Source of the DNA: Exiguobacterium acetylicum DSM 20416
GTDB lineage: Bacteria > Bacillota > Bacilli > Exiguobacteriales > Exiguobacteriaceae
Assembly: GCF_000702605.1 (NCBI RefSeq)
Contig: NZ_JNIR01000001.1
Span: 1,292,501-1,356,500 of the forward strand
Length of the DNA: 64,000 bases
Direction: 5' to 3'
The notes beneath the pieces are model-generated. The model did not search any database. It saw only the letters and a program-made list of their open reading frames with translations, and was not told the origin of the DNA. The stretch's first letter is position 1, and each line of letters opens with the position of its first letter. This document shows, piece by piece, positions 1 through 64,000 of this stretch. Both the position numbers and the translations under genes were made by a program.

Positions 1-3047
<3,047 letters not shown>

Positions 3048-3075
3048 ATCGTGTACCTCCCCTGAATATGACGCT

Positions 3076-3111
3076 TGTATACCCTTTCATTTTAATTGTA
3101 CATTCACAATT
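3076..3111 (-). promoter_or_regulatory. Candidate bglP promoter and GntR operator
   Basis: An 18-bp inverted repeat, AATTGT-6 bp-ACAATT, lies at 3094-3111. A TATACA -10-like hexamer lies at 3076-3081 on the minus strand, so the palindrome covers the -35 region. That geometry fits repression by the divergent GntR/UTRA regulator, whose TreR-type relatives bind TTGTA...TACAA-like palindromes. A second perfect palindrome, TAACATGTTA, lies at 3136-3145. The dyads are seen; their function is inferred. Confidence 0.5.
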
Positions 3112-3142
3112 AATCAATACATAAATAATTAAATTTAACATG

Positions 3143-3173
3143 TTATTAATCAACAGAAGGCTTATGCTATACT
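3143..3173 (+). promoter_or_regulatory. Candidate promoter of the GntR gene
   Basis: TATACT at 3168-3173 is preceded by TGC, forming an extended -10 (TGn) motif. The upstream TTATTA at 3143 is a poor -35, as is common for extended -10 promoters. It overlaps the region of the TAACATGTTA palindrome, so autoregulation is possible. Confidence 0.45.
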
Positions 3174-3210
3174 AAAGAAAGAAAAAGTTCGCAAGAAAAG
3201 AAGGTGTCCT

Positions 3211-3921
3211 ATGCTGAAATACCAACAGACGGCCGATGAAATCGAACGGTACATAGAACAACATGAGTTGAAACAAGGGGACAAACTACCGATTCTCGAA
3301 GAGTTGATCCGGCAGTTCGCCGTCAGTAAGACGACGATGACAAAATCACTTGAGTTACTCGAACGAAAAGGGGTTATCTTTCAAGTCCGTGGAAGCGGGA
3401 TTTTTGTCCGGAAGACGAATCGCACCGGCTACATTCGCCTGTTCTCGACCCAAGGATTCAAGCAGAATCTCGTCGGTCATACGATCGAGTCGACCGTTCT
3501 CGCACTCGAACCAATCGCTGCAACCGATAATATCGCGAAAAATCTCGGGATCGAGGCAGGTGAGACAGTTTATTACGTCAAGCGAATCCGCTACATCGAC
3601 AGCAAGATCCTCTGTCTCGAAGAGTCTTACTATCGCCAATCAATCGTTCCGTACTTAAATCGTGAAATCGTCGAGCAGTCGATCTTCGAATACTTAGAGA
3701 CGGCACTCCAATTGAATATCGGGTTCTCGGATATGTATATGCACGTCGGGAAGTTAAGCGCTGAGTCGGCTCATCATCTGGATCTCACCGAGGGCGATCC
3801 TGGATTAACGATCGAGACGGTGTTTCATTTGACGAACGGTCGTCCGTTCGACTATTCCGTCATCACCTATCATTATGAACACTCGCATTTCGTCGTTCAG
3901 GCGAACGGACTATATCTTTAA
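3211..3921 (+). CDS. GntR-family regulator with UTRA domain
   Basis: Transcription factor of 236 residues, probably the repressor of the adjacent bgl genes. An N-terminal winged helix (about residues 1-70; KLPILEELIRQFAVSKTTMT is the recognition region) is followed by a UTRA ligand-binding domain (about 85-232; ESYYRQSIVPYLN is typical). UTRA domains of this subgroup (TreR, GmuR, BglR-like) bind phosphorylated sugars. The RBS AAGAAGG precedes the ATG. It is divergent from bglP with 163 bp between them containing a candidate operator. Family secure; target inferred from context. Confidence 0.9.
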   Translation: MLKYQQTADEIERYIEQHELKQGDKLPILEELIRQFAVSKTTMTKSLELLERKGVIFQVRGSGIFVRKTNRTGYIRLFSTQGFKQNLVGHTIESTVLALEPIAATDNIAKNLGIEAGETVYYVKRIRYIDSKILCLEESYYRQSIVPYLNREIVEQSIFEYLETALQLNIGFSDMYMHVGKLSAESAHHLDLTEGDPGLTIETVFHLTNGRPFDYSVITYHYEHSHFVVQANGLYL

Positions 3922-3936
3922 CAAATGAAAAAAGTA

Positions 3937-3999
3937 AAAAAGCGAAGTCTGATGATCGTCTTCATTTTACTGAAGACGTTCCATCGGATTTCGCTTTTT
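3937..3999. terminator. Bidirectional terminator between GntR gene and small-protein cassette
   Basis: Arms AAAAAGCGAA (3937-3946) and TTCGCTTTTT (3990-3999) enclose a second stem GTCTTC/GAAGAC. There are U-rich tracts on both strands. It overlaps the 3' end of the minus-strand gene that stops at 3962. Confidence 0.75.
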
Positions 4000-4264
4000 C
4001 TTTTAAGAAACTAATTAAAATTAATATACAAAACGGATAAATCGCTAAAACGGCAATCAATAATAAGCCAAGGACTGGGCTCGGAAAATCAGTAGGGTAC
4101 GTGACTGGGAACCACTGACTCAGAGCATACGACATGAAGACGAAATACGGTATCCAACTAAAGGAAAACGACCAAGTAATTCGACCTCGAACTATTATCC
4201 CCTGCATCAGACGAATAGGCGTAAAAAATAGGATCATACACACCGTGATTAATAGAAAATCCAT
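3962..4264 (-). CDS. Small integral membrane protein
   Basis: A 100-residue protein of unknown function with three hydrophobic helices (about residues 2-22, 30-50, 62-88) and a basic C-terminus ending KEKAKSDGTSSVK. The ATG overlaps the stop of the preceding 43-residue gene (TAATG), so translation is probably coupled. It is the last gene of a tightly packed three-gene minus-strand set (4740 to 3962). I recognise no family. Confidence 0.65.
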   Translation of the reverse strand: MDFLLITVCMILFFTPIRLMQGIIVRGRITWSFSFSWIPYFVFMSYALSQWFPVTYPTDFPSPVLGLLLIAVLAIYPFCILILISFLKEKAKSDGTSSVK

Positions 4265-4395
4265 TAGATAAAAAACTGGTATGATGTTCCCGTTATGCGG
4301 ATAATACGTTCGATGTTCAATGTCATCTCAACAGGAAGAAAGAGAATCAAGGCGAAAAACAGACTCCATCCGTTCCATTTTATAAATAATCGCAT
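4264..4395 (-). CDS. 43-residue membrane peptide
   Basis: A short reading frame beginning MRLFIKWNGWSLFFALILFL with one hydrophobic segment. Its ATG lies 3 bases after the stop of the upstream lipoprotein-like gene (TAAAGGATG), and its own stop overlaps the next start. This packing, more than its sequence, argues that it is translated. Function unknown. Confidence 0.5.
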   Translation of the reverse strand: MRLFIKWNGWSLFFALILFLPVEMTLNIERIIRITGTSYQFFI

Positions 4396-4398
4396 CCT

Positions 4399-4740
4399 TT
4401 AAATACCTATCTCTTCTTTACTAGAATTTTCGATATACAGTTCCCCATCAAATGTCGTCAAGGCAATCACTTTCCCGTCTTTTTCATACCACGCCGTTGC
4501 GCCTTCACGATCGAGTTCTTTCCAATCGGCTTGGCGAATCCGAGTCCCATAGAGTAAACCCGGTCCGTCAGTTTCCGAGACTAGACGGGTTTTGATTTTC
4601 CACTCGCCTTGTTTTTCAACTGCCGTAGCAAATCGCGGCACCGGAAAACCGGATACTTTTGATTCTTGAAATCCAGCATACCAACTACCGATGACTACAA
4701 TGAGCCCAAGACATACAATGGCGATCCATTTCTTCTTCAT
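4399..4740 (-). CDS. Secreted or membrane-anchored hypothetical protein
   Basis: A 113-residue protein. MKKKWIAIVCLGLIVVIGSW is a basic N-terminus followed by a hydrophobic segment (signal anchor or signal peptide). The rest (about 85 residues) is soluble and probably extracytoplasmic, with WKIKTRLVSE and GKVIALTTFDGELYIE beta-like stretches. I chose the ATG at 4740 because AGGAG sits 8 bases upstream; a longer frame back to 4806 lacks an RBS. First gene of the three-gene cassette. Unknown family. Confidence 0.65.
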   Translation of the reverse strand: MKKKWIAIVCLGLIVVIGSWYAGFQESKVSGFPVPRFATAVEKQGEWKIKTRLVSETDGPGLLYGTRIRQADWKELDREGATAWYEKDGKVIALTTFDGELYIENSSKEEIGI

Positions 4741-5062
4741 AAGTATTCTCCTTTTACTTTCCATCTTCATTTTAAAATTACCAAAAAATAGTTTAATTTC
4801 CCTCATCCTAAAGGCGGATTACTGATTTTTTAGTTGTGAAAACATATGAAAATTGTTTCGAATTTATGAAAACATCCAAAAAAATTTCAATTTTTTTCAT
4901 AAAAAATGCACACCCCTGTTCGTCCTTAGAGTAGCAACGGTTTGACAACTCCCGGCACAGAGCCGTTTTCAGTCGTTTTCAATTGATTAAGCGCATTAGC
5001 AACTTGACTTCATTTCCTGCTATGGTACGATACGAACTTATCAAAGGGAGTGAACAGAACTT
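4741..5062. other. Divergent intergenic region, 322 bp
   Basis: A/T-rich spacer between the minus-strand cassette and the plus-strand MFS gene. It must carry both promoters. The stretch 4855-4910 is unusually rich in A and T tracts. I see no gene or strong hairpin in it. Confidence 0.5.
5004..5031 (+). promoter_or_regulatory. Candidate sigma-A promoter of MFS transporter
   Basis: TTGACT at 5004-5009 and TACGAT at 5026-5031 with a 16-bp spacer, about 30 bp before the start codon and its GGGAG RBS. Confidence 0.5.
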
Positions 5063-6448
5063 ATGAAATTCAGAAAAGAAAAAGTCAATGTCGTTGACAT
5101 GCAGCAAACCAAAAAGAGTGTCTACGCGACCGGAATTGGGAATGCGATGGAATGGTTCGATTTTGGTCTTTATTCCTATCTCGCAATCATCATCAGTCAA
5201 AACTTCTTTAGCGCTGTTGAAAATGATGAACTGAAGCTCGTCTTTACTTTTGCGACGTTTGCGATCGCTTTTTTAATGCGACCAATCGGCGGAATCGTCT
5301 TTGGACGCATCGGAGATCGACTCGGGCGGAAGGTCGTCTTAACAACGACGATCGTCATGATGGCTGGTTCCACGCTCATCATTGGTCTATTACCGACCTA
5401 CGATCAAATCGGAATTTGGGCACCGATCCTGTTATTGTTAGCCCGGATTTTACAAGGATTCTCGACTGGCGGTGAATATGCCGGCGCAATGGTCTACATC
5501 GCTGAGTCATCACCAGATAACAAACGGAGTGCCCTCGGAAGTGGACTTGAAATCGGTACACTCGGTGGATATATTCTCGCCTCATTACTGGCTACAACAC
5601 TTTTCGTCACCTTATCGGATGATCAAATGGCATCTTGGGGATGGCGGATTCCCTTCATTCTTGGAGCACCACTCGGTTTATTTGGTCTCTATTTACGTCG
5701 TCACTTGGATGAATCACCGATCTTCGAAAATGAGATTAATGAAAACACAGAAGAGCCTGCGACATTCCGCGAAATTCTTCGCGACCACAAACGTGATATC
5801 ATCGTTTGTTTCATCGCTGTTGCCTTCTTCAATATTACGAACTACATGCTCTTGTCCTACATGCCATCGTACCTCGATGAAGTCATCGGCATGTCAAGTT
5901 CGACAAGTACGATTCTAATTACTGGGGTCATGGTGATCATGATTCCGCTCGCTTACTTCTTCGGGAAGCTCAGTGATAAAAAAGGGAATCGTAATATCGT
6001 CCTTTTCGCGTTAGCCGGACTATCGTTGCTTTCAATCCTGTCGTTCTTCTTGATTGGTCTTAAACCACTCTTTTTCGTCGGAATCGGGATCTTCATCCTC
6101 GGCTTCTTCTTGGCGATCTTCGAAGGAACGATGCCAAGTCTTCTACCGAGTATCTTCTATACGGATGTCCGTTATCGGACACTATCCGTGACGTTCAACG
6201 TCTCGGTCTCGATCTTCGGTGGAACGACGCCACTCGTTTCGACTTGGCTCGTCCATACGACACAAAATCCGCTTGCTCCTGCTTTCTATCTAACAGCAGT
6301 CAGCGTCATCGGATTCGTCACGTTCTTCTTCTTCTTTAAAAATACAGCCGGAAAAGCACTTAAAGGATCGCATCCGACTGTATCGAGTGAAAAAGAAGTC
6401 GCATCAATCGCGAAGAAACCAAACGATGCCCTCTGGTGGGCAGAATAA
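5063..6448 (+). CDS. MFS transporter, ProP-like metabolite:H+ symporter
   Basis: A 461-residue major facilitator of the metabolite:H+ symporter (ProP/KgtP) family. The family hallmark [15 protein letters not shown] lies near residues 27-41, the loop motif [10 protein letters not shown] near 85, and about twelve membrane segments follow. Known relatives import proline, betaine, citrate or 2-oxoglutarate. The C-terminus (about 35 residues after the last helix) lacks the long coiled coil of E. coli ProP, so osmosensing by that route is unlikely. GGGAG supports the ATG at 5063. Monocistronic, closed by a strong terminator. Substrate unknown. Confidence 0.88.
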
Positions 6449-6464
6449 TTGCTAGCTATAAGTA

Positions 6465-6497
6465 AGAGCCGTCTTCCACAGAAGACGGCTCTTTTTA
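6465..6497. terminator. Bidirectional terminator, MFS gene and HAD operon
   Basis: Perfect 12-bp stem AGAGCCGTCTTC (6465-6476) / GAAGACGGCTCT (6481-6492), loop CACA, then T5. It lies between convergent genes. Confidence 0.9.
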
Positions 6498-7127
6498 TTA
6501 GACAGCACTCAACTCTTTTACGACTCGGTCCGCGACTGCGAGTTCCTGCTCTTGTGCAAAATCGAACTGACAACCGATCGCAGCGAGCCCGTTTGCATGC
6601 GCCGCTTTGAAATCAGATAAGCGGTCACCGACAACGTAGCCTGACGAGATATCGTGCATCTTACAAATCTCCCGTACGAGTGCTGATTTATCACCGGAAC
6701 GAATGTCTTCAATGCTATAGACATGATCGATATACGCTTCAAGTCCATACGTCGTCACGATTGCTGACAAGTAGGATGGCCACCCATTACTGGCGATATA
6801 GACGGAGTGACCCGCTTGTTTCAAACGAGCGAGCAACTCGACCGTTCCTGGATATAAGCGACCGTTCCCCGCTTTGACTGCCTGCTCTAAGCTACGTCGA
6901 AACTTGTGATCCGCAGCCTGTTGGTCTGTGGCTGAAAAGTCCGGTAGTAACGTCTGCCAGACTTCCGGTAACGAGACGCCCATGATCTGCTGATAGAGGG
7001 CGAGTGGGGTTTCCCCCTCCCAGCGTCCCGTTTGACGCAACTCTTGAAAGACCTCTTCTAGCGCATGCGACAGCACGGCATTCGTTTGAAACAACGTTCC
7101 ATCCATATCAAAAATGTAGTGTGTCAT
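6498..7127 (-). CDS. HAD-family phosphatase
   Basis: Haloacid-dehalogenase hydrolase of 209 residues, phosphoglycolate-phosphatase-like subgroup. Motif I is DMDGTL at residues 8-13, motif II is SNG, and motif IV is VVGDRLSDF (about 167-175). A helical cap is inserted at about 20-85. Substrate not predictable. It overlaps the upstream kinase by 4 bases (ATGA), so it is the last gene of a coupled three-gene operon. Confidence 0.88.
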   Translation of the reverse strand: MTHYIFDMDGTLFQTNAVLSHALEEVFQELRQTGRWEGETPLALYQQIMGVSLPEVWQTLLPDFSATDQQAADHKFRRSLEQAVKAGNGRLYPGTVELLARLKQAGHSVYIASNGWPSYLSAIVTTYGLEAYIDHVYSIEDIRSGDKSALVREICKMHDISSGYVVGDRLSDFKAAHANGLAAIGCQFDFAQEQELAVADRVVKELSAV

Positions 7128-7618
7128 TCGCTCTCCCCTTTTTGCTCTTGATTTATCATTTGAATCACGGATTCTATCGATCTATCCTCAGCAATTAGAC
7201 GATCTGTCGGGCGGTGATCCCGATCAATCCACCAGCGTTTCATATCCGTCACAGAAAACTCCGTGGGCTGGCGCATTTCATGGCGACGAACCGTTTCTTC
7301 AAATGAGACGTCAAAATAATACGCCGCGTACCGTGAAGTAAAGCGTCGTTCCAACCGGTCAATCATCTCACCGTACCAGTTCTGTGCAAGAATTCCTTCC
7401 AGCAGAATCGTCGCGTGGCGTCCGTCAGCAAGTCCGATCAACTCTTCGATCCAGCGAATCGCCGGATTTCCTGGTCCATCTTTTACGTTCAACATCTCCC
7501 TGCGGATGACATCTTGCGAGAATAAGATGCTATCCGGTAAGACCGATCGTAACGCTTTTGCAAGCGTCGTTTTTCCACTACCAGAATTCCCACGGATGAC
7601 GATCAAGCGCGACTTCAT
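7124..7618 (-). CDS. P-loop kinase / AAA ATPase
   Basis: A 164-residue nucleotide-binding protein with Walker A GNSGSGKTT at residues 10-18. A DVIRRE element and a lid-like RRHEMRQP region resemble small-molecule kinases (shikimate, gluconate or zeta-like). The substrate is unknown. Both ends overlap the neighbouring genes by 4 bases, so it is made together with the MBL protein upstream and the HAD phosphatase downstream. Confidence 0.8.
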   Translation of the reverse strand: MKSRLIVIRGNSGSGKTTLAKALRSVLPDSILFSQDVIRREMLNVKDGPGNPAIRWIEELIGLADGRHATILLEGILAQNWYGEMIDRLERRFTSRYAAYYFDVSFEETVRRHEMRQPTEFSVTDMKRWWIDRDHRPTDRLIAEDRSIESVIQMINQEQKGESE

Positions 7619-8427
7619 GTCGTGAACCAGTCCCCGTTTAAGGCAGCAATGTACCGCTCTGCAGAGCGCGCTACTGCTTCAGACGCACCGGTTTCGATTT
7701 TCCGATGAAAGGCGTCATATAATTTTTCAAAGTGAAGCGGACGTAACGTTTCTGCCATTCGCGCGACCGTCTTTGCCGGAAGCGGAATCACATTCGGATA
7801 GCTGTACATGAAACTGACCCATGCCCGATCGGCAACGATCCGAATGATGTCTCCTGTCAACAATAGCCCCGCTGACGCGTCTTTTCGTTCACAAATGACT
7901 GCTCCTTTGAAGTGACCACCGACGCGATGTAACATCACATCTTCTGCTAACTTCAATCGTTCACCACTCCAGAAGACGATACGCTCGCTTGGTCGTGTCA
8001 CGAACGACGCATCATCTTCATGAATATAGATCGGTACGTCAAAAGTCTCCGCCCATTCGACTTGTGTCGCGTAATAATGCGGATGTGATAAAGCAATCGC
8101 CTGAATCCCGCCCAATTCGTCAAGTTGCTCTTTCGTTGCGGAATCAAGATATGTAATGCAGTCCCATAACAGGTTGAACGATTTTCCTTGGACAAGATAT
8201 GCCGTCTGACCGATACCGAACGACGGTGTCGTCTGAATCGCATAGACGCCTGCTCCGTCGTCACTAATGACATTTTGATACGTTCCTGATTGTTGCATCG
8301 CATCGAGCGTCGTCCACGTTTGACCGGTTGGATTGACATACTGTCGTTCCTCTAAGCAAATCGGGCATGTTTCGCGCTCTGGATTGATTTGTTCAACACC
8401 ACACGTCGTACAGATGATGGTTTCCAT
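7615..8427 (-). CDS. MBL-fold hydrolase with N-terminal zinc ribbon
   Basis: A 270-residue metallo-beta-lactamase-fold protein. The N-terminus has two CxxC knuckles (CTTC and CPIC, within residues 5-24), a rubredoxin-like zinc ribbon. The MBL part keeps SHPHYYATQ, GGHFKG and LLLTGDI, but the first motif lacks the usual D-H of HxHxDH, so the metal site may be reduced. I chose the ATG at 8427 (AAAGGA 8 bases upstream) over a TTG at 8445. First gene of the overlapping MBL-kinase-HAD operon. Confidence 0.82.
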   Translation of the reverse strand: METIICTTCGVEQINPERETCPICLEERQYVNPTGQTWTTLDAMQQSGTYQNVISDDGAGVYAIQTTPSFGIGQTAYLVQGKSFNLLWDCITYLDSATKEQLDELGGIQAIALSHPHYYATQVEWAETFDVPIYIHEDDASFVTRPSERIVFWSGERLKLAEDVMLHRVGGHFKGAVICERKDASAGLLLTGDIIRIVADRAWVSFMYSYPNVIPLPAKTVARMAETLRPLHFEKLYDAFHRKIETGASEAVARSAERYIAALNGDWFTT

Positions 8428-8556
8428 CTCATCATTCCTTTCCAATTCGTAAATGATTTTCCTGATATATCATACCATATTCCATTTATAGGGATTGGAG
8501 GGATTAAGAGGCGGTTATCGAAAGGAACATGTATGAAAACAAAGGAGGAGATTCTG

Positions 8557-8941
8557 ATGTCAATTTCGACCCACCTCATTACGCCCCGCTTGAACGCTGT
8601 TTTTTTTGCATGTTCAGGATGTGAAACGTGCCGCCGCTTGGTATCACCAGTTACTGCAGCTGCCGTTTGATGCTTCGCGCGTCTCGTCACCTGTCTACAA
8701 TCTTCCACTTGAGGGTCCAACGAGTTTGACGCTCGATGATCATACGAATGACGCAACGTACCGACATCACCCTTCTCCCCATGCCTTGTTTAATTTTTAT
8801 ACGACGGACATCGATGCATCCTATCAGTTTGTGCGGTCACTACACGCACCCATCATTCGAGACATCGAACGTTTCGATGACTTTGCTTACTTTACGTTTT
8901 CGGATCCTGACGGTAACGTCTTGATGCTCTGTACAGGGTAA
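8557..8941 (+). pseudogene. VOC/glyoxalase-family protein, frameshifted at a T8 tract
   Basis: A small vicinal-oxygen-chelate protein of about 127 residues once repaired. The gene starts at 8557 with AAGGAGGAG upstream, but the frame breaks at a run of eight T (8600-8607). The start frame runs MSISTHLITPRLNAVFF and stops soon after; the body HVQDVKRAAAWYHQLLQLPF through FSDPDGNVLMLCTG is in the next frame. Removing one T gives NAVFLHVQDVK, the expected VOC beginning. So it is a pseudogene, a slippage-controlled gene, or a sequencing error. Confidence 0.8.
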
Positions 8942-8945
8942 GACA

Positions 8946-8988
8946 AAAGCAGGTCGAACCACTAATATGGGCTCGACCTGCTTTGTTT
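8946..8988. terminator. Terminator between VOC gene and 142-residue gene
   Basis: Stem AAAGCAGGTCGA (8946-8957) / TCGACCTGCTTT (8973-8984) with a T-rich tail on the plus strand. Convergent genes meet here. Confidence 0.85.
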
Positions 8989-9415
8989 AATAAGACGTTC
9001 GATCGTCATTTATGACGCTTTGAAAACGTTCTGTGAATCGATTGATTGCCTCTTCCGTGTCTAAAATACCTGAAAACCAGATCTTCTTGTTCTGTGAAAA
9101 TGTAAGATGCAGTGAGTCATGTATCGTGGATTGCACTTCAAGCATCGCAATCGTATCTGACTTCATTAACGTCTTTCGTGATAGAGTGACCAGTTCGTTC
9201 GTCAACGTTTCGCGTGTATCTTCTGACGTCTTTTCATGGAGAAGATCAACTGTCTTATGAAGCAATACGGCTTTTGAGACACGTGATAGATTCAACTCAC
9301 GAATTTCGAACGTGTAGGCGTCCTCATGTTCATGCTGACGCTGGACGACGAATCGTGGAGAATGCACTAGGTGTTGAATGAAGTGAACGAACATTTCGAT
9401 GGTCATTTCGGACAT
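8987..9415 (-). CDS. Hypothetical protein, 142 residues
   Basis: Cytoplasmic, acidic/histidine-rich protein without signal peptide or membrane helix, beginning MSEMTIEMFVHFIQHLVHSP. Alternating helices and strands are likely. I do not recognise a family. AGGGAGGG precedes the ATG. It lies alone, with a 328-bp region upstream containing two hairpins. Confidence 0.6.
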   Translation of the reverse strand: MSEMTIEMFVHFIQHLVHSPRFVVQRQHEHEDAYTFEIRELNLSRVSKAVLLHKTVDLLHEKTSEDTRETLTNELVTLSRKTLMKSDTIAMLEVQSTIHDSLHLTFSQNKKIWFSGILDTEEAINRFTERFQSVINDDRTSY

Positions 9416-9743
9416 ACCGAAACCCTCCCTTTTACGTGGATCAATGAACGAATGCCTTTAATCCTTTATCTGAATGGACAGTAAGAGTCCTGTATAAAAA
9501 TCAATCAGGTGAATTGGAAATATCCCCTCCTCCCTGTAAAGTTATACCACAAAAACAAGTACAAAGTGTACATGTTTTTGTTTCAAAATTAAGATTCGAT
9601 TAGCGTCCGAATCTTGTTTATAGTAACATAAAAGATACTAGTTTTAATCATAATTACCATCATCATGTGATAAAAATCTGAATGACTAGATTATGTACAC
9701 GGATAAAGAGTCAGAGCTCGTTGATCCCACTCTGACTCTTCCT
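9416..9743. other. Intergenic region of 328 bp with three dyads
   Basis: No gene seen. Inverted repeats lie at 9550-9580 (CAAAAACA...TGTTTTTG with inner GTACA/TGTAC), at 9591-9615 (AAGATTCG/CGAATCTT) and at 9706-9740 (terminator). The promoter of the 142-residue gene must lie within. Confidence 0.6.
9706..9740 (-). terminator. Terminator-like hairpin after the Rrf2 gene
   Basis: Perfect 11-bp stem AAGAGTCAGAG (9706-9716) / CTCTGACTCTT (9730-9740) directly after the Rrf2 stop codon. The U tail on the minus strand is short. Confidence 0.6.
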
Positions 9744-10145
9744 TCAATCGATCATCGTTGGCGCGATTAAATCTTGTAACGTGTATGCCTGCAACGCATC
9801 CGTAAAGGACATGAATGCTTGATCGAACGCTTGTCGTGTGTTTTGCAAACTACCATTTTTATTTGGAACTGTCACATTTTCAAGATAGGAGACTTCTTCA
9901 AATAAATGAACAATTTCTCCTAACGTAATCGTCTCTGGGGATTTTGCTAATTTGAATCCACCATTACGACCTTGTACGGAAATGATGAGACCAAACTTGC
10001 TCAATGAATGGACAATCTTCATCAAATGATTTTTAGAAATATCATAATGGGTTGCCACTTCCTGAATTTGTACGAGCCGAGTCGGATGCGACGCTGCGAA
10101 AATAAGCACACGAATGGCATAGTCCGTAGAGCGAGTCATCTTCAT
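9744..10145 (-). CDS. Rrf2-family regulator without Fe-S cysteines
   Basis: A 133-residue winged-helix regulator of the Rrf2 family. TRSTDYAIRVLIFAASHP and ISKNHLMKIVHSLSKFGLI form the N-terminal HTH. The GRNGGFKLA wing matches NsrR/IscR/RirA/CymR. The region where NsrR and IscR carry three cysteine ligands (after about residue 88) has no cysteine; the protein has none at all, so it cannot bind a cysteine-ligated cluster. CymR-like partner sensing or another ligand is possible. I chose the ATG at 10145, 8 bases from AAGG. Divergent from the histidine-kinase operon. Compare the three-cysteine NsrR at 60197. Confidence 0.85.
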   Translation of the reverse strand: MKMTRSTDYAIRVLIFAASHPTRLVQIQEVATHYDISKNHLMKIVHSLSKFGLIISVQGRNGGFKLAKSPETITLGEIVHLFEEVSYLENVTVPNKNGSLQNTRQAFDQAFMSFTDALQAYTLQDLIAPTMID

Positions 10146-10436
10146 CCATTTCACCTTCTTTTTCTTTCCTTTATATAAACATAGTACAGAAGCTCACTCA
10201 TTTTCACAATCAATAGTATGGTTTAAAGTGTCACTTCGAGTGATTTTGCACATATGTATATCGTTTATCTTAAAGGATATGAAGTGTCAAAATCTAGGGA
10301 TTTTTTCGGAAAGAGGCAAAATGATATTTGGATCGATGAATCAAATCATGCAGATTATTGAATGTCTATGATAAGATTTCTTTAAACATGTATTTTTAGA
10401 GTTTGTTTCTATATCTTTTTAGAAAGAGGTCTAGTC

Positions 10437-12752
10437 ATGAAGTGGCTCTCATCAAGTATGTTTCATCGATTTTATATCTTGTTACTCTCAAATTTCTTGA
10501 TTTTTGCAAGCATTGGCGCCCTAACCTTTTACTTTTCTCAAAAAGAACTCGAGCAACACCGTGCTTCATCTCAAGAAATAACACTACAAAAAACGAAAGC
10601 TCGTACGCTTTGGAATGAAGCACAGCAAGTAAATCTTCAAATTCAACAAGTTGACTTTAATGATCAATCTGATCTCAAGCAGGTCAAGCAGCGGTTGGAA
10701 CGTTTTCAACGACAGGTTCAATCATTTAATCAACGCTACTCAAATCCAGCGGACGAACGCTTTATACATCAACTCGTTCAATTTGCGAGATTTTTGGAAC
10801 TGGAACTCACGTTGCAAGTACTCACGGATAATCAAAAGCTGGTTCAACAATCTGACTCCTCTATCAATGACTATTTTCGATTGATTCATGATGAAGAGCG
10901 AAAAGCGCAACAGTCACTACAACAAAGAACCGTTGAAGTTTTACGTTATGCTTTTGGTGTGATGATCATCGCTTTTTGCCTTCTCAGTTACTTGATTTTA
11001 CGACTTGTGCGGTCTTTTCGAACGGACTTACTCGATCTCGTCGATCAAACGAAACAACCTGATCGATTGGAACATCATGATTTCCAGAACCGCCACGATG
11101 AGATTGGTTCACTTGGGCGATCGATGCAACAAATGACGACATTGCTCGCATTTGAACATCAGCAAACGCAAGCTGTTAATTCACAACTTCAAGAGTCTTT
11201 CTATCAACAAAAAATAATTGAGCGACAACTTCAATTTCAAAACCAGTTAGCTACTCAAATTTTACGCCATCAATCAATGTCAGGTCTTCACACTTGGCTA
11301 CAAGCAATCGGTAGTCATTTTCGGGCGACGCATATCCATTTTTCACCACAGTCGGAAAGTTTTGAACCTGTACATATCGCCTTATCAGACGAACCGACAT
11401 TTGACCAAGAGCGGCTAGAGTTAGAAGCGAAGACTGAGTTAGATACATCGCTCCATCTAATCGAGAAGGAACAATCGACGTTGTGTGCTCTCCCTTTACA
11501 CAGTCCGTCAAAATTCATTGGTACATTGACGTTACAATTTCATCATCGTTTCACCGAGACAATCGCACTTCAGAAAACGACACATTTATTAAATATCGGA
11601 TTGATGCGGTTGCTTGATGATATCCGTATAAAAGATCATCATCAATTAATTCAACGTATCTTAAATGGTCTTCGAGAAGCTATATTGTTCGTCGATGTGA
11701 CGAACACAAATATCTTTACGAATCACATGTTCCATCAATTGTTCCCGAACTGGTCACCTTCTGAAAAACAATCCGAAAACTTAGCATTCGTCATCGAAAC
11801 TTTCGAACCGTTGATTCTCGAAACAGATGCGTTATATGCCTATGTCGAACAAATCAAAGCAGGCTTTGAGCACGCAACAGTCGTTCCTGCTCAGGATTTT
11901 TCAATGTCAGACGATCGTCATGTAAGACTTTATACAGAATTTTTGTCCGATCGACAAGGGATTTTATTTGTTTTTCGTGAACGTACGGTTGAAGTCAATT
12001 ATGCCAAAAGGGAGCAAAATTTCATTTCGGTTTTATCTCATGAGCTACGAACGCCGCTTGCGTCCATTGAAGGGTTTAGCGAACTGATGTTACATCGGAC
12101 GTTGTCTCCTTCAAAACAGCGCAAATATCTAGAGACGATGCGGAGTGAGACACAGCGACTTAGTCAACTGTTAACCGAATTCCTTGATTATCAGCGACTC
12201 AGTCATCAAAAAGAATCATATCAGTTAGAATCATTTTGCATCGAACATATGCTCATTGAGTTAACGGAATGGTTGAACGTCACGACATCGACGCATCATA
12301 TACAAATCGAAAGCGATGGTCCTTGCCTGATCACGGCTGATCCAGAAAAAATCCGGAGAGTCTTATTAAACCTCCTGAATAATGCAATAAAGTACTCTTC
12401 AGCCGGTTCGAACATTCAGGTCTCGTTAGCGTGCTGTGAAGCTGAAATCGTCATCACCATTAGCGATGACGGGTATGGTATTCCCAAAAAAGATCTTCCC
12501 CATCTGTTTGATCCATATTACCGCGTCGAACATGAAGATCATCTCCAAGTTCAAGGAACAGGTCTCGGTTTACCGATTTGTAAGGAAATCATTGAAGCGC
12601 ACGGCGGACGGATCACCGTTCATTCAGAAATCGAAAAAGGATCCGACTTTTTTATCCGTTTACCTCGTGATGAAGAGTGGAACACAACCAATAACATGTA
12701 TAAGAACAGTATGAATAATCTACAACTAGGAAGTGAAGAAAGTGGAAGCTGA
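10437..12752 (+). CDS. Membrane sensor histidine kinase
   Basis: A 771-residue hybrid-free sensor kinase. TM1 is at about 13-33, followed by a helical extracytoplasmic segment (about 34-170), TM2 (about 171-190), HAMP (about 190-245), a GAF-like region (about 260-395) and a PAS-like region (about 400-515). HisKA has the phospho-acceptor His535 in SHELRTPLASIEGF. HATPase_c (about 630-750) has DDGYGIPKKDL and GTGLGLPICKEI. No response regulator is encoded in the window, so it is an orphan kinase. RBS AGAGG. It overlaps the next gene by about 11 bases and heads a likely four-gene operon. Confidence 0.92.
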   Translation: MKWLSSSMFHRFYILLLSNFLIFASIGALTFYFSQKELEQHRASSQEITLQKTKARTLWNEAQQVNLQIQQVDFNDQSDLKQVKQRLERFQRQVQSFNQRYSNPADERFIHQLVQFARFLELELTLQVLTDNQKLVQQSDSSINDYFRLIHDEERKAQQSLQQRTVEVLRYAFGVMIIAFCLLSYLILRLVRSFRTDLLDLVDQTKQPDRLEHHDFQNRHDEIGSLGRSMQQMTTLLAFEHQQTQAVNSQLQESFYQQKIIERQLQFQNQLATQILRHQSMSGLHTWLQAIGSHFRATHIHFSPQSESFEPVHIALSDEPTFDQERLELEAKTELDTSLHLIEKEQSTLCALPLHSPSKFIGTLTLQFHHRFTETIALQKTTHLLNIGLMRLLDDIRIKDHHQLIQRILNGLREAILFVDVTNTNIFTNHMFHQLFPNWSPSEKQSENLAFVIETFEPLILETDALYAYVEQIKAGFEHATVVPAQDFSMSDDRHVRLYTEFLSDRQGILFVFRERTVEVNYAKREQNFISVLSHELRTPLASIEGFSELMLHRTLSPSKQRKYLETMRSETQRLSQLLTEFLDYQRLSHQKESYQLESFCIEHMLIELTEWLNVTTSTHHIQIESDGPCLITADPEKIRRVLLNLLNNAIKYSSAGSNIQVSLACCEAEIVITISDDGYGIPKKDLPHLFDPYYRVEHEDHLQVQGTGLGLPICKEIIEAHGGRITVHSEIEKGSDFFIRLPRDEEWNTTNNMYKNSMNNLQLGSEESGS

Positions 12753-13047
12753 TTTAAATCAAATCGTTCGCTGTTTAAATCAAGATTTTAAACAGCAAAA
12801 AACTGTCTTCAGTGCAATACCCTTAAAAGAGACCAATCCCTGCATCGTCTTGATGGAAGATCACCGTAAAAGACGGATGGAGGATGCCTTGTATCAATAT
12901 CCTGATTTCATCGCAGAGTTGGAATCACTCATTTATCGTTGTTTAATTGATGTCCGGGGAGCCCGTGAATCAGCCTCCCCTTCGGAGATTTTTATCTCTA
13001 AAGCCCAGCTTTATTCGCCGTATCATTATTTAGTCACCTTTTTATGA
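12742..13047 (+). CDS. Hypothetical protein coupled to the histidine kinase
   Basis: A soluble protein of about 101 residues without recognised domain; NPCIVLMEDHRKRRMEDALY and SLIYRCLIDVRGARESASPS are its main features. It starts inside the kinase gene. GTG at 12742 (AGGA 10 bases upstream) is preferred over GTG at 12733, which is only 2 bases from the same AGGA. The overlap implies translational coupling, so a role tied to the kinase is plausible but unproven. Confidence 0.6.
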   Translation: MEADLNQIVRCLNQDFKQQKTVFSAIPLKETNPCIVLMEDHRKRRMEDALYQYPDFIAELESLIYRCLIDVRGARESASPSEIFISKAQLYSPYHYLVTFL

Positions 13048-13059
13048 GAGGAGTCCGCC

Positions 13060-13611
13060 ATGACTGTTCAAGAAAATACAGCATTGTTGATCATCGATGT
13101 CATCAATAAGATGGATTTCGAAGGAGCTGAGCAGTTATTGCAACAGACGCTCCCTGTCCTCGAACCACTCTCAAAATTAAAACAACATTGTAAACGTCAA
13201 AACATCCCAGTGATTTATGTCAATGATAATTTTGGTCTGTGGCAAGAGAATGTTAACCAAATCATTGATGAGTGCCGCGGTGGTCTTGGCGATGTACTCA
13301 TCGAAACAATGCACCCAGAAGAGAACGATTACTTCATCATCAAGCCAAAACATTCAGGCTTTTTCGGGACCCAACTTGATATTTTATTGAAGCATTTGGA
13401 AGTCTCACGTCTTATCATCACCGGTCTAACGACAGATATGTGTATCTTATTTACTGCAAACGACGCTTACATGCGAGAATATGCTATTCATGTTCCTGAA
13501 GACTGTACGGCAGCAGAAACCGCCGTTGCAAAAGATCATGCTTTAGAAATTCTCAGTTCGACATTATCTCTTGATTGCTCTTCAAGTTTAAGTTTGATGA
13601 AGGGGGAATAA
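13060..13611 (+). CDS. Isochorismatase-like cysteine hydrolase
   Basis: A 183-residue member of the isochorismatase/nicotinamidase fold. The acid residue is in LLIIDVINKMDF, the lysine in PKHSGFFGT, and the nucleophilic cysteine in GLTTDMCILFTANDA. The order D-K-C is as expected for this family of amidases. Substrate unknown. AGGAG RBS; 12 bases after the previous gene and 2 before the next, so it is in the kinase operon. Confidence 0.88.
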   Translation: MTVQENTALLIIDVINKMDFEGAEQLLQQTLPVLEPLSKLKQHCKRQNIPVIYVNDNFGLWQENVNQIIDECRGGLGDVLIETMHPEENDYFIIKPKHSGFFGTQLDILLKHLEVSRLIITGLTTDMCILFTANDAYMREYAIHVPEDCTAAETAVAKDHALEILSSTLSLDCSSSLSLMKGE

Positions 13612-13613
13612 CG

Positions 13614-14753
13614 ATGTTGCATTATTTTTCTGGTACGTATGAAACAGCACGCCAACGTTTCAATGAGACTTCGAAGGAAATGCTCTCTCGGTATTATCCG
13701 AAACTTATTCATGAATCACTCAAACAACAAGGATCGCTTTGTTCCGATTGGTGGCATGGGCAATCCGGTAACAATTCAACATTATTGATCCTAACGAGTG
13801 GGTTACACGGAATTGAAGGATATGCAGGGAGTGCCATGCAACTTCAATTTTTATCAGACCATATGAAACAGCTAAATACGGGAGAAGTCGATGTTTTGCT
13901 GATCCATGGTATTAATGCGTACGGGATGAAACATCATCGTAAAGAAACACATCATAACCTCAATTTAAATCGAAATGCGATTCACGATTTTTCAAAGGCA
14001 GATTTACGTAATCCAGGTTTTGATGACTTACAGTCTTTGTTCATAAAACGACCAGGTTCAGGGCGTCGTCTGGATTATGTGCCGTTTACGTTACATGTCT
14101 TATACGACTTGATTCGTCTAGGTCCACATGCGTTTTTAAAGGCTGCGACACTAGGACAATTCAAACATCCGACCGGATTCTATTATGGCGGACGTACGCC
14201 AGACGCTTACTTCTCTGACGTATTAAGTCGTCTCGTCGATACCCTATCTACTTACCGACACGTCGTGATGCTCGACTGTCATACTGGTTATGGACCAGCG
14301 GGGCAAGTCCAACTCGTCATGTCATCGGATGATCCAAGACACGCAAAGGAAGTAGAAGGATATACACATTACCCGATTGTCGATCAACCACGAGATCAAC
14401 AGTTTTATGCGATTGAAGGGGAATGGTTAAACTATCTGTATCAAGAAACAAAAAAGCGCGATATCGGTTTTTTAGGTTTAACCGTAGAGTGTGGGACGCT
14501 TGGAAAACATCCTTTCGCCCTACTCCGAACATTGAAAGCAACGATTGATGAAAATCGTCTCTTTTTCAATCAAGCAGTTGCCCCTCGACGGATTAGAGAG
14601 CGGTTCGATGCACTTTACATTCCTAAAAATAAACAGTGGCGACAGTCCATCTTGAATGAGACATCCTTCATTTTCAATAACATCACCGAGTGGGTCAATG
14701 AACCTAAAAACAACACTTTAATTAACCGATCACTTCAGCATAACGAAAAATAA
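13614..14753 (+). CDS. DUF2817 / M14-like zinc carboxypeptidase
   Basis: A 379-residue protein resembling the DUF2817 group of M14-fold metallopeptidases. GLHGIEGYAG gives a His/Glu metal motif, NLNRNAIHD is the Asn-Arg substrate site, DCHTGYGPAG carries the second His, and a late E in TVECGTLG is a catalytic-glutamate candidate. No signal peptide, so probably cytoplasmic. I chose the ATG at 13614 with AGGGGGA 6 bases upstream. Last gene of the kinase operon. Family likely, substrate unknown. Confidence 0.8.
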   Translation: MLHYFSGTYETARQRFNETSKEMLSRYYPKLIHESLKQQGSLCSDWWHGQSGNNSTLLILTSGLHGIEGYAGSAMQLQFLSDHMKQLNTGEVDVLLIHGINAYGMKHHRKETHHNLNLNRNAIHDFSKADLRNPGFDDLQSLFIKRPGSGRRLDYVPFTLHVLYDLIRLGPHAFLKAATLGQFKHPTGFYYGGRTPDAYFSDVLSRLVDTLSTYRHVVMLDCHTGYGPAGQVQLVMSSDDPRHAKEVEGYTHYPIVDQPRDQQFYAIEGEWLNYLYQETKKRDIGFLGLTVECGTLGKHPFALLRTLKATIDENRLFFNQAVAPRRIRERFDALYIPKNKQWRQSILNETSFIFNNITEWVNEPKNNTLINRSLQHNEK

Positions 14754-14764
14754 GGTGAAAACAG

Positions 14765-14789
14765 GTTTGAAAGAAACTGATTAAGGTAT
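14765..14789 (+). promoter_or_regulatory. Sigma-B-like promoter of manganese catalase operon
   Basis: GTTTGA (14765-14770), 13-bp spacer, AGGTAT (14784-14789). It differs from the Bacillus sigma-B consensus GTTTAA-N12-15-GGGTAT at one position in each hexamer. It lies about 50 bp before the catalase start. Motif seen; sigma-B control is inferred, and supported by the fact that some Bacillus Mn-catalases belong to the sigma-B regulon. Confidence 0.55.
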
Positions 14790-14837
14790 ATAACATGTGT
14801 AACTTTTATATGTTTAAAACTTAAAGGGGGTCTTTTC

Positions 14838-15719
14838 ATGTTTCGTCATCAAAAGGAATTACAATTCGAAGTCAAGGTAGATCGACCCGATCCAAAACTT
14901 GCTCGGGCCGTGCAAGAGGTACTCGGTGGACAATTCGGTGAAATGACGGTCATGATGCAATATCTCTTCCAAGGCTTCAATTGCCGAGGCGAAGAAAAGT
15001 ACAAGGATATGCTGATGGATATCGGGACGGAAGAAATCGGACACGTTGAGATGCTGTGTTCCCTTATTTCTCAATTGCTCGACGGGGCGTCACCGGATGA
15101 TCAGGCAGAAGCTGCCAAAGATCCGGCGACAGCAGCAATTCTCGGGGGAATGAATCCTCAGCACCTACTTGTCAGCGGTCTCGGTGGATTGCCATCGAAC
15201 GCAAACGGCATTCCATGGAACGGATCCTATATCGTCGCCAGTGGTAACTTATTGGCAGACATGCGCTCGAACTTACATGCTGAATCACAAGGTCGCCTTC
15301 AGGTCGCCCGCCTCTATCATATGACGACAGATGAAGGCGTTCGTGCTACCTTCCGTAAAATGCTCGCTCGCGACCGATATCACCAGTATCAATGGATGGC
15401 TGCGATCGAAGAACTTGAGACAAAAAACGGAATCGTCGTGCCGGCTACTTTTGCACCAGAAGACGAAATGGAAGCGCAACCGCATGCTTATGAGTTCTGG
15501 GACCTATCGGAAGGAACAGCTTCAAAAGAAGGTCGCTGGGCTCAAGGGGAAGCACAAGATGGAACTGGTGAATTCGTTCATCTAGAAAATCCTGCACCGC
15601 AAGGAAACATTCCGAACATGAAGGTACCAGCACACAAACTTCATCACGACCTAGCAGAAAAAACAGGAATGCAAAACGTTAAAGATACTGTCAAACGGAT
15701 GTTACATGATAAGGAGTGA
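14838..15719 (+). CDS. Manganese catalase
   Basis: A 293-residue non-haem dimanganese catalase that disproportionates hydrogen peroxide in the cytoplasm. A ferritin-like four-helix core carries the metal ligands: Glu in GGQFGEMTVMMQY (about residue 35), EEIGHVEML (about 66-74), and NLHAESQGRL plus DEGVRATFRKMLARDRYHQ (about 145-185). RBS AAAGGGGG. It overlaps the region of the next RBS and is followed within 6 bases by two CotF-like genes, so it forms a three-gene operon behind a sigma-B-like promoter. Confidence 0.94.
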   Translation: MFRHQKELQFEVKVDRPDPKLARAVQEVLGGQFGEMTVMMQYLFQGFNCRGEEKYKDMLMDIGTEEIGHVEMLCSLISQLLDGASPDDQAEAAKDPATAAILGGMNPQHLLVSGLGGLPSNANGIPWNGSYIVASGNLLADMRSNLHAESQGRLQVARLYHMTTDEGVRATFRKMLARDRYHQYQWMAAIEELETKNGIVVPATFAPEDEMEAQPHAYEFWDLSEGTASKEGRWAQGEAQDGTGEFVHLENPAPQGNIPNMKVPAHKLHHDLAEKTGMQNVKDTVKRMLHDKE

Positions 15720-15724
15720 GACCG

Positions 15725-15943
15725 ATGGCTAAATCACCACTTGCAATCCATGAAACACTCGAAATCCATGAAATCATGACGATGAAACAAGCTTGTCTCG
15801 TTAAAGCTGTTGCTGTTCGTTCTTTTGTTAAAGATGAGACGCTTGAAAAATTGATTGCTCAAGACATCAAAGATAGCGAACAAGCATTAAACGATTTACA
15901 AAGGCTATTGGCAGATCATGAAGGAGGCGGTTCTCATGAATGA
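15725..15943 (+). CDS. CotF-like ferritin-fold small protein
   Basis: A 72-residue helical protein, MAKSPLAIHETLEIHEIMTM, like the first half of the spore-coat CotF family (helix-loop-helix with IHE and DIKDSEQALNDLQ). I chose the ATG at 15725 with AAGGAG 8 bases upstream. It overlaps the next gene by 8 bases. The split into two coupled half-proteins next to a catalase suggests a heteromeric partner. Function unknown. Confidence 0.75.
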   Translation: MAKSPLAIHETLEIHEIMTMKQACLVKAVAVRSFVKDETLEKLIAQDIKDSEQALNDLQRLLADHEGGGSHE

Positions 15944-16229
15944 AGCTCTTCAATCCATTAATCGTCCCAGTAAAAAACGAGACGAGTTGATTGCGACAGA
16001 CTTCTTGATCAGCAGTAAATCACTTGTCCGTGCTTATGCTGTCGCGATTACGGAAACGGCTTCTCCTGATGTGCGGAAAGTCTTGACCGAACAACTGAAC
16101 AAAGCCATTCAGACTCACGCTGCGATCGCCGGATACATGATCGATCACGATATGTATCACGCGCATGACTTGAAAAAACAATTAAAACACGATCAAGAAA
16201 AACTAGAAGTCGCTAAAGGATTATTATGA
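15936..16229 (+). CDS. CotF family protein
   Basis: A 97-residue all-helical CotF-type protein: RDELIATDFLISSKSLVRAY, AITETASPDVRKVLTEQLNK, then a GYMIDHDMYHAHD histidine-rich stretch near the C-terminus. Homologues are annotated as spore coat proteins in Bacillus, although many are in vegetative stress regulons. The ATG at 15936 has AGGAGG 8 bases upstream. Third gene of the catalase operon, closed by a hairpin. Confidence 0.82.
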   Translation: MNEALQSINRPSKKRDELIATDFLISSKSLVRAYAVAITETASPDVRKVLTEQLNKAIQTHAAIAGYMIDHDMYHAHDLKKQLKHDQEKLEVAKGLL

Positions 16230-16234
16230 CGTTC

Positions 16235-16275
16235 CCCCTTCCCTTCTGATCCTGAAGTGGAAGGGGTTTTCTTTC
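16235..16275 (+). terminator. Terminator of catalase operon
   Basis: CCCCTTCC (16235-16242) pairs with GGAAGGGG (16259-16266), followed by TTTTCTTT. Confidence 0.8.
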
Positions 16276-16303
16276 AGAATTCGTGTAAGGAGCGATCAGT
16301 CTC

Positions 16304-17419
16304 ATGATTGACATCAATCACATTCAAATCAAACAAAGTGGAGAAACCGTTTGTCTCACCTGGGAAGGGACAAGTAACGTCCGTCTCTTATTAAATGGTA
16401 GACCCTGTTTCATTCAAAACTCGAATAGCTATCAAACGGAGACACTTCCTTTATTTGAGCCTTTGTCATTCGAACTGATCGATTCAGATTCGAAGACACG
16501 CATCGTCACCGCGCTTGTTTCAAGTACAGATGATTTGTTCTGGAACCGAAAAATGACTGTCCTGATCCAACAAGATCATGCTGTACGACTGTTATGGGGT
16601 GAAATTCCAGAAGTATCGCATTATACGGTATTTCAAGATGGACATCGGTTAGGTCAAACTATGATACCCGAGTGGCAAGGAACGATTGACCCTGAACGGT
16701 TTACACGTTTCGAAATCCGGGTGTTACGTCCCATTTCTAGAAAAGCGATGCCGTTCGCACGGACAATCGAGAAGTTCGCCCGCGTTACGAATCAGATAAA
16801 ACAAGAACAAGACCGGGAACGAGAATTTGAACAGTTCGTGCTCTATTTTTCTTTGTATCCACTATCCGCTTCACATATGAAGGTTTCTTCATACCGATTA
16901 CGTGTACTGACGTTCATTGCTCCTCCGATTCTCGTGAATCCGAATCCGTTTTCTCCGCATCGATATTTTGAAGGCGATGCGCGACAATATTCGCCTTTTT
17001 CTAAAGAGTATCGCACCTTTACAGAAGTCCTGACATGTAGTGGTGAAACTACTCATCAACTATCAAAACAAGCAAATCCTACCCGCTCTTTTGATGCTCG
17101 CCATCAGTTATATCGAGAAGATGTTGCCTCGACACAGCGGGTCTATTTATCAAATCAATCACCAACTCGGTATACACTCCACCATTCTGTCGGTAATCCG
17201 CTCGTCGTCTCACCTAACATCGACTACGAGATCAAGGTGGCACATCGTTCAAATCTTTGGCGTATCGCAGGAACACATCTCCAATCACCGCATCATGAAG
17301 TGTACTTAGATGAAGGGGACGATTGTTTCGAGACGATTCACCAAGCCCATGATTTAGGTTTAAGTTTTCTCGGCGATCCGCTGCCGAGTTGTCACTGGTT
17401 ACATGTGATGAATCAATGA
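16304..17419 (+). CDS. Hypothetical protein, 371 residues, beta-rich N-terminus
   Basis: A soluble protein without signal peptide. Residues 1-140 look like two fibronectin-III-like beta modules (VRLLWGEIPEVSHYTVFQDG). Residues 190-365 form a conserved-looking domain with DARHQLYREDV and SPHHEVYLDEGDDC. The layout is reminiscent of DUF3238 proteins of Bacilli; I cannot confirm this. AAGGAG RBS. It is flanked by terminators on both sides, so monocistronic. Confidence 0.6.
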   Translation: MIDINHIQIKQSGETVCLTWEGTSNVRLLLNGRPCFIQNSNSYQTETLPLFEPLSFELIDSDSKTRIVTALVSSTDDLFWNRKMTVLIQQDHAVRLLWGEIPEVSHYTVFQDGHRLGQTMIPEWQGTIDPERFTRFEIRVLRPISRKAMPFARTIEKFARVTNQIKQEQDREREFEQFVLYFSLYPLSASHMKVSSYRLRVLTFIAPPILVNPNPFSPHRYFEGDARQYSPFSKEYRTFTEVLTCSGETTHQLSKQANPTRSFDARHQLYREDVASTQRVYLSNQSPTRYTLHHSVGNPLVVSPNIDYEIKVAHRSNLWRIAGTHLQSPHHEVYLDEGDDCFETIHQAHDLGLSFLGDPLPSCHWLHVMNQ

Positions 17420-17428
17420 ACAGAGAGA

Positions 17429-17460
17429 AAGCCGCGACCGATTCGTCGCGGCTTTTCATA
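17429..17460. terminator. Bidirectional terminator
   Basis: AAGCCGCGAC (17429-17438) / GTCGCGGCTT (17445-17454) then TT, between convergent genes. Confidence 0.85.
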
Positions 17461-17461
17461 T

Positions 17462-17851
17462 TTAGTCGTGAAATCGAGCACGTGTCTCCGGAGACGGCAG
17501 TGCACACTGCTGTTTTTGCCCGAACCAACGATGGCGATTATTTGCAACGAAGTCATAGACACGATCCCGAAGTCGACGTGGAACAATCCGAAGTATACTT
17601 AACAGATGCCACCCACCTCTTAAATGACCGGCAATCCGTAACGCAGCATCGGATTTAATATACGGTACACCTCGGTCAATCACAACGACACTGTCGATCG
17701 TTTCCGGGAGATGATGGCGCCTTACGAGTTCTTGCCCCGTCTCCCCTTGCAATGAAGCAAAGTCATGGTACCCTTGATCTCGCTTTAAGATGAACTGGAC
17801 ACTCGCGTCACAGAGATTACATTCCCCGTCAAATAAGACGATTGCTTTCAT
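17462..17851 (-). CDS. DCC-family thiol-disulfide oxidoreductase (DUF393)
   Basis: A 129-residue DUF393 protein. The namesake motif DGECNLCDASVQFI (residues 7-20) has a CxxC redox pair. A thioredoxin-like fold is predicted, and RIVPRRLRDRVYDFVANNRH is the typical C-terminal half. Partner unknown. I chose the ATG at 17851, with AAGGA 10 bases upstream, over a longer frame to 17911. Confidence 0.88.
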   Translation of the reverse strand: MKAIVLFDGECNLCDASVQFILKRDQGYHDFASLQGETGQELVRRHHLPETIDSVVVIDRGVPYIKSDAALRIAGHLRGGWHLLSILRIVPRRLRDRVYDFVANNRHRWFGQKQQCALPSPETRARFHD

Positions 17852-17963
17852 GATTGATTCATCCTTCCCTATCTGTTTAACAAATAATTTCGTACACTTT
17901 TTCTTTACCACACTTTAGGTCAAAACATGCATTTAATCAGTATGTTAAATCATGATAACGCTT

Positions 17964-17991
17964 TTGTTCATTGTCTTTCTTACGTTATACT
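17964..17991 (+). promoter_or_regulatory. Candidate sigma-A promoter of SDR gene
   Basis: TTGTTC (17964-17969), 16-bp spacer, TATACT (17986-17991), about 60 bp before the SDR start. Confidence 0.5.
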
Positions 17992-18053
17992 GGTTTTGTA
18001 AACATTTGGAACCGTTCATTTATTTGAATGTATCTATGTAAAGGAGCGTACAT

Positions 18054-18797
18054 ATGACGAAACGACCGATTGCCATCGTGACCGGTGCCAGTCAGACACG
18101 CGACATCGGAGCTGCCATTTGCCGCCAGCTTGCCTCGTCCGGACATGACTTGGTCTTTACTTCTTTTAAAGCAACAGCGGATTGGGCGGCTAGTTTTACG
18201 ACCGAACTCGAAAATCAAGGTGCCCGCGTCCTTGCGATCGAGCTAGATTTAGGTCAAGCAGATGCTGCTGACGATTTATTCGCACGCATTGAAGACTTTG
18301 GAACACCAAGCATCCTGATCAACAACGCTGCCCATTCGACGATGACGGATTGGAAAACGCTTGATGCAAAAAGTCTCGATCAACACTATGCCGTCAATCT
18401 CCGGGCACCGCTGTTGCTTGCGACACGTTTCACGAAACGATTCGCTGAAGCACATCTAACGTCCGGTCGTATCATTCAACTGACATCGGGACAAGATCTC
18501 GGTCCGATGCCTGACGAGATTGCTTACGCTACGACAAAAGGTGCCTTGTCGACATTTACAAAGACTTACGCGGCAGCCGTAGCACCGCTTGGCATCACCG
18601 TTAATGCGGTCAATCCGGGTCCGACAGACTCGACTTGGATGGATGAAGCAACACGGACAGCGCTTAAACCTAGTTTTCCATTCGGGCGAATCGGTGCGCC
18701 AGAAGACGTCGCACGATTGATCCAATTCCTCGTGAGTCCTGACGGTGACTGGGTGACCGGACAGATCATTCATTCCGAAGGCGGCTTTGAACGCTGA
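18054..18797 (+). CDS. Short-chain dehydrogenase/reductase
   Basis: A 247-residue NAD(P)-dependent SDR oxidoreductase of the classical, FabG-like type. The Rossmann motif is TGASQTRDIG (residues 9-18), with NNAAH (about 91), a catalytic Ser in LTSGQD, and Tyr/Lys in YATTKG. The C-terminal DGDWVTGQIIHSEGGF is typical. The cofactor loop is a slightly unusual form of TGxxxGxG. Substrate unknown. Strong terminator follows. Confidence 0.88.
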   Translation: MTKRPIAIVTGASQTRDIGAAICRQLASSGHDLVFTSFKATADWAASFTTELENQGARVLAIELDLGQADAADDLFARIEDFGTPSILINNAAHSTMTDWKTLDAKSLDQHYAVNLRAPLLLATRFTKRFAEAHLTSGRIIQLTSGQDLGPMPDEIAYATTKGALSTFTKTYAAAVAPLGITVNAVNPGPTDSTWMDEATRTALKPSFPFGRIGAPEDVARLIQFLVSPDGDWVTGQIIHSEGGFER

Positions 18798-18810
18798 ACA
18801 TGGAGAACAT

Positions 18811-18847
18811 AAAATCCCCCCTGATTTTTACATCAGGGGGGATTTTT
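18811..18847. terminator. Bidirectional terminator
   Basis: AAAATCCCCCCTGAT (18811-18825) pairs with ATCAGGGGGGATTTTT; both strands end in a U tract. Confidence 0.92.
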
Positions 18848-18850
18848 GCG

Positions 18851-19309
18851 TTATCGAAAAACCGGACCCAGTTCCGTCAAAAAATCGTTCCAGGCTGTTT
18901 GATGCAACTCGCTATAGAGTTCTGGCATTTGGTCTCTTTCAAAAAAAGTAATATCGAGTGATTCATCGGAATCAATCGTCAATTGCCCCCCATTGATTCG
19001 GCAAACGAAAAAATGGACGATCGGTTGGGCGACATCCCCGTTTGGATACATCTCTTCGTACTTCGAATAGACACCACTCAAACGTTCAATCGTGACATGA
19101 AAACCGGTCTCTTCAAAAATCTCACGCTGTGCGGCTTCGACAATTGACTCTCCCAGTTCCAGTGCGCCGCCGGGAAAGCCCCATGCTTGTTGCTCTCGCC
19201 GTTTTTGAAGAAGAATGCGCCCCTCCTCGTCGAAGACGATGCCACCCGCAAAGTTCAACATCACTTTTTCTTGACCGACCTTACTGCGAAGAAAACGTAT
19301 GTAGTCCAT
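18851..19309 (-). CDS. NUDIX hydrolase
   Basis: A 152-residue pyrophosphohydrolase. The Nudix box (GX5EX7REXXEEXG) spans about residues 47-69, with all catalytic glutamates present. Substrate not predictable. The start overlaps the 3' end of the upstream hydrolase by 29 bases, so it is the last gene of a minus-strand operon running from 20589. Confidence 0.88.
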   Translation of the reverse strand: MDYIRFLRSKVGQEKVMLNFAGGIVFDEEGRILLQKRREQQAWGFPGGALELGESIVEAAQREIFEETGFHVTIERLSGVYSKYEEMYPNGDVAQPIVHFFVCRINGGQLTIDSDESLDITFFERDQMPELYSELHQTAWNDFLTELGPVFR

Positions 19310-20006
19310 CTGTCGCCCCTTGAAGTTTGACGTGCTTCAGCCATGCAATCAGTTGCTTGATCATGGCATCGGTCACGGTATGGTTGACACCTGGAAAAAC
19401 GTCTAATACGGTCGTTTGCGCCATACCTGCTTGAACAGCTGTCCCGTGATAAAACTGCTGGATCGATAGTGGAATGATGTCATCGGCATCGCCGTGCAGG
19501 AGCAATCGCGGACGCTCATCCATCACACTGATCGGATCGAGCTTCCATGGTACATCCTCCTGTTTGATGGCAGGTCGCCCGTCACGAACGCGGAATTGAC
19601 GTTCCGCTTCAAGATAGGCACCGCCCCCATTGATCGCAACAAGCGCTTTAATCGGCTGACGTGCCATGATTCCATGGGCAATGAACCCACCCATCGAGAC
19701 GCCGATTGCCATCACATCTGAAACATGCCAGCCTGATTGTTCGATGATAGCTGTCACTTCCGTAATCGATTGTTCGACGACCGTCCAAAAATAGGTCGTC
19801 GTTACTTCTTTATCGTAAGGGTCATCAAACGGTTCTCGTTGATCATGTCGAACGAGTTCCGGAATGAAGACATCGTATCCTTCGTCAGCGAGTTGCTCAG
19901 CAAACGCTAGATAAGAAACAGCTGTCCCACCCCAACCATGATAGAGCAGGATGGCTCCTGTTGGTTGAGAGGATCGGACGATATGGACATGAAAATCAAG
20001 CTTCAT
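19281..20006 (-). CDS. Alpha/beta hydrolase (YitV-like)
   Basis: A 241-residue serine hydrolase. The oxyanion region is LYHGWGGTAVSY, the nucleophile elbow GVSMGG (about residue 106), the acid in LLLHGDADDIIPL (about 183) and the histidine in GVNHTVTD (about 215). It resembles the uncharacterised B. subtilis esterase YitV. It overlaps RDD upstream by 11 bases and NUDIX downstream by 29. Confidence 0.85.
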   Translation of the reverse strand: MKLDFHVHIVRSSQPTGAILLYHGWGGTAVSYLAFAEQLADEGYDVFIPELVRHDQREPFDDPYDKEVTTTYFWTVVEQSITEVTAIIEQSGWHVSDVMAIGVSMGGFIAHGIMARQPIKALVAINGGGAYLEAERQFRVRDGRPAIKQEDVPWKLDPISVMDERPRLLLHGDADDIIPLSIQQFYHGTAVQAGMAQTTVLDVFPGVNHTVTDAMIKQLIAWLKHVKLQGATDGLHTFSSQ

Positions 20007-20409
20007 TTTTTAGCTTCTCCTGATTCAAGCGGACGATCGTTCTCGCGAAGTCATCTTCCGGTAATCGTTGTCCGTTCTCAAGAAACGGTTTCCAGTACGG
20101 TCGAATCTTAAATAGCGAGACCGTATCACGATAGACTGTTCGGCGGACGATTTGTTTTGTCGTCAACGGCAATCCGTTCTCGCTTTCGACCTGAATGCCA
20201 CAGATCTGACCACCAATCGATTTTCCGTTCAAAAGTTTTAATTGCGCGACTTCTCCTAGAAAACTGATCGTCGGTTGTGTGACGACGGCGTGCACGACTT
20301 CTGACTTCACACGCCGTAATACCGTTTTTTCGATGACGACGGAAAGTCCAAGATAAACAGCTTGGTTGATAATATACGCACCGATTCGTCGTTTGGTCGT
20401 TGAATGCAT
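19996..20409 (-). CDS. RDD-family-like membrane protein
   Basis: A 137-residue protein: RRIGAYIINQAVYLGLSVVI near the N-terminus, GKSIGGQICGIQV and TKQIVRRTVYRD in the middle, as in RDD domains, although the first R..D signature is incomplete. Only one or two hydrophobic segments. AAGGAGG precedes the ATG. It lies 13 bases after a 55-residue membrane peptide. Confidence 0.65.
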   Translation of the reverse strand: MHSTTKRRIGAYIINQAVYLGLSVVIEKTVLRRVKSEVVHAVVTQPTISFLGEVAQLKLLNGKSIGGQICGIQVESENGLPLTTKQIVRRTVYRDTVSLFKIRPYWKPFLENGQRLPEDDFARTIVRLNQEKLKNEA

Positions 20410-20421
20410 GAATGGTCCTCC

Positions 20422-20589
20422 TTATACGTTAAAATAGACGACAGCGCCGAGTCCACTGACCGCAATCAGGTAAAAGACGATCGCGAGTCGCTTGTTTGCG
20501 GCAGAGATATCCTTTCGGACGAGGATCTTACTATACCGAAACGTCAAAAATGCGAACACGAGCAATGCCAAAATTAATAATGGTGCCAT
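20422..20589 (-). CDS. 55-residue membrane protein
   Basis: MAPLLILALLVFAFLTFRYS, a basic loop (KILVRKD...KR), then a second helix FYLIAVSGLGAVVYFN: a two-helix hairpin protein. GGGGGA is 5 bases before the ATG at 20589. It heads the operon small protein-RDD-hydrolase-NUDIX. Function unknown. Confidence 0.65.
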   Translation of the reverse strand: MAPLLILALLVFAFLTFRYSKILVRKDISAANKRLAIVFYLIAVSGLGAVVYFNV

Positions 20590-20711
20590 TTGATTCCCCC
20601 CTCTTCTTTTTTATTCTACATCATTTCTGGTTTCGAATTGTTATATTTTACAAGTAAAGTGGTATATGCTTGATCCATATGTAATCAATCCAACAATGAA
20701 ATGAGGTTTAC

Positions 20712-21638
20712 ATGTTGAACACTACAACAATTTGCTGTCTTGTTGAGTCGAAGACGCCTAGTTATCTTGTTCGGGAACTGCCGCCGCTTGGCATCCATGA
20801 CGTCCACGTCCGCACCTTAGCCGGTGCCATCAGTATTGGTGCCGAACTTCCCCAATGGCTGGAACAGGATATAACCGAAACCGTTTATGATTATCCACTC
20901 GAGACCGGATATGAAAGTTACGGCGAAGTGATTGCTGTTGGTGACGCGGTCCAAATCGTCAAGCCGGGTGATCGGATCGTCAGCTTCTATGGACATCAAG
21001 ATCAAGCGATCGTTCCTGAATCGAAGGTCATCCCGGTTCCTGCTCACATTTCACCGCGTGAAGCTTTACTTCTGATCCTGTCTTGCGACGCGGCAAAAGG
21101 CGTCCGAAAGCTGACATTGACGCCCGATTCTAGCGTCTTAGTTTCTGGAATGGGTACGCTCGGTTTGCTGACGGTACATTACTTACGGCATTACTTTGAT
21201 GTTTGTCAGATTGATATCATCGAGCCGCTTACGTCCCGAGCGGAGTTAGCGCGTCAATTAGGTGCACGTGTTGTCACACCGGGTTCAAGTATGTATGACG
21301 CCGCCATCGAATGTTCCGGACGTCAAGCGGCCTTTGCCGAGCTTCAATCCGCTGTCCGTCCTCATGGTTCAATCTGCGTCTTATCGGACGGCAACCGGGA
21401 AGCCTTGGCGTTGACGCCCGCTTTTCACGCGAAAGAACTTCAGATCGTTGCATCGAGTGACGGCTGGGACTACCGCAAGCACGCAGACTGGCTCTTTGCA
21501 GACGAGCGTCACGCGACATTGCCCGCTTTGTTCGAACACGAGACTTCGTTTTCGGAGCTCGCCAGTTGCTTCGCTGCCTTGATGGAAACACCAGATCTCC
21601 CGATTAAAGTATTCGTTGATTATGAGCAGACGAGCTGA
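20712..21638 (+). CDS. MDR-type (zinc-independent) alcohol dehydrogenase-like protein
   Basis: A 308-residue medium-chain dehydrogenase/reductase. The GroES-like half (1-110) contains GYESYGEVIAVGDAV and KPGDRIVSF. The Rossmann half has VSGMGTLGLLTVHYL (about 145-160) and AAIECSGRQAAF. The structural-zinc cysteines and the usual catalytic Cys/His are absent. It is slightly shorter than typical. Substrate unknown. Its 3' end overlaps the convergent VOC gene by 19 bases. Confidence 0.82.
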   Translation: MLNTTTICCLVESKTPSYLVRELPPLGIHDVHVRTLAGAISIGAELPQWLEQDITETVYDYPLETGYESYGEVIAVGDAVQIVKPGDRIVSFYGHQDQAIVPESKVIPVPAHISPREALLLILSCDAAKGVRKLTLTPDSSVLVSGMGTLGLLTVHYLRHYFDVCQIDIIEPLTSRAELARQLGARVVTPGSSMYDAAIECSGRQAAFAELQSAVRPHGSICVLSDGNREALALTPAFHAKELQIVASSDGWDYRKHADWLFADERHATLPALFEHETSFSELASCFAALMETPDLPIKVFVDYEQTS

Positions 21639-22216
21639 ACACCGTTCGGATCCGTACCTACTAGCGATACGTCGGAAAAGACTGCTTCTTGCAAGACGGT
21701 CTTCTCTCCGCGGACGGTTTGGATTTGTGACATCGGTTGATCGAACAGTTTCGCTAAATCCGCCTCTAATCCTTCTCGTGGCGTCGCCAGAACGAGACGC
21801 TCAAGTGTCGTTCCATCAGTATCCGCAATCGCATCTTCATGGATTTGCAGTTCAATCCGTAATCCGTATGGTGTCTGCAAGAACGTCCGACGCTCGTTCG
21901 CTTGGACCGTGAACGATAACGTTTCTGCGCGGTCGAGAATCGCTTGCACGTCACCAGGCTGAATCAAAAATCCGATGTGATCGAAGCGAACCGTTTTTCC
22001 GAATCCGATCGTCACGTTGACCGCCCCCCGTTTCATTTCGATGATTCGGAATAAAATTTGATCCGCTCGAAAATCATTCCATGACAGAGGTGGATTAAAC
22101 GAAGAAAATTCTCCGTCCTTCTTCCCGATGCGCTGGGAAACGTGAAACCCGCGTGCCGTGTACCAGGCTTCTGTTTCTTCCAAATGTGGTGTCCAGATAT
22201 GGTAGTGAAATAGCAT
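21620..22216 (-). CDS. VOC-family protein
   Basis: A 198-residue protein with a paired vicinal-oxygen-chelate fold. FHYHIWTPHLEETEAWYTAR opens the first module; FDHIGFLI and PYGLRIELQ form the rest. The C-terminal VGTDPNGVQLV repeats a VOC end. Possible dioxygenase or glyoxalase activity; metal ligands not fully clear. It starts immediately after the DUF5694-like gene stops (22217), so the two are co-transcribed. Confidence 0.75.
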   Translation of the reverse strand: MLFHYHIWTPHLEETEAWYTARGFHVSQRIGKKDGEFSSFNPPLSWNDFRADQILFRIIEMKRGAVNVTIGFGKTVRFDHIGFLIQPGDVQAILDRAETLSFTVQANERRTFLQTPYGLRIELQIHEDAIADTDGTTLERLVLATPREGLEADLAKLFDQPMSQIQTVRGEKTVLQEAVFSDVSLVGTDPNGVQLVCS

Positions 22217-22948
22217 TTACATACACTCCTTTTCGTTGTTCCAATCGTTCCACGTCATCACTTCGACTTGGTTCGATTCATTCAAGTACTGTCGTAATAA
22301 CGGGAGGTGCGCAGCACCGTACAAACAGACGATTCGCTCGTTCGTCTGAGCGAGTTGCAGTAAACGATTTGTGATCTTTTGATTGCGGACTTGCCAGTAG
22401 CGTTCGATCCAAATCCGCCCGCTTTCCAGTCGTTCGATTTGATCATAGATTCTAGCCGACGCTGCAATCGTTTCTTCAGCGTGCAATCGGTCGAGCCATT
22501 CGGAGAAGGATAACTGCTCCATCGCGTGCTCTAACTGTTCTGTCCGCTTCATCTCAGCCGCGACGATCGTCTCAAAGGCTTCCGGATGATGTGAACGGAC
22601 GATTCCTAAATCCGGTACGCCAGGTACGACTTCGTTCCAATCGACCCCATGGAGATGTGCTAATCCTGCCATCCGGGCTAAGCGAAAACCAATTTGTTGC
22701 CGTTCATTATCAGCTAAGTCGCTCTCGGATTGACAGGTTTCATATGTATGTTGCAAATCATTCATGCGTTCGGCTACCGTCTCAAGAGCAACGCCTGTCG
22801 GTCGAAATGCGTTCAATCGAGCAACGACTTCTTGGATTTCTCGTTGCCGTCGTTCTGATCTGACATCAAATATCGACGGACGAATCAGATCTCCATTGGT
22901 CGGGCGATCGAGATGGAACATGCCTAGCAGTAAAATCTGAGGTTTCAT
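22217..22948 (-). CDS. DUF5694 / TraB-like protein
   Basis: A 243-residue protein: ILLLGMFHLDRP at the N-terminus, GVALETVAERMND, and YGAAHLPLLRQYLNE at the C-terminus. The His-bearing FH and GAAH motifs at both ends are like TraB/GumN/PrgY-type proteins. Cytoplasmic. Activity unknown. First gene of a pair with the VOC protein. Confidence 0.7.
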   Translation of the reverse strand: MKPQILLLGMFHLDRPTNGDLIRPSIFDVRSERRQREIQEVVARLNAFRPTGVALETVAERMNDLQHTYETCQSESDLADNERQQIGFRLARMAGLAHLHGVDWNEVVPGVPDLGIVRSHHPEAFETIVAAEMKRTEQLEHAMEQLSFSEWLDRLHAEETIAASARIYDQIERLESGRIWIERYWQVRNQKITNRLLQLAQTNERIVCLYGAAHLPLLRQYLNESNQVEVMTWNDWNNEKECM

Positions 22949-23057
22949 CTACCCCCCTCCTTTTCCTGATTTTACCTTATATTTGGTAAGGGAAGCGACT
23001 TTTACCTATCATGAATTTACGTTCCTATTCAACAAATACTCATATAAGGAGGTTCCG

Positions 23058-23408
23058 ATGAAAAAGATATTTGTCATTGTGTTCATTGGATTTTTATTCG
23101 GATGCAGTCAAACCGGTACAGAGGACGAAGCTAGTTATGCCATGATCGTCATTGTGAATAACAAAGAGTATAACGGAACAGAAGCAGAATTGGATGCATC
23201 TAAGCAACAAGGAGAAAAAATTAGCACGATACTAAAGAAAACAAAAGCATATGAAATGCCCCAAGCGAACAGTCAATCGAATCTTTTTTCAGTCGGGTCC
23301 ACCATCTATTCTGTTAAAGGAACAGAAGATTTTATCATCGTAAAAGACAAAGAAAATAAAAAATGGCTTTTACAAAAGGTAAGAGATATCAAAAACCATT
23401 TGAATTAA
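23058..23408 (+). CDS. Small lipoprotein
   Basis: A 116-residue exported protein. MKKIFVIVFIGFLFGC is a signal peptide with a lipobox ending at Cys16; a small beta-rich domain follows (IVIVNNKEYNGTEAELD, SVGSTIYSVKGTEDFIIVKD). The start at 23058 has AAGGAGG 5 bases upstream. Unknown family; probably a surface lipoprotein. Confidence 0.75.
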   Translation: MKKIFVIVFIGFLFGCSQTGTEDEASYAMIVIVNNKEYNGTEAELDASKQQGEKISTILKKTKAYEMPQANSQSNLFSVGSTIYSVKGTEDFIIVKDKENKKWLLQKVRDIKNHLN

Positions 23409-23503
23409 TGAGGTACTTAACACTTTTAACGTGGTACCTCTTTAGAAGTACTAACAGCGGAGATGTTTTGTACTTTTACACGAGGTATGGTGAGAAGAAT
23501 TTA

Positions 23504-23545
23504 GAAAGGAGACAGATGGCGCCATCTGTCTCCTTTCTTTTATCC
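23504..23545. terminator. Perfect palindromic terminator
   Basis: Stem of 17 bp, GAAAGGAGACAGATGGC (23504-23520) with its complement (23521-23537), followed by TTTTATCC. It serves the convergent lipoprotein gene and PaaK-like gene. Confidence 0.85.
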
Positions 23546-24892
23546 TGTTAAGCTTGATTTGACGAGCAAGATCTTACCACTTTCCTCAGCATCGATATAA
23601 GAAACGGCTTGCACATCGAGATGGATATCACGACCGAATAAACGGTATAGCCGTTCCATCAGAAGTCGTTCGTCTGATTGACTGAACCGCTCTGCGTCCG
23701 GAACGTAGTAAATCGATACGCTATCCGGCGTCATTTGAACATATTGAATGCGTTCGATACTGTTTGGTAAGTGTTTGACGAGACTTGACAGTTGCGCTTC
23801 AAAAATCTTCTGCCCATCCGGTTTTTGGATGAAGGCGCGTCCTCTTCCGTCAATTGAATCAATGATTGGTCCTGGATGACCGCACGAACAGGTGCGTTGA
23901 CTCAGCGTCATCCGATCGCCGACACGGTAGCGAATGAGTGGCGTCCCATGTGTATCAAAACTCGTCACGAGAATCTCCCCGTCTGTATCGAGTTCGATGA
24001 TCCCCATCTCATGATGCAGATGTTTTTGACCAAACCGACATTCCGAAACGATTGGTGCCCCTTCAGACGATGCATATTGATCAAAAACTAGTCCGTGAAA
24101 CACTTCTTCGATGACTTGGCGCTCTTCCGCATCGATCCGTTCAGCCGTCGGAAAAATCGCAATCGGTTGACACGTCAAGCGGATCCCTTCTCACTTCGCG
24201 AACCGGGCGAGCTCAATCATCGCTGACGGAAGACCATCGATCGTTTCTGGTTGAAAACGTTCGATGGCTTCAAGATACGCTGCCATCGTCCGTGGAGACA
24301 ATCGTTTTACCGTGAACAAGAGCTGATTCGCCGCTCGATTCATTCGCCAATAGACGTCCACCTGTTGACGCTCGGGTACGAGATCCTGTGCCGTAAAGCT
24401 GATTCGTCGCATGCCACGGTAGACACCGTGGGTCGCCTTGAAATAATCCAGATGGGCCATGCGAATTTGCATATCCGGTATCGTATATCGTACTTGCAGT
24501 GACATGCCTGTCGTTCCGCCCGTTTTCCCTATGATTGGTGCAGGAATGTCCGTTTGAATTTCCGCCATCTTCGTTCGTAATGTTTCTTTTGATAATACAG
24601 GGATGTTTTTTAGTTCTGATAAGTCTTTGAACGGTAGGCGAATGCCATGTGAAGTGAAGAGCTGATGGTAATAGGGACTGTGTTCCGTACAGAAGTGAAG
24701 GAAGTCATTTAAACGATCAAGTTGTTCCGCTTTGACGTCGATCGTCGTATGTTCTCGTTCGAGGAGCATCCGGAACCGTTCTTGATAGGCCGGTCCATAA
24801 CGTTCGCGATGCAATTGATACCCATAGAGGGTTGTGAAGAGGTGCTGGAGAAATAGAGGAGAGCGATTGTAGATCTGCTCTTTGATACCCAT
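23540..24892 (-). pseudogene. PaaK-like adenylate-forming enzyme, interrupted by in-frame TGA
   Basis: Paralogue of the intact enzyme at 25979-27328. The reading frame starts at 24892 (MGIKEQIYNRSPLFLQ; AAAGGA 9 bases upstream) and is open to 24194, where ELARFAK is followed by TGA (24191-24193). The same frame continues EGIRLTCQPIAIFPTAE without any shift to 23540, with YASSEGAPI and RYRVGDRM intact. So one nonsense codon, for example from CGA, breaks an otherwise complete gene of about 450 codons. Readthrough or reinitiation at TTG 24178 is possible. Function would be as for the intact copy. Confidence 0.85.
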
Positions 24893-25064
24893 GTCATCAC
24901 GTCCTTTCGCAAGGGAAGTAACGGTTTCGATGTCTCTACGATAGCCTATGTACCTGACAAGAATATGACAAAAATAAGGGAACATGCATCCTGACAAATT
25001 ACTATCGCCTTGGACAGGTCAGACGATCATCGCTCTATTATACTAAAAACAAGGAGGTGACAAG

Positions 25065-25919
25065 ATGTGGCTCGAATCAATTCAACGCGTCATTGACTAT
25101 ATCGAAGATCATTTAGAAGATTCGCTCGATCTCAACGTTTTGACAAGGGTGGCGCAGATGCAAACGTATCCTTTACAACGGACGTTTTCGTTACTTGCGA
25201 TGATGACCTTACCGGAATACATCCGCGGGCGACGTCTGACGCTCGCTGCCCAACAATTGACACAGACGGACGAAAAAATCATCGATCTCGCCTTACGTTT
25301 TGGTTATGAGACGCCGGAAGCTTTCACAAAAGCTTTCAAACGTCAGCATGGTTGTTCGCCGACGTTGATGCGAAACGAGCGACGTCCGATTCACGCCTAT
25401 AACCGCCTGAGTATTCAGGTGACTTTGAAAGGACTGGAGCAAATGGATTACCAACTCATCGAACGACCGGCTTTACAGATTTCAGGATGGCGAAAACATT
25501 TCCCGACGCAAGATGGCGCCCAACAGCAACTGATTCCGTTGTTTTGGAATGATGTGAATCGTTCTGGTCAAGACGCGATTTTGTTCAAACAAAACGATGG
25601 AAAGATCGAAGGTGTGATTGGTGTCTGCTCCAATTTCACCGAAGCATCAATGGATTATTGGATCGCGACAACGACAACGGAAGTCCTGCCCGGTCAAGAG
25701 ACGATGACGATTCCGGCGAGTCTTTGGGCGACGTTTCCGGTCGTTGGTCCGATGCCGCATGCCATTCAAGAGATTTGGCAGCGTATCTATCAAGAGTGGC
25801 TCCCATCGCATGGATATGATCCTCTGCCTCACGCTGAACTCGAAGTGTATTCGGCAGGCGACCCGTCTGCCGCCGATTATCAATCTGCCATCTGGATTCC
25901 GGTGCGTCCGCGCGACTGA
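25065..25919 (+). CDS. AraC-family regulator with GyrI-like domain
   Basis: A 284-residue transcription factor. Two helix-turn-helix units lie N-terminally (residues 1-105; LALRFGYETPEAFTKAFKRQ is the AraC signature). An effector-binding GyrI-like domain (about 125-283) with QISGWRKHFP and AELEVYSAGDP follows. This is the Rob/SoxS-with-GyrI layout. It lies between two paralogous PaaK-like genes and is divergent from the first, so it probably controls one or both. AAGGAGG RBS. Confidence 0.88.
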   Translation: MWLESIQRVIDYIEDHLEDSLDLNVLTRVAQMQTYPLQRTFSLLAMMTLPEYIRGRRLTLAAQQLTQTDEKIIDLALRFGYETPEAFTKAFKRQHGCSPTLMRNERRPIHAYNRLSIQVTLKGLEQMDYQLIERPALQISGWRKHFPTQDGAQQQLIPLFWNDVNRSGQDAILFKQNDGKIEGVIGVCSNFTEASMDYWIATTTTEVLPGQETMTIPASLWATFPVVGPMPHAIQEIWQRIYQEWLPSHGYDPLPHAELEVYSAGDPSAADYQSAIWIPVRPRD

Positions 25920-25936
25920 TAATTTCAGGACATACG

Positions 25937-25968
25937 AAAAGGCGAAATCATCGGTGGTCTCGCCTTTT
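25937..25968. terminator. Bidirectional terminator
   Basis: AAAAGGCGA (25937-25945) / TCGCCTTTT (25960-25968) between the AraC gene and the second PaaK-like gene. Confidence 0.75.
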
Positions 25969-25978
25969 ACGTTGTACG

Positions 25979-27328
25979 TCATGCATACTGTTGTTTAATC
26001 AGTAACGTTTTGCCACTGATTTCTTTCGGTATTTCGGGTACCGCGCGCATGACGACATTCAATTGTCCGTCAAACAGTCGGTCAAGAACGAAAAAGAGTT
26101 TTTTCTCATGTTCTTTCTCAAAACATCGTTCATCCGGAACATACAATAATACAATCTCGTCCCGCGTCTCTTGAATGTATTGCACGCGTTCGATACAGTT
26201 CGGGAACGCTCGAACGATTCCCGCGAGCTCCCCTTCAAAAACACGATGTCCGTTTCTGAGTTGAATGAAGCTTCTCCCTCGACCATCAATCGAAGCGATG
26301 ATTGGACCTTGATGACCGCACGGACACGTTTCCTGACTGAGCGTCATCCGATCGCCGACGCGGTAACGGACGAGTGGTGTCCCGTGTGTATCAAAACTCG
26401 TCACGAGAATTTCTCCATCCTCATCGCGTTCAATGATTCCCATCTCATAATGTAAATGTTTTTTCCTATACGGACATTCGGCGACGATCGGTGCCCCTTC
26501 TGAAGACGCATACTGGTCATAGATCGGTGCATGGAAGACGTCTTCGACGAGTGCTCGTTCTTCTGCTGTCATCATCTCTGCCGTCGGGAAAATCGCTTTC
26601 GGTCGGAACGTACAGGTCATCCCATATTTTTTAGCATATCGTGCGACTTCAATCATTCCTGAAGGCAAACCATCAATCGATTCCGGCTGAAACCGATTCA
26701 GTTGTTCAATGTATACAGCAGCGGTTTTCGGATTGATATTTTTGATCGAGAACAGCATCTGATTGATGACTTTGTTCGTCCGCCAGTAGACCGGTGCCTT
26801 TTGTTGCGGCGAAGCGAGCGTTTGACCGGTAAAACTTGCACGGCGCATTCCTTGATCGACTCCATGGGTCCACTTGAAGAAATCGAGGTGTGCCATCCGG
26901 ATTTGCATATCTTCCTTTGTATAATGCACTTGAATCGATTTACCAGTCGTCCCGCCCGTTTTTCCGAGAATCGGGGCATGGACGTGCGCATGGACGTCTT
27001 CATTTTGTTGCCGTAAGATTTCTTTCGTTAAAGGGGGAATCTGCTTTAGCTCGTCAATCGATTTTAAAGGGAGCTCTAATCTGATAGAAGAAAACAATTC
27101 CTGATAGTATGGACTATGCGTTTGGCAAAAAGAAAGGAAGTCGTTTAATCGATGCAACTGTTCTGCTCGAACGTCAATCGGTCGTCCTAACTTCTGTTTC
27201 AGTTCTTGTAAGCGTTGCTGGTAAGTTGCACCGTATCGTTCGTGGAACAGACGGCGTCCTTGTAAAGTCGTCAATAAGTTTTGAATGAAGATTGGTGAGT
27301 GAAAGTAGATCGATTCTTTAAGCTGCAT
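25979..27328 (-). CDS. PaaK-like phenylacetate-CoA ligase family protein
   Basis: A 449-residue member of the PaaK/CapK adenylate-forming family, which activate carboxylic acids as acyl-AMP/acyl-CoA. The phosphate loop is KTGGTTGKSIQVHY (about 121-134), the adenine motif YDQYASSEGAPI (about 268), TPLVRYRVGDRM (about 325), and GRGRSF in the C-terminal domain. The CGxxGP cysteine motif (CPCGHQGP) is typical. The acid substrate is unknown; relatives serve surface-polysaccharide or aromatic metabolism. GGAGTG RBS. Confidence 0.85.
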   Translation of the reverse strand: MQLKESIYFHSPIFIQNLLTTLQGRRLFHERYGATYQQRLQELKQKLGRPIDVRAEQLHRLNDFLSFCQTHSPYYQELFSSIRLELPLKSIDELKQIPPLTKEILRQQNEDVHAHVHAPILGKTGGTTGKSIQVHYTKEDMQIRMAHLDFFKWTHGVDQGMRRASFTGQTLASPQQKAPVYWRTNKVINQMLFSIKNINPKTAAVYIEQLNRFQPESIDGLPSGMIEVARYAKKYGMTCTFRPKAIFPTAEMMTAEERALVEDVFHAPIYDQYASSEGAPIVAECPYRKKHLHYEMGIIERDEDGEILVTSFDTHGTPLVRYRVGDRMTLSQETCPCGHQGPIIASIDGRGRSFIQLRNGHRVFEGELAGIVRAFPNCIERVQYIQETRDEIVLLYVPDERCFEKEHEKKLFFVLDRLFDGQLNVVMRAVPEIPKEISGKTLLIKQQYA

Positions 27329-27513
27329 GATGTCACTCCTTCCATAGTTAGACCACCTTTTACTGATACTTTCATCTTATTTCCAGTCGCTGCCCATCTC
27401 AATTAGTTCTTCGTGAATAAACTTAGCTTTTATTTTCATGGCGATTTATTTTAATGAACTCTAATTCACGAACATCTTCTTACCGATTCTTGAACTTACA
27501 ATTTTTCTTCCCT

Positions 27514-27560
27514 CACAAAAAATCCGATCGACGAAGAGAAGTTCCTTCATCAATCGGATT
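27514..27560 (-). terminator. Terminator of the 129-residue gene
   Basis: AATCCGAT (27521-27528) pairs with ATCGGATT (27553-27560), with an inner GAAG/CTTC; the minus strand ends in TTTTTTG. Confidence 0.75.
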
Positions 27561-27573
27561 CATAGTAGGGTCC

Positions 27574-27963
27574 TTACGATTTTGCGACTTTTTGTAACAT
27601 TTGACATCCGTAAGCCCGCAATTTTATCGCTTCGAGTACGAGCGACATCTGTTGCTGATCCAATCGTTCAATCAGCTCGATGATCGTGATCGTCGTTCGT
27701 CCATTATACAGTTGAACGATCAAGTGAATGATTGCTTCTAACGCTGGATTCGGATAGGGTTCAGCTAGAAATTCACGGTCAAAAAACTCGCCACTATCCG
27801 GGAAAAAGTAATCCGAAAATCGTTCGAGCACTTGTGGCTGTCCTGTCGCAAGGTACAGCATCGAGACCATCGCTGCATCTTCCCGGTGTTTCGGCTTTAA
27901 GCGTCTCCACAACAGATCGAATCGTCGTTCATGTCCCTCTTGCATGAATTGTATCGTCTGCAT
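27574..27963 (-). CDS. Hypothetical protein (DUF6075-like)
   Basis: A 129-residue soluble helical protein: AAMVSMLYLATGQPQVLERFSDYFFPDSG, then LEAIIHLIVQLYNG. It resembles small proteins of Bacilli that I associate with DUF6075, not confirmed. The ATG at 27963 has GGGGG about 8 bases upstream. Monocistronic. Confidence 0.6.
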   Translation of the reverse strand: MQTIQFMQEGHERRFDLLWRRLKPKHREDAAMVSMLYLATGQPQVLERFSDYFFPDSGEFFDREFLAEPYPNPALEAIIHLIVQLYNGRTTITIIELIERLDQQQMSLVLEAIKLRAYGCQMLQKVAKS

Positions 27964-28119
27964 GGTTGAAGCCCCCTTTATTTTCATTCTTCCTGTTGGT
28001 TCTCTATATTCATCTATTCCCTATTCCGTTCACCTGAATCGTCTTAGCATAATCTCTTGCGATTGAACCGACTCGATTGGGGGTACATTACAACAGATAT
28101 AAGAGAGGAGTTTACATCC

Positions 28120-29544
28120 ATGCCAACGCGTTTAGCTTTAGCCGGAGCCACCGGATACATTGGTCACAACCTACTGAATGAATTAAAGAAAAAATATGAC
28201 GTCATCGCCCTTTCACGAAACGGTGATGATAAGGACAATGAGGAACGCGTCGAATGGCGATCGTGCGATCTCTTTTCTTTAAACGATACGATCGAAGGTA
28301 TGAAAGGAGCGGACATCGCTGTCTATCTCGTCCATTCGATGATGCCTTCTGCCAAATTGACACAAGGATCGTTTGAGAACATGGATTTGCTGTTAGCTGA
28401 TAACTTCGCCCGTGCCGCAAAAGAAAATGGTATCCGCCAGATTATCTACTTAAGTGGTATCATCCCTGAGGAAACAGAAGACCTATCACGTCACTTAAAG
28501 AGCCGACTGGAAGTCGAACGTGTCCTCGGTGCATACGGGACTCCAGTGACGACGATCCGTGCCGCGTTGATCGTCGGTCCAAAAGGCTCATCGTTCCCGA
28601 TCTTATCGAAGCTCGTCAAACGCCTTCCCGTCATGGCACTCCCCCGCTGGACGCGCAACAAAACGCACCCAGTCGCCTTGTCCGACGTCATTCATGCACT
28701 TGGCGAAAGTGTTGATCGTGACGACGTGAAAGACCGGGCAATCGATATCGGTGGTCCGGAAGCGATGACTTACAAAGAGATGATTCTTAAAACGGCAGAT
28801 ATCATGGGAAAACGACAACCGACGATCGATATTCCTTTACTGACCGTTAAATTATCCCGCCTCTGGGTGACGCTCGTGTCCGGGGAACCAAAAGAAACCG
28901 TCTATCCACTTGTTGAAAGCATGGTGCATGAGATGGTCGCAGATCCAGAAAAAATGGTTCCAGGCATCAGTGACGGTAAAATCACTTTCGAACAATCGGT
29001 TCGGGATGCGTTAAAAGAGGAAGAAGAACAAAAAGGCTCTTCCTCCTCGTCGTCTTCGACACCAGACGTCCTAGACGTTCGTTCAGTCCAACGTGTCCTT
29101 CTACCGAAGGATCGTGACGCCGATTGGGCAGCCGATGATTATATGAATTGGTTGTCTTCGTTTGCCCGTCCCTTCCTATCGTCAACTGTGCAGGATCAAG
29201 TCGTCGGAATCCACATTCCATTTTACGAACAACCACTACTTGAATTGACGAAGGAACCGGTCCACGACCGACAAATGGCGACGTACCGGATTACTGGTGG
29301 ACTGTTCGCGAAAGTCGAGCAAGATAGCCGTGGTCGGATTGAATTCCGGCAAATTCCTGGTACACAGGAATGTATCATCGCCATCCATGAATTCGTGCCC
29401 GCGTTGCCTTGGGTACTCTATAAAGCAACGCAGGCGAACGTTCACTTGCTTGTGATGTACCTCTTTAAATTACACTTGTTGCGTCGGATTCATTCGACGG
29501 AGCAAGAATCGACAAGCGCAGACGAAATCGTTCCGTCATCTTGA
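28120..29544 (+). CDS. NAD(P)-binding epimerase/NmrA-like protein with C-terminal lipid/SRPBCC-like domain
   Basis: A 474-residue two-part protein. Residues 1-300 are an atypical extended SDR (LALAGATGYIGHNLL dinucleotide motif, YLVHSMMP, HPVALSDVIHALG). A serine-rich linker (KGSSSSSSSTP, about 312-322) leads to a C-terminal domain (about 330-465) seen in some long NmrA-like proteins. The ATG at 28120 has GAGAGGAG 9 bases upstream. Possible quinone or lipid reductase; function unknown. Confidence 0.8.
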   Translation: MPTRLALAGATGYIGHNLLNELKKKYDVIALSRNGDDKDNEERVEWRSCDLFSLNDTIEGMKGADIAVYLVHSMMPSAKLTQGSFENMDLLLADNFARAAKENGIRQIIYLSGIIPEETEDLSRHLKSRLEVERVLGAYGTPVTTIRAALIVGPKGSSFPILSKLVKRLPVMALPRWTRNKTHPVALSDVIHALGESVDRDDVKDRAIDIGGPEAMTYKEMILKTADIMGKRQPTIDIPLLTVKLSRLWVTLVSGEPKETVYPLVESMVHEMVADPEKMVPGISDGKITFEQSVRDALKEEEEQKGSSSSSSSTPDVLDVRSVQRVLLPKDRDADWAADDYMNWLSSFARPFLSSTVQDQVVGIHIPFYEQPLLELTKEPVHDRQMATYRITGGLFAKVEQDSRGRIEFRQIPGTQECIIAIHEFVPALPWVLYKATQANVHLLVMYLFKLHLLRRIHSTEQESTSADEIVPSS

Positions 29545-29555
29545 TCACGATCACA

Positions 29556-29587
29556 CGATCCGCCTCTTCCCGGGCGGATCGTTTTTT
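29556..29587 (+). terminator. Terminator
   Basis: CGATCCGCC (29556-29564) / GGCGGATCG (29573-29581) then T6. Confidence 0.9.
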
Positions 29588-29664
29588 GTCGCTTTTAGAA
29601 GGATGACGAAACTGAAAAAATCGTGATACACTGAACGGTGACTGAAAGAAAGGGGTTTCATCGC

Positions 29665-32600
29665 ATGCGCTCATTTGAGGAACGATTATCGAACCAACTC
29701 GAGGCGACGGCCTCACTCGTCACATTGATTCAACCTTCAACGGATCAACTTCGTTTAGATAAACTAGATAAATTCGCCATGAAACTATTAAAACGAGAGT
29801 TCACGATTGCGTTTGCTGGTCATTTCTCGGCTGGGAAGTCGAGCATGATTAACGCCTTGACAGGAGAATCGGTCTTACCAACGAGCCCGATTCCAACGAG
29901 TGCGAACATCGTGACGCTTCAGCAAGGTGACACGGATTCAGCGATCGTTCACTTTCACGAACAACCGTCTGTTCGCCTGACAGCGAAAGAGCAAGAGGAG
30001 CATCTTCAAACGCTTGGGAAGAGTGGCGATGTCCGACAAATCGACTTGACGCATGCCGCGTCCAAGCTGCCACCTGGTCTTGTCCTAATGGATACACCTG
30101 GCGTTGACTCGGTCGATGATGCCCACCGTGTATCAACGGAATCCGCACTTCACTTAGCAGACATCTTGTTTTACGTCATGGACTACAACCATGTCCAATC
30201 CGAATTGAACTTCATGGTAACGGATGAATTACAAGCTGCCGTACCTGAGTTATATTTAATCGTCAATCAAATTGATAAACATCGTGACGATGAATTATCA
30301 TTCGACGCATTCCGCCGCTCGGTCCATGCATCCTTCGCCGAACATGGTGTCGTGCCAAAAGGAATCTTCTTTACGAGTCTAAGGAATCCAGATCATTTGC
30401 ATAACGATTTTACGGAAGTCGAACAGCTCGTTAAGCAAAGCATTCGCGACGCTCAACCGAAGTTGTTGACGTCTGCCGCTTTGACACTTGAAAGTCTTCA
30501 CCAAGAGCATACACGGTATCTCACACGTCTCGTTTCAGAAGCCCACGAGACGATGACTGAACAATTGAGTGACGCTGAACGACGCGATCCGGCGACGATC
30601 GAAGCCGAACTAGTCCACATCTCGCAGCAATTAGAAGCACGCCAACCGGACCGTTGGGTACAGACGTTTTCGTTGCATCGGGATCAACTCTTGAAAAATG
30701 CGACCTTGATGCCGTTTGAGTTACGTGAGAAGATGCGCCGTTTTCTTGAGTCACGCCAACGTGACTTCAAGGTTGGACTATTCCGTAGCACGAAAAAGAC
30801 GGAAGCGGCTCAAGCAGAGATCGCGCAAGACGTGCTACGTGCCTATCAGACGGTGACCGCTTCCGAAATTTCGCTACATTTACGTAACTTGATGAAACAA
30901 TCGTTACGTGACCTTGGTCTCTTGCAGGATATGCATATCGTCGCAATCGATCAGCTCTCACTCGACCCACCGCTTTCCGTACTCGAAAGTGCCTTGCCAA
31001 CCGGTATTACGATTACCGGTGAATCGGTGCTCCAGTTCACGAATCGTGTCGCTGAGCAGACACAAGCGTGGTTCGTCAAGGAAACGAACGCGTGGCGGGA
31101 GCATGTGCGCCAAGAGTTAACGGTGACTTTCCCGAAAGAACAAGCTGAACTATTGCAACGACAGTCGTCACTACAGCACAAATGGAACAGCGTCCAAGTA
31201 TGGCAACAGGCTACCGTAGCACTTGAGCGTTATGAGCATGGTGTTGCCGATCCATCTGATCAACAACTCGAACGAGCTCGGACGCAAGTTTCGGTCTGGG
31301 AGGAGCAATTGATCCAACAAGAAGCGGCGATCGTCTCCTTTACCGGGTATGAATCGGTGACAGAAACTACTGCGTTTGAAGTTGCGACGACGATCAGTGA
31401 GCAACAAGCCGTCCGTTATGCACCGGAAGACGTCGCTCAAATCCGTCAGCATCTGAATGGTCTTCAAGGTTTTGAAGATGCCGTCGCTTATTTGAATGAC
31501 AAATTGGACCGACTGACACACCAATCGTTCACGATCGCCTTATTCGGTGCCTTCAGTGCTGGGAAATCGTCGTTTTGCAATGCCTTGCTCGGAGATAAGG
31601 TACTACCGGTCTCTCCGAACCCGACGACCGCGTCGATCAACCGGATTCATCCCGTTGACGCTGCACACCCGCACGGCGTGGCAGAAGTCACGTTCAAGTC
31701 GGAAGCAGCGATGCTTGAAGACTTAAATGAAGCGATGGTCGGGACGATGACTTTTGAGTCAACGAAACAGGCATACGATACGCTCTTACCACGTACCGCG
31801 TCACTGACGGATCCGTTCTTGCGTGCTTTCTTGAAAGGATTCCCTGCCGTTCAATCCTTCATCGGTACCGTCCAGACGGTCGATCAAGAAGCTTTTAAAC
31901 AGTATGTCGCGCAGGAAGAACGAAGCTGTTTCATAGATGTCATCGATTTCTATTACGATAGCCCGTTAACACGTCTTGGCGTGACGCTCGTCGATACACC
32001 GGGAGCAGATTCAATCAATGCCCGTCATACTGATGTCGCTTTTGATTACATCAAGAACGCGGATGCGATCTTATTCGTCACGTACTTCAATCATGCCTTC
32101 GCCCGCGCTGACCGTGAATTCTTGATTCAACTCGGTCGTGTCAAAGACGCATTCGAACTCGATAAGATGTTCTTCCTCGTCAACGCGATTGATCTTGCTG
32201 CGTCAGATAGCGAACGTCAAGATGTCTTGAACTATGTCGCGACGGAATTGCAACGGTTCGGGATTCGATCGCCCCGACTGTATGGCGTCTCGAGCTTACA
32301 AGGACTCACGGAAAAGCAACAAGAGCGATCGGATTCAACTTCCGGTTTACCTGAATTCGAGGAGGCATTCCATCACTTCCTAGCGGAGGATCTGACCGGT
32401 CTCGCCAAAGTATCGTTGTCTGAGCAGACGGAAAAGACCGTCCAGCGACTCGAACGATTTATCGCTGCGACTGAAGCGAATCTGTTGCGAAAAGAAGAAC
32501 GGTTGGCTGAGCTGTCTGCTTTAGAACAGCAGGTCACGGATCGTTTCGAAGACAATCGCGCCGCTTTGATCGAACCTGCACTCAAAGCAGAGATCCATGA

Positions 32601-33252
32601 GCTGTTGCATCATGTCGTACAACGCATTTATTACCGTTTCCCCGACTTTTTCAAGGAATCCTATAATCCTGTTCGTTTTGCTCAAACTGGCAAAGGAGCG
32701 GCATTACAGGATGCATTAACGGAACTGTTGACGTTCCTTCGGTTCGATTTTGAACAAGAGCTCCGGGTCACGCATTTCCGTGTCGATCAATGGCTCGAAG
32801 CGGCCTTGATCCGGCGTCAACAAGAGGAGCAACAGTTGCTAGAGCAATGGAACGAATCCTTCCAACTCGCACCTGTCACGGTCTCTCGATTAAACGAAAT
32901 GACGTTCGATGGTCCATTCGAAGATGCAACGCCTTATGTCGGCGTCAAACGTCACTTCCGGAATGCGAAAGCCTTCTTCGAGAAAAATGAGAAGGAGCAG
33001 CTGAAAGAGGAGCTTGCGACATTAACCAAACAAGAAGCACTCGCGTATACTGCCACTCAAGAAAAACGCTTGCTGGCAGTCGCGGCGGCACATCTAGATG
33101 TTTCTTTGACAGCCGTTTCAGAGCACCTGTTACGTCAAACACTCGAGCAACTTGAGAGTGAACGCGCGACGTTACAGGCACAAGAGACGCTGACCCCTTA
33201 TAAACAAGCAGCTAAGCAGATTCGCAGTCTGACGCAACACGTCACTTCATGA
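29665..33252 (+). CDS. dynA: Two-headed bacterial dynamin
   Basis: A 1195-residue membrane-remodelling GTPase, nearly the size of B. subtilis DynA (YpbR). Two dynamin GTPase heads are fused: P-loops GHFSAGKSS (about residues 50-58) and GAFSAGKSS (about 625-635), each followed by a DTPG switch (MDTPGVDS and VDTPGAD) and a long helical neck/trunk. In Bacillus, DynA tethers and fuses membranes and helps survival under membrane stress and phage attack. The ATG at 29665 has AAAGGGG 9 bases upstream; a GTG at 29638 is less likely. Monocistronic. Confidence 0.93.
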   Translation: MRSFEERLSNQLEATASLVTLIQPSTDQLRLDKLDKFAMKLLKREFTIAFAGHFSAGKSSMINALTGESVLPTSPIPTSANIVTLQQGDTDSAIVHFHEQPSVRLTAKEQEEHLQTLGKSGDVRQIDLTHAASKLPPGLVLMDTPGVDSVDDAHRVSTESALHLADILFYVMDYNHVQSELNFMVTDELQAAVPELYLIVNQIDKHRDDELSFDAFRRSVHASFAEHGVVPKGIFFTSLRNPDHLHNDFTEVEQLVKQSIRDAQPKLLTSAALTLESLHQEHTRYLTRLVSEAHETMTEQLSDAERRDPATIEAELVHISQQLEARQPDRWVQTFSLHRDQLLKNATLMPFELREKMRRFLESRQRDFKVGLFRSTKKTEAAQAEIAQDVLRAYQTVTASEISLHLRNLMKQSLRDLGLLQDMHIVAIDQLSLDPPLSVLESALPTGITITGESVLQFTNRVAEQTQAWFVKETNAWREHVRQELTVTFPKEQAELLQRQSSLQHKWNSVQVWQQATVALERYEHGVADPSDQQLERARTQVSVWEEQLIQQEAAIVSFTGYESVTETTAFEVATTISEQQAVRYAPEDVAQIRQHLNGLQGFEDAVAYLNDKLDRLTHQSFTIALFGAFSAGKSSFCNALLGDKVLPVSPNPTTASINRIHPVDAAHPHGVAEVTFKSEAAMLEDLNEAMVGTMTFESTKQAYDTLLPRTASLTDPFLRAFLKGFPAVQSFIGTVQTVDQEAFKQYVAQEERSCFIDVIDFYYDSPLTRLGVTLVDTPGADSINARHTDVAFDYIKNADAILFVTYFNHAFARADREFLIQLGRVKDAFELDKMFFLVNAIDLAASDSERQDVLNYVATELQRFGIRSPRLYGVSSLQGLTEKQQERSDSTSGLPEFEEAFHHFLAEDLTGLAKVSLSEQTEKTVQRLERFIAATEANLLRKEERLAELSALEQQVTDRFEDNRAALIEPALKAEIHELLHHVVQRIYYRFPDFFKESYNPVRFAQTGKGAALQDALTELLTFLRFDFEQELRVTHFRVDQWLEAALIRRQQEEQQLLEQWNESFQLAPVTVSRLNEMTFDGPFEDATPYVGVKRHFRNAKAFFEKNEKEQLKEELATLTKQEALAYTATQEKRLLAVAAAHLDVSLTAVSEHLLRQTLEQLESERATLQAQETLTPYKQAAKQIRSLTQHVTS

Positions 33253-33274
33253 GATACGATCGCTCCAACGTAAA

Positions 33275-33345
33275 AGAGGCTGACCCAACAGTCAGTCTCT
33301 ACAAAGATAAGGGTGGCAGATCATAATTCTGCCACCCTTATCTCG
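33275..33345 (+). terminator. Tandem terminator hairpins after dynA
   Basis: A first hairpin AGAGGCTGA/TCAGTCTCT (33275-33299) and a second perfect 14-bp stem ATAAGGGTGGCAGA (33307-33320) / (33328-33341). The structured repeat begins about 10 bases later. Confidence 0.75.
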
Positions 33346-33353
33346 TAAAAATA

Positions 33354-33513
33354 GAATGACCCGTCACACGCCACTCCTACAGGAAAAGCTCATTTTTGCG
33401 CTGTCAGAGACAAACAAGACCCGTTTTCATGCTGGAATGAAGCAGGAAAACGGGCTTGTGTCTCGCCTGAGGAAAGGGCGTGAATAGACGAGTCATTCTT
33501 TTTTGAGTCAGTC
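33354..33513 (+). repeat. Structured intergenic repeat, copy 1
   Basis: About 160 bp with dyad symmetry on two levels. The outer arms are AGAATGAC...GTCATTCT with CACGCC/GGGCGTG. The inner long stem is formed by AGACAAACAAG(A)CCCGTTTTC and GAAAACGGGCTTGTGTCT (33408-33463). Copy 2 lies inverted at 35512-35668 with about 85 percent identity by eye. No protein-coding capacity. Identity unknown; may be a mobile palindromic repeat or a structured RNA. Confidence 0.8.
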
Positions 33514-33534
33514 CCCTTTTTGATTGCCTTCTCG

Positions 33535-34443
33535 TCAACGCGATGGCGTTGGCCAGTACGACTGAAAATAGTGGACGATGTATTGGTGGACGTGCTGGAC
33601 GACAGGACGTAATTCCGTCCCAACGAGTCGGTTCAATGAGACATCCCATAACATCGGTGGGTCGAACGGGATGATTTTAATGTCATCCGCATGATGAAAC
33701 CGTAGTATCGGCTCCGGTAGGATCGAGATGACGTCAAGTTCTTGGACCATCCCGATCAACAAGTCCCATGCCCCTGACATGAAGAAGATATTCGGCTCTT
33801 GCTGCACTTTACGAAACTCCGATAGTATTTGATGATGTAACATGAATCGATCGTTCAAGATGACGAGTGGTTCATTTCCGATATCACGATAGGATAGCGC
33901 TTCTTTTGCTTGAAACGGGTGATTCGGACGAACGGCGACGACGACCTCATCTTCGATCAATCGAAAACGTTCGATGCCATAGGATTCGCCCGGTTCGATC
34001 AAGATGGCCAAGTCGAGTTCTTCAAGTAACAGTCGACGTTTGAGTTCAAACGCCCCCTCCTCGATGATTTCGAGTTCGATGCCAGGGTGTTCCGCCATGA
34101 ACTTCGGAATCAACTGCGAAAATAAGACAGGGAGGATGACGGGTGGGATGCCGAGACGGACTTTTCCTCGGACGACGTTCGAGCGTTCACGCAGATGCCC
34201 CATCAATGCTTGATGACGTGTCAGAACGATCTTCGCATCCTCATACAATTGACGTCCCGTTTCCGATAACCCTGTCAACCGTCCGTGCTTTCGAATGAAC
34301 AGTTCCACTTGCTCCAGCTGCTCGAAGTCGCGGATCATCTGACTAAGCGCCGGTTGCGAGATTGACAAGTGCTTCGAAGCACGCGTTAAGTTATAGCCTT
34401 GCTCAACGATTGTCGTAAAAAAAAGTAACTGTCGAATATCCAC
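33535..34443 (-). CDS. LysR-family transcriptional regulator
   Basis: A 302-residue LTTR. The N-terminal HTH is RQLLFFTTIVEQGYNLTRAS...SQPALSQMIRDFEQ. The effector domain (about 90-295) is of the CynR/CysB type with VRLGIPPVILPV. GTG start with GGGGAG 6 bases upstream, 12 bases after the corA stop, so it is co-transcribed with corA. Regulated genes unknown; the tandem (not divergent) layout is unusual for LysR regulators. Confidence 0.9.
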   Translation of the reverse strand: MDIRQLLFFTTIVEQGYNLTRASKHLSISQPALSQMIRDFEQLEQVELFIRKHGRLTGLSETGRQLYEDAKIVLTRHQALMGHLRERSNVVRGKVRLGIPPVILPVLFSQLIPKFMAEHPGIELEIIEEGAFELKRRLLLEELDLAILIEPGESYGIERFRLIEDEVVVAVRPNHPFQAKEALSYRDIGNEPLVILNDRFMLHHQILSEFRKVQQEPNIFFMSGAWDLLIGMVQELDVISILPEPILRFHHADDIKIIPFDPPMLWDVSLNRLVGTELRPVVQHVHQYIVHYFQSYWPTPSR

Positions 34444-34455
34444 TTACATCTCCCC

Positions 34456-35406
34456 TTATTCATCAAACCAGCGATTTTTTTTGAAAAACAGAATCATTCC
34501 TAAAGCGAGGAGTCCCATTGCCCCTAATGTCACGAAATAACCGTACCGAGTGGTCAGTTCTGGCATATGTTCGAAGTTCATGCCGTATATACCGGCGATG
34601 AACGTCAACGGCATGAAAATCGTCGTGAAGATTGTCAACGTCTTCATGATGCTATTCATCCGGTACGAGTTGAGGGAAATGAAATTATCCCGAAACTCAG
34701 AGGTCATTAATCGATTGTATTCGATCATTTCCGATAACTTCAGTAAGTGATCGTACAAATCGCGAAAGAATGCTTGTTTCTTTGGATAAATCGATAACCG
34801 CTTTGATTCGACGACACGATACAGTAAGTCCCGCATCGGCATGACCGTCCGCGAGATTCGAAGTAACCGCGCGCGTAGTTCGAAAATCTCCTCCATCAAC
34901 CGACGATCATTGCCACGCGTTCGGTAGCGTTCTTCAAGCGCAAACAATTCATCTTCCGTCGCATGAACGATCGGAAAATACCCGTCGACGATCTTATCCA
35001 TGATTTTATGTACGAGGTCGACTGTTTCTTGTTTGTCGAGGCGTTGGCTACACTGTTCAAACACGATATCAATTTCTGGTGAAGATTGCTCATGGTAGCT
35101 AACGAGATGCCGATCACTTGCGAACAAATTGATTTCACGACTCGTCAACGTTCCTTCATCGAGCGCATGAAGGACAAAAAAGCTATGTTCTGTATAATAT
35201 TCAAGCTTTGGGCGTTGCAAGTAATGAAAACAATCTTCAATCGCCAGTGGATGAAAATCAAAAACCTCAATCAATTTTTGCTTCTCTGCGTCGTTCGGTT
35301 GATTGAAATCAACGAAATAACGTTTGATGCCCGACTCCTGTATTCGACTTACATCATCGGTCAAAATGATTGTGTCATTCGCATCGATCAGTATACAACG
35401 AATCAA
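34456..35406 (-). CDS. corA: CorA-family magnesium/cobalt transporter
   Basis: A 316-residue divalent-cation channel. A large cytoplasmic N-terminal domain is followed by two C-terminal helices. The pore signature GMN is in YGMNFEHMPE (about residue 277), with the MPEL-type loop after it. The short C-terminal tail FFKKNRWFDE is typical. It starts with TTG (AGGGGGA 7-8 bases upstream). Operon with lysR. Confidence 0.93.
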   Translation of the reverse strand: MIRCILIDANDTIILTDDVSRIQESGIKRYFVDFNQPNDAEKQKLIEVFDFHPLAIEDCFHYLQRPKLEYYTEHSFFVLHALDEGTLTSREINLFASDRHLVSYHEQSSPEIDIVFEQCSQRLDKQETVDLVHKIMDKIVDGYFPIVHATEDELFALEERYRTRGNDRRLMEEIFELRARLLRISRTVMPMRDLLYRVVESKRLSIYPKKQAFFRDLYDHLLKLSEMIEYNRLMTSEFRDNFISLNSYRMNSIMKTLTIFTTIFMPLTFIAGIYGMNFEHMPELTTRYGYFVTLGAMGLLALGMILFFKKNRWFDE

Positions 35407-35462
35407 CTTTTTCTCCCCCTTTTCCTATGTAAGCGTACTATATTTTTTCGTATGCAACAAAA

Positions 35463-35490
35463 AAAGGATTTCCTCGAAGAGAAATCCTTT
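35463..35490 (-). terminator. Terminator-like hairpin, copy 1
   Basis: AAAGGATTTC (35463-35472) / GAAATCCTTT (35481-35490), loop CTCGAAGA, minus strand ending in T7. Near-copy at 35857-35882. Confidence 0.75.
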
Positions 35491-35511
35491 CAGATTGTAG
35501 ATAAATGAACT

Positions 35512-35668
35512 GACTCAAAAAATGACACACCTTTTCACGCCCTTTCCTCAGGCGAGACACAAGCCAGTTTTCCCGCTCCATTCGAGCAGGAAAACGGGTC
35601 TTGTTTGTCTCTGACAGCGCAAAATCGCACTTTTTCCTGTAGGAGTGGCGTGTAATGCGTCATTTTTT
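35512..35668 (-). repeat. Structured intergenic repeat, copy 2 (inverted)
   Basis: Same element as 33354-33513 in opposite orientation. CACGCCACTCCTACAGGAAA and GTCTCGCCTGAGGAAAGGGC are shared exactly when read on the minus strand. The apical stem differs from copy 1 by substitutions that keep pairing (CCTGCTC with GGAGCGGG here). Confidence 0.8.
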
Positions 35669-35689
35669 TATATCCGGAAGAAGGACCGA

Positions 35690-35812
35690 GAAGCATTTTG
35701 TTCACTCGACATCGCTTCCTAGGGAAAAACAAGCAAGAGCGACCCTGCAGCGAAGCGAAGCGGCGCGATGCTTGTCCCAGGAAAACGATGCGAGTCGAAC
35801 AAAAAAAGCGCA
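35690..35812. repeat. Long imperfect palindrome
   Basis: Arm 1 TTTTGTTCACTCGACATCG...AACAAGCA (35696-35734) is complementary to arm 2 TGCTTGTCCC...CGAGTCGAACAAAA (35769-35804), with a G+C-rich centre containing GCGAAGCGAAGCGG. Unrelated to the neighbouring structured repeat. Confidence 0.7.
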
Positions 35813-35856
35813 ATCCTTCTCGTTAGAGAACAATTGCACTTGTCTTCAGTCTCAAA

Positions 35857-35882
35857 AGATTTCCCCGAAGAGAAATCCGTTT
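35857..35882 (-). terminator. Terminator-like hairpin, copy 2
   Basis: GATTTC...GAAATC with the same CCGAAGA-type loop as the hairpin at 35463. It lies 10 bases after the stop of the membrane-protein gene (minus strand), with TCTTTTG behind it. Confidence 0.6.
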
Positions 35883-35892
35883 CATATAGCAA

Positions 35893-36441
35893 TCAACCAT
35901 GTTCAATATAAAATCCGCTCCAATAAACCTGACGATACGTAAACTCTTTTCCACTCTTCGTCGTCACAAGCATCTCATCTTCTGCCATGACGGCGATTTT
36001 AATGGGTACTTCACCGTGATCCGTCAAATAATTGAGGATCTCAAGATGCCGATTCAACCAAAGACGACGGCGGAACCAACGAAAACGACTGAATGCCGCA
36101 CTGAAGTGGAGTAAGGCAAGCGCAAGGATAATTAAAGCAAACGGAAGTGGAATATCGAACAACGCAATCAAATATACATCTGCGATCAGCAAGGATAACG
36201 AGAGACCCATTTCCGTCATCTCCATGAAAGATGCTTTATAGGTCGCAAAGTAGGTCATCACACGAAATAGGAAGATGACCGTGAGGTACGGTACGAAGTA
36301 CATTTGAAACACATGGTCCGTGCCGCTGTTGACGAACATGAGCAGTGGCAGGAAGAATAGCAATTTCCAGATTAGGATGGCGGAATAAAATAAAGTATGA
36401 TCCGTGTAGCGTCTGCGTACGATGGCTTGACTCATATTCAT
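35893..36441 (-). CDS. Integral membrane protein, unknown
   Basis: A 182-residue protein with four hydrophobic segments (about residues 18-36, 46-65, 80-98, 102-122), followed by a cytoplasmic, roughly 55-residue tail with a beta-rich end (MLVTTKSGKEFTYRQVYWSG). AAGGAGG is 8 bases from the ATG at 36441; the longer frame to 36474 overlaps this RBS. Unknown family. Confidence 0.7.
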   Translation of the reverse strand: MNMSQAIVRRRYTDHTLFYSAILIWKLLFFLPLLMFVNSGTDHVFQMYFVPYLTVIFLFRVMTYFATYKASFMEMTEMGLSLSLLIADVYLIALFDIPLPFALIILALALLHFSAAFSRFRWFRRRLWLNRHLEILNYLTDHGEVPIKIAVMAEDEMLVTTKSGKEFTYRQVYWSGFYIEHG

Positions 36442-36725
36442 TGCCTTCCCCTCCTTCATGATGGACCGTTTCAAAGTCGATGATGACAGGACATGATGCC
36501 TATAAGGGTATGTTTCCGAATTCAGCTGTTTCTAATCGTCTAATTCACAGTTTTTAGAAACTGTATATTTAGTATACGTCATGACGCGCCAAATGGTTCA
36601 CTTTTCCCATCATTTCCCATCATTCGATGTGCTACAGATTGGAAACCCGCTCTTGCTAGTCGTCCGGATCTTCTACTGCTACAATAAAAGATATTCCAAT
36701 TGAACAGAATCGAGTTGAATCTTTC

Positions 36726-37844
36726 ATGTACACCCATATCATCATTGGCGCCGGAATTCTCGGTGCCTCGACTGCCTATCATTTATCGAAGGCTGGTGAA
36801 CGCGTCTTACTCGTCGATCGGAAGGAACCCGGTCGAGCCTCTCATGCGGCAGCCGGCATCATCTGTCCGTGGATGACACAACGGCGAAATAAGGCATGGT
36901 ACAAATTAGCGAATAACGGGGCTCATTTTTACAAGACATTGATTCCTGAACTCGAAGCACTCGGTGAGACGAGTACGGGTTATCAGCAAGTTGGCACGAT
37001 CGCCTTACACGAAACATCAAAAATCGAAAAGATGGAGACGATTGCGCAAAACCGTTTTCCGGAAGCACCTGCCATCGAACGTATCGAACGACTGGACCAA
37101 GATCGTGTCAAAACGCTCTTTCCACTCGTCGAACAGATCGAAGATGCCTTATTCGTTTCCGGTGGTGCCCGCGTTGACGGACGTGCCTTGTGTGCCGCTA
37201 TGATCCGTGGTGCTGTCGAACATGGAGCCAACGTGATCGAAGGAGACGCTTCTCTGATTGTAGAGGACGGGAGCGTCACGGGAATCAAAGTGGGGCGTGA
37301 GGAGTATGCGGCAGAACAATTCATTTTAACGGCAGGTGTCTGGTTGAATGATCTTCTCCGCCCGCTTGCGCTTAAAATTGATTTGCATCCGGAGAAGGGA
37401 CAAATCCTACAACTCGACTTGACGGATTCTACATCAACGACGTGGCCGGTCATCATGGGACAACGCGGATTATATCTGGTCTCAATCCACGAAAAGAAAC
37501 TGATCGTCGGTTCGACACACGAAAAGCAGACCGACTATGACTTGAAACCGACCGTCAAGGGGATGCATGCTTTATTGAATCGCGCCTTACCTGTCTTACC
37601 AAGTTTAGAAGAAACGACGATTGATGAACTGCGTATCGGCTTACGCCCGTATACTAAAAACTCCCTGCCGGTGATTGGACCGCTTCAAAATCATCCGAAC
37701 GTGTTCCTAGCGAACGGACTTGGTGCATCCGGTTTGACGATCGGACCGTATCTCGGTAGCCAATTAGCGAAGCTTGCACGGCATCAAGCGCCTGATATCG
37801 AATGGACGACTTATGAGCCGACCTATGTCTCTCTCGACTCCTGA
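36726..37844 (+). CDS. FAD-dependent amino-acid oxidase (DAO family)
   Basis: A 372-residue flavoprotein of the D-amino-acid/glycine oxidase family. The FAD motif is IIIGAGILGASTAYHLSKAG (residues 5-24), with the HAAAGIICPW FAD contact, VDGRALC, and the C-terminal LRIGLRPYTKNSLPVIGP and NGLGASGLTIGP. Like ThiO/DadA relatives it would oxidise a secondary or D-amino acid. No thi genes are nearby, so substrate is unknown. Confidence 0.88.
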   Translation: MYTHIIIGAGILGASTAYHLSKAGERVLLVDRKEPGRASHAAAGIICPWMTQRRNKAWYKLANNGAHFYKTLIPELEALGETSTGYQQVGTIALHETSKIEKMETIAQNRFPEAPAIERIERLDQDRVKTLFPLVEQIEDALFVSGGARVDGRALCAAMIRGAVEHGANVIEGDASLIVEDGSVTGIKVGREEYAAEQFILTAGVWLNDLLRPLALKIDLHPEKGQILQLDLTDSTSTTWPVIMGQRGLYLVSIHEKKLIVGSTHEKQTDYDLKPTVKGMHALLNRALPVLPSLEETTIDELRIGLRPYTKNSLPVIGPLQNHPNVFLANGLGASGLTIGPYLGSQLAKLARHQAPDIEWTTYEPTYVSLDS

Positions 37845-37880
37845 CCAACTCTATGCTTCACTTTGAAAGGAAGTACACCA

Positions 37881-38210
37881 TTGTCCATGAAACCAATCGT
37901 TCCTCTTGAATTATTCGATGCTTTAGATATACGTGTTGGTACAATCCAGTCGCTTTCGGATCTTACCGATGGCTCAATTCAGCTTGAACTACAATTCGAC
38001 GGATTTACGCGTTTATTCTCACTCGAGTGGGAATCACTGCGACCCGATGTCCATGAATTGCTTGGAAAACAAGCGATTGCTGTACTCAATATACCCGGTC
38101 GTACGCCTGAAGAGTCCGGTCGGGTGCTTGAGATCGGTCGCTCGGAACAATGGATGCCGATTCTCGTCGTACCGGAACATCCGATTCCGGAAGGAGCACG
38201 TGTCGAATAA
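37881..38210 (+). CDS. CsaA-like tRNA-binding-domain protein
   Basis: A 109-residue OB-fold protein. LFDALDIRVGTIQSL matches the start of CsaA/EMAP-type tRNA-binding domains, and IAVLNIPGR...LEIGR and VVPEHPIPEGARVE match the end. The central KQSSAQIT-like strand of CsaA is replaced, so it is a divergent member. CsaA binds tRNA and has chaperone-like effects. TTG at 37881 (AAAGGA 9 bases upstream) fits spacing better than ATG at 37887. Probably co-transcribed with the oxidase upstream (36 bases). Confidence 0.72.
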   Translation: MSMKPIVPLELFDALDIRVGTIQSLSDLTDGSIQLELQFDGFTRLFSLEWESLRPDVHELLGKQAIAVLNIPGRTPEESGRVLEIGRSEQWMPILVVPEHPIPEGARVE

Positions 38211-38300
38211 GGCATATCATTTAGAAAAACACTCCCCTGTGTCGCTTCGTAACGGAAGCTTACTGAACTGAACCAAAAATGTTAGACAATAAATAATTTG

Positions 38301-39190
38301 TCAGGCGACCTTGAGGACCTGAGTCCGGTATTCCACCGGGCTCAGGTTTTTTAGTCGTCTCTTGATACGACGATGGTTATAGTACTCGATGTAAAGCTCG
38401 AGCTCACATTTGAAGTGGTCCATGTCATCGAACTCCTTGAGATACAGGAGCTCTGACTTGAGCACAGCGAAGAAGCTTGTTGTCGAGGCAGTTGCCCTTA
38501 CGGGACATGCTTTGCGTAATGCCGTGCTCGTGAAGCGTACCGACGAACGCTCGATATTGATAATGCCACCCTTGGTCGGAATGCAGAATCGGTCGGGCTT
38601 TCCCGTCGAGCTTCCCGATTGCCTGATCCAACATTTCACCAACGAATTGATAGGTAGGGCGGTCCGATAGGGTATAAGCAATGATCTCACGATTTCCCAA
38701 GTCCATCATCGGCGAGAGGTAGAGTTTCTCCCCGAACAGGTGAAACTCAGTGACGTCAGTCACCCATTTCTGGTTCAGGCCGGTGGCCTTGAAGTCACGT
38801 TGGAGAAGATTCGGTGCGACCTTTCCGACCCGTCCTTTATAGGAGCGGTATCGCTTCATACGGACAAGACATTTTAGACCGAGCTCATTCATGAGACGGC
38901 GTACGGTCTTCGGATCGTGCCAGAAGCCTTGGCGTTCGAGAAGTGCGTGGATGCGACGATAGCCACATCGTCCCTCGTGTTCGTGGAAGAGAGTATGGAT
39001 AGCTGTCTTCACCTCCGCATACTTGTCCTCGCCCGTCAGGCGCGTCCGCCAATAGTAATAGACGCTTCGTGCCATACCGAGCACGCGAAGGAGTCCCGGA
39101 ACGGGATAGACTGACCGCAATTCGTCGATTACTTGTGCCTTGATCCGGTTCGTCGCGCATTCTCTTCTTGAACCAAGGCTTTCAATTTTT
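38301..39190 (-). pseudogene. IS3 OrfB transposase, frameshifted with lost catalytic Glu
   Basis: Integrase-core (rve) domain. DDE residues 1 and 2 are present (WVTDVTEF and HSDQGW), but after [10 protein letters not shown] the sequence jumps to [15 protein letters not shown] in another frame. The intervening codons that in relatives read about AAAE are missing (about 11 bases at 38477), which removes the third acidic residue and shifts the frame. OrfB is entered by -1 frameshift from orfA. Confidence 0.85.
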
Positions 39191-39638
39191 TTAACGCAGC
39201 GTTCTCCATCTCGAGATACTCAATCCGCTCTTTGAGCTTCTCGACTTCTGTCATCTCTTCAAATTCCTTCTTCTTGCGTCTCGCCATCGGGGCACGTCCT
39301 TTCGGTCTGGCGACCAGACCTGCGGTCCCTTCCCGTTCATACGTCGATCGCCACCTCGAGATCGTTCCTGGGGAAGAAATTCGGTACTTTACGGCCGCCT
39401 CTATATTGGACAGCCTGTTGGTCACCATGTCGTTTAATACCTCCAGTTTAAATGCCAGCGAGTGGCTTGTATAGGAAGGATCGAAGATCGTTTCCCCCCA
39501 ACGCTCATAGAGACGCGACCACTCGCGGATCAGTTCACGTGCTATCCCGAATTCTATCGCTACACCTCGGTATCCGTCTCGTCCTGTCAGATAACGCTCA
39601 GCGACTTGGACTTTAAACGCCTTTGTATATTTGACCAT
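39129..39638 (-). CDS. IS3 OrfA (helix-turn-helix)
   Basis: A 169-residue protein with two HTH units ([35 protein letters not shown]...TISRW) and a C-terminal leucine-zipper-like helix ([20 protein letters not shown]), as in IS150-type OrfA. I chose the ATG at 39638. Confidence 0.85.
39186..39192 (-). other. Programmed -1 frameshift site of the IS
   Basis: On the minus strand a run of seven A in TTAAAAAAATTG lies within the OrfA leucine zipper. Slipping by -1 continues [20 protein letters not shown] and joins OrfB without a stop. This matches the A-rich slippery sites of IS150-type elements. Confidence 0.75.
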
Positions 39639-39646
39639 AAAAAACA

Positions 39647-39686
39647 CCCCATAAAAGTTGGATTTTTATGTCCAACTTTTATGGGG
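39647..39686. repeat. Perfect hairpin at the right end of the IS
   Basis: CCCCATAAAAGTTGGA (39647-39662) and its exact complement (39671-39686), loop of 8. It includes the right terminal repeat and lies just before orfA; it could block readthrough transcription or affect orfA translation. Confidence 0.8.
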
Positions 39687-39725
39687 CAGTTCATCATTCA
39701 AGCGGGAGTGTTTTTAGATATGCCA

Positions 39726-40682
39726 TTACATTTTTTCTAAATAATGTACGCTAAATCGTTCATCGTCATCGATCCAGCAATTGACCGGATGAAAACCACT
39801 TTTAAGGGCAAGTGTCTCAAACTCTTCTTTACTGTATTTATAGGAGTTTTCCGTATGAATCGTTTCTCCTTGTTTAAACGGAACCGTCACATCTCCAACT
39901 TGTACGAGTTGATCGAGTTGACTCCGAAGATGCATTTCGATTCGTCCTTTTTCCTCATTATAAAAAGCATGATGTTCGAATCGCGTCACATCAAATGTTC
40001 CCTCAAGCATCTGATTCAAATGCGTCAACATATTCAAATTGAATGCTGCTGTGACGCCGGCTGCATCATTATAAGCTCGTTCAAGAACGTCAACAGACTT
40101 TTTCAAATCGACCCCGATCAAGAATCCATCTCCTGTTTCAAGAATTCGTGAGGAATGACGTAAGAAGCGCATCGCTTCCTCAGGTTCAAAGTTTCCGATC
40201 GTCGATCCCGGGAAAAAAATGACTCGTTTTTGAGACTCCTCGACCGGTAAAGAAATCGATTGTGAGTAATCCCCACAGACCGCTTTAATATGCAGCGCAG
40301 GATACCGTTCCGACAATTGGCGTGCAGATTCCATTAAGAAATCTTTTGAAATATCGATGGGCATATACGTGTCTAAATGTGTAAATGTCTCCAGTAACAT
40401 TTGGATTTTACGACTGCTTCCACTTCCATATTCAATCAGTGTATGCACATCCCCGATACTTCGTGCGATTTCCGCTCGATGTTGCTCCAAGATGGCGAGT
40501 TCTGTTCGTGTCGGATAATATTCCGGTTGTTGCGTAATCTGTTCGAACAGCTGGGATCCGATGTGATCATAAAAATATTTTGCCGGTAAGACCTTTTGTT
40601 CTTGCAACAGACCTTCGATGACTTCTAAACGCATGTTTTGTTGCGGCGTATATAAATCGTAACCTATTACTGTTTCCCGCAT
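39726..40682 (-). CDS. egtD: L-histidine N(alpha)-methyltransferase EgtD
   Basis: A 318-residue SAM-dependent methyltransferase that trimethylates histidine to hercynine, the first step to ergothioneine. LPAKYFYDHIGSQLFEQIT and QPEYYPTRTE are the histidine-site hallmarks, LIEYGSGSSRKIQ (about 83-95) is the SAM loop, and FFPGSTIGNFEPEEA follows. The C-terminal IHTENSYKYS is conserved. The ATG at 40682 overlaps the egtB stop (TGATG), so translation is coupled. AGGTGA 6 bases upstream. Confidence 0.94.
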   Translation of the reverse strand: MRETVIGYDLYTPQQNMRLEVIEGLLQEQKVLPAKYFYDHIGSQLFEQITQQPEYYPTRTELAILEQHRAEIARSIGDVHTLIEYGSGSSRKIQMLLETFTHLDTYMPIDISKDFLMESARQLSERYPALHIKAVCGDYSQSISLPVEESQKRVIFFPGSTIGNFEPEEAMRFLRHSSRILETGDGFLIGVDLKKSVDVLERAYNDAAGVTAAFNLNMLTHLNQMLEGTFDVTRFEHHAFYNEEKGRIEMHLRSQLDQLVQVGDVTVPFKQGETIHTENSYKYSKEEFETLALKSGFHPVNCWIDDDERFSVHYLEKM

Positions 40683-41962
40683 CACATGTCACCTGCCAAT
40701 CGGAAGCCGCCAAATAACCAACGTTTATCAGGCGGGAAGAAGTTACGGTATGTCTCGCGAATGTGATCGTCAGGCGTCACGCACGCTCCTCCACGCAGTA
40801 CCATTTGATTACACATGAACTTCGCATTGTATTCCCCGAGTGCTCCTTCAAGCGGTTTACTGCCTGGATATGAACTATAAGCGCTCGACGTCCACTCCCA
40901 GACGTTTCCGAACATGCTCGCAAGCGTCGTCTCTGACTCTTCGACGGCTACCGGATGGAAGGTCCCGCTTCCCATCATATTACGCTTCGTGACAGAATCG
41001 ACTTGGCGAGAAGCCCATTCCCACTCTGCTTCTGTCGGCAACCGTTTCCCTATATAACGACTATAAGCATCCGCCTCATAAAAACTGACGTGACAGACCG
41101 GTTCATCGAGACGAAGAGGTTCGACACCATTCATCGTAAAGATCGTCCACTCCCCTGCTTCATCCTTCATCCAATATAACGGTGCTTTCCAGCCTTCTTT
41201 TTGAACCGTCGAAAAGCCGTCGGACAACCAGTATTCTGATTTTTCATAGCCCTCTGCTTCAATGAACGCCAAATACTCTCCATTCGTGACAGGACGCGTC
41301 GCGAGTTTAAACGGATACAGCCACGTTTTATGACGTGGACTCTCGTTGTCAAACGCAAAACCGTCTCCTGTATGACCGATCTCGACGAGTCCTTCCTCGA
41401 ATTGGATAAAAGATGTTTCCTTGACTGCATTTTCAGGCACATCTGTTGCCCGCGACTTTGACTGATAGGCAAGTAACAACGGATTCGTAAAAAAGTTATT
41501 CTTCACGTCCATCAAGATCAATTCCTGATGTTGTTGTTCGTGTTGTAATCCCATCTCGACTAATGCTTCGATTTTTCGTTGGTCTTCTGGAGTTCGATCT
41601 TCCTTCAAGAACTCGATCATTTGTCCATCGACATATGACCGGTAAGCAATGATGTCTTCGACGGTCGGACGTGACAGCATTCCTCGTTGTTGACGAGGTT
41701 GGTAAGGACCGATCGAGTTATAGTACGAGTTGAATAGATAATTGTACTTCGGATGGAAGACGCGATAGTCTTCACTATATTCCTGTAGTATCATTCGTTC
41801 AAAAAACCAGGTCGTATGGGCGATATGCCATTTCGGTGGACTCACGTCGGAACTTGCCTGGATGACGAAATCCTCCGCTTCGAGTGGTTCGATCAAGGCG
41901 ATTGTTTGATTACGAACAGTGGAAAATTTTTCAATTAAGTAAGATGTCGTTTCAAATAGCAT
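40682..41962 (-). CDS. egtB: Ergothioneine synthase EgtB (iron-dependent sulfoxide synthase)
   Basis: A 426-residue non-haem iron enzyme that joins hercynine to a thiol (gamma-glutamylcysteine or cysteine) with oxygen. The N-terminal DinB-like domain contributes the iron ligands: His in PPKWHIAHTTWFFE (about 48) and the HxxxH motif in LQHEQQHQE (about 138-146). The C-terminal FGE-sulfatase domain has RLPTEAEWEWASR, GNVWEWTSS and VLRGGACVTP. ATG at 41962 with AGGGAG 8 bases upstream. No egtA, egtC or egtE in the window. Confidence 0.94.
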   Translation of the reverse strand: MLFETTSYLIEKFSTVRNQTIALIEPLEAEDFVIQASSDVSPPKWHIAHTTWFFERMILQEYSEDYRVFHPKYNYLFNSYYNSIGPYQPRQQRGMLSRPTVEDIIAYRSYVDGQMIEFLKEDRTPEDQRKIEALVEMGLQHEQQHQELILMDVKNNFFTNPLLLAYQSKSRATDVPENAVKETSFIQFEEGLVEIGHTGDGFAFDNESPRHKTWLYPFKLATRPVTNGEYLAFIEAEGYEKSEYWLSDGFSTVQKEGWKAPLYWMKDEAGEWTIFTMNGVEPLRLDEPVCHVSFYEADAYSRYIGKRLPTEAEWEWASRQVDSVTKRNMMGSGTFHPVAVEESETTLASMFGNVWEWTSSAYSSYPGSKPLEGALGEYNAKFMCNQMVLRGGACVTPDDHIRETYRNFFPPDKRWLFGGFRLAGDM

Positions 41963-42048
41963 GTCAATCACTCCCTATCCAAAATATTCCGAATCTTTTG
42001 GTCCATTTGATGTATACCCCTCCTATGGAAGAGTTATGCTAAAGAAAC

Positions 42049-42078
42049 AAAAAAAGTCCGCTCCGTTAAGAGCGAACT
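42049..42078 (-). terminator. guaC terminator
   Basis: Stem AGT.CGCTC / GAGCG.ACT (42056-42078) followed on the minus strand by T7. Confidence 0.85.
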
Positions 42079-42085
42079 GATCACT

Positions 42086-43069
42086 TTAATATACTTTATC
42101 GCCGTTGAAGATCGAGTTCTTGACGACAACGTAGTCGACCGTCCGAATCGCCTGCAATTTGTTCCCACCAGCGTACGAGATTGCCGATTGTAAATCTTGC
42201 TCCATCTCGATCAATGTATCCGCTAGACTTCCTTTATGCTCGACGAACATTTTCTTTCCTTCGACGTTCTTGCGTTCCCCTTTTTGGAACTCAGAAGCAG
42301 AACCGAAGTATTCCTTGACGAGCACTCCGTCCACTTCATGTGTCTCACCAGGCGATTCTTCATGCCCTGCGAAGAGTGAACCGATCATGACCATCGACGC
42401 ACCGAACCGGACTGACTTCGCGATATCGCCATGCGTCCGAATCCCACCATCAGCAATAATCGGTTTACTTGCTGCTTTTGCACACCAACGAAGTGCCGCG
42501 AGTTGCCAACCACCTGTACCGAATCCTGTCTTAATCTTCGTGATACACACTTTACCTGGTCCGATCCCGACTTTTGTTGCATCGGCTCCCGCATTCTCAA
42601 GTTCACGCACCGCTTCCGGTGTTCCGACGTTACCAGCGATGACGAAACTTTCTGGTAGAAGCGACTTGATGTGGCGAATCATCTGAATGACGGCTTCCGA
42701 ATGACCGTGCGCGATATCAATCGTGATGTATTCCGGAGTCAGCCCTTCTGCTGCGAGCTGTTCGATCAGCTGATATTCCTCTTCCTTGACACCGACGCTA
42801 ATTGAAGCGAACAGTTGGCGTTCTTGCATCATACGAACGAATGCCAAACGACGAGCCGGTTCGAATCGATGCATGATATAGAAATAATCGCCTTCCGCTA
42901 AGAACAAAGCGATCGATTCATCAATGATCGTTTGCATGTTTGCCGGTACGACTGGAAGCTTGAAACGACGACCACCGAACTCGACTGACGTATCACATTC
43001 CGAACGACTACCAACGATTGATTTTGCTGGAATTAATTGAATATCTTCATAATCGAATACTACATCCAT
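42086..43069 (-). CDS. guaC: GMP reductase
   Basis: A 327-residue IMPDH/GMPR-fold enzyme that converts GMP to IMP with NADPH in purine salvage. The catalytic cysteine loop is [17 protein letters not shown] (about 178-194). [15 protein letters not shown] and [13 protein letters not shown] bind the nucleotide phosphate. No CBS domains, so GMPR not IMPDH. ATG at 43069 with AGAGGTG 6 bases upstream. Monocistronic with its own promoter. Confidence 0.94.
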
Positions 43070-43132
43070 GAATAACACCTCTAATTACGAATATTTTTAA
43101 ATATATTGGCGATAATCATTCGCCCCTTGACT

Positions 43133-43161
43133 ACTATAACGAACTGTCCTCATAGTGTCAA
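43133..43161 (-). promoter_or_regulatory. Strong sigma-A promoter of guaC
   Basis: On the minus strand TTGACA (43156-43161), exactly 17 bp, TATAGT (43133-43138). In the leader a hairpin GGCGA/TCGCC lies at 43109-43125. Confidence 0.85.
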
Positions 43162-43229
43162 AGAAATTTTCGCGTTTTTAAGGTTTTTCAAGAACTTTAT
43201 TCCGCTATCAGCAATTTAATGTTCGGTTT

Positions 43230-43736
43230 TTAACGGTTCTTCCGTTGTAAATCTGTCAACCAGTGCTCTTCCCAGTCAAAATAGCTCGTCGCTTCGGATG
43301 CTTCAAACACATGATCAGGATAAGGAAGTGCTAGAGGTGGACGCTCCTGTTTTGGGAAATATGCCAGTTGTTTGGATTCCCCATCGACGGCTTCGAGCGT
43401 TCCCCCGACTACCTTACACTCGAATACTGTCGCTACGTATTCAACTTCGTTTCCGTCCGGGTACGTCAAACGAAACGCCTCTCCACCGAATGTCGCAATC
43501 AGTCGGACCGGTCGGACGAATAGACCCGTTTCTTCATAGACTTCACGAATGACTGCTTGCGCAGGAGATTCTCCCAGTTCGATCGCTCCAGCAGGCAAAC
43601 TCCAAAACGGACCTCCTGGATCCTGAAAGAGGATATGACCTGCTTCGTTTCGAATGATCGCTGCGACGCATGGTGTAAAAAGACGTTGCGTTCCGACAAG
43701 TTGGCGCAGATTAGCATAGTAATCAGAGATTGGCAT
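43230..43736 (-). CDS. NUDIX hydrolase
   Basis: A 168-residue NUDIX protein. The box lies at about 49-71 (GAIELGESPAQ...REVYEETG). TPCVAAIIRNEAGHILFQDP opens the domain. Substrate unknown. Its start overlaps the upstream acetyltransferase by 14 bases, giving a two-gene operon. Confidence 0.88.
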   Translation of the reverse strand: MPISDYYANLRQLVGTQRLFTPCVAAIIRNEAGHILFQDPGGPFWSLPAGAIELGESPAQAVIREVYEETGLFVRPVRLIATFGGEAFRLTYPDGNEVEYVATVFECKVVGGTLEAVDGESKQLAYFPKQERPPLALPYPDHVFEASEATSYFDWEEHWLTDLQRKNR

Positions 43737-44280
43737 GTTTTGACTCCTCTCGGTCTTCTTTTAATAGAGCAAACAAAATAAAGTCTTCCCAGGCATCGTT
43801 GATGAAGAGATTTTGTTTCGCGATTCCTTCTTGGCGAAACCCAACTTTCTCAAGGACACGGATCGAGCCGATATTCTCTGGCATGACTTCAGCACGGATC
43901 CGGTGGAACTGGTGGACATCAAATAAATGATCTACGAATAATCCGACTGCTTGAGCCATATATCCTCGACCAGAAAAGGTGGCATCCAGTTGATAACCGA
44001 TCATGCATGTCTCGGCTGGTCCACGCTGAACGAACATCGCCGAGACATCCCCAATCAATTGGTCTGTCTCATTTAAAAAGACGCCATACGCATAATAAGC
44101 ATCTTGGCGCATCAACTCTTGGTGGCGGTAAATTCGTTCTCGTTGTCCTTCGATCGTGTATTGTTCAGGAGACGGTTTGATTGGCATCCAGTACTCAAAG
44201 TGATCACGGTTTCGCAAATTCACCTCAAGGACCTCCGCTGCATCCTCTAATGTATAAGGACGAATGTAAACAGGTAACAT
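43723..44280 (-). CDS. GNAT acetyltransferase, RimJ/RimL type
   Basis: A 185-residue acetyl-CoA-dependent N-acetyltransferase. IRPYTLEDAAEVLEVN, IGYQLDATFSGRGYMAQAVG (acetyl-CoA loop, about 115-135) and AEVMPENIGSIRVLEKVGF are standard RimJ/L motifs. It may act on a ribosomal protein or a small molecule. Confidence 0.88.
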   Translation of the reverse strand: MLPVYIRPYTLEDAAEVLEVNLRNRDHFEYWMPIKPSPEQYTIEGQRERIYRHQELMRQDAYYAYGVFLNETDQLIGDVSAMFVQRGPAETCMIGYQLDATFSGRGYMAQAVGLFVDHLFDVHQFHRIRAEVMPENIGSIRVLEKVGFRQEGIAKQNLFINDAWEDFILFALLKEDREESKHANL

Positions 44281-44423
44281 AATTATTCCTCCTCTTCCAT
44301 CAATATCTTTAGTTCAAGAAGTTTGAGTGTTTCATAATTCATCCAGCGGGAATCTACATAATAGTTTCATTACATTACTGTGACAGCATACTATAGAGAA
44401 AACTGTCGAAGAAGGAGTGACTT

Positions 44424-44684
44424 ATGTATTCAGACACTGATTTGCTCAATCAAATCAAACAACGCGATTCCGTCGCGTTAGAACGATTATACGATCGTTA
44501 CGAAAAAACACTCTTTCTTCTATTCCGTCGCACGCAAGTCGAGGAAGCACTCATTCATTCCGCGATGACTCAGTTATTCCGCACTGTTTGGGAGCAACCG
44601 ACACGTTATCCGAACTTTCAAGGATTCATTCTGCATACATTACGACAACTCAGTAGCAAAAGAGAACATATCCCGACTCGCTGA
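44424..44684 (+). CDS. Sigma-70 region-2-like protein without region 4
   Basis: An 86-residue protein. DLLNQIKQRDSVALERLYDRYEKTLFLLFRR matches the start of ECF sigma region 2, and the following helices (FRTVWEQPTRYPNFQGFILHTLRQLSSKR) correspond to region 2.2-2.4. There is no region 4 and no room for one before the terminator at 44751. GAAGGAG RBS. Possibly a decayed ECF factor or an anti-sigma/regulatory mimic. Confidence 0.65.
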   Translation: MYSDTDLLNQIKQRDSVALERLYDRYEKTLFLLFRRTQVEEALIHSAMTQLFRTVWEQPTRYPNFQGFILHTLRQLSSKREHIPTR

Positions 44685-44750
44685 AAGAATCAGTTATATT
44701 CTTTCGACATGAGTAGAATGAACCCTTTAATTGCATGATTTATTCAGAGA

Positions 44751-44777
44751 AGAACAGCTTCGTTTGTTCTTTTTTTG
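44751..44777 (+). terminator. Terminator
   Basis: AGAACA (44751-44756) / TGTTCT (44765-44770) and a T-tract. Confidence 0.7.
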
Positions 44778-44805
44778 TTTTGTCCTTTCTTTTTTGTTTG
44801 AGGCA

Positions 44806-44814
44806 TGCTATATT
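44806..44814 (+). promoter_or_regulatory. Extended -10 of the cold shock gene
   Basis: TGCTATATT (44806-44814): extended -10 motif without a good -35. It gives a leader of about 110 bases, as is usual for cold-shock mRNAs. Confidence 0.5.
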
Positions 44815-44927
44815 ATTAAGTAATTATTGTTGTTCGGTGGAGATACGAAGTGTTTCACTTTATATTCGATGAAATTGATCACGGTAGTAATAATCAGTGT
44901 GCCAGTCACACGCAGGAGGCAATACAC

Positions 44928-45128
44928 ATGGAACAAGGTAAAGTAAAATGGTTTAACGCAGAAAAAGGATTCGGCTTCATCGAGCGCGAAAGCGGAGACG
45001 ACGTATTCGTACACTTCTCAGCAATCCAATCTGAAGGTTTCAAATCACTTGACGAAGGTCAAGAGGTTTCTTTCGAAGTTGAAGAAGGTCAACGTGGACC
45101 ACAAGCAACTAACGTTGTAAAACTTTAA
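44928..45128 (+). CDS. Cold shock protein (CspA family)
   Basis: A 66-residue single cold-shock domain that binds single-stranded nucleic acid. RNP1 is KGFGFIE (residues 14-20), RNP2 is VFVHF (about 27-31), and TNVVKL ends it. AGGAGG 8 bases before the ATG at 44928. Own promoter and terminator. Very similar to CspB/CspD of Bacillus. Confidence 0.95.
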
Positions 45129-45136
45129 TTTCTTTT

Positions 45137-45165
45137 AGACCCTGCTCACGCAGGGTCTTTTTTTG
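45137..45165 (+). terminator. csp terminator
   Basis: AGACCCTGC (45137-45145) / GCAGGGTCT (45150-45158) and T7. Confidence 0.92.
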
Positions 45166-45212
45166 TATTTATATATGCTACACTAGCGATTCAGGAAGAA
45201 AGGAGATGTAAT

Positions 45213-45578
45213 ATGACACTTGAACAAACGATGCAACACCTTCAAGATGCTATGCTAAAAGGAGATTTATCACAAGTCTCGCATCTATTATCTCCCGAAT
45301 TTACGTTCATCGATGCATTAGGGCGGTCATTTGATGCCGAGACCTACCTCGATCATTACGTGGATCCTGCAAACATCCGCTGGTTATCCCGGACCGATGA
45401 TTTTTCATACATTGATCATTTCGAAGATACGGCAATCCAGTATAGTTTGACAGAAGACCGATTTGAATACGGGACAACTCAATACGTTGGTCGTTTCCGG
45501 ATCGTATCAATCTATCGTGCTACGTCAGATGGTTGGAAATGGCACTTTGGTCAATTGACATCTCTTGATCCGTCGTAA
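45213..45578 (+). CDS. NTF2/SnoaL-like (DUF4440) protein
   Basis: A 121-residue cystatin-like fold protein: LQDAMLKGDLSQVSHLLSPEFTFIDALG at the start, YVGRFRIVSIYRATSDGWKWHFGQLT at the end, as in NTF2-like proteins. Ligand unknown. Its stop codon lies in the loop of its own terminator. Confidence 0.75.
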   Translation: MTLEQTMQHLQDAMLKGDLSQVSHLLSPEFTFIDALGRSFDAETYLDHYVDPANIRWLSRTDDFSYIDHFEDTAIQYSLTEDRFEYGTTQYVGRFRIVSIYRATSDGWKWHFGQLTSLDPS

Positions 45579-45600
45579 CGGATTCAAGGGATGTTTTTGT
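45559..45600 (+). terminator. Terminator embracing the stop codon
   Basis: ACATC.CTTGATCCGT (45559-45573) pairs with ACGGATTCAAG.GATGT (45578-45594), loop CGTA, then TTTTTG. Confidence 0.75.
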
Positions 45601-45702
45601 TTTCATTTTCCATTCATCGTCAGTTGGAATTGCTTCTCATTTTTCATTCCGTTACACTTGAGTGGTACATATTTTCTGAAAATTCAAGAAGGAGTGTTCC
45701 TC

Positions 45703-46767
45703 ATGACGGTTTATAACTTCTCTGCCGGTCCAGCAGTCCTTCCTGCCCCGGTCCTATTGAAGGCTCAATCCGAGCTACTCGATTATGAAAATTCAGGACA
45801 ATCCGTTCTTGAAATGAGTCATCGTTCGCCAATCTTCGAATCGATTCGGGAGGCAGCTGAACAATCCTTACGGAGACTGATGTCGATTCCCGATTCGTAC
45901 TCCGTATTGTTTCTTCAAGGAGGAGCTACACTTCAGTTCGCGATGTTACCGCAAAATCTGGCAACGAAGACCGGACGGATTGATTTCATCGATACCGGCG
46001 GCTGGTCGACGAAGGCGATTGCAGATGCAAAACGGTACGCCACGGTCAACGTGCTCGCCTCTTCCGCTGATCACGGGTATCGCTTCATTCCAGAAGGTCC
46101 GTTCACGTCAACAGCCGACTATTTGCACATCACTTGGAACAATACCCTCGAAGGGACGACGTATCAGACACCGCCTCATGTCGATGTGCCACTCGTCGCT
46201 GATGTCTCGTCATCGATTTTGTCTGAACCATTGCCAATCGAGTCATTCGATGTGTTGTATGCTGGTGCTCAAAAAAACCTTGGTGTCGCCGGTTTAACGG
46301 TCGTCATCGTGAAGAACGAGTTGCTTGATCGTGTTCCTGACACGATCGGTGCCTACTTACGGTATGACATCCATGCAAAACAGCGATCTCTTTATAACAC
46401 GCCACCGACGTTTAGTCTTTATATGACGAAATTAGTGCTCGATTGGATTGAAGAGACGGGACTCGAGACGATCGCGGCACGAAACGTCTCACAAGCGCGC
46501 ATGTTATATGAAGCAATTGATCAATCCGATCTATTTCATAACCATGTAGCCGTCAAGGATCGAAGCCGGATGAACATTCCATTCTCGACTGGAAGCGAAT
46601 CGGAAGACGCTGCTTTCTTGAACTTCGCTGCGCGTCACGATTTGATCAATCTTGCCGGTCACCGCTCGATTGGTGGAATGCGCGCGAGTCTTTACAATGC
46701 GATGCCGACCGAAGGGGTTACAGCACTGCTTCATATCATGCACCGTTTTGAACAGGGGGAACGTTAA
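45703..46767 (+). CDS. serC: Phosphoserine aminotransferase
   Basis: A 354-residue class-V aminotransferase (PLP) that makes 3-phosphoserine. NFSAGPAVLPAPVL at the N-terminus is the family signature, the PLP lysine is in YAGAQKNLG (about 190), and HRSIGGMRASLYNA lies near the end. ATG at 45703 with AAGGAG 8 bases upstream. First gene of the serine operon serC-serA-DUF1015; the next start follows without a gap. Confidence 0.95.
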   Translation: MTVYNFSAGPAVLPAPVLLKAQSELLDYENSGQSVLEMSHRSPIFESIREAAEQSLRRLMSIPDSYSVLFLQGGATLQFAMLPQNLATKTGRIDFIDTGGWSTKAIADAKRYATVNVLASSADHGYRFIPEGPFTSTADYLHITWNNTLEGTTYQTPPHVDVPLVADVSSSILSEPLPIESFDVLYAGAQKNLGVAGLTVVIVKNELLDRVPDTIGAYLRYDIHAKQRSLYNTPPTFSLYMTKLVLDWIEETGLETIAARNVSQARMLYEAIDQSDLFHNHVAVKDRSRMNIPFSTGSESEDAAFLNFAARHDLINLAGHRSIGGMRASLYNAMPTEGVTALLHIMHRFEQGER

Positions 46768-47925
46768 ATGTATCAAGTCCAACTATGGAATGATCTATCA
46801 GACAAAGGATTAAAACGATTTACAGACGACTATCACGTCCAGCGGGAAACGGAGCAACCAGACGCCTTTCTCGTCCGCAGCAAGGATTTACATGACATGC
46901 GCTTTCCGGATAGTCTCAAAGCCGTCGCCCGAGCTGGCGTCGGTGTCAATACGATTCCACTCGATCAACTCGCGAACCGCGGGATTCCCGTCTTTTCGAC
47001 ACCAGGTGCCAATGCGAATGCCGTCAAGGAACTTGTCATCGGTAGTTTGTTCCTGACGGCGCGAAAACTCGTCCCGAGTCTGCTTTGGACGAACAACTTG
47101 CGCGGACCGGATATTCCGGAGCGGATCGAAGCGAACAAAAAACAATTCGTCGGAACGGAGTTACTCGGGAAACGAATCGGGATCGTTGGACTTGGGGCGA
47201 TCGGGGCAAACTTAGCCAACACCCTTCACGAGCTCGGCATGACCGTCACAGGCTATGATCCACATATGTCCGTTGAGTCCGCTTGGCGCGTCTCGAATCA
47301 GATTCAGCGGGCAACACAGCTCGAGGATCTCCTCGCGACAAGCGACTACATCACGTTGCATCTCCCGCTCGTTGATGCGACGACGGGTTTACTCGATGCG
47401 TCACTCTTTTCAAAAATGAAACACGGCGCGACCCTACTCAACTTCTCGCGTGGTGAACTCGTCGATGAACAAGCGCTAGCCGAAGTGCTCAGGTCCGGTC
47501 GCCTGGCGAATTATGTGACGGATTTCCCGAACGCCTTCATCTTGTCCCTCCCCCGGGTCATTGCTTTACCACATATCGGGGCATCAACAAGTGAAGCGGA
47601 GGAAAACTGTGCCATCATGGCGGTCGATCAACTGCGTCTGTTCCTTGAGGCAGGAAACATCCGCAATGCGGTCAATTTCCCAGCCGTCGAGTTACCGTTC
47701 ACTGGAAAACGACGAATTACGATTGCTCACCACAACATTCCGAACATGGTCGGTCAAATCGCCTCCGTGTTAGCGCAAGAGTCGATCAATATCGCGAATA
47801 TGATCAATGGTAGTAAAGATTCGATTGCCTATACAATCATCGATATCGATAACCATGCGGACGAATCGATCTCGCTCGACCGACTGAATCAGATTCCTGG
47901 CGTCTTGAAAACACGTCTACTTTAA
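46768..47925 (+). CDS. serA: D-3-phosphoglycerate dehydrogenase
   Basis: A 385-residue NAD-dependent dehydrogenase, first step of serine synthesis. RAGVGVNTIPLDQL, the Rossmann motif GIVGLGAIGANLANTL (about 137-152), SRGELVDEQAL, and the catalytic His in LPHIGASTSEAEEN (about 268). A C-terminal ACT domain (about 315-385; NMVGQIASVLAQESINIANM) suggests serine feedback. This is the short type without the intervening domain of B. subtilis SerA. Confidence 0.94.
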   Translation: MYQVQLWNDLSDKGLKRFTDDYHVQRETEQPDAFLVRSKDLHDMRFPDSLKAVARAGVGVNTIPLDQLANRGIPVFSTPGANANAVKELVIGSLFLTARKLVPSLLWTNNLRGPDIPERIEANKKQFVGTELLGKRIGIVGLGAIGANLANTLHELGMTVTGYDPHMSVESAWRVSNQIQRATQLEDLLATSDYITLHLPLVDATTGLLDASLFSKMKHGATLLNFSRGELVDEQALAEVLRSGRLANYVTDFPNAFILSLPRVIALPHIGASTSEAEENCAIMAVDQLRLFLEAGNIRNAVNFPAVELPFTGKRRITIAHHNIPNMVGQIASVLAQESINIANMINGSKDSIAYTIIDIDNHADESISLDRLNQIPGVLKTRLL

Positions 47926-47939
47926 AAGGAGTGAACCCC

Positions 47940-49142
47940 ATGCCAACTTTCGAACCTTTTGCGGCGTTACGACCGGACTCAAAATATGCGGCAGAATTTG
48001 CCGCCTTACCGTATGATGTTTATTCGCGCGAAGAAGCACGTTCTGAGATTCGACGTCATCCGCTGTCTTTTTTACGGATCGATAAAGCAGAAGCCACCCT
48101 TCCGTCATTGATCGCTGAAGATGACCCACGCGTTTATCAGCAAGCGGCGCTTGCCTTCGAAGAGAGTCAAACAAACGGTATCTTGCAACTCGATCCGGAC
48201 GAGACATATTACATTTATCAGTTGTCAGACGGGACACATACGCAATCCGGTTTCGTCGGATGTGTTGCCGTCAGCGATTACGAGACGAATCAAATTCGTA
48301 AACATGAATTCACACGTCCTGAAAAAGAACGTGACCGTGTTCGGCACGTCGAACAGTTACAAGCTCATACGGGACCGATTTTACTGGCGCATCAGACCGA
48401 TCCACAACTCGAAGCAATCGTCACAACGGTCACTGCCGGCGACCCTCTATATGATTTCACCGTCGATGGAGTGACGCACCGAATTTTTAAAATCGCCGAT
48501 CGTAATCACCTGTTGACGATCGGAAGCCAGTTCGCCCGTCACGATGCTCTCTATATCGCTGATGGTCATCATCGTGCGGCGGCGGCCGCCATCGCTGCCA
48601 GTCGGACGGACCAGGAGGAAGCCCAACGTTTTCTTGGTGTTTCCTTCCCGCAAGATCAATTACGAATCCTTGGCTACCACCGTGTCGTCGAAGATTTATA
48701 CGGTCAATCGGTCGTTGACTTCCTCGAGCGATTAGCCCATCGCTTTACGATTACAAAAGGACGCGCTGAACAAACGAAGTCTCACCAAATTGAGATGTAT
48801 CTCAACCGGCAATGGTATACCCTTTCGTACAAATCTGAACGAATCGGGACGAAAGCGAATCTCGACGTCTCGATTTTACAAGAAGAGTTGTTGACACCGT
48901 TACTCGGTATCGAAGATCCACGGACGGACGCACGGATCCAGTTCGTCGGTGGTCATAAGGGATATGCTGGTCTTGAGCAGATCGTGGACTCTGGGCATGC
49001 CGCTGTTGCTTTTCACTTGCATCCGACTTCGATCGAAGATTTAATGGCTGTGGCTGATGCCGGAGAAGTGATGCCACCGAAATCGACTTGGTTCGAACCG
49101 AAACTTCGGAGCGGTTTACTGATCCATCCGTTTGATTCGTAA
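47940..49142 (+). CDS. DUF1015 family protein
   Basis: A 400-residue protein of the DUF1015 family. FEPFAALRPDSKYAAEFAALPYDV at the start, the central KHEFTRPEKERDRVRHVEQL, and YIADGHHRAAAA in the middle are hallmarks. It is often next to serA/serC in Firmicutes, which suggests a role in serine metabolism, but no activity is established that I know of. ATG at 47940 with AAAGGAG 8 bases upstream. Third gene of the serine operon. Confidence 0.9.
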   Translation: MPTFEPFAALRPDSKYAAEFAALPYDVYSREEARSEIRRHPLSFLRIDKAEATLPSLIAEDDPRVYQQAALAFEESQTNGILQLDPDETYYIYQLSDGTHTQSGFVGCVAVSDYETNQIRKHEFTRPEKERDRVRHVEQLQAHTGPILLAHQTDPQLEAIVTTVTAGDPLYDFTVDGVTHRIFKIADRNHLLTIGSQFARHDALYIADGHHRAAAAAIAASRTDQEEAQRFLGVSFPQDQLRILGYHRVVEDLYGQSVVDFLERLAHRFTITKGRAEQTKSHQIEMYLNRQWYTLSYKSERIGTKANLDVSILQEELLTPLLGIEDPRTDARIQFVGGHKGYAGLEQIVDSGHAAVAFHLHPTSIEDLMAVADAGEVMPPKSTWFEPKLRSGLLIHPFDS

Positions 49143-49150
49143 TGCACACT

Positions 49151-49195
49151 AAAAAAGCAAGTCGCGGATGCGATATCCACGACTTGCTTTTTCTT
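49151..49195. terminator. Bidirectional terminator
   Basis: AAAAAAGCAAGTCG (49151-49164) / CGACTTGCTTTTT (49180-49192) between the serine operon and the GH13 gene. Confidence 0.88.
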
Positions 49196-50966
49196 ATACG
49201 TGTCGCAAAAGAAGAGCTGACACAGCTTCTACTTGAATAGTTTCCGATAACGTCGTTCCATCTAACAGACTTTCATACGTTCCTTCAAGCGAAAGAGATT
49301 GTACCTCTTCACTGACGTTGACGACGAGCAAGTAAACCTGTTCGCCCTGACGTCGCTCGACAATAAATGTCTGTCTTGTATCATCGATCCTTTGGAAATG
49401 ATACGTTCCGGCATTTGCTAAAACCGGATGCTGTTTTCGAAGGGCGATCAACTGCGCAACGTGATCGAACAACTCGAGGTTCTGCTTCGTCTCGTCCCAT
49501 TCCATACACGCACGGTTGGCCGGATCTTGCCCACCCTTCATTCCAATCTCATCACCATAATAGATGACGGGTGAACCTGGAAATGTCAACAGTGTAGTGA
49601 ACAGCAATTTCATTCGATCGATATTCCCTTTCGCACGCGTTAGAGCACGCGGCGTGTCATGCGAGTCAATCAAATTGAACATGACCTCGTTGACATTTTG
49701 GGAATGCCAGTTCAAATTCCGGCTGACTGCATGTGAGAAATCACGAACGCGCGTCTCGCCCGTCGCAAAACAAGTCAAAAAGCTCTCGGTCAAACCATAA
49801 TTCATGACGGCATCAAATTGATCGCCGAGGAGCCATGGTTGCGAATCCGTCCAGCACTCACCGACGATATAACATGTTCCGTTCGCAGCCCGGACTTCCT
49901 TGCGAAACTCACGCCAAAATGCATGATCGACTTCACTTGCGACATCCAGACGCCAGCCGTCGATTCCGAATTCCTCGACCCAGTAACGTCCGACGTGAAG
50001 CAAATAGTCTTTGACGTCCGGATGGGCAGTATTTAACTTCGGCATGTTTCGTTCAAAGGCAAACACTTCATAGTTCGGAATCGATGGATCGACTGGGAAG
50101 GAACCAATCGTAAACCAATTGGCGTATTTTGAATCTTTCCCCTTTTCTAAGACATCCTGAAAGGCGGGGTGCTCTTCACTAATATGGTTGAAGACGGCAT
50201 CGAGTAATACGCGGATACCGTTCTCATGTAGCACATCGATCATCTTGCGGAACGTTTTCTCATCACCAAATGCAGGATCAAGCTTCAGATAATCAAGCGT
50301 ATCGTATTTATGATTCGATGGTGCCTCAAAGACTGGGCAGAAGTAGACACCCGTGACGCCAAGACGTTGTAAATGATCGACGTGATCGATGACCCCTTGA
50401 AAATCTCCACCAAAGAAATTCTGAAAAGCAGGTGCTTCACTTCCCCACTCCTTCGTTCCCGCTGGATCATTCGCCGGGTCACCATTCGCGAATCGTTCCG
50501 GGAAAATTTGATACCAGACCGTATCCTTCACCCACTCCGGTGTATCAAAGACATCCGTTGCATGAACATATGGCACAGAAAAATAATAGCCCGGATGATC
50601 GAGTGGCGCTTCGTCATACCAGCCACGCTCGGTTAAAACGGCTGTCGTATCGCCATGAACCTCAAACCCATATCGTACCCGCTTCCGTTCTGGACGGATT
50701 GCAACGAACCAATAGTCATACGTTGCATCACTTCCATTGTGTTGCATCGGCGTCCGCTCTACTTTCCATGATTTTTCTTTCTCCGGATCAAAATTCCAAT
50801 CTCGGTCTTCTTCTTTTTCCGCTTCCCATTCGTACGGATCACCATATATCAATTCAACTTTTTCAATATCGTCTTTAGCCGTCATGAGTCGGACATGGAC
50901 CGTCTCTTGATCGTAAGCATAAACGAACGGTGATAATGCGCGATGAACTACCCCAGCCTGGTTCAA
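49194..50966 (-). CDS. Neopullulanase/cyclomaltodextrinase-type GH13 enzyme
   Basis: A 590-residue cytoplasmic alpha-glycosidase. An N-terminal beta domain (about 1-125; CBM34-like) precedes the (beta/alpha)8 barrel. Catalytic residues: nucleophile Asp in DGWRLDVASE (about 326), acid Glu in IVGECW (about 356), Asp in LIDSHDTPR (about 423). The pair VFNHI and FFGGDFQGV are also conserved. It would hydrolyse cyclodextrins, pullulan or maltooligosaccharides. TTG start with AGGGAG 11 bases upstream. No sugar transporter adjacent. Confidence 0.9.
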   Translation of the reverse strand: MNQAGVVHRALSPFVYAYDQETVHVRLMTAKDDIEKVELIYGDPYEWEAEKEEDRDWNFDPEKEKSWKVERTPMQHNGSDATYDYWFVAIRPERKRVRYGFEVHGDTTAVLTERGWYDEAPLDHPGYYFSVPYVHATDVFDTPEWVKDTVWYQIFPERFANGDPANDPAGTKEWGSEAPAFQNFFGGDFQGVIDHVDHLQRLGVTGVYFCPVFEAPSNHKYDTLDYLKLDPAFGDEKTFRKMIDVLHENGIRVLLDAVFNHISEEHPAFQDVLEKGKDSKYANWFTIGSFPVDPSIPNYEVFAFERNMPKLNTAHPDVKDYLLHVGRYWVEEFGIDGWRLDVASEVDHAFWREFRKEVRAANGTCYIVGECWTDSQPWLLGDQFDAVMNYGLTESFLTCFATGETRVRDFSHAVSRNLNWHSQNVNEVMFNLIDSHDTPRALTRAKGNIDRMKLLFTTLLTFPGSPVIYYGDEIGMKGGQDPANRACMEWDETKQNLELFDHVAQLIALRKQHPVLANAGTYHFQRIDDTRQTFIVERRQGEQVYLLVVNVSEEVQSLSLEGTYESLLDGTTLSETIQVEAVSALLLRHV

Positions 50967-51160
50967 ATTCTACCACTCTCCCTTAAATTGATATTTCTCT
51001 ATCGGTAAAGTTCCTTTCTTCCACATCGCTTAAACGTATTTAATAGAAATTCAACGGTTCCACCGACATTTTAGTTCAGTCTGTCAGGTAGTTTAAGGTA
51101 TACTGATAACGCATAGGAAATCACGGATTTCTGACATTACGGAAAGAGAGTGGATACGAA

Positions 51161-51874
51161 ATGGGTCGTAAATGGAATAACATCAAGGAAAAAAAAGCAT
51201 CAAAAGACAAAAATACGAGTCGGATTTACGCAAAGTTCGGTCGTGAGATTTATGTAGCGGCTAAACAAGGTGAACCCGATCCAGAATCAAACCAAGCATT
51301 AAAGGTCGTTCTCGAACGAGCGAAAACATACAACGTGCCACGTGCCATCGTCGATCGGGCGATTGAAAAAGCAAAAGGTGGAGCGGAAGAAAACTACGAC
51401 GTCTTGCGTTATGAAGGATTCGGTCCAAGCGGTTCAATGGTCATCGTCGAAACTTTGACGAACAACGTTAACCGGACGGCTTCTGACGTTCGTGCTGCAT
51501 TCGGAAAAAATGGCGGAAACATGGGCGTGAGCGGATCCGTCGCTTATATGTTCGATGCGACGGCAATCTTTGCGTTTGAAGGTAAAACTGCAGATGACGT
51601 TCTCGAATTGATGATGGAAGCGGATATTGATGTGCGCGATATCCTCGAAGAAGACGAATCTGTCATCATCTACGCTGAGCCGGAACAATTCCATGCTGTA
51701 CAAGAAGCGTTGAAAGCTGCAGGCATTACTGAGTTCTCACTTGCCGAACTGGTCATGCTCGCCCAAAACGAAGTCGCGTTGTCTGAAGACGACGTCGCAC
51801 AATTCGAGAAAATGATCGATGCACTGGAAGATCTTGAGGATGTGCAACAGGTCTACCATAACGTAGAACTATAA
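51161..51874 (+). CDS. yeeI: YebC/TACO1-family protein YeeI
   Basis: A 237-residue YebC-family protein, subgroup YeeN/YeeI (opening [20 protein letters not shown] rather than AGHSKW). [20 protein letters not shown] and [11 protein letters not shown]...[14 protein letters not shown] are conserved. Members were long called transcription regulators; recent work gives YebC-type proteins a role in ribosomal translation of proline-rich stretches. GAAAGAG RBS. Monocistronic. Confidence 0.93.
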
Positions 51875-51925
51875 TTAAAAAGACAAGGGGATGGTCACGA
51901 CCATCCCCTTGTCTTTTTAATTATA
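51871..51925 (+). terminator. Very long perfect terminator of yeeI
   Basis: A nearly uninterrupted stem beginning ATAATTAAAAAGACAAGGGG (51871-51890) and its complement up to 51925, loop around TCACGA. The stop codon lies in the 5' arm. Confidence 0.92.
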
Positions 51926-52118
51926 GTTTCTGTATCGGTTAACGCCCGAAATCGGTCACGCACCGTCTGTTTTTATCATAAAGTATGAAACGCGTTTCAT
52001 AACAAGAACATAAAAAGATTCATTTGTGATGTTTATTTCTTGTATTTAATGGGAATAGTAATATTCGGAGTTGATTATAACTTATTTTGCTTTGAAGAAA
52101 TAAAAGGAGGAACGAACG

Positions 52119-52412
52119 ATGACATATTCTTTAATTGAAACATTCAAACACATCGTAAGCGAGGCAACTAGCTTTAAGCGCGTTGATTTCGGAGGTTACG
52201 ATATTTATATGCAGACAACAGATGGACGAACGATTACGGCACACATCCGCTATGATGGTGGTGGTACGGACTTCAATGAAGCTTATTTAATGCTTGAATC
52301 GAGTACCGGTCAACGTCGCACAGCGACCTTAACGCTTTATCAATTCGAACATCTCTCTTCTTATACTGCACACAGTGAACGGACACGTGCCCTAGTCACA
52401 ACAAGTGCTTAA
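52119..52412 (+). CDS. Hypothetical protein, 97 residues
   Basis: A small soluble protein: FGGYDIYMQTTDGRTITAHI and FNEAYLMLESSTGQRRTATL suggest a beta-sheet core with N- and C-terminal helices. AAGGAGG RBS and own terminator. I do not recognise the family. Confidence 0.65.
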   Translation: MTYSLIETFKHIVSEATSFKRVDFGGYDIYMQTTDGRTITAHIRYDGGGTDFNEAYLMLESSTGQRRTATLTLYQFEHLSSYTAHSERTRALVTTSA

Positions 52413-52420
52413 TGACCATA

Positions 52421-52457
52421 AAACACGCCTCTCATTCGAGAGACGTGCTTTTTTAAT
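52421..52457. terminator. Bidirectional terminator
   Basis: CACGCCTCTC (52424-52433) / GAGAGACGTG (52438-52447) with one mismatch, then T6. Confidence 0.8.
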
Positions 52458-52704
52458 TTTCTTCTCGCTCGAGGCGCTCGAGTTCTGCGTGTGTTTGTGG
52501 GAATCCATTCGCTTGCCAATCTGCCCGATGAATGGAATCCAGTTGTGTCAGTCCGACTTCAGCCGGATCGCGTTTCGCGTCGACACTTGGACGATGGTCA
52601 ATATCATCTGAAGTCGATTTTCGTTGTTGGTATTGTTGATAGGCGATTGTCGCAATCGCCGCTAGACCACCTAAAATGACACCTGTCTTGAATGTTGCTC
52701 GCAT
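52453..52704 (-). CDS. Small membrane-anchored hypothetical protein
   Basis: An 83-residue protein. One N-terminal hydrophobic segment (TGVILGGLAAIATIAY, about 7-22) then a charged tail with QANGFPQTHAELERLEREEN. GGGGGA RBS. Probably a bitopic inner-face protein. Unknown function. Confidence 0.65.
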   Translation of the reverse strand: MRATFKTGVILGGLAAIATIAYQQYQQRKSTSDDIDHRPSVDAKRDPAEVGLTQLDSIHRADWQANGFPQTHAELERLEREEN

Positions 52705-53061
52705 GAAAGTTCCCCCTCTATGGTCATTAGTTGTGCTCTAGGTAGATGTACCCGAGTTACTTGAATTTGAATCATTCTTCTCATGGATCCACGTGTTTTT
52801 TGAAAAAAATCAAAAAAATTTTCAGCCTATTTCTGCCGTGTTCCTACATATTTAATAATCAAGAGAAAAAATGGCTCTATCCTTTATGCTTCAACGCTTC
52901 ACGTCATGCAAGAAGGAAAAAAGTACGCTATACTTGATTCAGAAACATCTTCGACGAACAAAATGAATCGTGTCTTCTACTGGACAGTTCCGAGCTTCAA
53001 CAGCTTGCGTTCGCGTCCCTTTTTCATTTTTGGTCGTCGATGTCACAAAGGAGGGAATTTC
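52705..53061. other. Intergenic region of 357 bp upstream of mrpA, with promoter and leader
   Basis: Holds the divergent promoters of the 83-residue gene and the mrp operon. A -10 TATACT lies at 52929-52934, giving a leader of about 120 bases. In the leader GGAC (52982) can pair with GTCC (53015) around an inner stem CGAGCT/AGCTTG, followed by CTTTTTCATTTTT, which resembles a weak attenuator. An open frame runs through the leader into mrpA but has no RBS. Confidence 0.5.
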
Positions 53062-55467
53062 GTGTCCGTGATGCACGGGGCTATTTTACTGCCCATATTG
53101 ATCAGTCTTTTCATTCCGCTTCTAGCGAAACGCCTTCCGAACATTCATACCGGTTGGTTTGTACTTGTCGTACCTGTACTGCTCGTTTCGTATTTCAGCC
53201 GCTTTCTCCCTGGTACGATGTCAGGTGAGACCTTTACGGCACGCATGCCGTGGATACCATCACTCGGTATCGATTTCGTCACGTATCTTGACGGACTCGG
53301 CTTATTGTTCGCACTATTGATCACAGGAATCGGCTCACTCGTCGTTCTTTATTCGATTTTTTATCTAGATGCGAAAAAAGAATCACTCGGAACATTTTAT
53401 GTCTATCTGTTGATGTTCATGACCGCCATGCTTGGGGTCGTACTGTCAGATAACATGATCGTCCTCTATCTGTTCTGGGAATTAACGTCGATTTCGTCGT
53501 TCTTATTGATTGCCTACTGGTACGAGCGGGAACGTTCTCGTTACGGCGCTCAAAAATCGATGTTGATCACCGTCTTCGGTGGACTAGCGATGCTTGGGGG
53601 AATTGCGATTCTCTCTACACTCAGTGGATCGTTAAGTATTCGTGAGACCTATGCGTCGCTTGAATCGATTCAAGGTGAACCTTTCTTTACGGTCGCCCTT
53701 GTTTTATTCTTGCTAGCCGCCTTCACGAAATCGGCTCAGTTTCCGTTCCACATCTGGTTACCGGATGCGATGGAAGCACCGACCCCTGTCAGTGCCTACT
53801 TGCACTCGGCAACGATGGTCAAGGCAGGGTTGTATCTTGTCGCTCGTTTTAGTCCGATTTTTGCGGATGAGTCGCTTTGGTTCTATCTCGTCTCATCTGT
53901 CGGAATATTCACCTTATTCTGGGGTTCACTCAATGCGGTGAAACAACATGATCTGAAAGGAATCCTTGCTTACTCGACGATTTCTCAGCTTGGATTGATC
54001 ATGTCCTTACTTGGACTTGGAGCTGCCGCCTTACACGTCGATGCGTTAGATGACGGATTATATACAATCGCGACAGTTGCTGCGATCTTCCATCTGATCA
54101 ACCACGCGACGTTTAAAGGCAGTCTCTTCATGATGGCGGGAATCGTCGATCACGAGACTGGTACTCGCGATATTCGGAAGCTCGGTGGTCTTGCGCAACT
54201 CATGCCGATTTCGATGACGATTGCGATGATCGGGACGCTTTCGATGGCGGGGATTCCACCATTCAACGGGTTCTTGAGTAAAGAGATGTTCTTGACAGGT
54301 GTACTTGAAGTTTCAGGATCTGACTTGTTCCACTTACCGTCTTACGGTTGGATCATTCCTGTACTCGCCGTCGTCGGAAGTATCTTTACATTCGTCTATA
54401 GCATCTTGATCGTCCGCAGAACATTCTTCGGTAAGCGTCAAGACGACAAGTTACCGAAAACACCACACGAGGCACCGATTGGCATGTTGATTCCACCTCT
54501 CGTCCTCGTCTCGCTCGTCGTCATCATCGGACTCTTCCCGAATCTATTATCGGATACGTTGATCCGACCGGCAGTCGAAGCGATCTTACCGCAAGTCGTT
54601 GATGCGGGTGGGAAGATTGATGTGCATATTTCAATGTGGCATGGATTCAATACTGAATTATTCCTGACACTCGTGATCATCAGTGCTGGCGTCATCTTGT
54701 ATAAAACACTCCCACGCTGGCAATCGCTCTATAACCGGATGCCTCGTGCCGTCTCCTTGAATCATCAATATGACGCTTTATTACGTCGTGGTGAACAGAC
54801 CTCGACAAAGATTCACGATACGGTCATGACCGGATACATGCGGTCATATCTCGTCTACATCTTCGGATTCATCGTCATCTTGATCTTGACGGCATTATAC
54901 GGGTTTGATGCCTTCCGCTTCGCAGTTGATCCAATCAGCTCGATTGACGCGTATGAGATCATCCTTGCACTCGTTCTCGTTTCGAGTGCCCTTTCGATCA
55001 CCTTTGCGCGTTCACGACTGACATCGATCATCTTGCTCGGTGTGACAGGTTATACGGTCGCTCTATTCTTCGTCTTGTTCCGAGCGCCAGATCTCGCCTT
55101 GACACAACTCGTCATCGAGACCGTATCGGTCGCTCTATTCCTGCTCGTTTTCTATCGTTTACCGGAAATCAGTCGGAAAGAAGAACGCATTCCGTTCAAG
55201 CTCGGCAACGCCTTGATTTCAGCACTCGTCGGATTGACGGTGACACTCGTCGCCCTTGCTTCTCTCAGCCAACGATCGTTTACTTCAATCGCCAAGTATT
55301 ACATCGATAATGTCGCTGATCTTGCCGCTGGCGGTAATATGGTCAACGTTATTCTCGTCGACTTCCGTGGCTTCGATACGTTGTTTGAGATTGCCGTTCT
55401 CGCACTTGCCGGAATCGGTATTTACACGATGATTAAATTCAGACGAACAGGAGGGATCGATAAATGA
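53062..55467 (+). CDS. mrpA: Mrp Na+/H+ antiporter subunit A
   Basis: An 801-residue membrane protein, the size of B. subtilis MrpA. The first two thirds are NuoL/ND5-like (STISQLGLIMSLLGLG; FPFHIWLPDAMEAPTPVSAYLHSATMVKAG with the proton-path lysines). The C-terminal part is the MbhD/E-like extension (FRAPDLALTQLVIETVSVAL). GTG start at 53062 with AAAGGAGG 7 bases upstream. Heads the mrpABCDEFG operon, which expels Na+ at alkaline pH and under salt stress. Confidence 0.95.
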   Translation: MSVMHGAILLPILISLFIPLLAKRLPNIHTGWFVLVVPVLLVSYFSRFLPGTMSGETFTARMPWIPSLGIDFVTYLDGLGLLFALLITGIGSLVVLYSIFYLDAKKESLGTFYVYLLMFMTAMLGVVLSDNMIVLYLFWELTSISSFLLIAYWYERERSRYGAQKSMLITVFGGLAMLGGIAILSTLSGSLSIRETYASLESIQGEPFFTVALVLFLLAAFTKSAQFPFHIWLPDAMEAPTPVSAYLHSATMVKAGLYLVARFSPIFADESLWFYLVSSVGIFTLFWGSLNAVKQHDLKGILAYSTISQLGLIMSLLGLGAAALHVDALDDGLYTIATVAAIFHLINHATFKGSLFMMAGIVDHETGTRDIRKLGGLAQLMPISMTIAMIGTLSMAGIPPFNGFLSKEMFLTGVLEVSGSDLFHLPSYGWIIPVLAVVGSIFTFVYSILIVRRTFFGKRQDDKLPKTPHEAPIGMLIPPLVLVSLVVIIGLFPNLLSDTLIRPAVEAILPQVVDAGGKIDVHISMWHGFNTELFLTLVIISAGVILYKTLPRWQSLYNRMPRAVSLNHQYDALLRRGEQTSTKIHDTVMTGYMRSYLVYIFGFIVILILTALYGFDAFRFAVDPISSIDAYEIILALVLVSSALSITFARSRLTSIILLGVTGYTVALFFVLFRAPDLALTQLVIETVSVALFLLVFYRLPEISRKEERIPFKLGNALISALVGLTVTLVALASLSQRSFTSIAKYYIDNVADLAAGGNMVNVILVDFRGFDTLFEIAVLALAGIGIYTMIKFRRTGGIDK

Positions 55468-55904
55468 AAAAGCAGGCGAAAAAGCATACGAATGACGTCA
55501 TCTTAGAGTCCGCGACTTCCTTTATCACGTTCGTCATCTTCCTGTTTGCTGTCTACTTGTTCTTTGCTGGACACTATACACCGGGTGGCGGTTTCATTGG
55601 CGGTCTTGTGACGGCGTCTGCTCTTGTATTGATCTTACTTGCTTATGACATCAAGACGTTACGCCGGATTTTGCCATTCGACTACAAATGGATCACGGCT
55701 CTTGGCATGTTGATTGCCGTACTGACGGCTTCAGGAGCGCTTGTCTTTAACGTACCGTTCTTCACACATGCACATGACTATTTCAACCTACCGTTATTCG
55801 GTAAGACATCACTTCATACAGCGATGTTGTTTGATCTTGGTGTTTATCTTGTCGTCGTCGGTGTGACGATGACGATTATTCAAACGATTGGGGAGAGTGA
55901 TTAA
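55464..55904 (+). CDS. mrpB: Mrp antiporter subunit B
   Basis: A 146-residue membrane subunit (MnhB family) with four helices; [20 protein letters not shown] is the signature. Its ATG overlaps the mrpA stop by 4 bases (ATGA), so translation is coupled. Confidence 0.94.
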
Positions 55905-55905
55905 T

Positions 55906-56247
55906 ATGGAAATCATCATGGCGATCGCCGCAGGCATCCTGACGATGTGTGCCATTTATCTCATTCTTTCGAAAAGTATTCTTCGCATTATCATCGGAAC
56001 AGGGTTGCTCAGCCACGCTGCCCATCTGCTCGTCATGACGATGGGGGGATTAAAACGAGGCGCGGCTCCGGTCTTAAAGGACAGCGTGACTTCCTATACG
56101 GATCCACTACCGCAAGCACTCGTCTTGACCGCCATCGTCATCAGCTTTGGTGTCACTGCCTTTTTCTTGGTACTTGCTTATCGTGCCTATCAAGAACTCG
56201 GAACCGATAATATCGAAGAGATGAAAGGAACCGATTCGAATGATTAA
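55906..56247 (+). CDS. mrpC: Mrp antiporter subunit C
   Basis: A 113-residue NuoK-like subunit with three helices; [17 protein letters not shown] and the conserved [18 protein letters not shown]. The ATG at 55906 has GGGGAG 8 bases upstream. It overlaps mrpD by 8 bases. Confidence 0.94.
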
Positions 56248-57727
56248 CTTACCGCTACTACCAATCATCATCCCTTTGTTGACGGGTGTCCTCTTAATGT
56301 TTTTCCCGCGACACCTCAAAGGACAACGAATCGTTTCTTTCTTTTCGACGATTTTGACTGTCTGTGCCTCCATCTATCTCGTGCTGACTGTCCGGTCAAA
56401 CGGCATCTTAACAGTCACACTCGGTAGCTGGCCAGCACCTTTTGGTATCACGCTCGTCTCTGACATGCTATCCGCTTTACTCGTCACGACGACAAGCATT
56501 CTTGTTCTTTGTATCATCTGGTATGCCATTGTCTACTTGAGCGTTTCCTATCAACGGTACTACTATTTCATCGCCGTCCAATTCCTGCTCGTTGGTGTCA
56601 ATGGTGCCTTTACGACAGGTGATATCTTTAACATGTTCGTCTTCTTCGAAGTCTTCCTGATTTCGTCTTATGTTTTGATCGTTCTCGGCGGGAAACCGGC
56701 ACAATTACGAGAATCGCTGAAGTATCTTTTGATTAATGTCATCTCGTCTGCATTATTCGTCATGACCGTCGCCTTCTTGTACGGAATCATCGGATCACTC
56801 AGCATGGCGGATATCAGTCAAAAGATTTCAGAGGTCGGACAGCCGGCAATCCTAAACGTCATCGCCTTGTTATTCCTGATCGTCTTCGGATTAAAAGGTG
56901 CGATCTTCCCGCTCTACTTCTGGTTACCTGGTTCTTATCAAGTACCGCCGACGCCTGTTCTTGCTCTGTTCGGTGCCTTGCTGACGAAGGTCGGGGTCTA
57001 CGGGATTTTACGGACGTATAGTTTGTTCTTCTCAAATGAGATTGGAACGATTCATCAAATCTTAAGTATACTTGCTCTCAGTACGATCGTCATCGGGGTG
57101 ATCGGTGCGCTTGCGACACGGGATGCGAAGCAAATCATCATCTACAACATCATCGTCGCAGTCGGGGTCATCTTGTACGGGGTTTCCCTCATGACACCGC
57201 AAGCACTAGAAGGTGCGATTTTCTACCTTCTTCATGATATGTTGATCAAAGCCGCTTTATTCCTTCTCGTAGGGATCATGGTCGGAATTGCCGGCTCGAG
57301 TAAACTGAAAGATATGGGCGGGATGATCAAAACCTATCCTGTACTAGGTTGGACGTTCTTCATCGCGGCGTTATCACTTGCCGGGATTCCACCGCTCAGC
57401 GGGTTCATTGGGAAATTCCTGATCGTTCGTGGTGGTATTGAAGCTGGTGAGTTGATTGGACCAATCATCGTCTTACTATCCAGTCTGCTCGTCTTGTATT
57501 CGGTCGTTCAATTGTTCATGCGTGCCTTTTGGGGAACACCGAAGACTTACTCGGGTGATAAACAAGCGCTTGTTCCCAAGCTGCTTGTTCCTACGATTGT
57601 CTTAGTTGCGCTCAGCGTTCTCTATGGAGTAGGTGCTGAGGCGATGCGTCCACTGATTCAACAGGCCGTCGAACCGTTGACGAATCCAACGCTCTATATC
57701 GATGCCGTACTAAAAGGAGGTCGTTAA
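56240..57727 (+). CDS. mrpD: Mrp antiporter subunit D
   Basis: A 495-residue NuoM/N-like proton-pumping subunit with about 14 helices. [37 protein letters not shown] with the conserved Lys/Pro, and [16 protein letters not shown] are hallmarks. Confidence 0.95.
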
Positions 57728-57730
57728 TTC

Positions 57731-58207
57731 ATGGCATTTCAAGTCTTGCTCAACTTATTTCTTGCATTCTTGTGGATGTTTCTCTCAAACAATTTCTCGG
57801 CCTCCGGTTTCGTCATTGGTTACGCGCTAGGGTTGATTGCGATGTTCGCTTTCCGTCGCGGCTTCAAAGGTCGCTTTTATCTCGGACCTGTCGTCGCACT
57901 CGTCCTATTGTTTTTCCGCTTTCTCTACGAGCTTGTCGTCGCGAACATCGATGTCTTGAAAATCATCTTAAAGCCGAAGTTAGATATTCAACCTGGTATT
58001 TTCGCCTATGAGACCGAACTCGATCAACCGTGGCAAATCACGTTGCTGTCAATGCTGATCACGCTGACACCGGGAACGCTCGTCGTTGATATCTCGGATG
58101 ATAATAAGACACTCTACATTCATGCACTCCACATGCCAGAGGTCGATGAAGCGGTCGCTTCGATTCGTGATAGTTTTGAGAAAGCCATTCTGGAGGTGAG
58201 TCGGTGA
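57731..58207 (+). CDS. mrpE: Mrp antiporter subunit E
   Basis: A 158-residue MnhE-family subunit: N-terminal helices, then LLSMLITLTPGTLVVDISDD and a soluble end with HALHMPEVDEAV. It begins 3 bases after mrpD; its stop overlaps the mrpF start (TGATG). Confidence 0.94.
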   Translation: MAFQVLLNLFLAFLWMFLSNNFSASGFVIGYALGLIAMFAFRRGFKGRFYLGPVVALVLLFFRFLYELVVANIDVLKIILKPKLDIQPGIFAYETELDQPWQITLLSMLITLTPGTLVVDISDDNKTLYIHALHMPEVDEAVASIRDSFEKAILEVSR

Positions 58208-58491
58208 TGTTCGATATTTTAATCTATATCGCACTCGGGGGTGTCTTTCTCTCGATGCTCGGTCTGTTTTACCGGGTCATCAAAGGACCAAGTGTTGCGG
58301 ATCGTGTCATCGCGCTTGATTCAATTGGTATCAGCTTGATTTCAATCGTTGGCCTTGTCTCGATCATCTTACGGACGAGCGACTACCTCGAAGTCATCCT
58401 GTTGATTGGTATACTCGCCTTCATCGGTACAGTTGCCTTTTCAAAATATATCGAGAAAGGAGAGATCATCGAACGTGATCGCAACCAATGA
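58207..58491 (+). CDS. mrpF: Mrp antiporter subunit F
   Basis: A 94-residue MnhF subunit with three helices; GPSVADRVIALDSIG is the hallmark. The ATG at 58207 is preferred over the GTG at 58204 because it makes the usual TGATG coupling. Confidence 0.93.
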   Translation: MFDILIYIALGGVFLSMLGLFYRVIKGPSVADRVIALDSIGISLISIVGLVSIILRTSDYLEVILLIGILAFIGTVAFSKYIEKGEIIERDRNQ

Positions 58492-58849
58492 ATTGATCGT
58501 CGCGGTCTTCGCCTTGCTCGGTATGGGATTTAGTCTCGTCACCGCGCTTGGTCTGATCCGCTTACCGGATGTCTATACGCGTGCTCACGCTGCATCTAAA
58601 AGCGCGACATTAGGTGTCATGTCGATTTTAATCGGCGTCATCATCTATTTCGTCACTGAAGATGGATTCTTCTCCTCTCGTGTCGTTCTCGGCATCCTGT
58701 TCGTGCTCATCACAGCACCGATTGGAGGACATCTGATCGCTCGTGCTGCATATTACAGCAATGTTCCGTTGTGGAAATCGTCTGTTCGTGACGACTTGTC
58801 TCAGAATAAAGAACATGTGGAACCAAAGAAACGCCAAGATGACGTATAA
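58475..58849 (+). CDS. mrpG: Mrp antiporter subunit G
   Basis: A 124-residue MnhG subunit; GLIRLPDVYTRAHAASKSATLG is the family signature (20-residue core). GTG start at 58475 inside mrpF with AAAGGAGAG 10 bases upstream. Last gene of the operon; its natural terminator has been split by an IS element. Confidence 0.93.
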   Translation: MIATNELIVAVFALLGMGFSLVTALGLIRLPDVYTRAHAASKSATLGVMSILIGVIIYFVTEDGFFSSRVVLGILFVLITAPIGGHLIARAAYYSNVPLWKSSVRDDLSQNKEHVEPKKRQDDV

Positions 58850-58917
58850 GTATCGCTATGACAAAACCCTCGCTTTAGACTGACCTAGCAATATGAGACA
58901 CATATAAAACACCTTGA

Positions 58918-59703
58918 TTAGGCTGCCTGTACACCGTATTTTTTCGGTGTCAGGTAGCCTAATTTTTCTTGGATTCGTTCTTCGTTATAGTAATTTAAGT
59001 AATTAGTAACGCGTTCAGAGACCTCATGGTCTCTTAGTGAATTAAATTTGACGTACTGGAATTCCTCGGACTTTAAATTAGAGTGGAACGATTCGATAAC
59101 TGCGTTGTCCCAACAGTTTCCTCTACGAGACATGCTGCTTGTTAGGTGATTCCTTTTAACGAATTCTTGAAAGGCGTATGACGTATAGACACTTCCTTGG
59201 TCCGAATGAAGGATGACCCCTTCGGGATAGTTTCGATTCTCAAGCGCTATCTTCAACGTATCAATCACAAGAGACGTTTGTTGATGCTCGTATAACTTGT
59301 ATGCGACGATTTCGTTATTAAAAAGATCCATAATGGTGGAAAGATATTTCGTCGTGCTGCCGTATTGGATATAGGTGATATCCGTCACCCACTTTTGATT
59401 CGGTTTACTTGCTGTGAAATCGCGCTTGATGAGATCCGGTGCCGTTATGATGCGCTCACCTTGAGACTTCCATCTTCGCTTCGGCTTGATCCGACATTGG
59501 AGATGGTGTTTTTGCATGATTTTCTGTACGGTATTCCGATTGGCTTTTAACTGATAGATTTGCTGTAATAATGCCTTTATTTTTCGATGTCCATTCCGAT
59601 ACTTCGTCTGTGTACTTAGTTTAATGACGGTTTTTTCGAGCACCGAAGGTGCTTTAACAGATTCCTTAATCCAACGGTAATAGCTTGCTCTTGGTACATT
59701 CAA
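58918..59703 (-). CDS. IS3 OrfB transposase
   Basis: A 261-residue DDE transposase. The acidic triad is in WVTDITYI, HSDQGS and NAVIESFHSNLKSE. The HTH_21 region is YRNGHRKIKALLQQI. Open without interruption. It is reached by -1 frameshift from OrfA (KRVEKEVVIKIVEFLRRKYT continues upstream of the TTG at 59703). Confidence 0.92.
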   Translation of the reverse strand: MNVPRASYYRWIKESVKAPSVLEKTVIKLSTQTKYRNGHRKIKALLQQIYQLKANRNTVQKIMQKHHLQCRIKPKRRWKSQGERIITAPDLIKRDFTASKPNQKWVTDITYIQYGSTTKYLSTIMDLFNNEIVAYKLYEHQQTSLVIDTLKIALENRNYPEGVILHSDQGSVYTSYAFQEFVKRNHLTSSMSRRGNCWDNAVIESFHSNLKSEEFQYVKFNSLRDHEVSERVTNYLNYYNEERIQEKLGYLTPKKYGVQAA

Positions 59704-59762
59704 AGCGCTAAGAATGGCGGTGATTGTATACTTTCTCCGAAGAAACTCTACAATTTTTATGA

Positions 59763-60053
59763 CTACTTCTTTCTCAACTCTCTTTCGATTTCCATGTACT
59801 TTTTTAAGATCTCATTTTCCATCTTCAGATGTGACATTTGTCGTTCTCTCTTGTCATCCTCACTCGCAGAATCTGGACCATGTCCATAGGTATATTGTTT
59901 ACCGATTGGCTGATCAAATCGATAATGTTCGTTAGAGCGATACCATCTCATCCATGTTTTGATTTGAGATTCATTTTTGATTCCGTACTTCTCCATGATT
60001 TCTCTCGTCGTTAACTTACCACTCAGCTTATCTTTGACTACTGCCCATTTCAC
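59763..60053 (-). CDS. IS3 OrfA
   Basis: A 96-residue HTH protein: DKLSGKLTTREIMEKYGIKN and a coiled helix QMSHLKMENEILKKYMEIER. GTG start at 60053, no strong RBS. Confidence 0.85.
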   Translation of the reverse strand: MKWAVVKDKLSGKLTTREIMEKYGIKNESQIKTWMRWYRSNEHYRFDQPIGKQYTYGHGPDSASEDDKRERQMSHLKMENEILKKYMEIERELRKK

Positions 60054-60196
60054 TTCACTTGAATATACGTTTTTGCCTATGCAAAAACACCTCCGATGTT
60101 AGTACTTTTTAAAAGTGTACCACTCCGAAGGTGTTTTATATTGTCTCAAAATTTTAGGTTAGCCCACTTCCATTCACGGAAGCGAGGGTTTTTTGA

Positions 60197-60640
60197 TTAA
60201 GAACGCTGTAAAGGTGAGGCAGCAAACAAGAGTGCCAACTCATCACGATTACCCAGCAATTCTTCTAATGTATGCTGTTCCAGTTCCCGGATAAAAGCTC
60301 GAAGCGCTCGTCCGAGCACACCTTTTAGACGACATCCTGGTTCGATGACACAATGACCGTTGCTTCCAAAACACTCAACGATATCCATCGGTTCCATCTC
60401 CCGAACGACTTTACCGATGTTGATGTCTTTTGGATCACGAATCAAACGGAGTCCGCCTGACCGACCTCTTGTTGATTCGACATAGCCAAGTTTCGCTAAC
60501 TGTTGTGTCACCTTCATTAAATGGTTGGATGAGATGCCATAATGATTTGCAATCTGCGGCATTGGTGTGATGACATCCCGGTGCACCCCGAGGTACATCA
60601 ACACACGTAATCCATAATCCGTATACTGTGTAATTCTCAC
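60197..60640 (-). CDS. nsrR: NO-responsive Rrf2 regulator NsrR
   Basis: A 147-residue Rrf2-family repressor. VRITQYTDYGLRVLMYLG and ISSNHLMKVTQQLAKLGYV form the HTH. Three cysteines in VECFGSNGHCVIEPGC (about 88-103) match the [4Fe-4S] ligands of NsrR, which senses nitric oxide. I chose GTG at 60640 (GGAG 8 bases upstream); GTG at 60649 is an alternative. Targets unknown; no hmp or nas genes nearby. Confidence 0.88.
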   Translation of the reverse strand: MRITQYTDYGLRVLMYLGVHRDVITPMPQIANHYGISSNHLMKVTQQLAKLGYVESTRGRSGGLRLIRDPKDINIGKVVREMEPMDIVECFGSNGHCVIEPGCRLKGVLGRALRAFIRELEQHTLEELLGNRDELALLFAASPLQRS

Positions 60641-60797
60641 GATCCTCACTCCATTCCTTCCCAAAACTGCACTGTTATCGTACCATGAAATACGAAACTG
60701 ACTACATTGTTTTGTCTCATGATTCGAAATTCTGATAAACCTCTATAGGGTTTACGTATGGAATGAAATATTGGATTTAAAATACGAGTTTTAAAAA

Positions 60798-60840
60798 CAA
60801 AAAAACTATTCCTCCTTTCCTGTTCGAAAGAAGAAATAGT
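60798..60840 (-). terminator. GDPD terminator
   Basis: On the minus strand ACTATTTCTTCTTTC pairs with GAAAGGAGGAATAGT, followed by T7. Confidence 0.85.
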
Positions 60841-60857
60841 ACTATTTCCTTTTTACC

Positions 60858-61754
60858 TTATTTTTTGTACAGTCCTTTCACGACATCATTAAAACGGTCG
60901 GCATAGTTCGTAAAGACTCCCGTGACACCATAATCAAGCATACGAACCATATCCGCTTTTTCATTCACTGTGTACGGGTGAAGTAACAAATCATGCGCCC
61001 GAATTGCTGCGACGTTCTCACGTGTCAATGCTTTGAAGGAAGGACCGACACTGACCGCATACTGGCGGATTGCTGTTAATCGATCATCCGTCATTGCCTT
61101 GACTTCATTTGCTTCCATCAACTGAACCAAGGGAACGTTCGGGTCGATGGCTCTGACTTTTTGAAGACTCGCTTCACTAAACGACTGAATCAAGACTTGT
61201 CCTGATTTGACCTTGTTACTCGACAATCCGTTCTGCTTTAGTACGTCGAGCAATTTCTGTTCCATTCCCGGGTACACTTCCGGTGATTTCGTCTCGATGT
61301 AGTAATTCGCATGCTTCCCATACTTACTCAAGACTTCTTGAAGCGTCGGAACTTTCAAACCGACATACGATTTTTTCGCAAGGGTCGGGTTCGCTTCATT
61401 GAACCAGCTACCGGCATCAAGTTTCTTGATTTCAGCAAGCGTTTTATCTTTGACGGCACCCGTTCCGTTCGTCGTCCGATCAACCGTTTCATCGTGCATC
61501 GCAATCAATTGACCGTCTTTTGTCATCTGTAAATCAATTTCGATGTAATCTGCTTTGAATGTCTTATGTCCCATTTCATAAGCTGGCATCGTATGCTCTG
61601 GCGCGTATCCCGAAGCTCCGCGGTGAGCAACATTGATGATTCGATTTGGATCGAGTAACGATGTTCCTTTTGAATGTGCGCTGACATCTTCTGTCGGAAG
61701 ACCTGTGCTTAATACGGCTCCTGCTACCATCGTCAATCCAAATTGTTTCAACAT
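60858..61754 (-). CDS. Secreted glycerophosphodiester phosphodiesterase
   Basis: A 298-residue exported GDPD (GlpQ-like TIM barrel) that releases glycerol-3-phosphate from phosphodiesters or teichoic acid. A signal peptide (residues 1-27, ending VSA) is followed by VAHRGASGYAPEHTMPAYE (catalytic His/Arg, Glu), EIDLQMTKDG and MHDETVDRTTNG. The ATG at 61754 has AAGGGGGA 7 bases upstream. Monocistronic. Confidence 0.92.
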   Translation of the reverse strand: MLKQFGLTMVAGAVLSTGLPTEDVSAHSKGTSLLDPNRIINVAHRGASGYAPEHTMPAYEMGHKTFKADYIEIDLQMTKDGQLIAMHDETVDRTTNGTGAVKDKTLAEIKKLDAGSWFNEANPTLAKKSYVGLKVPTLQEVLSKYGKHANYYIETKSPEVYPGMEQKLLDVLKQNGLSSNKVKSGQVLIQSFSEASLQKVRAIDPNVPLVQLMEANEVKAMTDDRLTAIRQYAVSVGPSFKALTRENVAAIRAHDLLLHPYTVNEKADMVRMLDYGVTGVFTNYADRFNDVVKGLYKK

Positions 61755-61866
61755 AATCAATTCCCCCTTGAAATATTCTTACAACACTTATCCTAAATCG
61801 TATGTATGAAGCTGATATAGAGATGATGTAAATGTCGTTTCGTGTTTTGATGACAAAGTGATATCA

Positions 61867-61902
61867 ACAAAAAAAGACCCGCATCTAAAACGGGTCTTTT
61901 AA
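61867..61902 (-). terminator. odhAB terminator
   Basis: AAAAGACCCG / CGGGTCTTTT with a U tract on the minus strand, 4 bases after the odhB stop. Confidence 0.85.
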
Positions 61903-61905
61903 TGA

Positions 61906-63168
61906 TTACGCTTCGAAAATCAATGACTCTGGATCTTCAAGGAGATCTTTAATGTGCTTCAAGAACGTAACAGCTTCTTTTCCATCAACGATTCGGTGAT
62001 CGTATGAGAGTGCGACATACATCATCGGACGGTTTTCCATGCGTTCAGCATCAATCGCTACAGGACGTAAGTTGATTGCGTGCATTCCGAGAATCGCGAC
62101 TTGTGGACCGTTTAAAATCGGTGTCGACATGAGTGAACCGAACGTACCACCATTCGTGATCGTGAACGTACCACCCGTCAAATCAGATAGACCGAGTTTG
62201 TTATCGCGCGCCTTGACCGCTAATTGAATGATGTCTTTTTCAATCTCAGCAAAGTTCTTTTTGTCCGCATCACGCACGACTGGAACGACGAGACCATCTG
62301 GTGCTGAAACGGCAATACCGATATCGTAGAATTTCTTCAGGACGATTTCGTCGCCTTGAATCTCAGCATTCAAGTATGGCATCTTTTTAAGTGCTGCGAC
62401 TGCTGCTTTCGTAAAGAATGACATGAAGCCAAGTTTGACTTCGTTTTCTTTCACGAATTTCTCTTGGCGACGTTTACGCAGTGCCATGACCGCTGACATA
62501 TCGATCTCATTAAATGTTGTCAACATTGCTGCCGTTTGCTGAACTTCAACGAGTCGGTTCGCAATCGTCTTGCGACGGCGTGACATCTTGATTCGCTCTT
62601 CCGGTTTCCCAGGAGCGGCTGCAGATGCTGGTGCTGGTGCCGGTGTAGCGGGTTTCGTAGGAGCCGGTTTTGCTTGCTCACGTGGTGCTACTTCAAACGT
62701 CGCGACGTCTTGCACACGGATACGACCAAGTGGATCTTGCGTCGCCACTTGTGCTAAATCAATTCCTTTTTCACGAGCCAGTTTACGGGCAGCAGGTGAA
62801 GCAATCGGACGATCCGCAACAGATGTACTTTCAGTCGCTGCCACAGCCACCGGTTGTTCCGCTTTTTCTTCTGCTTTTGGTGTCTCTTTTGGAGTTTCTT
62901 GTACTGGTTCTGCCACAGCCGGTTTTGGAGCCTCGCCACCAGCAGAGATGACAGCAATCGTTTCCCCGACGCGAACTGTATCTCCTTCAGCAGCCATCAC
63001 TTCCGTCAACGTACCTGCTTCATCTGACGGTACTTCGATATTGACTTTATCTGTCTCGAGCTCAACGATGGCTTCTCCTTTTTCAACGTGATCACCTGGT
63101 TGTTTCAACCAAGACGCCACCGTTCCTTCTGTGATTGATTCGGCAAGTTCTGGTACTTTGATTTCCAT
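61906..63168 (-). CDS. odhB: Dihydrolipoamide succinyltransferase, E2 of 2-oxoglutarate dehydrogenase
   Basis: A 420-residue E2. The lipoyl domain (1-77) has the lipoylated lysine in [13 protein letters not shown] (Lys42). Then come a Pro/Ala/Glu-rich linker (about 80-110), an E3-binding domain ([16 protein letters not shown], about 122-155), a second linker, and the catalytic domain (about 190-420) with [13 protein letters not shown]. Downstream of odhA (36 bases). Confidence 0.95.
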
Positions 63169-63203
63169 CGTATTCTCCCCCTATGACTCGATTCTATCTT
63201 AAG

Positions 63204-64000
63204 TTATGATGTGTGATTTGATACGTGTGATGGTGCTGTTGGAGTAGAAGCAGTCGCTGTGAGTGCATCATTGATGATACGTGCCTGCTCTACTTTATGA
63301 CCTGACGGGTCACCTTCTGCTGTACTTGAACGGCGACGACGACCGATGTAACGGACGGTTTGAATACCGTTCGGCGCAACTGTCTCAAGCCGCGGTTCCA
63401 TGAAGGACCACGCCCCCATGTTTTTCGGTTCTTCTTGCACCCAGACCATCTCTTCGACGGATTCATAGCGCGCGATGACTTCTTGTAAGGCTTTCGCCGG
63501 GAATGGATACAACTCCTCGACACGAACGATTTGTAGCCAATCGAGATTCTCATCTGATTTTGAAACGGCTTCAGCTAGATCGATTGCCATCTTACCAGAA
63601 CAGAACACAAGACGTTTAACACGATCTGGTGCTTCGCCAAGTCCAGCTTGTTCGATGACACGGCGGAAACTACCTTCCGTCAACTCAGAGACATCGGATG
63701 TTGCAAGCGGATGACGTAAGAGACTCTTCGGTGTCATGACGACGAGCGGTCGGACTTCCTCTTTCCCGAGAATCGCTGCTTGTCGGCGCAATAAGTGGAA
63801 GTACTGGGCAGCACTCGATACGTTCGCGACCGTCCAGTTTTTCTCACCCGATAACGTCAAGAAGCGTTCTAAACGACCACTCGAGTGTTCTGGTCCTTGC
63901 CCCTCATAACCATGTGGGAGCAACATGACGAGACCTGACGTTTGTCCCCATTTCGCGCGGCTAGCTGAGATGAACTGGTCGAAGATGACTTGACCTGAGT
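63204..64000 (-). CDS. odhA: 2-oxoglutarate dehydrogenase E1, C-terminal part (5' end beyond window)
   Basis: About 265 C-terminal residues of the thiamine-dependent E1. [20 protein letters not shown] (the frame continues to the window edge), [31 protein letters not shown] and [12 protein letters not shown] are E1 hallmarks. The last about 40 residues ([17 protein letters not shown]...) are the usual tail. TCA-cycle gene, operon with odhB. Confidence 0.94.

Follow-up and report, generated by a model that had tools for sequence, protein, structure and literature searches.

In one paper, Firmicutes are described as importers that take ergothioneine up through EgtUV, and its synthesis is attributed to actinomycetes, cyanobacteria and select fungi, besides Methylobacterium and Burkholderia. 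In the five-gene mycobacterial pathway (egtABCDE), EgtB is of type I (structure 4x8b). In Methylobacterium, whose EgtB is type II by published grouping (PMC11993508, PMC12071650), egtB and egtD are reported to stand in tandem, with egtA, egtC and egtE at separate genomic positions, and deletion of egtBD is reported to have abolished ergothioneine. The type II EgtB of Chloracidobacterium thermophilum (structures 6qki, 6o6l and 8qf6) is stated to prefer cysteine (PMC10903977; PMC11993508), and a type II EgtB was reported to be functional in E. coli without EgtC (PMC11993508). According to a review (PMC12071650), the phylum Firmicutes includes homologues of egtB and egtD, and on the Exiguobacterium plasmid pE52 the two genes have already been annotated by name. 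A title and abstract search limited to open-access literature, which is not proof of absence, returned no study of ergothioneine in Exiguobacterium; no open-access study was found of ergothioneine with Fictibacillus, or of Bacillales with egtB.

The window (the whole stretch of 64,000 nt from Exiguobacterium acetylicum DSM 20416 that was analysed) carries a tandem egtB-egtD pair like that of Methylobacterium (Table 1). Whereas EgtUV of Firmicutes serves uptake, these are synthesis genes. Both reading frames were intact, at the coordinates given by the first-pass annotation, and the egtB stop and the egtD start overlapped in ATGTGATG (1 nt when counted from ATG, 4 nt with the upstream GTG as start). 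EgtB matched the equivalog model TIGR03440 with 563 bits (cut-off, 360) over model positions 2-413 of 413, and EgtD matched the equivalog model TIGR03438 with 424 bits (cut-off, 290.9) and Pfam Methyltransf_33 with 393.6 bits. Among 14 control genomes, a weak EgtB match was found in four and a weak EgtD match in one, and none exceeded either cut-off; the profile matches of both genes are far beyond chance. The pair had been described as compact and translationally coupled, and with whole, overlapping frames above both equivalog cut-offs this description stood. The guaC-like gene is a syntenic marker that lies outside the ergothioneine pathway, and the csaA-like small gene gave no Pfam match. 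No tRNA was found in the 64-kb window. Rfam returned no RNA element for egtBD between positions 36000 and 46000; its sole match was a cspA thermoregulator RNA (RF01766, 44809-45164; 81.1 bits, cut-off 78) at a small ORF resembling a cold-shock protein gene.

Table 1. Features of the egtB-egtD locus and its surroundings (positions in the window).
Feature	Position	Strand	Remarks
egtB, hercynine-cysteine sulfoxide synthase, type II by homology	40682-41962	-	426 aa; TIGR03440
egtD, L-histidine N-alpha-trimethyltransferase	39726-40682	-	318 aa; TIGR03438, Methyltransf_33
guaC-like gene 5' of egtB, with an IMPDH/GMP reductase domain	42086-43069	-	Pfam IMPDH, 214.9 bits
csaA/tRNA-binding-like small gene, convergent, syntenic marker	37863-38210	+	NCBIfam weak, best 24.7 bits (cut-off, 117)
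IS3-type insertion sequence	~38264-39693	-	~1.4 kb; Pfam rve, HTH_21, HTH_28; terminal repeats; empty sites at 6 loci
IS transposase orfA	39129-39647		ORF in the IS3-type element
IS transposase orfB, two overlapping frames	38301-38690 and 38425-39120
Hairpin terminator arms between egtD and the convergent small gene, with the IS in the loop	~38225-38263 and 39694-39715		Compared with empty sites L035 and L049

Active-site typing of EgtB, proposed in the first-pass annotation as a means of predicting the thiol donor, pointed to type II. Among solved structures, the Chloracidobacterium-type chains 8qf6, 6qki and 6o6l (the last labelled EgtB (Cabther)) gave 487 bits, with the window EgtB aligned from residue 13 to its end, versus 125 bits for the mycobacterial type I enzyme 4x8b, 97 for SenA, 93 for OvsA and 81 for EgtB-IV. 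Residues H49, H141 and H145, invariant in all 12 aligned Bacilli EgtBs, aligned with positions 62, 153 and 157 of the C. thermophilum enzyme, which we take to be its iron ligands; the ligands had been called intact, and they are. The pair Y80-Y81 was likewise invariant in 12 of 12 Bacilli rows and aligned with Tyr93-Tyr94 of the C. thermophilum enzyme, and the pair was missing from the 4x8b row of the structure alignment. According to a review (PMC10903977), the Tyr93-Tyr94 pair is essential. As judged from its sequence, EgtB is a type II enzyme of the Chloracidobacterium kind, and by homology to that type it would use cysteine as its donor. It has the family, the type, the iron ligands and the Tyr-Tyr pair in common with the C. 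thermophilum enzyme, and direct use of cysteine is expected; the two organisms belong to different phyla, and the donor of the Exiguobacterium enzyme is predicted by homology. Membership of the SenA family (348 bits, under the cut-off of 420) and of the OvoA family was rejected by the profile cut-offs.

EgtD scored 218 bits against its mycobacterial counterpart (4pim). The residues Y38, Y55, N164, Y204, E278 and S280 aligned with mycobacterial Tyr39, Tyr56, Asn166, Tyr206, Glu282 and Ser284, and all 10 EgtDs of the alignment had the same residues at these six histidine-site positions. For SAM, the glycine-rich motif GSGSS aligned with mycobacterial GSGTS. The sites for both substrates had been reported as intact, which was borne out for histidine by the six residues and for SAM by the motif.

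A profile search of the whole genome at E 0.001 returned nothing for EgtA or EgtC, and no protein exceeded the EgtE cut-off (TIGR04343; best score 91 bits, cut-off 400). The absence of egtA, egtC and a recognised egtE, first stated from the window, thus extends to the genome. The best EgtE match was a SufS-type cysteine desulfurase, and the other three of the four weak matches were a kynureninase and two proteins of the NifS/IscS type, one of which had only 269 aa and passed none of the cut-offs shown. Because equally weak matches to the EgtE model were found in all 14 control genomes, they are uninformative. SerC, a class V aminotransferase encoded at 45649-46767, was considered as a hidden EgtE and rejected, since it scored 471.7 bits as phosphoserine transaminase (cut-off, 253) and EgtE was not among the matches listed for it. 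The first two reactions are the same as in mycobacteria by family, whereas EgtB is only a distant relative of the mycobacterial enzyme and neither EgtA, EgtC nor an above-threshold EgtE was recognised in the genome; in Methylobacterium, by contrast, all three genes are reported. The lack of EgtA and EgtC is expected, and no special donor is needed, because type II EgtB is reported to take cysteine. The first-pass statement that the sulfur donor and the lyase must differ therefore holds relative to the five-gene mycobacterial pathway, and the donor is no puzzle for a type II enzyme.

The arrangement of the locus was conserved across the genus. In all 17 other chromosomal loci, egtD followed egtB and a DAO-family gene lay beyond egtD; the csaA-like gene sat between egtD and the DAO gene in 16 of them, and guaC adjoined egtB in 15, the remaining two being cut by contig ends. 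The neighbours of guaC differed in G005, the only genome of the genus that lacks the pair, and in 18 sister-genus loci (18 of 19 compared; at one the contig ended next to guaC). The window EgtB was 71-96% identical to its 17 chromosomal orthologues. Compared with three close relatives, the dN/dS of egtB was 0.048-0.066 and that of egtD 0.029-0.042; these values were close to those of serC (0.055-0.071) and the DAO gene (0.052-0.093) and exceeded those of guaC (0.016-0.031). Synonymous distances to four distant relatives were for the most part saturated or nearly so. Both egtB and egtD are under purifying selection.

In a careful EgtB tree of 55 rows, hand-picked from the 109 collected and with the genus thinned to 8, 18 of the 19 Bacilli rows formed one clade (98/95; bootstrap unsettled), and the genus was nested inside it (100/100). 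In a quick tree of 108 rows, a Bacilli clade of 29 rows had an SH-aLRT value of only 88, and L058 fell outside it. Holding all 19 Bacilli rows as one clade was not rejected (p-AU 0.438), nor was such a clade shown. For EgtD, a tree of 95 rows, from 96 of which one was too short, needed two changes for Bacilli and placed the plasmid copy nearest to non-Bacilli rows. Rows from outside were the best 80 of 454 confirmed stretches, a broken egtB (L060) was left out of the EgtB trees, and roots were midpoints for drawing. Phylogeny had been suggested as a check for transfer; EgtB placed the genus within a Bacilli clade, and EgtD required two changes. We conclude that egtBD is an old core chromosomal locus of the genus within a Bacilli EgtB lineage, with no recent import; a transfer at an earlier date, at the base of the genus, may have taken place.

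The distribution sample consisted of 398 genomes of the class Bacilli, 19 of them from the genus itself. EgtB and EgtD each exceeded their cut-offs in 18 of these 19 genomes; because G005 lacks both genes, the pair is not essential. In the sister genus, EgtB exceeded the cut-off in none of 19 genomes, and a profile search returned no EgtD match. Over the whole sample, EgtB was above the cut-off in 26 genomes and EgtD in 23; some EgtB match at E 0.001 was found in 103 genomes, mostly to the FGE-like part, and an EgtD match at this level in 34. Outside the genus, 8 of 379 genomes had EgtB and 5 of 379 had EgtD above the cut-off, and one of the eight EgtBs (G215) was broken by stops. The first-pass view that the genes are uncommon in Firmicutes is upheld for Bacilli, the class that this count covers.

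The insertion sequence had been noted as lying directly behind egtD, and its end was indeed 32 bp from the egtD stop. Its terminal repeats were imperfect (16/20), no perfect target-site duplication was seen by eye in the junctions, and the split of orfB over two frames is read as decay. In relatives, the gap holds a terminator-like hairpin common to egtD and the convergent small gene; at the empty sites L035 and L049 the hairpins folded at -27.0 and -22.8 kcal/mol (z, -6.2 and -6.9). Judged by ORF spacing, no IS-sized insert stood behind egtD in 16 of the 17 other chromosomal loci, and one had a different element. In that locus (G004; L038, about 4735-6455), another IS3-type element occupied the corresponding terminator loop, and its transposase was 41% identical. 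The egtD terminator loop has thus been hit twice in 18 chromosomal loci, in two species and by two different IS3-type elements. The window IS matched only two records of the plasmids collection, both from Exiguobacterium. It is an incidental insertion and, lying in the terminator loop, explains nothing about egtBD beyond the repeated insertion into the loop.

We consider it very probable that Exiguobacterium has a working, O2-dependent and cysteine-using ergothioneine route beside bacillithiol, encoded by an old core locus of the genus. BshC was found in the genome (387 bits, cut-off 265.8), so bacillithiol is probably present. EgtD would trimethylate histidine to hercynine with SAM, and the type II iron enzyme EgtB would join hercynine to free cysteine with O2, giving hercynylcysteine sulfoxide and requiring neither EgtA nor EgtC. 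A PLP-dependent C-S lyase of the host, other than a recognised EgtE, would then release ergothioneine, which would presumably act as an antioxidant. That the pathway instead ends with hercynylcysteine sulfoxide or hercynine, or mainly leaks one of them, for want of a dedicated lyase, so that its product is another metabolite or the betaine itself, seems improbable. Such an outcome would agree with the failure to find EgtE above the cut-off in the genome and with the gene content next to the pair in the syntenic loci, where the guaC-like, csaA-like and DAO-family genes include no obvious lyase; it is countered by the PLP cysteine desulfurases present in the genome, by ergothioneine-making cyanobacteria, which are likewise reported to have no identified egtE (PMC10295655), and by the strong selection on egtB, which argues for a useful end product. 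We give even less credence to a donor other than cysteine, such as gamma-glutamylcysteine, bacillithiol or a selenium donor. BshC and the probable bacillithiol of the host could be cited for it, as could the score of EgtB against SenA, yet that score is under the SenA cut-off, whereas EgtB far exceeds its own (563 versus 360 bits); moreover, EgtA and EgtC had no match in the genome, and the nearest relatives of known structure belong to type II, for which a preference for cysteine is reported.

Any hint of recent transfer tied to the IS in the first-pass annotation was not supported. That the pair was recently acquired as a mobile unit, delivered or maintained with the IS, is very unlikely, although the element lies directly behind egtD, a divergent pair resides on a mobilizable Exiguobacterium plasmid, and all 19 sister-genus genomes are without EgtB. 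All 17 other genus loci are syntenic and 16 have no IS-sized insert there, comparison with the empty sites places the insertion of the IS in a terminator loop, the window EgtB is far closer to its chromosomal orthologues (71-96%) than to the plasmid copy (55.6%), and the EgtB clade of Bacilli points to a long-standing presence. On the grounds of synteny, empty sites and the tree, recent transfer with the IS was rejected. The egtBD pair is real, well defined and ordinary in kind, consisting of known enzyme families conserved in one Bacilli genus. With its compact egtBD of the cysteine type, such a genus would offer a simple model in which to study the role of ergothioneine beside bacillithiol and to ask which enzyme performs the last step in the absence of EgtE.

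Better leads than the window pair are a plasmid-borne egtBD redox island and those Bacilli that have egtB and no egtD. The mobilizable plasmid pE52 of Exiguobacterium alkaliphilum (L145, NZ_CP073102.1, 10001-17501) carries a second, divergent egtB-egtD pair, followed at 12229-13572 by a gene for a glutathione-reductase-like (GR-like) flavoprotein; genes for OsmC, glutaredoxin, thioredoxin and peroxiredoxin lie close by. Judging by these genes, the region would be an ergothioneine/redox island. Its EgtB is the copy 55.6% identical to the window EgtB, and the same genes occurred on a contig of G016 (L050), where EgtB was identical over 412 columns. A GR-like flavoprotein was found in 8 of 108 loci; close relatives of the plasmid protein (57-64% identical) lay near egtB in L055 and L060, whereas four non-Bacilli loci had distant relatives (25-37%). 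An FMN-reductase-like or flavodoxin-like protein was found near egtB in 6 of 108 loci (L050/L145, L053, L057, L065 and L103; L050:6868-7500, L053:8274-8900, L057:6059-6799); it was 60-72% identical among Bacilli and 50-56% in L103, a Bacteroidetes bin. Neither protein occurred in any of the 17 chromosomal egtBD loci of the genus, and GR-like homologues in the genus chromosomes were only 40-42% identical, with nothing closer in 18 genomes besides the plasmid copy of G016. The flavoproteins passed none of the 25 NCBIfam cut-offs listed for each, and the FMN-reductase-like protein was likewise below all named cut-offs. That the GR-like flavoprotein acts as an ergothioneine-disulfide reductase is a guess; a text search of open-access literature listed no such enzyme.

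In three Bacilli genomes (G243, G219 and G148; L055:4139-7793, L057:6059-9154 and L059:6667-7848), EgtB exceeded the cut-off and EgtD had no match in the genome at E 0.001. In G243 and G219, egtB adjoined a gene for an OpuAC-type (betaine-)binding protein, which among solved structures scored 188 bits against acetylcholine/nicotine-sensor binding proteins, 164 against ProX and 152 against EgtUC. Relatives of this protein, 28-34% identical, occurred in 10 of the other 106 loci. Scavenging of hercynine would fit a lone egtB beside an OpuAC-type protein. It is conceivable, if doubtful, that Bacilli have their own cysteine-type ergothioneine lineage with a recruited, unrecognised C-S lyase, operating beside bacillithiol; some members would have dedicated redox partners (the GR-like and FMN-reductase-like proteins encoded near egtB, in one case on a mobilizable plasmid), whereas other members would retain a lone egtB, next to a betaine-binding protein, that thiolates scavenged hercynine. 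At the locus of G215 (L060, about 6588-8865), the egtB broken by stop codons stood beside an intact egtD.
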